DNA of 34,261 nt from a virus (IMGVR_UViG_3300030098_005711:794-35054), one strand, 5' to 3'. Positions 1-34,261 are shown, counted from the first letter of the stretch. Numbers and translations are program-made. Notes: generated by a model not told the origin, from the letters alone.

Positions 1-17
1 GATTAGTAAGGGCATTT

Positions 18-3000
18 ATGCCTCAAACTCATTTCGATAAACGTTATGCTGATCGAAATGGTGATAATTTTTATGATCCCGATGTTGAGGATGGTGCTAA
101 TAATAGAGTTTATACATCAAGTCTTTCTTCACCAGCAGTTCTTATAACTACAGGTGCGCCTGTAAGTATAGGTGGTCGTGCAGAAGCACAACGATGGATT
201 AATAGGCAAACAGAGGCAAAACCACCCCTTAAAGCAGAATACTTTTTACCTTTTAATATTGTCGAAGAGATTGAATACCTAAAAGTTGATAACTCAATAG
301 ATGCAAACCCATATTTTGATCAGGAAGTTAGTATTCAGATTGCAGATGAAGTTTCAGGAAATACTTTTTTAGAATATTTTGATCCTAATTCAAAATTCCA
401 GAAAAAACGTAATACTAGAAGAGGGGGTAAAGGAAGCGTTGCCCATTATGATGCAGGGCCTTTGTTAGATAAAACAAAACCAAATCAAAATAAAGACATA
501 AAAAATATTATTAATCTAGGTTTAAAGAAATTAAAGCTTGTAAAGCCTGTATCTATTCTTGGTTTAAAACAACTACAAGATTTAAAACATCTAAAACCAA
601 AAAGATTTGATGAGATGTTTCCAGGTCAGTTAGGCAAACATATTACCGATCAGATGTTTAACTTAGCACGTAATAAACAACGACGCGGTACTTATATGGG
701 GTACAAAGATGCCCATGTAATTATTGTGGATAATGTTGTTACAAATAATCCGTTAGGGATTGCACTTGCGGTTGGACATGAGTTAGGCCACGCTGTCTTA
801 AATGAAGCAAAAGATACTTTAATTGAGGGTAATAAAGCTTTATACAACAGGCTAAAAAAGTCTCATAAAAAGGCTATAGAACAACCTAATGCACCTACAG
901 CTTGGTTAGGCGAAAACGGGTTTGATGAATGGTTTTCTGATCAAACTGCTACATGGATGAAGCAACTAGCAATAGCAGATGTAAAGACGCGAAAAACACC
1001 TAAAAACGGCACTGAAAGTTTTTTTAAGAATCTTGCAACACGTTTAAAAAATTACTTTAAAGGTTTGGAAACAGCGTTAAAACGCAGATTTACTGGTTTT
1101 CCTTCAGACGGATATCAAACTTTTATAGAAGAAGTGGTTGAGAATGGTGGCTTAGAAGCAGAACTTTTAGATGATCCCGGTATGTTAATGTCTATGGCAA
1201 GGGATAAGGAAGGCCCACCAGCAGCAGTTAGTGCAATTTCAAATTTACGTAGAGTTCGGGATCTTGAAACTCCTTTTGAAGTAAAAGCCATGGTTGCAGA
1301 AATACGACAAGGAGCAGGGATTGCAACAGATCGTGCCCTTGCTTTTAAAAGGGCTGTAGGTAAATTTCTTAACACGCCTCAAGTAAGAGCAATAGCCAGA
1401 CTAGTACGTACTGAGGATGGTGTACTTAGGGGTATTAGTTCAAAAATTGCTAATATGTTTTATGTTCCTGCTCAATCAGATTCGCCAGATTTAGGTTTTG
1501 TTAAAGCTAAAAATCTACAGAAAAACAGATTTATCACTAAGTTAGGTAATATCTTAGGTACAAATCCTGGCGAATGGGATAACCCTATTAATGCTACTGC
1601 TCTTAAGATTGCTGCTTCTGGTGTTAAGACTAAAGATATCACATTAGCAACGTTTCAAAATAATCCGGATATAGATCCTGAATCAGTAAATAGAGCTAAA
1701 AAAATTCGAGAGTTTCTTGAAGAAGTACATGATGATTATATTTCTAATACCCCAGGAAATACGATAAAGAAACGCCCAGATTATTTTCCGGTTGTATTAG
1801 ATATAGTAGGGCTTGCTAACGATCCTGATATGCAGCAAAACTTCATTAAAGATTTAGTAGCTGCTGATCCAACGTTAACAGAAGCTGATGTAACTAAAGC
1901 TATTGATTATTTTGTGAAAAGACAACGTTTTGTTTTAGAAAGTAAACAAGAACAAGATGTTGAAACAATAATAGGGCAAGTAGAAAAAGACTTAGAACAA
2001 GAAACAAAGCCAAAAATTAAAACAGATGTAACTAATCCTTTAGCTGATATGGAAAAGGCTAGGAAACTTACAGCTAAAGTTAACCCTGATGTATTGCAAA
2101 ATTATACTGTTTCTCCTCAAGAAGCGTTAATTAAATATATACGTCAAACTACTACACGTAATGAATTTTTACGTGCTACTAGAGATCCAAAAACCGGAAA
2201 AGATTTACTTACTCCTGAGTTAGATAAATTAAATTCGGAAGATCGGGCTATGGCGTTAGCTATTATAAAGCGTCATTTAGGGTATAGAGATAGGGATTTT
2301 TCTTCTTTAGAACGTAAGTGGTTAACTGCAAGTAGTTACTTACAGGTATTTAATTGGATTACTTTACTGCCTTTGGTAACTATTGCGTCTATGACAGAAT
2401 TAGGTGGAGCAGCAATAAACTTTAAAGATCCTAGTTTTAATACTTTTAAAACATTTATAAATGAGCTTAAAAGGACAGGTCTTAATTATGCCGAAGCTAG
2501 AGAATTAGCTGAAGATTTAGGTGTAAGTGTACGTAATACAATGGAAAACGTTATAGTAACTGATGCAGACCATGAGTTCCTTGATCCAAAAGTACGACAG
2601 ATAAGTGATAAATTCTTTTGGGGAGTAGGATTAGAACGGTTTACAGATTTTACACGTGCTTTTGCAGCTAATATGGGTGTTCAATTTTTGCGTACTCATG
2701 CTGCCAATAAAACTAATAATCCTAGAGCCGCAAGGTATTTAAAAGACTTAGGAGTATCTGCATCTGATATAAATACCGCTTGGAATAGTAAAACCCAACA
2801 ATTTGATTTTAATTCAGAAGAAGGAAGACGGGTTCAAGCAGCTTTAACCCGTTTTGTTGAAAGTTCAATGCTTCGACCAAATACAGCGGAACGACCTTTC
2901 TGGGCAAATGACCCAAGGTTTGCGCTTATCTGGCAACTTAAAGGATTTTTGTACTCTTTTGGAAAAGTTATACTTGGTGGAATCACAAGAGAATCAGCAA

Positions 3001-3407
3001 CAAGGTTTAAAGAAAGTGGTGGTGATTGGAAACAAGCATACGGTGGTATGGGGCTTACAATAGCCTTAGCAGGTATAGCTTATTTACCATTAGCTATGCT
3101 CTCTCTTGAATTACGAGAACTGACAAAAGCCGGTCTTGCTGGTCTTCTGCCTGGTTTAGAAATGAGCGATAAATATTTTAGATCAGATAAAATGGATTGG
3201 GGTCCATATATGGTTGAGATATTTGATCGTGCAGGCTTTAACGGTCCATTATCTATTGCGAATAATATGCTTAATGCAGAACAATGGGGTAAATCCCCTG
3301 CTGCTCCTTTGCTTGGGCCTACATACGAAGCACTAGAAACAACTTTTTCTAAAGGTTGGAAAGTAATTCCTGACAGATTAATTCCTCTTTATTCGGTGGC
3401 TTATTAA
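18..3407 (+). CDS. Large virion/ejection protein with zinc-metalloprotease motif and LPD38-like C-terminus
   Basis: 1129 aa, probably carried in the virion and possibly injected with the DNA. A gluzincin-like signature is visible: HELGH at residues 254-258 and a downstream Glu in DEWFSDQ (about 304), which together could bind zinc. The last 350 residues contain motifs such as RPNTAERPFWANDP and LIWQLKGFLYSF and a hydrophobic stretch (IALAGIAYLPLAMLSL), resembling the LPD38 domain of large phage polyvalent proteins. The start is uncertain. The frame stays open to the window edge, so the gene could begin upstream. However, a GAT-TAG end of another frame (1-6) and a TAAGGG ribosome site sit just before the ATG at 18, which favours this start. 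The next gene follows after one base. Protease activity is inferred from the motif only. Confidence 0.85.
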   Translation: MPQTHFDKRYADRNGDNFYDPDVEDGANNRVYTSSLSSPAVLITTGAPVSIGGRAEAQRWINRQTEAKPPLKAEYFLPFNIVEEIEYLKVDNSIDANPYFDQEVSIQIADEVSGNTFLEYFDPNSKFQKKRNTRRGGKGSVAHYDAGPLLDKTKPNQNKDIKNIINLGLKKLKLVKPVSILGLKQLQDLKHLKPKRFDEMFPGQLGKHITDQMFNLARNKQRRGTYMGYKDAHVIIVDNVVTNNPLGIALAVGHELGHAVLNEAKDTLIEGNKALYNRLKKSHKKAIEQPNAPTAWLGENGFDEWFSDQTATWMKQLAIADVKTRKTPKNGTESFFKNLATRLKNYFKGLETALKRRFTGFPSDGYQTFIEEVVENGGLEAELLDDPGMLMSMARDKEGPPAAVSAISNLRRVRDLETPFEVKAMVAEIRQGAGIATDRALAFKRAVGKFLNTPQVRAIARLVRTEDGVLRGISSKIANMFYVPAQSDSPDLGFVKAKNLQKNRFITKLGNILGTNPGEWDNPINATALKIAASGVKTKDITLATFQNNPDIDPESVNRAKKIREFLEEVHDDYISNTPGNTIKKRPDYFPVVLDIVGLANDPDMQQNFIKDLVAADPTLTEADVTKAIDYFVKRQRFVLESKQEQDVETIIGQVEKDLEQETKPKIKTDVTNPLADMEKARKLTAKVNPDVLQNYTVSPQEALIKYIRQTTTRNEFLRATRDPKTGKDLLTPELDKLNSEDRAMALAIIKRHLGYRDRDFSSLERKWLTASSYLQVFNWITLLPLVTIASMTELGGAAINFKDPSFNTFKTFINELKRTGLNYAEARELAEDLGVSVRNTMENVIVTDADHEFLDPKVRQISDKFFWGVGLERFTDFTRAFAANMGVQFLRTHAANKTNNPRAARYLKDLGVSASDINTAWNSKTQQFDFNSEEGRRVQAALTRFVESSMLRPNTAERPFWANDPRFALIWQLKGFLYSFGKVILGGITRESATRFKESGGDWKQAYGGMGLTIALAGIAYLPLAMLSLELRELTKAGLAGLLPGLEMSDKYFRSDKMDWGPYMVEIFDRAGFNGPLSIANNMLNAEQWGKSPAAPLLGPTYEALETTFSKGWKVIPDRLIPLYSVAY

Positions 3408-3408
3408 T

Positions 3409-3786
3409 ATGAATATATTTAGCGCAATTGTAGGACCAGTAGCTAATCTTGCTGGCACATGGATGAACAATAAGCATGAACAGTCACAAGCTAAACATAA
3501 AGCTAAGATGGCTATTATAGAACATGATGCTGATTGGGAATCTAAAATGGCTGCGGCATCAGGGACTAGCTGGAAAGACGAATTTTGGACAATTGTATTA
3601 GCCGTTCCCATCTTTATGGTAGGTTATGCAGTAGCTTTCAATGATCCTGCTGTGTTAGATAGGGTTCATGCATCGTTTGACGCTTTGTCTAACCTCCCTG
3701 AGTGGTATTCATACCTCCTTTTTATTGCGGTCAGCGCGAGTTTTGGCATTAGAGGCGCAGACAAACTTATGAAGATGCGAAAATGA
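3409..3786 (+). CDS. Putative holin-like membrane protein
   Basis: 125 aa. A charged, helical N-terminal half (KHEQSQAKHKAKM) is followed by two hydrophobic segments, about residues 60-77 (WTIVLAVPIFMVGYAVAF) and 100-115 (YSYLLFIAVSASFGI), and a basic tail. The pattern resembles the three-TM holins associated with gene-transfer agents and holin-like proteins of marine phages. It starts one base after the large virion gene and its stop overlaps the next start (ATGA). With the neighbouring small membrane protein, nuclease and M15 endolysin it forms a likely lysis cluster. The role rests on topology and context; no catalytic motif exists to test it. Confidence 0.75.
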   Translation: MNIFSAIVGPVANLAGTWMNNKHEQSQAKHKAKMAIIEHDADWESKMAAASGTSWKDEFWTIVLAVPIFMVGYAVAFNDPAVLDRVHASFDALSNLPEWYSYLLFIAVSASFGIRGADKLMKMRK

Positions 3787-3983
3787 CTCCCGAAGAATTT
3801 GATAAATGGCGCGTAGTACCTAGGCTTTTAGTGATTCTTATGGGGATTGCTTGTTGGGATGTAATCCATTGGTTTACTACCTTGGAAGATCCGACATTTG
3901 AGCAAGCAGGATTAGTTTCTGTATGTACAGGAGCAATGACTGCAGTGTTCGGATTATTTTTAGGACAAGGTAAAAAGGAGTGA
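3783..3983 (+). CDS. Small membrane protein, possible second holin or antiholin
   Basis: 66 aa with two hydrophobic segments, about 14-32 (RLLVILMGIACWDVIHWF) and 42-60 (GLVSVCTGAMTAVFGLFL), and charged ends (KKE at the C-terminus). It overlaps the preceding membrane protein by four bases (ATGA) and the following nuclease start by four bases, so the three are probably translated together. Paired small membrane proteins next to an endolysin are typical of holin/antiholin sets. Nothing in the sequence shows which of the pair makes the hole. Confidence 0.7.
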   Translation: MTPEEFDKWRVVPRLLVILMGIACWDVIHWFTTLEDPTFEQAGLVSVCTGAMTAVFGLFLGQGKKE

Positions 3984-4360
3984 AACCGGCTCCTTATCAT
4001 TACCATGGTACTGTAGGTCGTATAATAGATGGAGATACACTGGTTATTGCTTATATTGACTTGGGGTTTTCAGTACGTTTAGCTAATGAAAAACTTAGAT
4101 TTCATGGTATAAACACACCGGAAAGCAGAACAAGGAATTTACGTGAAAAAGAGGTGGGACTTAAAGCAAAAGCTAGGGTAGAAGAGTTATTACCCCCAGA
4201 TGGGGATTTTACCTTTAAAAGCCTTGGTTATGGTAAATATGGACGTATTCTTGGTATACCTTTTACTGAGTGCGGTAAAGATGTATGCCAGATATTAGTA
4301 AAAGAAGGGTTAGCTAGAGTATATAAGGGCGGTAAGCGGGAACCGTGGTTTAGTGAATGA
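3980..4360 (+). CDS. Thermonuclease-like (SNase-fold) nuclease
   Basis: 126 aa. It shows the staphylococcal nuclease pattern: IIDGDT (15-20, Asp19 matching Asp21 of SNase), RFHGINTPE (40-48, Arg40 and Glu48 matching Arg35 and Glu43) and KYGR (Arg89 matching Arg87). The residue matching Ca-ligand Asp40 is Asn45. SNases cut DNA and RNA in a Ca-dependent way; in a phage this could aid host DNA breakdown or exclusion of other DNA. The start is GTG overlapping the previous stop; an AAGG at 3967-3970 lies nine bases upstream, whereas the stronger AAGGAG overlaps the GTG and is too close to serve it. No secretion signal was seen. Its stop overlaps the endolysin start (ATGA). Confidence 0.88.
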   Translation: MKPAPYHYHGTVGRIIDGDTLVIAYIDLGFSVRLANEKLRFHGINTPESRTRNLREKEVGLKAKARVEELLPPDGDFTFKSLGYGKYGRILGIPFTECGKDVCQILVKEGLARVYKGGKREPWFSE

Positions 4361-4707
4361 AGTTTAAATATTTTCAGTTATCTGATTTTGATTGTCAGGA
4401 AACAGGTGAGAATGAGATGGATTCAAGTTTTATAGTAGATTTAGACGGTTTACGAGAAGCTTGTGGATTTCCTTTTATTATTACGTCTGGCTTTAGATCC
4501 AAGAACCATAGTATAGAAGCTGCAAAACCAAAAGGCCCAGGGCAGCATAGTCAGGGGATTGCAGCTGATATTAAAGCTACAGATGGTTCAAAACGGATGA
4601 TTATTGTACAAAATGCAGTGCGATTAGGGTTTACCGGAATAGGTGTTGCCAAGTCTTTTATCCATGTTGATAAAAGGACTACAACTCCCGTTTTATGGTG
4701 TTATTAG
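4357..4707 (+). CDS. Peptidase M15-type endolysin (D,D/L,D-peptidase fold)
   Basis: 116 aa, the usual size of single-domain Peptidase_M15_3 endolysins that cut peptidoglycan cross-links. Visible motifs are TSGFRS (43-48), the zinc-binding H-x6-D element QHSQGIAADI (His64, Asp71) and FIHVD (His103 as third ligand). There is no signal peptide, so release would need the holin-like proteins encoded just upstream. It overlaps the nuclease stop by ATGA. A short gap follows (4708-4762) that holds a weak inverted repeat (AGTTT/AAACT) and a TATACT box, but no convincing promoter. Confidence 0.9.
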   Translation: MKFKYFQLSDFDCQETGENEMDSSFIVDLDGLREACGFPFIITSGFRSKNHSIEAAKPKGPGQHSQGIAADIKATDGSKRMIIVQNAVRLGFTGIGVAKSFIHVDKRTTTPVLWCY

Positions 4708-4762
4708 CTACTAGCATGAGTTTTATTAAACTAATATACTATGCGAGATATTGGGTGGAAAT

Positions 4763-5140
4763 ATGGCGTATTCTGAGACTATAAATTTAGTAGTAGGAGA
4801 TACCTTACCAGAGTTAACTATAACTTTGAAGGATTCTAATACTGCCGCATCTGGGCAGACTTTAGATGAAAACGACAGTACTACTTGGAATCCGATTAGT
4901 TTAACTGGTAAAACAGTAAAACTACGGTTACGAGAGTTAGGAAGTACTACCGTTAAAGCTACGCTTAGTTGTAGCGTTACGAATGCTTCCGGAGGTATTT
5001 GTACTACTGATTTTCCATCTGGAACATTAGACACAGCAGGAACATTTGAAGGTGAGATTGAGATCACTACTACATCTGGTGGAGCAAAACAGACAGTTAA
5101 TGATTTACTCAAATTTAAGGTAAGAGACGACTTTGATTAA
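4763..5140 (+). CDS. Baseplate/tail protein with BppU-N-like domain
   Basis: About 125 aa, starting at the ATG at 4763. A TTG at 4751 is in frame but less likely because GGTGG at 4754-4758 is placed as the ribosome site for the ATG. The sequence has the layout of the N-terminal immunoglobulin-like domain of phage upper baseplate proteins (BppU/DUF2479): GDTLPELTITLKDS near the start, then LTGKTVKLRLRE, then a strand ending in LLKFKVRDDF. That domain usually anchors receptor-binding proteins to the tail. It opens the tail-fibre gene run and overlaps the next gene, which begins at TTG 5133. Confidence 0.78.
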   Translation: MAYSETINLVVGDTLPELTITLKDSNTAASGQTLDENDSTTWNPISLTGKTVKLRLRELGSTTVKATLSCSVTNASGGICTTDFPSGTLDTAGTFEGEIEITTTSGGAKQTVNDLLKFKVRDDFD

Positions 5141-5840
5141 AGCAACTGTTACATATGTAAAACCCCGCGCAACGCTTGTATATGTAAAAGCGGCGGTTGC
5201 TGCGTCTAGCGTTGAGCAAAAATTTCTTGTTCAATTCCAAGATATAAATACAGTTGTTAGTTATATAAAAGCTGTTGCAGTTGATGTAGCACTTAACCCG
5301 TCTAGCCTTAACCAATGGTTTAGAGACGAAACTTTTAGTGTTACTGATGGAACACCTACGCTTACTTTTAATAAAAATGCCACTGATAGTTTTACTGTAA
5401 CCGAAGTTTTAATTTCTACTGCTTCATTTCCTCGAAGTGTTTCCGATGCTTTTTCTGTCTCAGAAAGTTTACAAGCGTTACTGACCTTTGAGCGAAGCGC
5501 ATCTGATAGTTTTAATAACACTGATAGCCTTAATTGGAGCTTTAACGGTAGCTATGCTGATTCGTTTACAGTAACTGATGCGATAACTTATTCATTAGCT
5601 GTTGACCCTGTGGATTCTTTCACTATTACCGATTCAACGCCCACTTTTGATATCGCTCTTACACAGGGTGCATTGGCAGATGCTTTCACAACATCTGAAT
5701 CATTTGCGAGAACAGGAGTATTTATAAGATCTGTTTCTGATTCTGTAACGGTGTCAGAAAACATAAGTACGCAGTTTATCCCAGGCATTTCTGCTCAATT
5801 TAATAGGCCGGTATTCAATACCGCACAGTTTAATCATTAA
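5133..5840 (+). CDS. Repeat-rich tail protein (SDSFTVTE-type repeats)
   Basis: 235 aa of low-complexity beta-type sequence. Eight octamers of the pattern (S/T/A/V)D-x-(F/V)-x-x-(T/S)-(D/E) recur about every 18-30 residues (examples TDSFTVTE, SDAFSVSE, ADSFTVTD, VDSFTITD, SDSVTVSE) between residues 68 and 220. The C-terminus is rich in Phe/Asn (AQFNRPVFNTAQFNH). Such repeats are typical of elongated virion adhesins and fibres. The start is TTG inside the end of the previous gene, supported by AAGAGA five bases upstream. No enzyme motif was seen; a structural or adhesive role is inferred from composition and position. Confidence 0.78.
   Translation: MIKATVTYVKPRATLVYVKAAVAASSVEQKFLVQFQDINTVVSYIKAVAVDVALNPSSLNQWFRDETFSVTDGTPTLTFNKNATDSFTVTEVLISTASFPRSVSDAFSVSESLQALLTFERSASDSFNNTDSLNWSFNGSYADSFTVTDAITYSLAVDPVDSFTITDSTPTFDIALTQGALADAFTTSESFARTGVFIRSVSDSVTVSENISTQFIPGISAQFNRPVFNTAQFNH
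5250..5800 (+). repeat. Degenerate protein-level tandem repeats within a tail gene
   Basis: The DNA encoding the eight SD-x-F-x-V-T-E-like octamers. Copies are divergent at the nucleotide level (for example GATAGTTTTACTGTAACCGAA versus GATTCTTTCACTATTACCGAT), so the repeat is ancient or held by selection on the protein rather than recently amplified. Confidence 0.6.
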
Positions 5841-5853
5841 TGAGGTGTAACTA

Positions 5854-6279
5854 ATGTTTATCGAATCTTTCAATCCAACAGGACATGTCATTGTGCGCTT
5901 AAATGACACAGTAGTATATGATGGTCCTAACTTAATCACGACTGCTGGAAAAGCACTTATTGCTTCACGCATGGTAGATGCTAACGATGCAGCCCCTACA
6001 CATTTAGCAGCCGGTAGTGACAATACAGCTGCAGCCGCTGGTAATACTGCGCTTGGGAACGAGTTAGGGCGAGTAGCTTTAACATCATTAACCCATAGCA
6101 CAAATACTTTTACCGCAGTAGCGACGTTAGGTGCCGGAACAGCAACTGGAGCCGTTGTTGAATTCGGTCTTCTAAATGCAAGTTCAAGTGGAACGCTACT
6201 TTGTAGGACTGTGGTCAGCACTATAAATAAAGGTGCTTCGGATTCGATTACGGTAACCTGGGTTTTGACGGCTTCTTAA
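5854..6279 (+). CDS. Phage tail-associated structural protein, hypothetical
   Basis: 141 aa, preceded by a clear ribosome site (GAGGTG at 5842-5847). It opens with FNPTGHVIVRLNDTVVYDGPN, followed by an Ala/Thr-rich middle (TAAAAGNTALGNELGR) and a beta-strand-rich end (SDSITVTWVLTAS). The FNPTGHV...VVYDGPNLIT opening is familiar from tail or baseplate proteins of marine phages, but I do not assign it to a named family. Its stop overlaps the next ATG (TAATG), which suggests coupled translation within the collar/fibre run. Confidence 0.75.
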   Translation: MFIESFNPTGHVIVRLNDTVVYDGPNLITTAGKALIASRMVDANDAAPTHLAAGSDNTAAAAGNTALGNELGRVALTSLTHSTNTFTAVATLGAGTATGAVVEFGLLNASSSGTLLCRTVVSTINKGASDSITVTWVLTAS

Positions 6280-6617
6280 TGGCTATTAAGTTTACTAATA
6301 ATGCGTCTACTACTTTATCTGCTGGGATAAACAATTCAGTTACATCAATTGGTGTAGCAGATGGTTCAGTTTTCCCTACGCTGGGTACTGGAGATATTAC
6401 TTATGTGACCTTTGATGATGATACAAACACAGAAGTAGTCAAGGTAACCGCACGTAGTGGTAACACTCTGACAGTCGTGAGGGCGCAGGACGGGACTTCA
6501 GCACGGTCTTTTTCTTCTGGAGATAAGGCAGAGTTACGGATCACAGCCGCATTAATGAATGAGGTGATCTCTGACAGTGAAGCTACTGCGACATCACTAA
6601 GCATTGCGCTCGGATAG
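6279..6617 (+). CDS. Phage collar/fibre-associated structural protein
   Basis: 112 aa, starting MAIKFTNNASTTLSAG. It contains the element TEVVKVTARSGNTLTVVR followed by AQDGTSARSF and GDKAELRITAALMNE. This arrangement is common at the head of marine phage fibre operons, where it appears as a stand-alone protein or as the N-terminal part of a fibre. It likely forms a small beta domain that joins a fibre to the tail. It overlaps the previous stop (TAATG). A structural role is inferred from this pattern and context. Confidence 0.78.
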   Translation: MAIKFTNNASTTLSAGINNSVTSIGVADGSVFPTLGTGDITYVTFDDDTNTEVVKVTARSGNTLTVVRAQDGTSARSFSSGDKAELRITAALMNEVISDSEATATSLSIALG

Positions 6618-6626
6618 GAGAATTAG

Positions 6627-6977
6627 ATGGCAAACACATTCAAAATTAAAACCAATGCAGCTATGCCAGCATCAACAGGAACTCCTTTAGCTTTATATAC
6701 GGTTCCAAGCTCTACCACCTCGGTTGTACTGGGATTGATATTAACCAACGTCCATAGCTCTGATGTGACAGTCAGTGTTGTGTTGAGCAGCGACACCTCC
6801 GACACAGAAACCAATGAAGATGTCTATTTGGCAAAAGCAGTTCCTTTGCCAGTAGGATCGAGTCTTGAGTTATTAGCCGGCGGCAAAGTAGTGATGCAAA
6901 CAACTGATATTTTAAAAGTCGATTGTAGTGTGAGCGCGAAAGTTGACTCGGCTCTCTCAATCATGGAGATGACCTAA
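6627..6977 (+). CDS. Small virion structural protein, hypothetical
   Basis: 116 aa, preceded by AGGAG at 6617-6621. It is a beta-rich protein (TPLALYTVPSSTTSVVLGLI, SSDVTVSVVLSSD, ILKVDCSVSAKVDSALSIME) without charged catalytic motifs. Similar short proteins lie between collar and fibre genes in many marine phages. It overlaps the next gene by one base (TAATG at 6975-6979). The function was not recognised beyond a probable tail component. Confidence 0.75.
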   Translation: MANTFKIKTNAAMPASTGTPLALYTVPSSTTSVVLGLILTNVHSSDVTVSVVLSSDTSDTETNEDVYLAKAVPLPVGSSLELLAGGKVVMQTTDILKVDCSVSAKVDSALSIMEMT

Positions 6978-7573
6978 TGAGTTACATTGGAAAAACACCA
7001 GTTGATGTTCAAACACTAACCCTAAATGGAGTGGCGGTTACCTCAACTGGAACAGAATTAAATATCCTAGACGGTGTGACAAGCACTACTGCTGAATTAA
7101 ATATCCTCGATGGTGTTACAGCTACTACGGCTGAATTAAATTACTTAGATATAACAACATTAGGGACAAGTGCAGCGTCTAAAGCTGTTACAGCCGATGC
7201 AAATGGTGATGTTATAATTAGTCAGGAATTGAGGGCAGTATCATATAATGAAACTTATGTAGCTCCAACAAGCTCCTCAAACGCTACAACTATTAACTGT
7301 GAAGCAGGTAATTACTTTAAGCATACGCTCACAGAAAATACTACCTTTACATTTTCTAATCCACCTTCAAGTGGCACAGGATATTCTTTTATTTTGCATT
7401 TGATACAGGATAGTAGTGCCAGAACAGTTACATGGCCTGGTGCAGTTGATTGGGCTGACGGAACTGCGCCAACAATATCTACAAGTTCTGGAGCAGATGA
7501 TTTCTTTGTATTTGCTACCTCAGACGGCGGGACGATCTGGTACGGATTCACTGCTGGGCAAGATTTAAAATAG
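6977..7573 (+). CDS. Tail fibre protein with TELNILDGVT repeats
   Basis: 198 aa. The N-terminal region (27-58) carries tandem copies of (G/T)TELNILDGVT-(S/A)-TTAELN, a hallmark of fibre and collar proteins of marine phages, where such repeats form a trimeric shaft. The C-terminal half (about 85-198) is a beta-rich head with NCEAGNYFKHTLTEN, SFILHLIQDSSARTVTWPG and GTIWYGFTAG, similar to the terminal domain of other marine phage fibres. It is directly joined to the large fibre gene downstream (TAG then ATG with no gap), so both probably act in one fibre. Confidence 0.85.
   Translation: MSYIGKTPVDVQTLTLNGVAVTSTGTELNILDGVTSTTAELNILDGVTATTAELNYLDITTLGTSAASKAVTADANGDVIISQELRAVSYNETYVAPTSSSNATTINCEAGNYFKHTLTENTTFTFSNPPSSGTGYSFILHLIQDSSARTVTWPGAVDWADGTAPTISTSSGADDFFVFATSDGGTIWYGFTAGQDLK
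7054..7148 (+). repeat. Tandem repeat coding for TELNILDGVT units
   Basis: Three partial copies of a roughly 36-base unit whose core is GAATTAAATATCCT. Copies begin near 7056, 7092 and 7134; the third is shortened and diverges to LNYLDITT. Both DNA and protein are repetitive, so this stretch could change length by recombination. Confidence 0.75.
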
Positions 7574-10009
7574 ATGAGTAGAGCCGCACAAAAACTTATT
7601 TCTGCATCGGGTGGTAAAGCCTATGAAATAGAGCAGTCTTTGATGTTTGAGGTTGCGGATAGTTCTTATTTATCCAAAACTCCAAGTTCAGCCAGTAACC
7701 AAAGAACATGGACACTTAGCACATGGATAAAAAACACTTCAGAAAATTATTCAGGTGGATCAATATGGGGATCGCATGACGACTCAACACAAAGTGATGC
7801 TGGTTATGGTTGGCTTGGGTTGTATCAGGATAAAATTCAAATGGCTGGATGGAGTACAGTCTGGAGAGAAACTAACAGACTATTTCGTGATGTTGGGGCT
7901 TGGATGCACTTGGTTGTTGCTGTTGATACAACCATAGCAGATGGTAGTGCCGATAATAGAATTAGAATTTATATAAATGGTGTAGAAGAAACTTCTTTTG
8001 CAGTAAAAAATAATCCATCTCAAAATACTGAATTGCCTTGGAACAAAAATCAAGAACATAGGTTTGGGGCTATAAACAGATCAACTGCTTATTATTTTGG
8101 TGGATATTTCGCGGAAACTCAGGTTATTGATGGTTCACAATTAACACCTTCATCATTTGGTGAAACCGATGCCGTTACAGGACAGTGGATTCCTAAGGAG
8201 CCGTCAGGCTTAACTTACGGTACTAATGGTTTTTATTTAAAGTTTGCATCAGGAGCTATTGGTACAGATAGCTCTGGTAACGGAAATAATTATACAGCAA
8301 ATAATTTAGCAAATGCAGATGTCATGCTTGATACGCCAACTAATAATTTTTGTACTTGGAATTCTTTAGATAACGGCAGTACAGTATTAAGTCAAGGTAA
8401 TTTAAAGTTTGTAAACTCTAGTGGAAATTCAGATACAGGTAATACATTTGCTATCCCACATACAGGTAAATGGTATTTTGAACATAGATTGACTGTTGTA
8501 GACGCTTATTATGCGGGCCTTCTTTCAAAAGGCTATACAGGTACGGCTGGATCATATAGTGGTTTTACAGCTTTGCAAATTAGATATGACGGACAATGGT
8601 ATAATGGAAGTGCTTTTGAGAGTTACGCAAGTTCATTCAGCAATGGAGATATTTTAGGCTGGGCTATTGATTGTGATAATGGAAAAGTATATGTCAGCGT
8701 AAATGGAACATTTGCTAATAGTGGCAATCCTGTAAATGGTACAAATCCAGCAGATACTTTTACTGCAACTGATGATTGGAAATTTATAACATACGGTAAC
8801 TCAGGTTCACAATTTGATGCAAACTTTGGGCAGAATGGAACATTCAATGGATTGGTAACGGCTCAAGGCAATGCAGATGGTGGAGGAATAGGAAATTTCT
8901 ACTATGCACCACCGTCTTCGTTTAAAGCTTTAACCTCAAAAAACCTACCTTCGGTAACAATTAAAAAATCTACAGAGTATTTTGATATTGCTACATTTAC
9001 AGGAACTGGAAGTACACGATCTGTAACAGGTCTGGATCATCAGCCTGATATGCTTTGGACAAAAACCAGAAGTACCACTGATGACCATCGTGTTCAAGAT
9101 GTGGTTAGGGGTTCAACAAAACATGTTGATACAAATAATAGCGATGCAGAAGTTACAGATTCAGCTGGAATTACCTCTTTTAATTCTGATGGGTTTACCA
9201 TTGGGGCAGACAGTGCCAATCGATTTAATGTCAACACTACAACTTATGTAGCTTGGAGTTGGAAAGCTGGCGGCAGTTCTACAACAGACGTTACAGAATC
9301 AGGTTCAGGAACAAGTAGAATAAATGCAAGTTCACGTTCAGTGAACACGGATGCTGGCTTTAGCATTATAAAATACACAGGCTCGAATGATGAAATTTCA
9401 AACGGTGAACATACAAAATTAAATCATGGATTAAGTAAAGCTCCAGATTTAGTGATTATTAAAAATTTAGATGACACCGATTCATGGATTGTTACAAGTG
9501 AAGCTACTACTTTTAATGATTATGCATTATTCCTAAATGCCGATAATGGACTTTATGGTAGTTATTATGTAGGGACAACCGATCCAGATTCTACCTATAT
9601 TTATTTAGGAAATGCCGATCAACTAAACAAGGATGGAGAAAATTTTATTTGTTATGCATGGCATGAAGTTGAAGGCTTTAGTAAGTTTGGCTTGTATGAA
9701 TCGAACAATTCAACAAATGGGCCGTTTATACATACAGGCTTTACCCCGTCTTGGATAGTTTTTAAGTACATTGATGGGTCTGGTGAGTGGTGGTGGATGC
9801 TAGACTCTACAAGAGATACTACTAACTTAACTACTGAAGTTATGTATCCTAATGCTTCTTCTGCTGAAAGCAGTATAGGTAGTAGTGGTGGTGTGGATTT
9901 TTTATCAAACGGTTTTAAAATCAGAGCAACAAATGGCGGCATAAATTCAGCTAACACTTATTTCTATATGGCCTTTGGTCAAAGTTTTAAATACGCAAAT
10001 GCGAGGTAA
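7574..10009 (+). CDS. Large tail fibre/adhesin: LamG-like, SPRY-like and two DUF7483-like units
   Basis: 811 aa. Residues about 20-230 look like a LamG/concanavalin jellyroll (WTLSTWIKNTS, WMHLVVAVDTT, NRIRIYINGVEE, GYFAETQVIDG). Residues about 259-426 look SPRY-like (GKWYFEHRL, GDILGWAIDCDNGKVYVSVN, FDANFGQNGTF). From about 460 there are two related segments: the first with TGTGSTRSVTGLDHQPDMLW and TYVAWSWKAGG, the second with NHGLSKAPDLVIIKNL, EVEGFSKFGLYE and VDFLSNGFKIRA, which is the DUF7483 pattern of marine phages. All are carbohydrate- or protein-binding type folds, so the likely role is receptor recognition. It starts immediately after the previous stop, and a tail-assembly-chaperone-like gene follows three bases after its end. 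Confidence 0.88.
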   Translation: MSRAAQKLISASGGKAYEIEQSLMFEVADSSYLSKTPSSASNQRTWTLSTWIKNTSENYSGGSIWGSHDDSTQSDAGYGWLGLYQDKIQMAGWSTVWRETNRLFRDVGAWMHLVVAVDTTIADGSADNRIRIYINGVEETSFAVKNNPSQNTELPWNKNQEHRFGAINRSTAYYFGGYFAETQVIDGSQLTPSSFGETDAVTGQWIPKEPSGLTYGTNGFYLKFASGAIGTDSSGNGNNYTANNLANADVMLDTPTNNFCTWNSLDNGSTVLSQGNLKFVNSSGNSDTGNTFAIPHTGKWYFEHRLTVVDAYYAGLLSKGYTGTAGSYSGFTALQIRYDGQWYNGSAFESYASSFSNGDILGWAIDCDNGKVYVSVNGTFANSGNPVNGTNPADTFTATDDWKFITYGNSGSQFDANFGQNGTFNGLVTAQGNADGGGIGNFYYAPPSSFKALTSKNLPSVTIKKSTEYFDIATFTGTGSTRSVTGLDHQPDMLWTKTRSTTDDHRVQDVVRGSTKHVDTNNSDAEVTDSAGITSFNSDGFTIGADSANRFNVNTTTYVAWSWKAGGSSTTDVTESGSGTSRINASSRSVNTDAGFSIIKYTGSNDEISNGEHTKLNHGLSKAPDLVIIKNLDDTDSWIVTSEATTFNDYALFLNADNGLYGSYYVGTTDPDSTYIYLGNADQLNKDGENFICYAWHEVEGFSKFGLYESNNSTNGPFIHTGFTPSWIVFKYIDGSGEWWWMLDSTRDTTNLTTEVMYPNASSAESSIGSSGGVDFLSNGFKIRATNGGINSANTYFYMAFGQSFKYANAR

Positions 10010-10012
10010 CAC

Positions 10013-10594
10013 ATGTACGCAATAGTTAAAGACAACAAAATAGAAAAAACAGGAAGGCTTAAACAGCTATTTCCAACAACCTCGTTTGCTGGCGGCATAG
10101 CTAATGAAGATTTTAAAACTGCTGAAAGCGTTATGGATATTGTGCAGGGTGAACGTAAAGACCAGAAGTATTATTTTGTTACTCAAGGTAATGTTGAATT
10201 AGTAGATGGAGTTCCCACACAGAAATATACAAATACTGCTAAACGTCTAAACGATGAAGACGCTAAAGATGCTGACGGTAATCAGCTATATGTCCAAGTT
10301 TGGGACGAAGACAAAAAGAAAATGGTGGATTCAAGTGAAAAGCTTGTTAACCAAGGTTTAAAAACTGTAATGACTGCTCAAGTCAAAGACACAGCAAACA
10401 AGCTATTAGCCAAAACAGATTGGATGGTAATACGCAAAGCAGAACGTGATGTAGCAATACCATCTGCAACAGCTACCTATCGTGCAGCAGTTATAACAGA
10501 GTGTGCAAGACTAGAAACAGCAATAGCTAATGCATCAGATGTAGACGCATTGGCAACAGTCATGGCAGGACAAGATTGGCCTAAAGAGGATTAA
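10013..10594 (+). CDS. Tail fibre assembly/chaperone-like protein
   Basis: 193 aa. The C-terminal third matches the pattern of phage tail assembly chaperone-type accessory proteins: ANKLLAKTDWMVIRKAERD followed by AIPSATATYRAAV and a helical end with LETAIANASDVDALATVM. The N-terminal part (MYAIVKDNKIEKTGRLKQLF, TQGNVELVDG) is typical of the matching host-specific half. These proteins usually help fold or attach the adhesin encoded just upstream, which fits its place three bases after the 811-aa fibre. It is likely co-transcribed with the fibre and the downstream lipoprotein. Confidence 0.78.
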   Translation: MYAIVKDNKIEKTGRLKQLFPTTSFAGGIANEDFKTAESVMDIVQGERKDQKYYFVTQGNVELVDGVPTQKYTNTAKRLNDEDAKDADGNQLYVQVWDEDKKKMVDSSEKLVNQGLKTVMTAQVKDTANKLLAKTDWMVIRKAERDVAIPSATATYRAAVITECARLETAIANASDVDALATVMAGQDWPKED

Positions 10595-10597
10595 CCA

Positions 10598-11380
10598 ATG
10601 AAATTTTTAGGATTACTATTAATTGTATTTATAACAGGGTGTCAGACAGCAGGTATGGAGTATTACCAAGCTGTTGAAAAGGTAGCAATAGCACAAGCAC
10701 AGGCGCAACAAGCCAAAGCAGATGCATTGTCAAAGATAGCGGCTAGTTCAGATTCGTCTGCGGCAGGATCAGCAGTGATGGCCTTGGCTCTCATGCAGAC
10801 ACCTAACACGCAAATAATCCCTCAACAATCGGCTGCACTTGAATGGTCGAAAGCAGTTCTCCCAGTTGTCGGTTCCTTGGGAGCCATGTGGATCTCTAGT
10901 GATGCTCAAAAATCTACAGCTAGATATGCGATGCAGTCTAATTTAGCTAGAATCAACCAAGAAGGAAACAAAACAACTGCTTTATATGAGCTACTTGGTA
11001 ATAACAACGATAACATGTTGGATCTTGGCCTTGGTGGGTTTGACGCTGTAAATGAAGCTGGAGCGCAAAGCGTAGAACTTGGGTTAGGATTAGGTCTGGC
11101 TAGTATTAACGGCGGTTCTGGTGGCGGTGATAATGCAGCTGTACTGGACGCTTTAAATAATCTTAATTGGCCTGATTACAGCAATAACTTCAAAGAAATT
11201 ATGGACGCTCTCGGTGGAATAACTATACCTGATTATTCAACAGAGTTAGACGACATTCTTAGTAGGCTCAATGCTGGTGTAACCACATGGGTGGCTGGTG
11301 TTAATTGCGTTGGAAATCAAGGTAGTGGGGTAATAAGCGTAGGCAGCAGCACTTCAACTTTACCAGTTTGCCCAAATTAG
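10598..11380 (+). CDS. Predicted lipoprotein of unknown function
   Basis: 260 aa. A short type II signal sequence ends in the lipobox FITGC (Cys15), predicting lipid attachment and anchoring in the envelope. The mature part has an Ala/Gln-rich helix (AQAQAQQAKADALSKIAA), a hydrophobic patch (AVLPVVGSLGAMWIS) and Gly-rich stretches (LGLGGFD, LGLGLGLASINGGSGGG). It sits beside a coiled-coil protein with a C-terminal membrane helix and an XhlA-like protein, so a spanin-like or superinfection-exclusion role is possible. It is much longer than usual outer spanins. Function not recognised. Confidence 0.75.
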   Translation: MKFLGLLLIVFITGCQTAGMEYYQAVEKVAIAQAQAQQAKADALSKIAASSDSSAAGSAVMALALMQTPNTQIIPQQSAALEWSKAVLPVVGSLGAMWISSDAQKSTARYAMQSNLARINQEGNKTTALYELLGNNNDNMLDLGLGGFDAVNEAGAQSVELGLGLGLASINGGSGGGDNAAVLDALNNLNWPDYSNNFKEIMDALGGITIPDYSTELDDILSRLNAGVTTWVAGVNCVGNQGSGVISVGSSTSTLPVCPN

Positions 11381-11409
11381 ATATTCATGGTATGGGAGTT
11401 AAATCTTAG

Positions 11410-11883
11410 GTGGACCCGCTTACTGCCTTATCAATGGCATCGACAGCGTTTAAAGGCGTTCAAACGCTCATTGCTAAAGGTCGAGAAATCGAGGATGTTG
11501 CCCAACATCTTGGAAGATGGTATGGATACGCAGCCGACATTAAAGAAGCAGAAAAAGAAAGTCAAAAGCCACCTTTATTTAGAAAACTCTTAGACAAAGG
11601 ATCAGTAGAACAAGAAGCTCTTAACGCAATAATTGTGAAAAAGAAGCTAGAGGAACAAGAAAAAGAAATTAGAGACTTAATTGTAATTCGTTACGGTATC
11701 GATACGTTTAGAGAAATGATACAGATGCGAAAAACAATTAAGGCAAATCGAGAAAAAGCAGTATACGCACAGCGTAGGAGACAGCGGCAAATCCTTGATG
11801 GGTTTGTTATTATTATAGGATTAATGATATGCGGAGGGATAGTTTACGGTTTTTATAACCTACTTACGACTTTTGCAAAGTGA
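11410..11883 (+). CDS. Coiled-coil protein with C-terminal membrane helix
   Basis: 157 aa from a GTG start, with GGGAG at 11394-11398 as ribosome site; a second ATG-led frame over this region is only a shadow. It begins MDPLTALSMASTAFKGVQ, has a long charged helical region (VKKKLEEQEKEIRDL, RKTIKANREKAVYAQRRRQR) and ends in a membrane helix at about 131-152 (GFVIIIGLMICGGIVYGFY). The type is recurrent in marine phages but has no known function. Next to the lipoprotein it could be an inner-membrane partner; the topology is the reverse of a classical inner spanin. Its stop overlaps the next GTG (GTGA). Confidence 0.75.
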   Translation: MDPLTALSMASTAFKGVQTLIAKGREIEDVAQHLGRWYGYAADIKEAEKESQKPPLFRKLLDKGSVEQEALNAIIVKKKLEEQEKEIRDLIVIRYGIDTFREMIQMRKTIKANREKAVYAQRRRQRQILDGFVIIIGLMICGGIVYGFYNLLTTFAK

Positions 11884-12065
11884 GGGTAATGGCCTTTATT
11901 TTGATGGTTATTATAGAGGGTGAGGAAGTTAATACCCAAAACATGCATTTCCGTGATATAAATAGGTGTAGATATTTTGCAGATAGATTGGAAGATAATG
12001 AAGCTAAAATTACAGCTTATTGTAAACCGGTAATAGTGTCACAAAATACCGTTTTTAGAGATTAA
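11880..12065 (+). CDS. Small conserved hypothetical protein with two cysteines
   Basis: 61 aa from a GTG that overlaps the previous stop by four bases. A hydrophobic start (MRVMAFILMVIIEG) is followed by MHFRDINRCRYFADRLED and a second Cys in TAYCKPVIV. The two Cys residues and hydrophobic start would fit a small exported or membrane-associated protein with a disulfide. It is translationally linked to the membrane genes on both sides. Function not recognised. Confidence 0.6.
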   Translation: MRVMAFILMVIIEGEEVNTQNMHFRDINRCRYFADRLEDNEAKITAYCKPVIVSQNTVFRD

Positions 12066-12067
12066 AT

Positions 12068-12283
12068 ATGGATATGGAACCAACTGACAGCCGTTACTGG
12101 GATGCAATAAATCGAATCACTGCACACGAAGCTATGTGTGAAGAACGTTCTAAGACAATATTTAATCGTCTTGATAAAATAGACGAACAGCTAACAACTA
12201 TTGGAAAAAATGTATTTGTTCTTGGTATGACAATTATTTGTGGTATGGCCGGACTAATTGTCACTTTATTATTGAGTAACTAA
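12068..12283 (+). CDS. XhlA-like small membrane protein
   Basis: 71 aa. An amphipathic coiled-coil-like region (ITAHEAMCEERSKTIFNRLD then KIDEQLTTIGKN) is followed by a C-terminal membrane helix at about 48-69 (VFVLGMTIICGMAGLIVTLL). This is the layout of hemolysin XhlA-type and similar phage lysis accessory proteins. It lies one base before the next virion gene and after three other envelope-type genes. Assignment rests on topology; it could also be an unrelated tail-membrane factor. Confidence 0.65.
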   Translation: MDMEPTDSRYWDAINRITAHEAMCEERSKTIFNRLDKIDEQLTTIGKNVFVLGMTIICGMAGLIVTLLLSN

Positions 12284-12284
12284 T

Positions 12285-14069
12285 ATGACGTATTTTAGAA
12301 GAGATAAATTTAGCGGCCTTTCTCCTGCTGTTGCGCCAAGACTTTTAGCTGATCAGTTCGGTCAGTCTGCCCAAAACATAGACTTTGAATCAGGATCAAT
12401 TGTTCCTATTAAGGTTGATCTGACACTTACATCTAATTTTGGTACATCAACCGGATTAGCTGATGGATCAAAACATTCTATATATCTTTATACGCATACA
12501 GACGGTAATAACTATTGGTTACAATGGAATAATGATTATATAAAAGTAGTAGAAGGCCCAATTCCAGGTGATTCATTAGGGCGTTTATATTGGACAGGCG
12601 AGACTTATCCGAAGATGAGTGTAGCTTCAGTAATTAAAAACAGCAATGGGGGGCCGTGGCCTACTTCATCTTATCGGCTTGGTATTCCTGCACCAGCTGC
12701 AGCCCCAAGTGTGACAATTAGTGGTACACAAGATAATGATGTATCGCCAGAAGATGCATCATGGGTATATACATTTGTAAGTGCGTATGGCGAAGAAGGT
12801 CCTCCAAGTCCTGCTACTACTGCGGCTACTTTTACACCATCAACACAAACTGCTACTTTTACGAACATTCCAAACTATGGTGGTTCTGGACAGAATTTTG
12901 GTTCGGGTGCATTAAAGCGTATATATCGCTCTAATACAGGTTCTACTAATACCCAGTTTCAATTTGTAAAAGAGATAGCCTACGCAACAACCTCTTCAGT
13001 AACGGATCAGGTTTCTGCCGCAGCGTTGGGCGAAGTACTTCCATCCGAGACATGGATAGAACCTCCTAATGATGATTCAAGTACATATCCAGATGGACCG
13101 TTACAAGGTCTTATTCCTGTAGCTAACGGAGTTTTTGCAGGGTTTACTGGTAAACGGTTATGTTTTAGTGAAGCTTATATGCCACACGCATGGCCCGTAG
13201 CTTATAGAATTACTATAGAAGAAGATATTGTAGCAATTGGTAGCACAAGTAATGGGGTTGTATGTTTAACAAACGGTAAACCTTATTTTGTTACAGGTGT
13301 TGAACCTTCTGTTATGACTGCTATACAGATCGATCTTGCACAAGCTTGCGTTAATAAATATAGCGTAGTAGATATGGGAGATTATCTTTTGTATGCAGGT
13401 CAGGATGGATTATGTGCAATATCAGGTTCTCAAGGAGAAGTTGTTACTAATAGAGTAATATCTCCAGCACAATGGAACAGTGATTATTATCCGACTGCCA
13501 TTAAAGCTTTTAAACACGAAGGGACTTATGTAGCTTTTTGGATAGACGGAGACAATGAAGGTGGTTGGGTATTTGATCCTAGAAATTCTGGGGAGTCTGC
13601 ATTGTCAACAATTACAATAGATAATCCAGTAAAAGGTGGTTGGTATAACAGTCAAGATGGCGAGTTATATATTATTTCTGGTTCTAGTGCTAATGAAATA
13701 CAAAAATATCGTGGTGGTGCAACTAACCGGACTGCATTATGGAAATCTAAAAAATATGTAGTACCCAAACCTATAAGCATGGCGTGGGTACATATGAGTG
13801 CGGCTAGTTTCCCAAATAGTGGCACACTGAATAAAGTAAGAGTATGGGCAGACGGTACGTTATTAGCTGACTATACAATAAGTTATGCTAGTAATGTTTA
13901 TACTCAGATAACATCTACTCCAGGGAGTATAAGTAACGCAACACTACGAGAGCCTGTTATGCGTCTTCCGTCTACGCTTGCTAAAGAGTGGGAAGTAGAG
14001 GTAAGCGGTGTAGTAACACTTGAAGAAGTGTGTCTTTCACAGAATATTAACGAGATTAAAGCCACATGA
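12285..14069 (+). CDS. Virion structural protein (tail), 594 aa
   Basis: Opens with FRRDKFSGLSPAVAPRLLAD and QFGQSAQNIDFESGSIVPI, a start often seen in virion proteins that place a beta-propeller-like body on the tail. The middle has an FN3-like strand pattern (DASWVYTFVSAYGEEGPPSP) and repeats of short beta units (VVCLTNGKPYFVTG, YLLYAGQDGLCAISG, YVAFWIDGDNEGGWVFDP, GWYNSQDGELYIISGS) compatible with propeller blades. It overlaps the next gene by four bases (ATGA), so it is likely made in step with the J-like tip protein. Exact virion location cannot be read from the sequence. Confidence 0.82.
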   Translation: MTYFRRDKFSGLSPAVAPRLLADQFGQSAQNIDFESGSIVPIKVDLTLTSNFGTSTGLADGSKHSIYLYTHTDGNNYWLQWNNDYIKVVEGPIPGDSLGRLYWTGETYPKMSVASVIKNSNGGPWPTSSYRLGIPAPAAAPSVTISGTQDNDVSPEDASWVYTFVSAYGEEGPPSPATTAATFTPSTQTATFTNIPNYGGSGQNFGSGALKRIYRSNTGSTNTQFQFVKEIAYATTSSVTDQVSAAALGEVLPSETWIEPPNDDSSTYPDGPLQGLIPVANGVFAGFTGKRLCFSEAYMPHAWPVAYRITIEEDIVAIGSTSNGVVCLTNGKPYFVTGVEPSVMTAIQIDLAQACVNKYSVVDMGDYLLYAGQDGLCAISGSQGEVVTNRVISPAQWNSDYYPTAIKAFKHEGTYVAFWIDGDNEGGWVFDPRNSGESALSTITIDNPVKGGWYNSQDGELYIISGSSANEIQKYRGGATNRTALWKSKKYVVPKPISMAWVHMSAASFPNSGTLNKVRVWADGTLLADYTISYASNVYTQITSTPGSISNATLREPVMRLPSTLAKEWEVEVSGVVTLEEVCLSQNINEIKAT

Positions 14070-16072
14070 CAGATGGTCGTCGAAACATTCGGACGACTAC
14101 ACCTACTAAAGTTCCTGGTCTTCCTAAACCCCCCGCTAATATTGATAGGTCACTACGTGATTACCTAGTAGCGTGTGGTGAAGCCTTAGAGATTCGGTTA
14201 GGTCGTAAAGGAGATGTGCGAGATCGTGCAGTTACTCTTAGAGAACTATACGATAGCGGATTAGCTAAAGAATTAAGTAACAAAAAATTTGATCCAAATA
14301 GCAGTGATGTTGACTTTGTTGCTGATTCTGACGACAGTTTTACTGAAACCCCTTCTGCTCCTGTTGGGCTTAATGTAACGGTTGGTTTATCGTTTATTAC
14401 TCTTAACTGGAACTGGCCTGGAAATTCTTACCAAGGACATTCACTTACAGAAGTTTGGCGACATGGCTCTGGTAGTGTTACTGATGTTGAATCTACTGCA
14501 ACTTTCTTGGGGAACTCCAACAGTAATTTTTATACTGATGCTGTAGGGTCAGGAGCAGGTCCATATTATTACTGGATCAGACATGTATCTCAAGGCACTG
14601 ATATAAACGGTGATTCAATCAAAGGCCCGTGGAGTAATAACGGCACAGGAACAGGGCCATATTCTACGCTTACGGATGTAAACAAACTACATGAAATTTT
14701 GGCAGGGAGTATAGAGAGCAGTGAGCTTGCTAATAGTTTACTGAGTACGATGCCTGGGCAGGGTAGTAATACTACAATTGCGATGTACGATCAGCAATAT
14801 ACGGTAAAAATAGCAACGGCTACTTCTGGAGGAGGGCAACATGTTGCAGGTTTTGGGTTAGCTACTGAAGTTAATAATGGTACACCAACTTCCGCTTTTA
14901 TTGTTGCTGCTGATAAATTTGCAATTGTAAATGGGGCTAATCATGGCCAAGCATTAAACGCAAGCCCGGCAGGTACCAATGTTCCCTTTGCTTACACTAC
15001 TGCATATACAGATCCTGATACGGGTATTAACGTTCCCGAAGGTGTTTATATCCAACAAGCATTTATGTCGAAAGCTATTATTAAAGACCTAACGGCTGGT
15101 TACATTGCTGCTGATTATATTCGTGCTGCTAATTATATGTCCTCCCCCCGTATTTTTGGGCAAGAAATAAATATGGGGACATTGAACAAGAAAGATACAA
15201 CTTCTAGTACTTCTTTAACAATTGGTACAGGAAGTAAAACACTTGTCCTTGCAGCTGCTGCAAACTCTATTGGTTATCAAACAGGACATACAGTAAGGAT
15301 TGTTAAATCAGGTTCGGGAAGTTCTTATGATAATTTTATGGAAGGTAGAATTACAAGTGGTATAAGTACTTCGACTATTACAGTAAATGTTACAAAAACT
15401 AGCGGGAGTGGTACTCATAGTAATTGGGCTGTTTATGCAAGTGATCCTCGAACATGGGTAGTTAGTAATCCAACAACACGCAGTGGTAATTTTTCTGTAG
15501 ACAGTACTGGTGAATTACATTGCACTAGTATGAAAGCTACAAGCGCTACATTAGATGGCTCATTAACCATAAAAGCTTCAGATGGTACTACTATTTTGAC
15601 TTCTAATGAAATCGAAGGTACAAAGATTAAGGATGCTACTGTCGGTACATTGGAAATAGCTGGTAACGCAGTCACTGTATCTCAAGGTGCTAGTGGATCT
15701 TCATCTTTAACACTTACTAATTCATACCAACAAGTTGGTAATACGTTGACGATAACTTACGACTCTGGTAAGGCACCAACAGGTGTCATAATGATTGGTG
15801 GCGTTGCAGTTTTAGGAGACACGACAACAGCACAGACAGTAAACGTAGAAGTTCGAAGAGTCTATAGCGGTGGCGGTTATAATGGTGTAAATATCGGTCA
15901 GTCATTTGCCAGTAGTTTTGGTGGTTCTGCTGTTGTATCTGGGTATCAGGATATTGCTAGTGGTAGTGCTGGTACTTCTATTACTGTACAACTCTGGGCG
16001 CAATCTAGCGTGAGTAGTGGTTGTCGAACTCTTTCAAAATATTTTCTTTCAGCAATAGCGGCGAAGCGATGA
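14066..16072 (+). CDS. Tail tip/host-specificity protein, lambda J-like central region
   Basis: 668 aa. A charged N-terminal helix (DYLVACGEALEIRLGRKGD) is followed by an FN3-like domain at about 95-205 (PVGLNVTVGLSFITLNWNW, TEVWRHGS, GPYYYWIRHVS). Residues about 240-365 look like the DUF1983 region of phage tip protein J: ADKFAIVNGANHG, GVYIQQAFMSKAIIKDLTAG and YIAADYIRAANYMSSPRIFG. The C-terminal part is Ser/Thr-rich beta sequence. J-type proteins form the tail tip and choose the host receptor. It lacks the large N-terminal half of lambda J, so only part of that protein is represented. A DUF4376 protein overlaps its end (ATGA). Confidence 0.82.
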   Translation: MTDGRRNIRTTTPTKVPGLPKPPANIDRSLRDYLVACGEALEIRLGRKGDVRDRAVTLRELYDSGLAKELSNKKFDPNSSDVDFVADSDDSFTETPSAPVGLNVTVGLSFITLNWNWPGNSYQGHSLTEVWRHGSGSVTDVESTATFLGNSNSNFYTDAVGSGAGPYYYWIRHVSQGTDINGDSIKGPWSNNGTGTGPYSTLTDVNKLHEILAGSIESSELANSLLSTMPGQGSNTTIAMYDQQYTVKIATATSGGGQHVAGFGLATEVNNGTPTSAFIVAADKFAIVNGANHGQALNASPAGTNVPFAYTTAYTDPDTGINVPEGVYIQQAFMSKAIIKDLTAGYIAADYIRAANYMSSPRIFGQEINMGTLNKKDTTSSTSLTIGTGSKTLVLAAAANSIGYQTGHTVRIVKSGSGSSYDNFMEGRITSGISTSTITVNVTKTSGSGTHSNWAVYASDPRTWVVSNPTTRSGNFSVDSTGELHCTSMKATSATLDGSLTIKASDGTTILTSNEIEGTKIKDATVGTLEIAGNAVTVSQGASGSSSLTLTNSYQQVGNTLTITYDSGKAPTGVIMIGGVAVLGDTTTAQTVNVEVRRVYSGGGYNGVNIGQSFASSFGGSAVVSGYQDIASGSAGTSITVQLWAQSSVSSGCRTLSKYFLSAIAAKR

Positions 16073-16650
16073 CAACAGCAGCAATATATGAGGCAGATGG
16101 ACGGATCACTACGGTTAGATCGGGTGATGAAGTAAGTGTAAAGATAGATGCAGAAGCATCAGGGAAGGATTATATTCTTACCGACGTTGATGTGGATTTT
16201 GAAAGGCATTATGTTGATGTCAGTACTAAAGAGATTAAAGAATACCCAGAGCAGCCTAGAGAGGATTATGTGTTTGATTTTTCGTCTAAGAATTGGGGGT
16301 TTGGTTTAGCGTTATCCAAGGAAAGTAAATGGCGGGAAATTAAGCAGTCGCGTGATACACAAGAATATGGAGGCTTTACTTACGACAGTAATACTTTTGA
16401 TTCTAATGAGGTCGCGCAACAACGTATTCAGAATGCCATGTTATTAGCGACTCAGGATTCTTCAGTTACTATGGATTGGACATTAGCAAACAATAACACG
16501 GTATCGCTAAATGCTGCACAGATAATAGAACTTGGTAAAGCACTGGCACACCATGTTAATACCGCACATAAAAAAGCGCAGACGTTACGGGTCCAGGTAA
16601 ACGCTGCATCTTCTAAATCTGATATTGATGCGATTAGTTGGAGTGAGTAA
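16069..16650 (+). CDS. DUF4376-type tail accessory protein
   Basis: 193 aa from the ATG at 16069, which overlaps the previous stop (ATGA). A TTG at 16021 is in frame but lies inside the J-like gene and has no good ribosome site. The C-terminal two thirds match the DUF4376 pattern: WREIKQSRDTQEYGGFTYDS, NEVAQQRIQNAMLLA, then NNTVSLNAAQIIELGKAL and HHVNTAHKKAQTLR. Such proteins usually follow fibre or tip genes and are thought to help assembly. It is the second fibre-plus-helper pair in the window, after 7574-10594. Confidence 0.82.
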   Translation: MTTAAIYEADGRITTVRSGDEVSVKIDAEASGKDYILTDVDVDFERHYVDVSTKEIKEYPEQPREDYVFDFSSKNWGFGLALSKESKWREIKQSRDTQEYGGFTYDSNTFDSNEVAQQRIQNAMLLATQDSSVTMDWTLANNNTVSLNAAQIIELGKALAHHVNTAHKKAQTLRVQVNAASSKSDIDAISWSE

Positions 16651-16886
16651 TGGCTAGAAATTATAAAAAAGAGTATGCGGAGTTTCATAGTAAAAAGAAG
16701 CAAAAGAAAAGAAGAGCAGGAAGGAACACCGCAAGACGTCGTGCATTAGCATCAGGGAAAGTTAAGAAGGGCAGTACAAAAGATATTCATCATATAGATG
16801 GGAATCCTAAAAACAATGCTAAATCTAATGTTGTAGTTGTTTCTAGGAAAGCAAACCGTGGGAAGCTACGTACTAGAAGAGCTTAA
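16650..16886 (+). CDS. Small basic HNH-like protein
   Basis: 78 aa, very rich in Lys/Arg. The core DIHHIDGNPKNN...NVVVVSRKANR fits the second half of an HNH nuclease motif (HH, then N-N, then N). The usual upstream Cys or His residues of a full HNH fold are not evident, so it may be a minimal nicking enzyme or a DNA-binding remnant. It starts by TAATG overlap with the DUF4376 gene and ends inside the 3' end of the opposing gene (21-bp overlap). Small HNH proteins often act in DNA packaging; this role is a guess here. Confidence 0.72.
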   Translation: MARNYKKEYAEFHSKKKQKKRRAGRNTARRRALASGKVKKGSTKDIHHIDGNPKNNAKSNVVVVSRKANRGKLRTRRA

Positions 16887-17549
16887 TTCTTTTATTTGTT
16901 TAATTATTTTCGGGTTTTTAGAAAGTCTATAAGCTTCAGTAGATATAGATTCTTTTGACATGTTATTTGTGTCATATGCTTCACGATAAGCATCACTTTT
17001 TTTACTTCCATTAGCTACTAAATAGCAGAATTTTAAAGCTTTATCTGTTAAGTCAGGAGGATTTTTTTCTATAATTGTTTTAAATTTGTTATGTGCATGG
17101 ATTGTTTTTACCCACCAATAAAAATCATGTAAAGGTAGTGTGTGTCTCATGGTATTTATTCTATGGCAGACTAATTGAATATTAGTTTTTATATAACCTT
17201 TTTCCGGTACTAGTCTGTCAATACTTGCATTTAATTCCTTTATCCCCATTCCGTCTTTATGATGAGTCATAAATAAACCTGATATTGCACACCGCCCTTC
17301 TTGTTTATTCCATATATTTACTAAGTCGTCTATAGTTATAGTAAATTCAAATCCTTCGGCTGTACGTGGTGTTTTTAATTGCCCGATAATTACTTTAAGG
17401 TATTCCCTAGGTTCTTTACTTATTATTAAATTGCGTTTTCGTAATTTACAGGCTTTACAGAAAGTAAATATATTTCTTTTTCGATGGGGAAAATCTTTGG
17501 CTGGTTTACTTATTCCGCACTCTGAACAGATGTATCTTTCTTCTGGCAC
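16866..17549 (-). CDS. HNH nuclease with C-terminal terminase-small-subunit-like domain
   Basis: 227 aa from a GTG start with AAGGAG just upstream. A zinc ribbon (Cys8, Cys11, Cys31, Cys34) leads into an HNH-type core: GRCAISG (Cys87), HH at 96-97, ASIDRLVPEKGYIKTN (108-123) and a final N-T-M (132-134). After about residue 166 the sequence changes to ALKFCYLVANG, SDAYREAY and STEAYRLSKNPKIIKQIK, the pattern of Terminase_2 small-subunit DNA-binding domains. The protein could cut DNA at a site recognised by the TerS-like part, or be a homing nuclease that borrowed that part. It is the last gene of the minus-strand block and overlaps DUF3310 by 40 bases. Confidence 0.82.
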   Translation of the reverse strand: MPEERYICSECGISKPAKDFPHRKRNIFTFCKACKLRKRNLIISKEPREYLKVIIGQLKTPRTAEGFEFTITIDDLVNIWNKQEGRCAISGLFMTHHKDGMGIKELNASIDRLVPEKGYIKTNIQLVCHRINTMRHTLPLHDFYWWVKTIHAHNKFKTIIEKNPPDLTDKALKFCYLVANGSKKSDAYREAYDTNNMSKESISTEAYRLSKNPKIIKQIKELSSSST

Positions 17550-17779
17550 GGTAACTCCTTTTCCAGTACCTTATCTAGTCTTTCAAGATACCATAAACAT
17601 TTTTGGATGTCTTCTCGGGGTTTTTCTTTATAGTTATAGCGCCATAAGTATTTTAAAACGTTTCCTTTAAGATACCCTTTAAATTCCAGGGGGGACATGC
17701 TTGCTTCTATAGCTTCTATGCATTCTATAGAGCCTGTATTGTAATGTTTTGGATGATTTACAGGATCATGTGAAGACAT
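17510..17779 (-). CDS. DUF3310 protein (T7 gp1.7-type)
   Basis: 89 aa from the ATG at 17779; a TTG nine bases further upstream is in frame but AAAGGAA fits the ATG. The whole protein matches DUF3310: DPVNHPKHYNTG, then IEAIEAS, LKGNVLKYLWRYNYK and DIQKCLWYLERLD. Members include T7 gp1.7, reported as a nucleotide kinase. A role in nucleotide supply for replication is likely but taken from the family. It overlaps the gene upstream by 14 bases and the HNH gene downstream by 40. Confidence 0.9.
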   Translation of the reverse strand: MSSHDPVNHPKHYNTGSIECIEAIEASMSPLEFKGYLKGNVLKYLWRYNYKEKPREDIQKCLWYLERLDKVLEKELPCQKKDTSVQSAE

Positions 17780-18167
17780 ATTGTTCAATTCCTTTGGTTA
17801 TTTCTTTAGTTGGTTTTGCATTAGCTAGATAATAATTTTTATCTAGTTTTTGTTCCCATTCTTTATCTTTAAGAATAATTCCTGATGTTTTGTTATTTAA
17901 AATAAAACCAACTATAACAATAGCGTTTTGTCTATACTTGACCATTTTACTCAGGAATTCTAATTGTAGGGGACTTATGTTTAACTTTATGATTGTATTA
18001 GCTTTTTTTGGCAGAGTTATATATTTGTATTCTGCAAAAAGAGGTCCGGCAGGGCCACAGTAATAAGCATCTGGAACCCCACCGGTGAAAGTATCATGGA
18101 TCTTCCATCTGTATATTTCAGATGGAAGATAACGATGTACAGCTTTTATAAAACCGTGTTCGTTCAT
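17766..18167 (-). CDS. PD-(D/E)XK endonuclease (VRR-NUC-like)
   Basis: 133 aa. It carries a short restriction-like nuclease core: Glu3 near the start, GGVPDAYY (Asp33) and LFAEYKY (Glu46, Lys48), the PD...ExK triad, with a following helix (SPLQLEFLSKM). VRR-NUC-type enzymes cut branched or flapped DNA, so it may resolve replication or recombination junctions. It lies among replication genes, just after the possible single-strand binding protein. No strong ribosome site is seen before the ATG. Confidence 0.85.
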   Translation of the reverse strand: MNEHGFIKAVHRYLPSEIYRWKIHDTFTGGVPDAYYCGPAGPLFAEYKYITLPKKANTIIKLNISPLQLEFLSKMVKYRQNAIVIVGFILNNKTSGIILKDKEWEQKLDKNYYLANAKPTKEITKGIEQYVFT

Positions 18168-18191
18168 CCATGACCCATGGTTAAAGACTAT

Positions 18192-18875
18192 TTAGTCGTT
18201 AAAACCTTTGAACAAAGCTTCTGCAGCTTCATAGTCTTCTTTTATACACCATCCGTGAAAATCAATCCCTAAGTTAAGGAATTGCTCACCGGCTCTATTT
18301 GCAGTAGAAACTGGATAAAGTTTCCATAATCCTGCAAAACGATCTCCACCTTTCATCCCAATTTGGGAATTCCAGGCTTTTGATACACGTAATTTGGATC
18401 TTGAAAAATCCATTATTACGGGCGTTCTGGTAAGATCACCAGTTTCTGGGTCTTTTATAAGAAGCACATGGCTATGTGTTTCTTCGCAGGCCCATTCTTC
18501 TGACTTCTCTTGTTCTGCTATAAATTTATTAGCAGCTTCGGCACTTTGAAAAGCACCACCATATCCGCCACCTACAGTACGATCTCGCCATACGACATGT
18601 TCAGTTTTAAACTTCAAACTGATTACGTATAGTTCAGAACCGTAATTTTCACCTGTAAGACTATTAAAGAAGTCGCCTGGTTCGGCTCCTTCTACATAGT
18701 CGTTGTGGTGCTTATCAACTTCGTTTGACATCTTTTGAAGTTGTTTCACACGTGGGATGGTGAGGTTTTGTCCTACTTCCTCGTTTCCTCGTCCTACACC
18801 AGAAGTGTAAGCTTCAGATTTGAGTATATGGGCAGGTACTTCATCACCTTTTGTTGCTAACGCAGTGTTACTCAT
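18192..18875 (-). CDS. Conserved phage replication-region protein, possible ssDNA-binding protein
   Basis: 227 aa. Visible features are TIPRVKQLQKMSNEV, a Gly-rich loop (RTVGGGYGGAF), aromatic beta-rich sequence (SELYVISLKFKTEHVVWRD) and SKLRVSKAWNSQIG, with an acidic C-terminal tail region (IKEDYEAAEALFKGFND). Mixed beta sequence, a length near 230 aa, an acidic tail and the position between a helicase and nucleases suggest a single-strand DNA-binding protein like T7 gp2.5, but no diagnostic motif was recognised. It begins at an ATG with TAGGAAA about 11 bases upstream. Confidence 0.8.
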   Translation of the reverse strand: MSNTALATKGDEVPAHILKSEAYTSGVGRGNEEVGQNLTIPRVKQLQKMSNEVDKHHNDYVEGAEPGDFFNSLTGENYGSELYVISLKFKTEHVVWRDRTVGGGYGGAFQSAEAANKFIAEQEKSEEWACEETHSHVLLIKDPETGDLTRTPVIMDFSRSKLRVSKAWNSQIGMKGGDRFAGLWKLYPVSTANRAGEQFLNLGIDFHGWCIKEDYEAAEALFKGFND

Positions 18876-18888
18876 AGTTCATCGTTTC

Positions 18889-19263
18889 CTAGTTTGATCT
18901 AAAGTTGATTTTACGTAACATCCTAGGTTTTAAACCCGGGACTTCTTCTCCTGATTCAATAATTTCTTTGAATGCAGCTGAAGATATACGCCTATGAAGT
19001 AAAGACCAGTTACCAGTTGCTGCAATATGGGCGTAAACTTCATCCCAATCTTCAGTTTCTGGTACTAAGTCTTCTCGTATGGATACGGAAGCGACATCAT
19101 TTGCTGCTCGGAGTTGTCCTTCGGAATCCATCTTTTGGAGTAGCCTATTATCTATAGATCGTTCGGCTTCTCTTAGTTCTTTTAAATACTCATTACATTT
19201 ACCCATCTTACTTTTTATATCAACTTTTTCTTTGATAAGATGGTCTATTGTTTCTTTATCCAT
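18889..19263 (-). CDS. Coiled-coil conserved hypothetical protein
   Basis: 124 aa from the ATG at 19263, chosen because GAGGA lies seven bases upstream; longer in-frame starts fall inside the helicase gene. The first half is a charged coiled coil (KEKVDIKSKMGKCNEYLKEL), followed by DWDEVYAHIAATGNWSLLHR and a basic end (PRMLRKINFRS). The arrangement recalls phage host-nuclease-inhibitor Gam-like or similar small recombination proteins, but similarity is weak. It overlaps the SNF2-like helicase end by eight bases, so the two are likely translated together. Confidence 0.78.
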   Translation of the reverse strand: MDKETIDHLIKEKVDIKSKMGKCNEYLKELREAERSIDNRLLQKMDSEGQLRAANDVASVSIREDLVPETEDWDEVYAHIAATGNWSLLHRRISSAAFKEIIESGEEVPGLKPRMLRKINFRSN

Positions 19264-20608
19264 TATTTGTCCTCGCTTCATGCAATTCATTTAATATGGT
19301 AAGGAGTTCTTCCATTCTTCCTAGTTTTGTTTCCAGTTTTTCATATACATCAACTTCCCATGTATATTTAGCTGCAATTTGAATAATTTCTGTTTTCTGG
19401 GTTTGTCCTGCTCTATAAATCCTACGGTTAAATTGCTGATAATGTTCGGCATTATAAGTAGGAGAAGCCCATATAATAGTTGTAGCTGTTGTCATCGTTA
19501 ATCCATGTCCTGCAGATTGTGGATGTGCAAAAACTACTTGCAGCTGACCAGCTTGTAGACGATCTACAATTTCTTTACGTTTTGGTGCAGGAGTAGAACC
19601 ATCTATAACACCATACTTAATGTTATTTTGTTCTGATAATTCTACTAAAGCGTCTCGTTCATGTTTCCAGTTAAAAGCAACTAGAGAATGTTTTCGTTGC
19701 ATAACCAGTTGCATTACAAGGTCATAACGTTCTTGATGAATGCCTTGAGGTACACCATCTTCATCATATACTGCACCTGTACATAATTGAAGAAGCTTCT
19801 TTACCCTGGCACCGGCATGTACTGCATTTATAGTAGCTTTGCCTGTATATAAAACAGAGTCATTTGCAAGATCGTTATATTGATTTTGTATAGATTTTGG
19901 AAGCGTAACTAGCATTTGCCGTACAGATTGTTCTGGCATGTCAATACAATCTTTTAACTCGTATCTTATATTTATATCCATTAAAGCAGCTGCAACTATT
20001 TCCTGAGCTTCTGCTTTATCTACCCATTCGTTAGCAAAACCATTAAATCGTGGTGTACATACACTTGATCTGAATCCATAAAAACGTTTACCGAGCCGTT
20101 CTCCGTCGTCCACGATTAGTGTTGGATGCCATATGTCAAGGATTGTATTGCTGTTAGGTGTACCTGACATTGCGATACGATAATCAAAGCAATCTGCTAT
20201 TTTTAGTAATGCTTTACTGCGTTGACTGTCTTTATTTTTGAAAGCTGTAAATTCATCTATGCATATAGTTGCAAATGGTCTAAGCAATGTTTTATGTTTT
20301 TCTACCCATTTAACAGCGTCATGGTTAGTAATAACTATATCTACATCGCTCATAAAAGCTTTTTCTCTATTTTTAGCATAAGCGACTGCATAAGATAGAT
20401 GAGGTGTAAATTTTTCTATATCATCTCCCCACGATGCTTCTAATATAGAAAGAGGTGCTAATACCAGCATTCTATGGGCGCATCTTTTGGAATAAGCGTC
20501 TAATACACTTCTTGTTTTCCCAGTTCCTGGGTCAGAAGTAATTAAAGCTCTTGGATGATTAAGGATAAACCGAGTGGTGACAGCTTGGTGTTCAAATGCT
20601 TCATGCAT
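19256..20608 (-). CDS. SNF2-like superfamily 2 DNA helicase
   Basis: 450 aa with a full set of SF2 motifs: Walker A SDPGTGKT (25-32), motif Ia LVLAPLSIL, the DEAH-box equivalent IDEF (117-120), motif III MSGTPNSN (147-154), and a C-terminal RecA domain ending in FNRRIYRAGQ (motif VI, about 393-402). The spacing and the motif VI form fit SNF2-type translocases used by phages in replication or recombination. The start ATG is limited by an upstream stop; the ribosome site is weak. It follows a 205-base non-coding stretch with a terminator, so it may be expressed from its own promoter. Confidence 0.92.
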   Translation of the reverse strand: MHEAFEHQAVTTRFILNHPRALITSDPGTGKTRSVLDAYSKRCAHRMLVLAPLSILEASWGDDIEKFTPHLSYAVAYAKNREKAFMSDVDIVITNHDAVKWVEKHKTLLRPFATICIDEFTAFKNKDSQRSKALLKIADCFDYRIAMSGTPNSNTILDIWHPTLIVDDGERLGKRFYGFRSSVCTPRFNGFANEWVDKAEAQEIVAAALMDINIRYELKDCIDMPEQSVRQMLVTLPKSIQNQYNDLANDSVLYTGKATINAVHAGARVKKLLQLCTGAVYDEDGVPQGIHQERYDLVMQLVMQRKHSLVAFNWKHERDALVELSEQNNIKYGVIDGSTPAPKRKEIVDRLQAGQLQVVFAHPQSAGHGLTMTTATTIIWASPTYNAEHYQQFNRRIYRAGQTQKTEIIQIAAKYTWEVDVYEKLETKLGRMEELLTILNELHEARTNNG

Positions 20609-20672
20609 AATTCATTACTCATTTTTTCATCATTCATTGATTTAAAGCTTTATAATATTAACAGTTTTATAA

Positions 20673-20707
20673 AGAAAAACAACCCCGCTTCGTCCAGTGA
20701 TGGGGTT
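20673..20707 (-). terminator. Intrinsic terminator before the SNF2 helicase
   Basis: On the minus strand a 6-bp stem AACCCC / GGGGTT (20681-20686 and 20702-20707) with a 15-base loop is followed by GTTTTTCTTT. It would end transcription from the small-gene cassette and separate it from the helicase. The loop is long, so strength may be moderate. Confidence 0.65.
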
Positions 20708-20778
20708 AGGTCACACTACATATGTTTACCAAACACTTTGGACTAATCGGATTTTTCCTGACTTAGAATTTTAACTTG

Positions 20779-20798
20779 CAAGGAGTTTTACAAGGAGT
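20779..20798 (+). repeat. Tandem CAAGGAGT repeat, 12-base period
   Basis: Two copies of CAAGGAGT (20779-20786 and 20791-20798). On the plus strand they look like ribosome sites, the second three bases before an ATG that opens only 19 codons. On the minus strand they read CTCCTTG, similar to the 3' end of 16S rRNA. Purpose unknown. Confidence 0.6.
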
Positions 20799-20813
20799 AT
20801 ATGAGGGTACTCA

Positions 20814-20945
20814 TCAGGACCGCGCTGCATCCGACTCAGCAGCTTTCTCTTTGCTTTTAAAGTAGGAAATAAATTCTTCCCATCTAAAATATGATTTTCT
20901 TTCGTGGCACCAGAACCAACCTTCGTAGGTTTTATCCTTCGTCAT
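20814..20945 (-). CDS. Small aromatic-rich protein, 43 aa
   Basis: Reads MTKDKTYEGWFWCHERKSYF, then an acidic/basic helix-like part (RWEEFISYFKSKEKAAES) ending at TGA 20814-20816. The ATG (20943-20945) overlaps the last codons of the preceding gene by 14 bases, as with most genes on this strand. Eight of 43 residues are Trp, Phe or Tyr in the first 30. No strong ribosome site is seen, so translation may be coupled. Not recognised; composition and placement argue for a real gene. Confidence 0.55.
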   Translation of the reverse strand: MTKDKTYEGWFWCHERKSYFRWEEFISYFKSKEKAAESDAARS

Positions 20946-21273
20946 TAAGTTCACGCCATTCTTGCAATTCCATCATTCCCATTCTTACTAAGTGTGGAGG
21001 TAAAGTATGCCAATTATATTTTTTACTATTAAAATCATTTAGAGTTCTATTATCTATATGGTTTTTTGAATCTCTGGTAGGCTTTTTTATTAGAGTATCT
21101 AATCTACGTTGTTCAACTTTTACATAATTCTTAAGAGCTTCCCAACGTTCTCTATGCTCTAATATTTCTTTAGCCATTTCAACAGGAACTTCCATTCCAC
21201 CGAATTCATGGGGACTTACATTTTCTGTAATTTCCGTAAGGATTTTATCTGTCAGTTGCATCCTTTTCCCCAT
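20932..21273 (-). CDS. Hypothetical protein, 113 aa
   Basis: Starts at the ATG at 21273, nine bases after a strong AGGAGG; a longer in-frame start at 21300 would read the ribosome site itself as Arg codons. It has a mixed helical N-terminal part (LTDKILTEITENVSPHEFGG, EMAKEILEHRERWEALKNYV) and a basic C-terminal part (RDSKNHIDNRTLNDFNSKKY, HLVRMGMMELQEW). No catalytic motif recognised. It overlaps a 40-aa membrane peptide upstream by 29 bases and a 43-aa gene downstream by 14. Confidence 0.75.
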   Translation of the reverse strand: MGKRMQLTDKILTEITENVSPHEFGGMEVPVEMAKEILEHRERWEALKNYVKVEQRRLDTLIKKPTRDSKNHIDNRTLNDFNSKKYNWHTLPPHLVRMGMMELQEWRELNDEG

Positions 21274-21367
21274 TTTTTTCCTCCTCCTTATTCTCTTCAT
21301 CCACCATATATTTGATTAAAAGAATAAGTTGTAGTAGTCCAAATAGCTTAAGTAATACATTAATCAT
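21245..21367 (-). CDS. Small membrane protein with acidic tail, 40 aa
   Basis: Reads MINVLLKLFGLLQLILLIKY, one membrane helix, followed by a very charged tail (MVDEENKEEEKNGEKDATDR). The ATG (21365-21367) overlaps the stop of the upstream membrane protein by eight bases (ATGATTAA), and the 3' end overlaps the next gene by 29 bases and contains that gene's ribosome site. A single helix with a hydrophilic tail fits a small regulator of a membrane complex or an antiholin-type peptide. Function not recognised. Confidence 0.6.
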   Translation of the reverse strand: MINVLLKLFGLLQLILLIKYMVDEENKEEEKNGEKDATDR

Positions 21368-21515
21368 TTTTGCATCTTTGCATTAGGCTTGATGTAAAAA
21401 ATGCTGCCAGAGCAAAAATGCCTAATACTAAACTCGCTATAAAATATAACGGGAATAGCATAAACCATACACAAAAACATAATATTATGAAACAAATCCT
21501 AGCTAATAAATCCAT
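21360..21515 (-). CDS. Small membrane protein, 51 aa
   Basis: Starts at the ATG at 21515, preceded by TAGGAT; a longer in-frame reading would run back through the terminator hairpin and is less likely. It is almost wholly hydrophobic: ARICFIILCFCVWFMLFPLY and FIASLVLGIFALAAFF form two membrane helices with a short turn, ending SSLMQRCKND. It is the first gene after an intrinsic terminator and begins a run of four short overlapping genes. Function not recognised; a holin-like or envelope role is possible. Confidence 0.65.
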   Translation of the reverse strand: MDLLARICFIILCFCVWFMLFPLYFIASLVLGIFALAAFFTSSLMQRCKND

Positions 21516-21531
21516 TTTAAATATCCTATTT

Positions 21532-21557
21532 AAAAAAAGCCCCACATTAAGTGGGGC
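21532..21557 (-). terminator. Strong intrinsic terminator or attenuator after the RecB-like nuclease
   Basis: Minus-strand perfect 7-bp stem GCCCCAC / GTGGGGC with a 5-base loop (TTAAT), directly followed by seven T residues. It lies 14 bases after the stop of the RecB-like nuclease and 16 bases before the start of the 51-aa membrane protein, so it can act as terminator for the former and attenuator for the latter. Confidence 0.9.
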
Positions 21558-21571
21558 AAGGGGAGGGTCTC

Positions 21572-22318
21572 CTATACACCCCACTTACATTCTGGTTCAT
21601 CGCCTTGCTTATACGAACACCATTTACATGCATTTTTACTCGGTTTTGGTTCAAAGTCCACACATGTAGTCATTTTTATGGCACGTGTATGAAATCCTGG
21701 AGCAAAATGCATAGCTTCTGCGCGGGTGTATTGTTTAATTGTCGTTTCTCCTTTATCCAAATACCATAATTCAGTTTGAACAAACTCTAAATTAGGGTAT
21801 CTAAAAAAAGTACCTATTGCATAAAGAAGGCATTGTTGAGAATGAGCAATTTCATTCCCGAATTTTTTACCGGTTTTGTAGTCTATTACTCGCGCACTTG
21901 TTTCATCTTCATGTACTAATGCGTCAAGTTTTATTCTTGCCCATGTTCTTGGCTCTACCCAAGCTACTGGTTTCCAATCTATACTGAATCCCCATTCACC
22001 TTCTAGTTCTACTTTTGCTTCAGCAAATAATTCTCTTAGGGTTTCAAATTCTTTTTTAAATTTTTTTAATGTATTAGGAAATTCTTCTAGTGTTCCTTTT
22101 ACATAATCTTCAGCTTGTTGGTGTATATCTGAGCCACGTTTTGCTGCTGGGTTAGTAGGTTCAGTTATTTTTTTAACACGGGAAATATAAGTTCGGTATG
22201 GACACTCTTCAAAAACTTTTAAAGCTGAATAAGACCATGTTCTTACTTGTCCTAAATCAACTTCTGTTTTAAAAATTACATCTACGTCCGGCCTAACTTC
22301 AGCTGTTAGTTGTATCAC
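21572..22318 (-). CDS. RecB/Cas4-like PD-(D/E)XK exonuclease with Fe-S cluster cysteines
   Basis: 248 aa from a GTG start (AAGGA eight bases upstream). Motifs in order: SYSALKVFEECPY with Cys39, RGSDIHQQAE (His66), KLDALVH (Asp132), VIDYKTGK (Asp146, Lys148), Gln161, and CKWC...C (Cys231, 234, 244). This is the RecB-family nuclease core with the four-cysteine arrangement of Cas4 and AddB, which hold an iron-sulfur cluster. Phage members act as 5'-3' exonucleases in recombination and host DNA use. The ribosome site lies in a perfect hairpin (see 22324-22343). A strong terminator follows the stop. Confidence 0.92.
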   Translation of the reverse strand: MIQLTAEVRPDVDVIFKTEVDLGQVRTWSYSALKVFEECPYRTYISRVKKITEPTNPAAKRGSDIHQQAEDYVKGTLEEFPNTLKKFKKEFETLRELFAEAKVELEGEWGFSIDWKPVAWVEPRTWARIKLDALVHEDETSARVIDYKTGKKFGNEIAHSQQCLLYAIGTFFRYPNLEFVQTELWYLDKGETTIKQYTRAEAMHFAPGFHTRAIKMTTCVDFEPKPSKNACKWCSYKQGDEPECKWGV

Positions 22319-22323
22319 AAAGA

Positions 22324-22343
22324 CTTTCCTTGTCTTAGGAAAG
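22324..22343 (-). promoter_or_regulatory. Hairpin covering the ribosome site of the RecB-like nuclease
   Basis: On the minus strand CTTTCCT-AAGACA-AGGAAAG forms a perfect 7-bp stem with a 6-base loop; the 3' arm contains most of the AAGGA ribosome site for the GTG start at 22318. The sequence ACAAGGA across loop and arm matches the core of CsrA-binding sites. It would hold back translation unless melted; regulation is inferred. Confidence 0.55.
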
Positions 22344-22363
22344 CATCGAGTATAGCTTATAAT

Positions 22364-24871
22364 TTATATAACAGCTAATTTCTGTTGGTCGTCTTCTGAC
22401 AATCTATCTTTGACTATTTCATCTAAATCTGTTTGAGATATATTCCATTCTATAGGCACTCCCCAGATTGGAGATGCATGAGAGCCTGCTCCTGGTGCGC
22501 GTCTTTTTATTGTATCTATGTTTTGACGCTTTGCTCTCTTTTTAAAATCTTGTTGGTTGATTTGAGGTTGTTGTTCTGTTTGTACATGGAATACGAGTCT
22601 TATTTCTTCCATTTTAACGTGGCTTAATTTGTATTTCTTTGCGTCTGCGATCCAACCTTTAACTATTTTCTGTGCGGTTTGTATTTTTCCTGCAAATTGA
22701 ATGTCAGTTACATTTATATCAAGAAGTTCTACAAAATGTGTTAAGTCTCCTCGTTTAATTGCATCGAAGAATTCTTCTATAACAGACATACTAACAAGCC
22801 GCATTTGTTCTTTTGCAGCATTATCAATAGTAACTTCAATAAATCTTTCTTCCCAGTTAAACGTGTGAAGTATGTTTGCAAAAGTTTCTAATTCGGTTTT
22901 TACATTTTTTAATAAACTGGGGATGTCTGGTATTGCTTCTATTAATTTTTGTTCTTGTCTAGGAGCAATATTAAATCGTCTGTCTCCAGCAGTTAGTTTT
23001 AATGCGTCTATAGAATTACTTAAGAAAATATAATTGGTATAACTAGGTAGTATCTGAAGGTCCATACGCATACGTCTTATTTGTGCTACAGGTTCTGTGA
23101 TATTACTTTTTAATTTGTCAACAATTTTCATTATACCGGCTCTTCCATCTCCTACTTGGAATTCGTCTACAATACAAAATAATGCTTCTGCTAGATAACC
23201 ATTATATTGCTCTTCGTAGTTTTGGAGAGTAATCATTGGTACATATTGTTGACTAAATAAAGGCCATAATATTCTTTGGTACATTTGTCCTTTACCTGTC
23301 CCTTCGACACCATGTAATAACCAGGCTGTACCTGTCTTTTTTCTTGTCTGAAATATACAAGACAGCCAGTTAATAAAGCGCTCGAATTCTTCGACACCGT
23401 TTCCTAATGCATGGCTTATGAGCGTATGTATGTTTGGACAAGTATCTTTTATTTTTATAGCTTCTCCAAAACTAAGTATTTCTACGGGGTCTTGTGCATT
23501 TCGCATTAATTTTGGTTTTGAAAATGTGTTTATATAAAAAGGAATTTTTGTAATGTTAATTTCTGGTATAGCTACCATAGGGTCAAATTCAATTTGCCCA
23601 TTAGGTATGAATTCAGGGGCTGTAGCGCCATGGCTTTGCATAAAATCGCCTATCTGAGATTTGTCTGTAGGCATTAAAGGAAAAGTTTTATCGAATTGCT
23701 TTAAATTAGCGTCATATAAACCGTTGTAATATGTCTTAGTCATATGATCCCGTAATACTACAGGTTGTAATGGTTTTTCTGCTACTTCTAATTCTTTTTT
23801 GTATTTATCAAATATATCTAAATAGAAATCTTTGTCTGCTTTTTCAATCTCCCAGATCGGCTCTCCTTTAAAATTATGCATGTATTTAGGGTTATCTAAA
23901 GTAAAGTAATAAGCTCCACTGTCTCCCCCGTTTACATTGCAATTTATAAAAGGTTTATAAGTTTCGTTTACAATTTCTATATTCATCTTATCTGGGTTGG
24001 TAAGTATTTCTTTTGGTTGTTTTCTTATATTAACAGTTGTTAATTTAGCCTCTCTTTTATCTAAATTATTTTCTTTACGTAATTCGTTTTTTAACTTTTG
24101 TTGTTGCTGGAAAAGTGTTTCTGGATTTATACCTATACTTTGTGCTTCTAAATCAAGAGAATCGTTTTTCTTTTTAACCGTTACTATTCTTTCCTTTGCT
24201 GTCTTAAAGGGGTCTAAAGTTTTATCGTCAAAAGTAGGCGGTGCTATAAAAATTACTTTTGTGTTATCTGCTACTGATGTATCAAGAGGTAAACAAAGTG
24301 ATTGACCTGTAACCGATAAAGTTATTTGGTCTTTAAAGAGAGGGGTTATAAAATTTAAATGTTCTAACCAGTTCTTTAATGTTTTAGATCGATAAGGTTT
24401 ATTTAAAAACATAAATATATGAAGAGATACTTTATCTGTTTTGAAACCAAAAGATGCGCTTGCCTGGGCTACATAACTTGTGCTTCTTAATCCGTTAGGC
24501 AATTCATTTATTATCTGTTCTGCTACGTCTTCTATATTTTTAGCTACTAATTTTTTACCAAACATAGGTAATTTAGGAAGTTCAATTCCATCTATGTCAA
24601 GGACTAATAGTTGTGTTAAAGCAGTACGGTCTGTTTTTCCTGCACGACTTTCATTTGATAATGGTTGGGATAAAGAACCTTTTAATAGGCATTGGCCCTT
24701 GTTCCCAGCATCTTCTAATATTTTTTGTAGGCTGAAAATCCCTTTTTTGGGGATGGATAGTTCTGTTGAATTGAACTTTTTTACTAGAGGGTATGGTGTA
24801 AATGATTTATCTCTATTGTAGTGCTTACTTAACGATTTGCCATTTGCAGCGGTCAAAAAAGTTAACGTCAT
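22364..24871 (-). CDS. AEP-like primase / superfamily 3 helicase
   Basis: 835 aa. The N-terminal part has archaeo-eukaryotic-primase-like signatures: LLVLDIDG (Asp92, Asp94) and SLHIFMFL (His151). The C-terminal part has an SF3/D5-like helicase: Walker A HGVEGTGKG (520-528), Walker B CIVDEF (Asp569, Glu570), sensor-type YIFLSNS and GDRRFNI with the arginine finger. One protein could therefore prime and unwind at the fork, in place of T7 gp4. The ribosome site is CAAGGAGG, ten bases before the ATG. It follows csrA directly. Primase activity is less certain than helicase. Confidence 0.88.
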   Translation of the reverse strand: MTLTFLTAANGKSLSKHYNRDKSFTPYPLVKKFNSTELSIPKKGIFSLQKILEDAGNKGQCLLKGSLSQPLSNESRAGKTDRTALTQLLVLDIDGIELPKLPMFGKKLVAKNIEDVAEQIINELPNGLRSTSYVAQASASFGFKTDKVSLHIFMFLNKPYRSKTLKNWLEHLNFITPLFKDQITLSVTGQSLCLPLDTSVADNTKVIFIAPPTFDDKTLDPFKTAKERIVTVKKKNDSLDLEAQSIGINPETLFQQQQKLKNELRKENNLDKREAKLTTVNIRKQPKEILTNPDKMNIEIVNETYKPFINCNVNGGDSGAYYFTLDNPKYMHNFKGEPIWEIEKADKDFYLDIFDKYKKELEVAEKPLQPVVLRDHMTKTYYNGLYDANLKQFDKTFPLMPTDKSQIGDFMQSHGATAPEFIPNGQIEFDPMVAIPEINITKIPFYINTFSKPKLMRNAQDPVEILSFGEAIKIKDTCPNIHTLISHALGNGVEEFERFINWLSCIFQTRKKTGTAWLLHGVEGTGKGQMYQRILWPLFSQQYVPMITLQNYEEQYNGYLAEALFCIVDEFQVGDGRAGIMKIVDKLKSNITEPVAQIRRMRMDLQILPSYTNYIFLSNSIDALKLTAGDRRFNIAPRQEQKLIEAIPDIPSLLKNVKTELETFANILHTFNWEERFIEVTIDNAAKEQMRLVSMSVIEEFFDAIKRGDLTHFVELLDINVTDIQFAGKIQTAQKIVKGWIADAKKYKLSHVKMEEIRLVFHVQTEQQPQINQQDFKKRAKRQNIDTIKRRAPGAGSHASPIWGVPIEWNISQTDLDEIVKDRLSEDDQQKLAVI

Positions 24872-24906
24872 GTATACAGACCCTCCTTGCTGAATAGCGG
24901 GTAAAA

Positions 24907-25098
24907 TTATCTAGTTTGTTTTTTTGTAGATGGTGTATAGACTTCAGATCTGTCTATGAGCACATCTTGATCTGCTTCGAAAGTTAATCTAACTTGATTT
25001 CGATCTATTTTATTTACTGTTATTACTGCAACAGTTTTATTTTTGCTGTGGATAACAGCTGATTCTCCTAATTTTCGTGTTAGTACAAGACGAGACAT
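24907..25098 (-). CDS. csrA: CsrA-family translational regulator
   Basis: 63 aa, the usual length. It begins SRLVLTRKLGESAVI, matching the LxLTRrxGE start of CsrA, has the NQVRLTFEAD strand and ends VLIDRSEVY, where Arg50 matches the RNA-binding Arg44 of E. coli CsrA. CsrA dimers bind GGA motifs in RNA leaders and block or aid translation; a phage copy could steer host metabolism or phage genes. It lies five bases after the polymerase stop, with no clear ribosome site, so it is probably translated by coupling. A canonical L-T-R segment is offset by two residues from the bacterial form. Confidence 0.9.
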   Translation of the reverse strand: MSRLVLTRKLGESAVIHSKNKTVAVITVNKIDRNQVRLTFEADQDVLIDRSEVYTPSTKKQTR

Positions 25099-25103
25099 AA
25101 TAT

Positions 25104-26930
25104 TTATTTCGAGTATCTGGTATCAAACCCGCCTTCTGCATCAAGAGGTAAATCCGGTGCCCAACTAGGAGCTAGGCGCATGTCATCAATGATTTCTTTC
25201 ATTGTAGCATGAGGATCAGAGTCATCGCCAACGATTATTATTTCATCGTGTACGGTCAAAACAACTTTATATTTTTTGTCAAGCCTTAACATACTGTCGG
25301 TGATTATAATTCTTGCAAGTGCTTGGATAATATTTTCAGTAATTTTACCTCCATAGGTATTGACATATTGTTTTCCAGACTGGAACAAAAACCCATCGGG
25401 AGAAACTTCTAAATTATGGTACTTTAATGCCATACCATTAGGGAGGATTAATGATTTGTCACCCACGGTTAATGGTCCGTATGTATTTCCTATAGAAAGT
25501 GAGTTAAGGCTTTGTAATAAAAGGTCTTCTGCTTTTTTCCAAAATAAAGGGATTCTTGAAAATGTAGTACGGTAGGTGTTTACGACATTTACTGCTTCTT
25601 CATCAGAAAAATCCATAGCTGGCCCCATGGCTCCTGATGATATTGTTGCTGCAAATTTCTTATTCCCCATTCCATAACCTAGTCCTAATATTGCAGTTTT
25701 TCCTACAAATCGTTCGGTTGGATTTTTTTCTTTATCGATATGTCTTCCATATATTTCACTAGCAAAATTGCTATATATGTCATCGCCTTGCCTAAATTGT
25801 TCTAATAGTTTTTCTTCTCCGGCAAGCCATGCAAGCATTCGTGCTTCAATGTTTGATAAATCTGCAACGTAAAGAAGCTTTCCTTTAGGGGCCATAAGTA
25901 CGCTTCTTAGTTCTGATCCTCTTGGGAGGTTTTGCATGTTTATTTTTTCAGTACCGCCAAATCGACCAGTATGTGCAGCATAATACCGCAGTGGAACACT
26001 GATGGTCCCGTCGTCATGTATTGCATCTATAAAACGTTGTGCTCTGGTTATTGCAATACGTGATTTGGTAGCAATTCGTGCGTCCCACAAGCCTTTGTGT
26101 TCTGGGTATCTAGCTTGTAATTGCTTGAAAGCCGCATCATTTTTACCAAATGCTGGAATTTTTTTACCGGTTCTGGGGCTTTTCTTGGTGGGAACAGCTA
26201 TACCCATTTCTTCTAAAAGAGTGGAAAACTGTTGGTTACTGGCTAGTATTTTGCGGTCAACGCCACAAAACGCAATGGTTGCTTCGGATTTTTCTGCTTC
26301 TTTTTCTTTATAAGCGATTAGTTGTTCACGGTCTACGGTTAGTATTGGCTCACAAAACATACGTGTTGTAAGGTTAATTAAGTCATATTCAGACTGTGGC
26401 ATTTCCATTTTACAGAATATTTCATAAGTAAGATCTACGTCTTGTATGCAATATCCTGCAATTTGGTCTTCTAAATCTGGAGATAGATCATATATTCCTT
26501 TTGCATTTACTAATTCTTCACCTTTTCGCATAGTTGAATCATTAGGAAATAATCGTTCAGCTACATCTGCAAGACGCGCAGACTGGCCAGGGAATAGTCC
26601 GCGTGATTGTGCGGCTGTATCGTAATAATAAGCAGGTTTTTTACCAAAATGTTGGGTCAGTATATAACCGTCGAAAAGAGTGTTATGGCATACTAAAGCT
26701 GTTTTTTCCCAAGCAATAGATTTAATAGCTTCTTCAACTTCATATTCGCCATACCATTCTGTTTCTTCTTCTAAAATCCCCATGTAGTCATTTATCTCTA
26801 CATGTTTTATACCAACACCCCATATTTTGAAACGAGGGTCTCTTACATATTGGGTTGTTGTTAGTTTGGTTAGGCTATATTGAGGATCAAAATATGTTTC
26901 AAAGTCGAGTATTACTTGTTTATTCGTCAT
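25104..26930 (-). CDS. polA: Family A DNA polymerase with 3'-5' exonuclease
   Basis: 608 aa from the ATG at 26930 (AGGA just upstream); an in-frame ATG at 26957 lacks a ribosome site. Exonuclease motifs are DFET (9-12), HNTLFD and YCIQDVD (160-166). Polymerase motif A is ADLSNIEARMLAWLAG (catalytic Asp357), motif B RFVGKTAILGLGYG (Arg407, Lys411) and motif C VHDE (560-563). The residue matching E. coli Phe762 is Leu415. There is no 5'-nuclease domain, as is usual in phages. It replicates the phage genome with the primase-helicase. It overlaps the upstream gene by 11 bases, and csrA follows five bases after its stop. Confidence 0.95.
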   Translation of the reverse strand: MTNKQVILDFETYFDPQYSLTKLTTTQYVRDPRFKIWGVGIKHVEINDYMGILEEETEWYGEYEVEEAIKSIAWEKTALVCHNTLFDGYILTQHFGKKPAYYYDTAAQSRGLFPGQSARLADVAERLFPNDSTMRKGEELVNAKGIYDLSPDLEDQIAGYCIQDVDLTYEIFCKMEMPQSEYDLINLTTRMFCEPILTVDREQLIAYKEKEAEKSEATIAFCGVDRKILASNQQFSTLLEEMGIAVPTKKSPRTGKKIPAFGKNDAAFKQLQARYPEHKGLWDARIATKSRIAITRAQRFIDAIHDDGTISVPLRYYAAHTGRFGGTEKINMQNLPRGSELRSVLMAPKGKLLYVADLSNIEARMLAWLAGEEKLLEQFRQGDDIYSNFASEIYGRHIDKEKNPTERFVGKTAILGLGYGMGNKKFAATISSGAMGPAMDFSDEEAVNVVNTYRTTFSRIPLFWKKAEDLLLQSLNSLSIGNTYGPLTVGDKSLILPNGMALKYHNLEVSPDGFLFQSGKQYVNTYGGKITENIIQALARIIITDSMLRLDKKYKVVLTVHDEIIIVGDDSDPHATMKEIIDDMRLAPSWAPDLPLDAEGGFDTRYSK

Positions 26931-27315
26931 AATCCTGTATGAAAATTCCTTTTTCATCTGTTTCTACCCATTCAGATAGAAAATAATCTAACCCGTCTAT
27001 GGGTAAACACATGTCATGGAAATGAATTCCATATATTTTCCTAGTCATGCATACTTGTATTAGAGATACAAAAGCAAAACTAAAACCTTTTTCTATTAAA
27101 TTATCGAAATCTCTTACGTGGTTTATACCTTCAGCTTCAGTTAAATCGAATACAGAAAACCATATATCTCTTATTTCACCTTTTCCATGTCTGGCTGCTC
27201 TGTAATTACCTTGTTTAAGTAATAACCAGTCATGGGGGGTTATATGTACTATATGTATATCTATATATTTATTTACTGCATCGTTCCAGCTTTGTTTATT
27301 TTCTATTTCGGCCAT
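26920..27315 (-). CDS. Hypothetical protein upstream of DNA polymerase
   Basis: 131 aa with a clear ribosome site (AAAAGGA, about eight bases before the ATG). It is a mixed alpha/beta protein with several His (VHITPHDWLLL, GIHFHDMCLPIDG) and a soluble core (KGEIRDIWFSVFDLTEAEG, NLIEKGFSFAFVSLIQVC). The acidic end (ETDEKGIFIQDYDE) overlaps the polymerase start. No family was recognised. Linkage to the polymerase by overlap suggests a part in replication, but nothing in the sequence proves it. Confidence 0.78.
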   Translation of the reverse strand: MAEIENKQSWNDAVNKYIDIHIVHITPHDWLLLKQGNYRAARHGKGEIRDIWFSVFDLTEAEGINHVRDFDNLIEKGFSFAFVSLIQVCMTRKIYGIHFHDMCLPIDGLDYFLSEWVETDEKGIFIQDYDE

Positions 27316-27327
27316 AGTGAAGTCCTT

Positions 27328-27666
27328 TTAAGGCTGTATAGATTCTAACAACTTATAATTTCTATACTTATTAGTATGAAGGTCATCATAATCTACTACA
27401 TACAGTAAATCACCGCCAGCAGAAAGTATAGAATGTGGTTTGTTATATACTTCTGCTAGATAGGTTGCTTCTTCTATGGCTAAATTTAACTCTGTAAAAG
27501 TACTTTCTGGTAAATCTTCAGCGCTTTCCCATATTTGTTCATGGCAACAATCGCTGATTACATATCTAAAAGTATGCAGCACATTGGTACCGCGTATTTC
27601 GAAATGCTCTTGCTCTTCTTGTACTAGTTCTGAACATTCTTTTTTACATTCTGAACAAATTTTCAT
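27328..27666 (-). CDS. Small zinc-ribbon-like hypothetical protein
   Basis: 112 aa from the ATG at 27666, placed two bases after the previous stop with AAAGAG as ribosome site; the longer in-frame start at 27705 lies inside the upstream gene. A Cys set MKICSECKKEC (Cys4, 7, 11) and a later DCCHEQIW could bind one zinc. The rest is acidic (IWESAEDLPESTFTELNLAI, VVDYDDLHTNKYRNY). Function not recognised; a nucleic-acid or protein adaptor is possible. Confidence 0.72.
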   Translation of the reverse strand: MKICSECKKECSELVQEEQEHFEIRGTNVLHTFRYVISDCCHEQIWESAEDLPESTFTELNLAIEEATYLAEVYNKPHSILSAGGDLLYVVDYDDLHTNKYRNYKLLESIQP

Positions 27667-27668
27667 GG

Positions 27669-28811
27669 CTATTTCTCTTTGAATATATGTCCGATTTCTC
27701 CCCAAGGCACTGTACCCATTTCACTTGAAACCCATACTACAGGATATGGTGGCTCAGGACCAAAATCAGTACATTCCAGATCTGTTAAATATACCAATCC
27801 TTCTATGTCATTATTATAGTGTTCCTTTACATATTCAAATACAGGAGAAAAACTAGTACCTCCTCCACCATTCATTGTGAAATGTTCTTTTTCAAGTTCG
27901 TCTTCTTTATCGAGCGTAAAGACTTTATGAACGGCTGTATCACAATGGATAATAATTAATTTGTCAGGATTAATTGTTTCTTTTATAGCTCTGAATTCAC
28001 TCATAAATTGATCTACTACTGACATTGTTGATCCACTTGAATCCATAGCTAGTACAAAGTTACCTATTGTTTCATTGTACAAAGAAGGAAAGTATTCATC
28101 TTCTGAGATATAAGCTCTATTTGGTCTACGCCATGAAAACTCGTCTCGAGATAATTGAGTAGCAAATACCCAAAGAATATCTAACCAATTTACTACTGGT
28201 CTTAACATACCCTCTAAGAAGCGAGCCAAATCTGCTGGCAGTTTACCTGCTTGTTTTGCTATTTCTGCTGCTTGTGCTGTATTGATCTCCCAATCAGCTT
28301 CAAGTTGTCCGGCAGAAGGGGCGTCCGGATCTTTGTTAGTGGTTGAGTCCCATACTTCACCCCATGGTGCAGGTTCAGAATAAGGACCTAATTTACCTTC
28401 TTCTTTTTTCTCTAACAGTCTTGCGTAAATTTGTTCTGCATTTAAGCCAACAAATTCTTTGTTAAAATCAAAAACACCACCTTCCGGGAGAATAAACCCT
28501 GCTTCTTTTAGCATTTCATTTATAGGAATATCACAAGATATATTCCATAATAATGGGTCTCTTTCTCCCCTACGTGTTGTATGTTTTAACATCACATGAC
28601 TAACTTCGTGTGCTACTAGACCTTTGGTTTCTGACGGACTTAATTTGTTTATAAATTTTTCGTTATAAAACAAATGGCTGCCGTCAGTAGCTGCAGTGTC
28701 ACAGCGCTCATTATCCATACGGATGGCCAATTTGAGGGCTAACATCCCCCAAAATGGCTCAACCATAATAAGATCAGCGCGGGTTTTCACCAGGCGTTGA
28801 CTTGCTTCCAT
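27669..28811 (-). CDS. DUF2201-type metallopeptidase with VWA domain
   Basis: 380 aa. An N-terminal putative metallopeptidase domain shows HEVSH (68-72) and a nearby His77. The C-terminal VWA domain has a full MIDAS: DSSGS (257-261), Thr319 in GGGGTSF and Asp344 in LTDLE. This two-part layout is the DUF2201/VWA-like family, often found with a MoxR AAA+ ATPase, which is encoded two genes upstream. Such pairs remodel or activate proteins in bacteria. It starts with a strong AAGGAG. Its phage role is not known; it could act on host proteins or virion maturation. Confidence 0.88.
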   Translation of the reverse strand: MEASQRLVKTRADLIMVEPFWGMLALKLAIRMDNERCDTAATDGSHLFYNEKFINKLSPSETKGLVAHEVSHVMLKHTTRRGERDPLLWNISCDIPINEMLKEAGFILPEGGVFDFNKEFVGLNAEQIYARLLEKKEEGKLGPYSEPAPWGEVWDSTTNKDPDAPSAGQLEADWEINTAQAAEIAKQAGKLPADLARFLEGMLRPVVNWLDILWVFATQLSRDEFSWRRPNRAYISEDEYFPSLYNETIGNFVLAMDSSGSTMSVVDQFMSEFRAIKETINPDKLIIIHCDTAVHKVFTLDKEDELEKEHFTMNGGGGTSFSPVFEYVKEHYNNDIEGLVYLTDLECTDFGPEPPYPVVWVSSEMGTVPWGEIGHIFKEK

Positions 28812-28813
28812 GT

Positions 28814-29554
28814 TTATGCTCCTTTCTGTAACTTAGCTTTTAACGCTACGTTATTTACTAATTGAGTATCGAAAGAAATATCTTCTTGCAGTCTCTTAGC
28901 ACTTGTAGCTCTTGTTATTTTTTCATGCATACGCTGAATTATTTCGTGAGGCACTAATTGTTCAGCTGCAGGCCATACATCAAGCACTTTTTTTAAAGTA
29001 CTTGCTTTCCAGAGAAGCTCTTTTATCTGGCGCTCGTACTCTGTTCTTTTGTTTTGATAAGCTGTTAATCGCTCATAATGGTTTTGAAGAAGAGGTTGTA
29101 GCATATCTACTTCTTCTTGTTCCATATCTTGAAGATTACATGTTTGAGAATTATTATCGTAATAGCTACCTGTTTCACAAACATAAAATGGTCGTTTTAA
29201 AGGTAAGGTTATTGCTACTTTATGTGTAGTAGTCTTACCAGTTGTTGGACCATTTCCGTTTGTTTCTAATACTTCGCCTTGTAACCATATCTCGTCGTAC
29301 TCTTTAATGTTGATCATTCTGTACTTTGAGCTACTGTCTAAACCAAAAGAGTTTACTGTAGATAAACCACTAGAATGTGTTTTATCGTATACTTCTTTTA
29401 GGCTAAGTTGCATCTTTGAGTTACGAATTATACTTTCTATCGTAATAGTTGTTTCGTTATCAAAAACTGGGGTTTTGTTTGTAATTTCAAAATTGCTACG
29501 TGCTTCAGCATACATTTGTTCCCGTAATTGATTACTCATTCTTATTGAAGCCAT
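28814..29554 (-). CDS. Protein between MoxR ATPase and VWA protein, possibly Nmad5-like
   Basis: 246 aa. It starts with a helical segment (RMSNQLREQMYAEARSNFEI), has a beta-rich middle (YDEIWLQGEVLETNG, HKVAITLPLKRPFYVCETGS) and a long coiled C-terminal half (NHYERLTAYQNKRTEYERQI, LKKVLDVWPAAEQLVPHEII). The start and the LxxVWPAAExLVP element recall proteins annotated as nucleotide-modification-associated domain 5 (Nmad5), but this is recall and not tested. Location between the two parts of a MoxR-VWA pair makes it a candidate adaptor or substrate. Ribosome site GAGGA. Confidence 0.72.
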   Translation of the reverse strand: MASIRMSNQLREQMYAEARSNFEITNKTPVFDNETTITIESIIRNSKMQLSLKEVYDKTHSSGLSTVNSFGLDSSSKYRMINIKEYDEIWLQGEVLETNGNGPTTGKTTTHKVAITLPLKRPFYVCETGSYYDNNSQTCNLQDMEQEEVDMLQPLLQNHYERLTAYQNKRTEYERQIKELLWKASTLKKVLDVWPAAEQLVPHEIIQRMHEKITRATSAKRLQEDISFDTQLVNNVALKAKLQKGA

Positions 29555-29581
29555 TCTTTGGTCCTCGTTAGGTTGATTTAT

Positions 29582-30580
29582 TTATAACAACACATCTGCG
29601 TTGTCGTTGATCCACTGTTCAAACTCTGGAGTATCTGCAATATCAGAGTTACCGCCTACTGCGTCTTTCATAAGAAGCACTTGAAACTCTGCAGGCAAGC
29701 GCTTTGCGTACTTTGAGATTGCCCTAAAGTTATTTTTATCTGCACGTGAAGCTAAAGCTGCACTAACTGCATATAATAAGTTTTGCTTTTCTGGCACTCT
29801 TGAAGTTGAAGGATTTGCTATAATCATAGAAATATCAGGCAGTTCTTTATAAATCTGTCTGAAAGCTATGAATTCTCCGGCTGCTCCGTCACCTACAATA
29901 GATGCACAACCGTAGTATTCATCTGCCAAGAAAGGTAGTTTCTTATTAAGATACGACCATGCCCTGGGAGATGGGTTTGCTTGTTGCTCAGTACTGTAGT
30001 CATGCAAAGCTTCTGGTCTATATCGTAAGAAAGCGATAATAGAAGGATCTATTCCGATTTTTACGAAGTGAGCAGATGTGTCATCTATATTAGGCTCAAG
30101 ACAGAAGTGACCAAACCTTCTTTTTAGCGGGTCTGGCATGGCTTGTACTGCGGCACGATCTTTTGCTTGGTTACCACATGCAAATATAACCGTGTTTGCT
30201 GGAAGCTTATAAGCACCTATTCTTCTGTCTAATACTAGTTGAAGAAAAGCGTTCATAGTGGCTTTGGGGGAAGCATTAAGCTCTTCGAGATTTAATACGA
30301 TTGTTTCTTGACTGTTAGCATCAGGCCAATCTTCTGGAATACCATATCTGGTTTTGTATGTTCCATCTGCTTGACGTTCTACTTTTAGACCACCGCGTAC
30401 ATCTACAGGGTCATACAAGTTACAACGTATATCGTAATAAGTAGCATTAAGTTCCTCAGCTACTTGTTGGATGATTTCTGACTTACCAATACCAGAAGCA
30501 CCCCATACCATAGTAGGTATGTCAGCTTTTGCTTGGGATAATAACTCTTTCGTCAGAAGGGTTGGTCTTATTGTCCGCAT
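29582..30580 (-). CDS. MoxR-type AAA+ ATPase
   Basis: 332 aa. Walker A GASGIGKS (27-34), Walker B-type VLNLEEL (95-101, Glu99/Glu100), sensor 1 FACGNQ (Asn137) and the arginine-finger region DPLKRRF (150-156) are intact, followed by a helical C-terminal lid. MoxR ATPases are chaperone-like and work with VWA proteins, and a VWA metallopeptidase is two genes downstream. Start ATG with a strong AAGGAGG; the first 59 bases lie within the end of the small gene upstream, so the two may be coupled. Confidence 0.92.
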   Translation of the reverse strand: MRTIRPTLLTKELLSQAKADIPTMVWGASGIGKSEIIQQVAEELNATYYDIRCNLYDPVDVRGGLKVERQADGTYKTRYGIPEDWPDANSQETIVLNLEELNASPKATMNAFLQLVLDRRIGAYKLPANTVIFACGNQAKDRAAVQAMPDPLKRRFGHFCLEPNIDDTSAHFVKIGIDPSIIAFLRYRPEALHDYSTEQQANPSPRAWSYLNKKLPFLADEYYGCASIVGDGAAGEFIAFRQIYKELPDISMIIANPSTSRVPEKQNLLYAVSAALASRADKNNFRAISKYAKRLPAEFQVLLMKDAVGGNSDIADTPEFEQWINDNADVLL

Positions 30581-30716
30581 CTAAAGGTTCCTCCTTATGC
30601 GTTTTTTGGGGGTTTAGAAAAAGCTTTTTGAAAGCTTCTTCGTTGTGGTTAAGTATGTCTATACTTAAAAGCGTGTTACTTACTTCATTTTCTAGACTTT
30701 TTCTTTGTCGGCCCAT
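30522..30716 (-). CDS. Small hydrophilic hypothetical protein, 64 aa
   Basis: Starts at the ATG at 30716 with AGGAG six bases upstream, inside the end of the preceding gene. Mostly charged residues (MGRQRKSLENEVSNTLL, FKKLFLNPQKTHKEEPLDAD) with no motif. Its last 59 bases overlap the MoxR ATPase start, an unusually long overlap but with good ribosome sites for both, so I keep it. It may serve to couple translation of the ATPase or be its small partner; no direct evidence. Confidence 0.6.
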   Translation of the reverse strand: MGRQRKSLENEVSNTLLSIDILNHNEEAFKKLFLNPQKTHKEEPLDADNKTNPSDERVIIPSKS

Positions 30717-31083
30717 CTTGGACTCCTGTTTCGTGACAAATTCTTGATATGACTATTGCTGCAAAGTTGTGTATTTCATTTAACGGAAGTTCATATAGAA
30801 ACTCTTCCATTAATATTTCAGCTTTAGTTTCCAAAGCTTGAGCATCCATTTTATTTAACCATTCCTGTTTCCATTTGGGGATCGGAACTTCTGCAGCTGG
30901 TTCTTCTTTCTTTTTAGGTAAAACAGTTTCTCCAGGTTTCCCTGGTACTTGCATCTTATTTAAAAACTCAAGTAGGTTTGGTTTGTCTGTTGGCACATCG
31001 ACTTGCTCAAACGCATATTTTTTCTTTTTTGTATCTGCTTGAGTCCCGACCCACGTGCCACGGTTATCTGTATATAATTTCAT
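30685..31083 (-). CDS. Conserved hypothetical protein, 132 aa
   Basis: N-terminal beta part (MKLYTDNRGTWVGTQADTKK then FEQVDVPTDKPNLLEFLNKM), a Pro/Lys/Glu linker (LPKKKEEPAAEVPIPKWK) and a helical C-terminal part (AEILMEEFLYELPLNEIHNF) with a basic end. The N-terminal element KLYTDNRGTWVGTQADT...VDVPTDKPNLLEFLN is familiar from small early proteins of marine phages, with no known function. It overlaps the next gene by 32 bases. Confidence 0.75.
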   Translation of the reverse strand: MKLYTDNRGTWVGTQADTKKKKYAFEQVDVPTDKPNLLEFLNKMQVPGKPGETVLPKKKEEPAAEVPIPKWKQEWLNKMDAQALETKAEILMEEFLYELPLNEIHNFAAIVISRICHETGVQDGPTKKKSRK

Positions 31084-31087
31084 TTAA

Positions 31088-31381
31088 TTAGTGTTCCCAT
31101 TTAGTTTTAAGTGTACATGTTTTAAATTCGCATCTTAGTAAACCAAAACTTTTTTCTGTTACTTCTAACATTAAATAATTTTTTGTGTCAGCATCTACAT
31201 CTGAATAGTATTTAACTTTAGATTCAATATCGGACCATGCATCTTCTATTGCTACTTTATGTTTATGGTTTTTGAAATCTAAAGATGTTGATTTATAAAA
31301 ATCTAATTCCTCTTTTGCAATAAACAATGCCCAGTGATGTAGTGCATAGAAATGATCTAATGGAAGTTCTAATTGAAGCAT
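31088..31381 (-). CDS. Hypothetical protein, 97 aa
   Basis: Ribosome site GGAG five bases before the ATG, inside the stop region of the preceding gene. The protein is helical and rich in aromatic residues (LDHFYALHHWALFIAKEELD, WSDIESKVKYYSDVDADT), with a short beta end containing two Cys (LRCEFKTCTLK). No family recognised. It lies in a chain of small early genes with almost no spacing. Confidence 0.72.
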   Translation of the reverse strand: MLQLELPLDHFYALHHWALFIAKEELDFYKSTSLDFKNHKHKVAIEDAWSDIESKVKYYSDVDADTKNYLMLEVTEKSFGLLRCEFKTCTLKTKWEH

Positions 31382-31726
31382 TTACACTCCATGAATTTCA
31401 TCATAGTTTTTAGGGCCGTCTTCAACGGGTGATTGTTCTGCAGCGTATTGTTCTGCTTCGCTAATAGTTCGTAAACTTAACCAATCTTCTTTCATAACAA
31501 TATCTTTACAGTGTTTACATTCAACTGCATAAAATGCAGCGTTATAGAAAACTGTTTCGCTATAACATACAGGGCATATAACGTGAGTACCGTATTGACT
31601 AGGTCTAAAGTGAACACCTACAGGTTCATAACTTAAGCCACTCATTTCAATATCAAGTACGCTTTCTTTATTTTTTGTTATTTGTTCTTCTGTAATAGAA
31701 TTTGTTTTTGGGTTAGGTTTTCTCAT
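31382..31726 (-). CDS. Zinc-ribbon hypothetical protein
   Basis: 114 aa from the ATG at 31726, which overlaps the previous stop (ATGA); an in-frame TTG at 31750 is less likely. The centre holds a four-Cys ribbon: ICPVCYSETVFYNAAFY followed by VECKHCKDIV, spacing CxxC-x16-CxxC. The ends are charged and likely disordered (RKPNPKTNSITEEQITKNKE). Such ribbons bind nucleic acid or proteins. No closer family is recognised. Confidence 0.75.
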   Translation of the reverse strand: MRKPNPKTNSITEEQITKNKESVLDIEMSGLSYEPVGVHFRPSQYGTHVICPVCYSETVFYNAAFYAVECKHCKDIVMKEDWLSLRTISEAEQYAAEQSPVEDGPKNYDEIHGV

Positions 31727-32019
31727 TGGTGAGGACTTTTTGTTACCCAACCTAATTTACGGTATGGGAAGTTAGGAGTACGGATTACGGCTATAACTTC
31801 ACGCCTCATGGTCCGTTTCATAATGAACAATATGATACTAACCATAAGACCACCCATAAGTGCGGCCATCATCCCTGCGTATGTACCAGCTAGTGCATAC
31901 ACAAGGAATCCGGTTATAAGAACGTCGAACATGATGTCGTAATGTATAACTTTACGCACACCAAATTTGAAAATAAGAAACAGCAATCCTGCTGCAGCTA
32001 TGCATCCTGCTAATAACAT
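31723..32019 (-). CDS. Small multi-pass membrane protein
   Basis: 98 aa with a very strong ribosome site (AAAGGAGG) before the ATG. Hydrophobic segments at about 1-18 (MLLAGCIAAAGLLFLIFKFG), 28-47 (IMFDVLITGFLVYALAG) and 48-67 (MMAALMGGLMVSIILFIM) predict three membrane helices, with a basic C-terminal tail (KRTMRREVIAVIRTPNFPYR). It stands next to a 29-aa membrane peptide and the SleB-like hydrolase, which suggests an envelope role such as holin or exclusion factor. Function not recognised. Confidence 0.75.
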   Translation of the reverse strand: MLLAGCIAAAGLLFLIFKFGVRKVIHYDIMFDVLITGFLVYALAGTYAGMMAALMGGLMVSIILFIMKRTMRREVIAVIRTPNFPYRKLGWVTKSPHQ

Positions 32020-32030
32020 TTATTCCTCCT

Positions 32031-32120
32031 TTAATTTAATTGATCTAATATTACAAAAAAGAACCACATACTTAAGCCTACTAATATAATACCAAGGGCT
32101 AATATGTTTTCTTGTTTCAT
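32031..32120 (-). CDS. Single-helix membrane peptide, 29 aa
   Basis: Reads MKQENILALGIILVGLSMWF, then FFVILDQLN, stop TAA at 32031-32033. The ATG overlaps the SleB gene stop (TAATG) and an AGGA lies six bases upstream. One membrane helix spans almost the whole length. A TAATG junction on one side and a strong ribosome site for the next gene just beyond its stop leave little else this 100-base gap could be. Possible pinholin- or regulator-type peptide; unproven. Confidence 0.6.
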   Translation of the reverse strand: MKQENILALGIILVGLSMWFFFVILDQLN

Positions 32121-32569
32121 TAATTTTCCTTATAGAAGATGTGATCTTCAATTTGTACTGTTTGCCTATAGACATTTGCCCAGTAAGGTTTAACTTTTAC
32201 TGAGTGATACCATAAGGCGCCATTGGTTACTGCAATTTGTCCATATCTTAATACTGCTTCAGCAATTTGTATGGATATAATCCATTGCTCTTTTTCTATT
32301 ACGTTATGGATTTTTGGTTTGTCTGATTTACCGTCGCAGTACCATGAAAACTGGCACACGCCATTTCGCTGCTGTTTAACAACACCGCACACGGTTGACG
32401 GCCAACGTTTATCTCGTACACGGTTCATGGTTGTTTCTGCAACGGCATATTTACCGGTAACTGATTGATTTTTTGCTTCGTGGTAGATGTTAAGTGCCAA
32501 ACAATCTACTTCATCTGCGAAGCTTATTGGACACCATAAAAGTAGTAATAAGATGCAATGTGTCTTCAT
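32120..32569 (-). CDS. SleB-type cell-wall hydrolase with signal peptide
   Basis: 149 aa. Residues 1-18 (MKTHCILLLLLWCPISFA) form a signal peptide with likely cleavage before DE. The mature part matches Hydrolase_2/SleB: LNIYHEAKNQS (Glu31 as likely catalytic acid), AVAETTMNRV, WPSTVCGVV, CQFSWYCDG and ALWYHSVKVKPYWA. It would cut peptidoglycan glycan strands in the periplasm without needing a holin. It is unusual to find it in the early/replication block, apart from the M15 endolysin in the late block. It could serve exclusion, envelope remodelling or lysis. It overlaps the upstream gene (ATGA). Confidence 0.9.
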   Translation of the reverse strand: MKTHCILLLLLWCPISFADEVDCLALNIYHEAKNQSVTGKYAVAETTMNRVRDKRWPSTVCGVVKQQRNGVCQFSWYCDGKSDKPKIHNVIEKEQWIISIQIAEAVLRYGQIAVTNGALWYHSVKVKPYWANVYRQTVQIEDHIFYKEN

Positions 32570-32877
32570 CCCGGGAGTTCTCCTTGCGCCATAAGGTCGC
32601 TGTTATGGAAAGTCTCTTCGTAAAAAGTTTCATTGTTGTGTCTTTCTTTTGTGCCTATATAACCAAGTATTTTGGTGTTTTTAATTTCAGCACAATATGG
32701 AGGACCATATATGTATCTTCTGTATATGTATGGATGGTCTCCTAAATCTTCTTCCATTACTGTCCATATCTGATTTAAGTTTAAACCTAGATCAAATAAA
32801 CCATAGACATCTTTGAAATAGCTTTTACCAGTAGGGTTTATAGTGTGATAAGGAAAAAGCTCTTTAAGGTACATCAT
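32566..32877 (-). CDS. Hypothetical protein, 103 aa
   Basis: Starts MMYLKELFPYHTIN at a TAATGATG junction with the upstream gene and ends in ATGA overlap with the SleB gene. Rich in Tyr and other aromatics (FKDVYGLFDLGLNLNQIW, HPYIYRRYIYGPPYC), with an acidic tail (ETFYEETFHNSD). No motif or membrane helix recognised. The coupling on both sides suggests it is made in step with the hydrolase. Confidence 0.7.
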   Translation of the reverse strand: MMYLKELFPYHTINPTGKSYFKDVYGLFDLGLNLNQIWTVMEEDLGDHPYIYRRYIYGPPYCAEIKNTKILGYIGTKERHNNETFYEETFHNSDLMAQGELPG

Positions 32878-33176
32878 TACTTTTTATTTTTGGGGATAAA
32901 ACGCACTTGTAGACCTCGGCTTTTATAACCCCAATCATATTTTTGTAACGACACCCTAAAGTTATACTGTTCTGCAACTTCTTTTAATGCATTCCGGTAT
33001 ACACTTACTTCTTTATTGGTGTCATCGTTTTTTACCTTATAGATGCCTGTTGTTACTGATTTAACTGTACCTTGAATTGGAAACATATAGGTGTCGGTTT
33101 TCAGGAAATCGGCATATAACATAAGAGTAAGGTTTAATTGCTTGAGGTCGATGTGGTCTTCAGTACTATTAAGCAT
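32877..33176 (-). CDS. Hypothetical protein, 99 aa
   Basis: Starts at the ATG at 33176, just before the stop of the preceding gene; a longer reading to 33263 lies wholly inside that gene and is probably a shadow. The protein is alpha/beta with a basic end: HIDLKQLNLTLMLYADFLKT, MFPIQGTVKSVTTGIYKVKN, then VSLQKYDWGYKSRGLQVRFI. The end resembles small nucleic-acid-binding or regulator folds only loosely. Family not recognised. Confidence 0.68.
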   Translation of the reverse strand: MLNSTEDHIDLKQLNLTLMLYADFLKTDTYMFPIQGTVKSVTTGIYKVKNDDTNKEVSVYRNALKEVAEQYNFRVSLQKYDWGYKSRGLQVRFIPKNKK

Positions 33177-33441
33177 CTTCTTCTTTCCAACGTTCATCTC
33201 TTGCTTGTTCAATACCGTTAAGCACTGCAGACAGGACCAGTTCTGCTGCGTCTTTTGTGTCATCTAGGCATGAAAACGCAAATGCTGTTGACACACGTAT
33301 TGAAGATTCAGTTATATAGGGACCTGATTCGTCTCCCCATCTTTCGTGGATTTTTTGCAGGGTTTCAAATATTTGTATATTTATATCTTCCTGCATTTTT
33401 TGATTGATTGGTGCAACGTTGTCATTCTTCACTAGCTTCAT
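33169..33441 (-). CDS. Hypothetical protein, 90 aa
   Basis: Ribosome site AAAAGGA precedes the ATG, which lies 20 bases inside the end of the preceding gene. It is helical and acidic (NQKMQEDINIQIFETLQKIH, STAFAFSCLDDTKDAAELVL, NGIEQARDERWKEEDA). The layout resembles small phage early proteins that bind host factors, but no motif supports this. Confidence 0.7.
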   Translation of the reverse strand: MKLVKNDNVAPINQKMQEDINIQIFETLQKIHERWGDESGPYITESSIRVSTAFAFSCLDDTKDAAELVLSAVLNGIEQARDERWKEEDA

Positions 33442-33838
33442 AATTAGTCCTTTTATAGATTTTGGTTGATTTAAATTTCTTTTTACTTTGGAAATCTTTC
33501 ATATTCGCTAACGCACATTTACGGCACACGATTCGCGGTCCGCTTTTCTCGTATAGCACTAATTCAAATGGTGTTTCTCCTTCGTGCTTACACGATAAGA
33601 AGCTATTTCTCCCCAGGGCGTGTGTGTGCATCTTATTTTTACCTTCTTCCACCTTTTTTCTCGCTTCTTCGTTAAGTTGTTTTACATAAAAGCAGTCTGC
33701 TTTATCCTGCTTATTTTTGGATGCTTCTTTTAGGGATTTAGTGATAAGAGATGCTTCTAGTTCAATAAGAAGCTCATCTCTTTTGCGGGCTTTTTCTTTG
33801 AGTTTGAATAAAGCTTCAAAAGCTTTTGCAATACTCAT
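33422..33838 (-). CDS. Hypothetical protein with C-terminal Cys/His cluster
   Basis: 138 aa from an ATG that overlaps the previous stop (TAATG). The first half is a charged coiled coil (FEALFKLKEKARKRDELLIE, SLKEASKNKQDKADC). The second half has LSCKHEGETPFELVLYE and IVCRKCALAN, a C-x-H ... C-x-x-C zinc-binding-like set, then a basic tail (QSKKKFKSTKIYKRTNYE). Possible nucleic-acid-binding protein. No family recognised. Confidence 0.7.
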   Translation of the reverse strand: MSIAKAFEALFKLKEKARKRDELLIELEASLITKSLKEASKNKQDKADCFYVKQLNEEARKKVEEGKNKMHTHALGRNSFLSCKHEGETPFELVLYEKSGPRIVCRKCALANMKDFQSKKKFKSTKIYKRTNYEASEE

Positions 33839-34131
33839 TAGTATGCGTTTCGGTTAAAAACGACATCTTTCCAGATATCGAATACTTCTTCATAGATTCC
33901 ATGAGTGACGACACTCTTTTTTACTATATGACCATCTAATAGAAGCTGAAATTCACGACTACCGCAAGGTAATTGTTTATAGACTTTTTCAAACGTAGCA
34001 AATTCGTGGCTATTTACCCTACTTGAGCCTACATAAATAGTCGCGGTTGCATGATCTTTGACACCGTACCTATGTCCACCTGAGCTATAAGTACCGTTTT
34101 GGGTTTCTACCCATATTGGATAACTTTTCAT
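33838..34131 (-). CDS. Hypothetical protein, 97 aa
   Basis: Strong ribosome site (AAAGGAG five bases before the ATG). Beta-rich start (SYPIWVETQNGTYSSGGHRY) followed by mixed sequence (TIYVGSSRVNSHEFATFEKV, CGSREFQLLLDGHIVKKSV). No membrane helix or known motif. Its start is inside the last 47 bases of a short basic gene upstream. Confidence 0.72.
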   Translation of the reverse strand: MKSYPIWVETQNGTYSSGGHRYGVKDHATATIYVGSSRVNSHEFATFEKVYKQLPCGSREFQLLLDGHIVKKSVVTHGIYEEVFDIWKDVVFNRNAY

Positions 34132-34252
34132 AACAACTCCTTTGTATTTTATGTTTTACATATCCTCTGCGGTCATCTTTCTTGCGGTCCCGAAAGGTTT
34201 GCGCGCGTATTTTGTTATGTTTTGCAACCAAATTGTTTATTTTCTTTGGCAT
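34085..34252 (-). CDS. Small basic protein, 55 aa
   Basis: Reads MPKKINNLVAKHNKIRAQTF, then RDRKKDDRRGYVKHKIQ and a less regular end. The AKH...F-x-DRKK...RRGYxKHK pattern is familiar from short basic early proteins of many tailed phages, with unknown function and probable nucleic-acid binding. The ATG is ten bases from the window edge, with GAGA upstream as a weak ribosome site. It overlaps the next gene by 47 bases. The reading frame after the basic core may be fortuitous. Confidence 0.55.
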   Translation of the reverse strand: MPKKINNLVAKHNKIRAQTFRDRKKDDRRGYVKHKIQRSCYEKLSNMGRNPKRYL

Positions 34253-34261
34253 TTTAATCTC

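Follow-up and report, generated by a model that had tools for sequence, protein, structure and literature searches.

We describe a phage gene trio, encoding a MoxR-type AAA+ ATPase, a protein of the Nmad5/PHROG_1965 family and a DUF2201 metallopeptidase-VWA protein, whose products may act as a single ATP-driven protein remodeler with a dedicated target-facing third subunit within the phage replication block (probability about 0.5). The ATPase-VWA pair is already known from phages; the third component is the addition here. Gene content and order, active sites, shared presence and absence, linkage to PolA, CsrA and primase, the pattern of variability and a nested Shine-Dalgarno (SD) site are shown directly. 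The analyzed stretch of 34,261 nucleotides, hereafter the window, represents bases 794-35054 of a 35,054-base linear IMG/VR record from an uncultivated phage, and this record is probably incomplete. The relevant features are:

27669..28811, minus strand: DUF2201 metallopeptidase-VWA protein, 380 aa (PF13203, PF09967; conservation of active site and MIDAS)
28814..29554, minus strand: middle protein, 246 aa, Nmad5/PHROG_1965 family (Pfam Nmad5, PHROG_1965, AF2 model, conservation)
28814..28873, minus strand: conserved tail of the middle protein, codons 228-246 plus stop (tail scores; nested SD)
29582..30580, minus strand: MoxR-type AAA+ ATPase, 332 aa (Pfam AAA_5, PHROG_1297)
30522..30716, minus strand: 64-aa ORF overlapping the ATPase start by 59 nt (86% identical in L090)

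The three genes were found where a first-pass annotation of the sequence had placed them; the structural genes of the window occupy the other strand. The three are tightly spaced (27 nt from the ATPase to the middle gene, 2 nt from there to the VWA gene) and each is preceded by an SD-like motif, AAGGAG for the ATPase and VWA genes and GAGGA for the middle gene, in agreement with the strong ribosome sites claimed there. The SD site of the VWA gene is contained in the final codons of the middle gene (AAAGGAGCA), and this nesting recurs in most loci of the trio set. Downstream follow genes for a 113-aa protein, a 131-aa protein, a family A DNA polymerase (PolA) and a CsrA-like protein, then for a DUF5906 primase, a PD-(D/E)XK nuclease and a SNF2-type helicase; the complete MoxR-VWA set is indeed located among replication genes. 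The 64-aa ORF, proposed as a possible fourth member, has a counterpart in the closest relative, but none was found at other, more distant trio loci, and it can be regarded as an unproven candidate at most. As a separate observation, the CsrA-like gene (24907-25098), which lies between polymerase and primase, is kept through nearly the whole clade.

The ATPase matches Pfam AAA_5 (24.2 bits against a cut-off of 22) and PHROG_1297 (E 3e-78), and the solved sequences closest to its profile in a PDB search include midasin, NorQ, CobS and CbbQ. Its motifs had been described as intact, which applies to Walker A (GASGIGKS), sensor 1 (N137), the arginine finger (R155) and sensor 2 (R206), but not to Walker B, which reads LNLEE rather than the canonical hhhhDE. 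Across the 133 ATPases compared, the Walker A lysine, the sensor-1 asparagine, the second finger arginine and the sensor-2 arginine are invariant, while glutamate replaces the first Walker B aspartate in just two, those of the window phage and its closest relative (L090). The catalytic glutamate is kept despite this exchange. Because the substitution is conservative, we still file the protein as MoxR-type, albeit not as fully canonical; it could weaken ATP hydrolysis in the window phage.

The VWA protein is matched by DUF2201_N (PF13203; E 3e-49, 168 bits against a cut-off of 23) and DUF2201 (PF09967; E 9e-21, 75 bits against 26). Its N-terminal zincin-like metallopeptidase domain carries the HExxH motif as HEVSH (H68, E69, H72), together with a histidine at +5 (H77) and D94, and its C-terminal VWA domain possesses a complete MIDAS (D257/S259/S261/T319/D344). 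The combination of both sites, already recognized in the initial reading, is conserved: among 131 relatives, no more than one lacks any given residue of HExxH, the +5 histidine, an Asp and an Asn further downstream, or the MIDAS set D-S-S-T-D, as would be expected of an active metal site and a functional MIDAS. The label 'HNH endonuclease' is attached to DUF2201 VWA homologs in PHROG_1314 and in many RefSeq phage records. We rejected this assignment for the window protein, as no HNH family is found among its Pfam matches up to E 1, and the label therefore looks like a propagated error.

The middle protein, at first listed as unrecognized, is matched above cut-off by Nmad5 in its C-terminal part (PF18757; E 1.2e-6, 29.2 bits against 27) and by PHROG_1965 (E 1.2e-8); in the trio relative L091, the Nmad5 match reaches 36.7 bits and covers nearly the whole length. 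It comprises a conserved N-terminus, a hypervariable β region (residues 57-145), a long helix, a conserved TLKxxLxVWPAAExLVP segment and, in addition to what defines Nmad5 and PHROG_1965, a conserved C-terminal tail. An AF2 model built from 35 sequences (pLDDT 82.7, pTM 0.76) predicts N-terminal helices, a central β region, a 38-residue helix, several short helices and, beyond a low-confidence linker, a C-terminal helix. In structure searches with this model, the best PDB match had an E-value of 0.09 in Foldseek and Z-scores did not exceed 4.0 in VIA-align, and the best named match in BFVD was an Nmad5 protein; no informative solved relative was found for either Nmad5 or the DUF3150-like proteins discussed below. 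Compared with the protein of the close relative, residues 57-145 are 24% identical and residues 211-246 are 89% identical, with 88% identity for each of ATPase and PolA, and within the clade, middle proteins fall to ~20% identity with that of the window. A hypervariable center between conserved ends is consistent with the earlier suggestion that this protein defines the target, which would make it an adaptor, but it could also stem from relaxed constraint or recombination. The near-invariant residues among its relatives are mainly A, R, T, K, W, P, E, N and L, plus one histidine, and include no Cys/His/Asp cluster that would point to a metal or catalytic site.

The tail has the form SFDxxxxNxxxLxAKL (NNVALKAKLQ in the window), and a motif N-x-[VAT]-[VIL]-L-T-x-x-[LMI] is common to the slot-1 and slot-3 Nmad5 proteins of the clade. 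Tail scores are 15.5-30.4 for slot-1 proteins and 14.4-24.7 for slot-3 proteins of the CsrA clade and L132; sister-clade slot-3 proteins bear a weak resemblance to the motif, and it is absent from three unlinked Nmad5 homologs (ICP2 gp36, the MY01 protein and L103). Two further interpretations of this region were discarded. As a substrate tag, it would be expected on other phage proteins, but the best of 12,883 other ORF ends scored only 12.0. Likewise, the C-terminal GG of many relatives is not a ubiquitin-like signature, because its codons (GGAGGC) provide the GGAGG Shine-Dalgarno site of the VWA gene, which starts 1 nt past the stop; the window protein itself ends in GA, and no GG end was seen in relatives whose VWA gene starts farther away.

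The gene order is retained in related phages. A close relative (L002/L090) keeps it with 88/55/74% identity between the three proteins, and an Nmad5-like gene lies between ATPase and VWA gene in 49 IMG/VR loci, a few of which are near-identical. Since this relative and about 50 contigs share this order, the arrangement is far beyond chance. Part of the linkage nevertheless reflects shared ancestry, as the 49 loci belong to one phage clade in which the trio always lies beside PolA, CsrA, primase and nuclease in a largely syntenic replication block; our counts thus describe related sequences from one clade rather than independent events. In a tree of 93 ATPases, all 40 that accompany a slot-1 Nmad5 fall into a single group (SH-aLRT 99; one change), so the trio has one visible origin and is co-inherited with PolA, CsrA and primase. 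The order is therefore conserved within one ATPase clade, but it is not general among phages. When IMG/VR was scanned with middle proteins only, contigs with both flanks showed ATPase-middle-VWA, except for a four-gene variant with the order DUF3150-ATPase-VWA and Nmad5 further down (L132) and a single contig (L103/L138) whose orphan Nmad5 gene has no pair in its vicinity and whose record lacks an AAA_5 match. A single-sequence scan of IMG/VR with the middle protein returned no relative, the first 24 kb of the window, compared directly with phages at the DNA level, had no match, and a genome-contig scan revealed no bacterial home of the trio.

A survey anchored on PolA, and hence independent of the trio, gave a similar picture: of the 13 CsrA-clade contigs that extend 6 kb or more upstream, nine have the complete trio, four have none of it and none has a part. 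We also searched 50 whole records (22 from the CsrA clade, 28 from the sister clade) with four profiles. In the CsrA clade, ATPase, VWA and Nmad5 co-occur in 12 of the 22 records, one has an Nmad5 piece at its cut end, and nine have no trio gene, several of the latter being truncated beside the polymerase. Of the 28 sister-clade records, 19 have the VWA gene; 18 of these have DUF3150 and 17 the ATPase, with the missing genes falling at contig ends; five VWA-bearing records add an Nmad5-like gene after the VWA gene. Altogether, the 31 VWA-bearing records divide into 12 with Nmad5, 18 with DUF3150 and one that is cut, and ATPase and VWA occur together except in contigs cut beside the module. As all of these environmental records are fragmentary, an absence carries little weight in these surveys.

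Several loci (L011, L151, L153, L155, L161, L170, L159) carry two Nmad5-like genes, usually flanking the VWA gene on either side; in L159 both precede it, and L153 is cut before the VWA gene. Two trio-lacking members of the same clade (L150:4217-6608 and L167:3991-6327) instead have a ThiF/E1-like gene upstream of PolA, together with two further genes there, one containing a JAMM-like motif (HSHVxMxxSPSxQD) and the other, for 300 aa, an E2-like motif (HPHMTxxTxCLGDFG), the JAMM and E2 assignments having been made by eye. No homologs of this cassette were found in trio-bearing loci.

ATPase and VWA gene are far more widespread than the trio, with tblastn matches in 798 and 692 INPHARED records, respectively. 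The first-pass annotation had named phages with only some of these genes as evidence against a joint function. Such phages exist insofar as the pair occurs without a recognized middle protein in about 60 loci, N4-like phages included, which implies that it works without the third gene elsewhere. ATPase or VWA gene alone, by contrast, were not found in any clean locus; single-gene loci are cut at, or a few kb from, contig ends. Conversely, Nmad5 proteins occur in many phages outside the clade, lambdoid ones included. The idea that Nmad5 accompanies every phage MoxR-VWA pair was rejected, as PHROG_1965 is absent from 45 IMG/VR records fetched by ATPase; it is also absent from phages G, phiFa, S-TIM5 and SABI. 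The third subunit is thus lineage-specific, as phages exist with the pair only and others with Nmad5 but no MoxR. Among individual loci, Vibrio phage ICP2_2013_A_Haiti (L008:4701-9046) has an Nmad5 gene ~0.9 kb upstream of CobT-like and CobS-like genes, which represent a second, distant MoxR-VWA type, and Thermus phage phiFa (L004:6272-6769) and a related contig (L029:8962-9492) have an RNase H-like gene between ATPase and VWA gene.

The trio resembles NorQ-NorD, CobS-CobT, RavA-ViaA and midasin in combining a MoxR-class ATPase with a VWA partner. The relationship is distant, and the DUF2201 profile found no match to the VWA partners of these systems in the PDB. We know of no Nmad5 subunit in any of them. 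NorQD offers a precedent, its hexamer being plugged by the VWA domain, which extends a finger through the pore, and a NorD linker being remodeled by the motor (PMC9976466, PMC13036017). The ternary MoxR-vWA-VMAP/β-propeller systems (Kaur et al., 2020, PMC7159879) follow the same three-gene logic with a variable third protein, but the window trio is unlike them, its bpMoxR match staying at 22.8 bits against a cut-off of 27 and no VMAP or β-propeller component being found by Pfam in the three proteins. Closer counterparts are genes 24 and 25 of phage N4 (Schitoviridae), which encode the same ATPase and DUF2201 families in the same order and are core genes of N4-like phages (PMC4193335; PMC2784036). 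In another member of the Schitoviridae, Klebsiella phage KpCHEMY26, the pair is about 30% identical to that of the window and directly adjacent, with no middle protein in between; Nmad5 is found elsewhere in KpCHEMY26 and in MY01. Lastly, a MoxR and metallopeptidase-vWA chaperone/metallopeptidase pair of group 2.2 jumbo phages has the window architecture, with the metallopeptidase fused N-terminally to vWA, and, as far as the available portion of that account goes, it is described as a pair with no third component mentioned (Iyer et al., 2021, PMC7824862).

By homology with NorQD, CobST and RavA-ViaA, we expect the ATPase to form a hexameric ring, on which the DUF2201 protein would dock through its VWA domain, thereby bringing in the metallopeptidase domain. 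The ends of the middle protein (the N-terminus, the WPAAE segment and the C-terminal tail) would contact the ATPase or the VWA protein, and its hypervariable β region would face a target that evolves rapidly, most probably a protein of host or phage origin that is encountered in the replication phase. The middle protein may thus choose the target. Complex formation, the adaptor role, peptidase activity and the target are what we infer here.

The same components could instead serve virion assembly, with the pair remodeling and the metallopeptidase clipping a structural protein and the middle protein as an assembly factor. Virion assembly with processing has been proposed for the jumbo-phage pair, with an archaeal virus as precedent (PMC7824862). 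In roseophage RPP1, gp24/25 homologs lie near a second structural module (PMC4193335), and in S-TIM5 the pair adjoins Hsp20 near structural genes. We nonetheless consider this explanation unlikely for the trio: its constant neighbors are PolA, CsrA, primase and nuclease, with the structural genes of the window on the other strand; it is missing from the DNA available for four close relatives, which would be odd for an assembly chaperone; and N4 gp24/25 transcripts are middle, not late (PMC4193335). Because of its place in the replication block and its absence from some relatives, we favor a target in replication or takeover.

Cellular MoxR-VWA operons often have a client gene adjacent, as with NorQD, which matures NOR. 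Accordingly, the middle protein might be a client or effector enzyme, perhaps nucleotide-modifying, that is matured by MoxR-VWA through metal or cofactor insertion. This would fit the annotation of Nmad5 as nucleotide-modification associated, which here is a family name only, and the observation that an nmad5 mutation in Dhillonvirus alters sensing by Tmn (PMC11846954). It too seems improbable to us: the lack of a near-invariant Cys/His/Asp cluster disfavors a metal-loaded client or an enzyme, the Nmad5 family extends to phages far removed from the clade, and no base-hypermodification gene was found among the window proteins scanned, in what is an incomplete record.

A counter-defense protease that unfolds and cleaves a host protein, with an arms race acting on the middle protein, would account for the hypervariable center, the throughout conserved zincin site and the absence of the trio as a unit from some relatives, two of which have the ThiF/E1-JAMM-type cassette instead, but we judge it quite improbable, given that gp24/25 are core rather than accessory genes in N4-like phages, that the trio absences number only four and come from incomplete records, and that no convincing PADLOC family was found (no match better than E 0.004), which also leaves the earlier 'conflict system' label without direct support.

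The ATP-driven remodeler with a target-facing third subunit may have a counterpart in other mobile elements. In other phages, Synechococcus phage MinM2 likewise, a DUF3150-like gene for 280-350 aa lies between or beside ATPase and VWA gene, and an unannotated homolog (E about 1e-73) adjoins the VWA gene on Robbsia and Paraburkholderia (Burkholderiales) plasmids, in Robbsia between MoxR and VWA. Matches to Pfam DUF3150 (PF11348) are mostly below cut-off, with L014 above it, and DUF3150 positions change several times on the ATPase tree; in the literature searched, DUF3150 is not mentioned by name. Homology between Nmad5 and DUF3150 was rejected (hhalign probability 0.3%; differing structural neighbors). 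DUF3150-like proteins take or flank the same slot in sister phages and plasmids, and we tentatively suggest, with rather more doubt than conviction, a general three-subunit MoxR machine of mobile elements, in which unrelated Nmad5- and DUF3150-type proteins are exchangeable target adaptors.

If so, this Nmad5 branch would be a protein-remodeling adaptor with a central domain under arms-race diversification, and both it and DUF3150 would acquire a role at the protein level. A fast-diverging third subunit would also provide a handle on what the core MoxR/vWFA pair of N4-like phages acts on: the variable domain of the middle protein could serve as bait, with the conserved tail as a candidate docking motif. 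On Robbsia andropogonis plasmid p3 (L221:987-13940), we further observed a full PRTRC cassette (ParB, E, C, F, B, A, ThiF) ~4 kb upstream of the MoxR-DUF3150-like-VWA trio.
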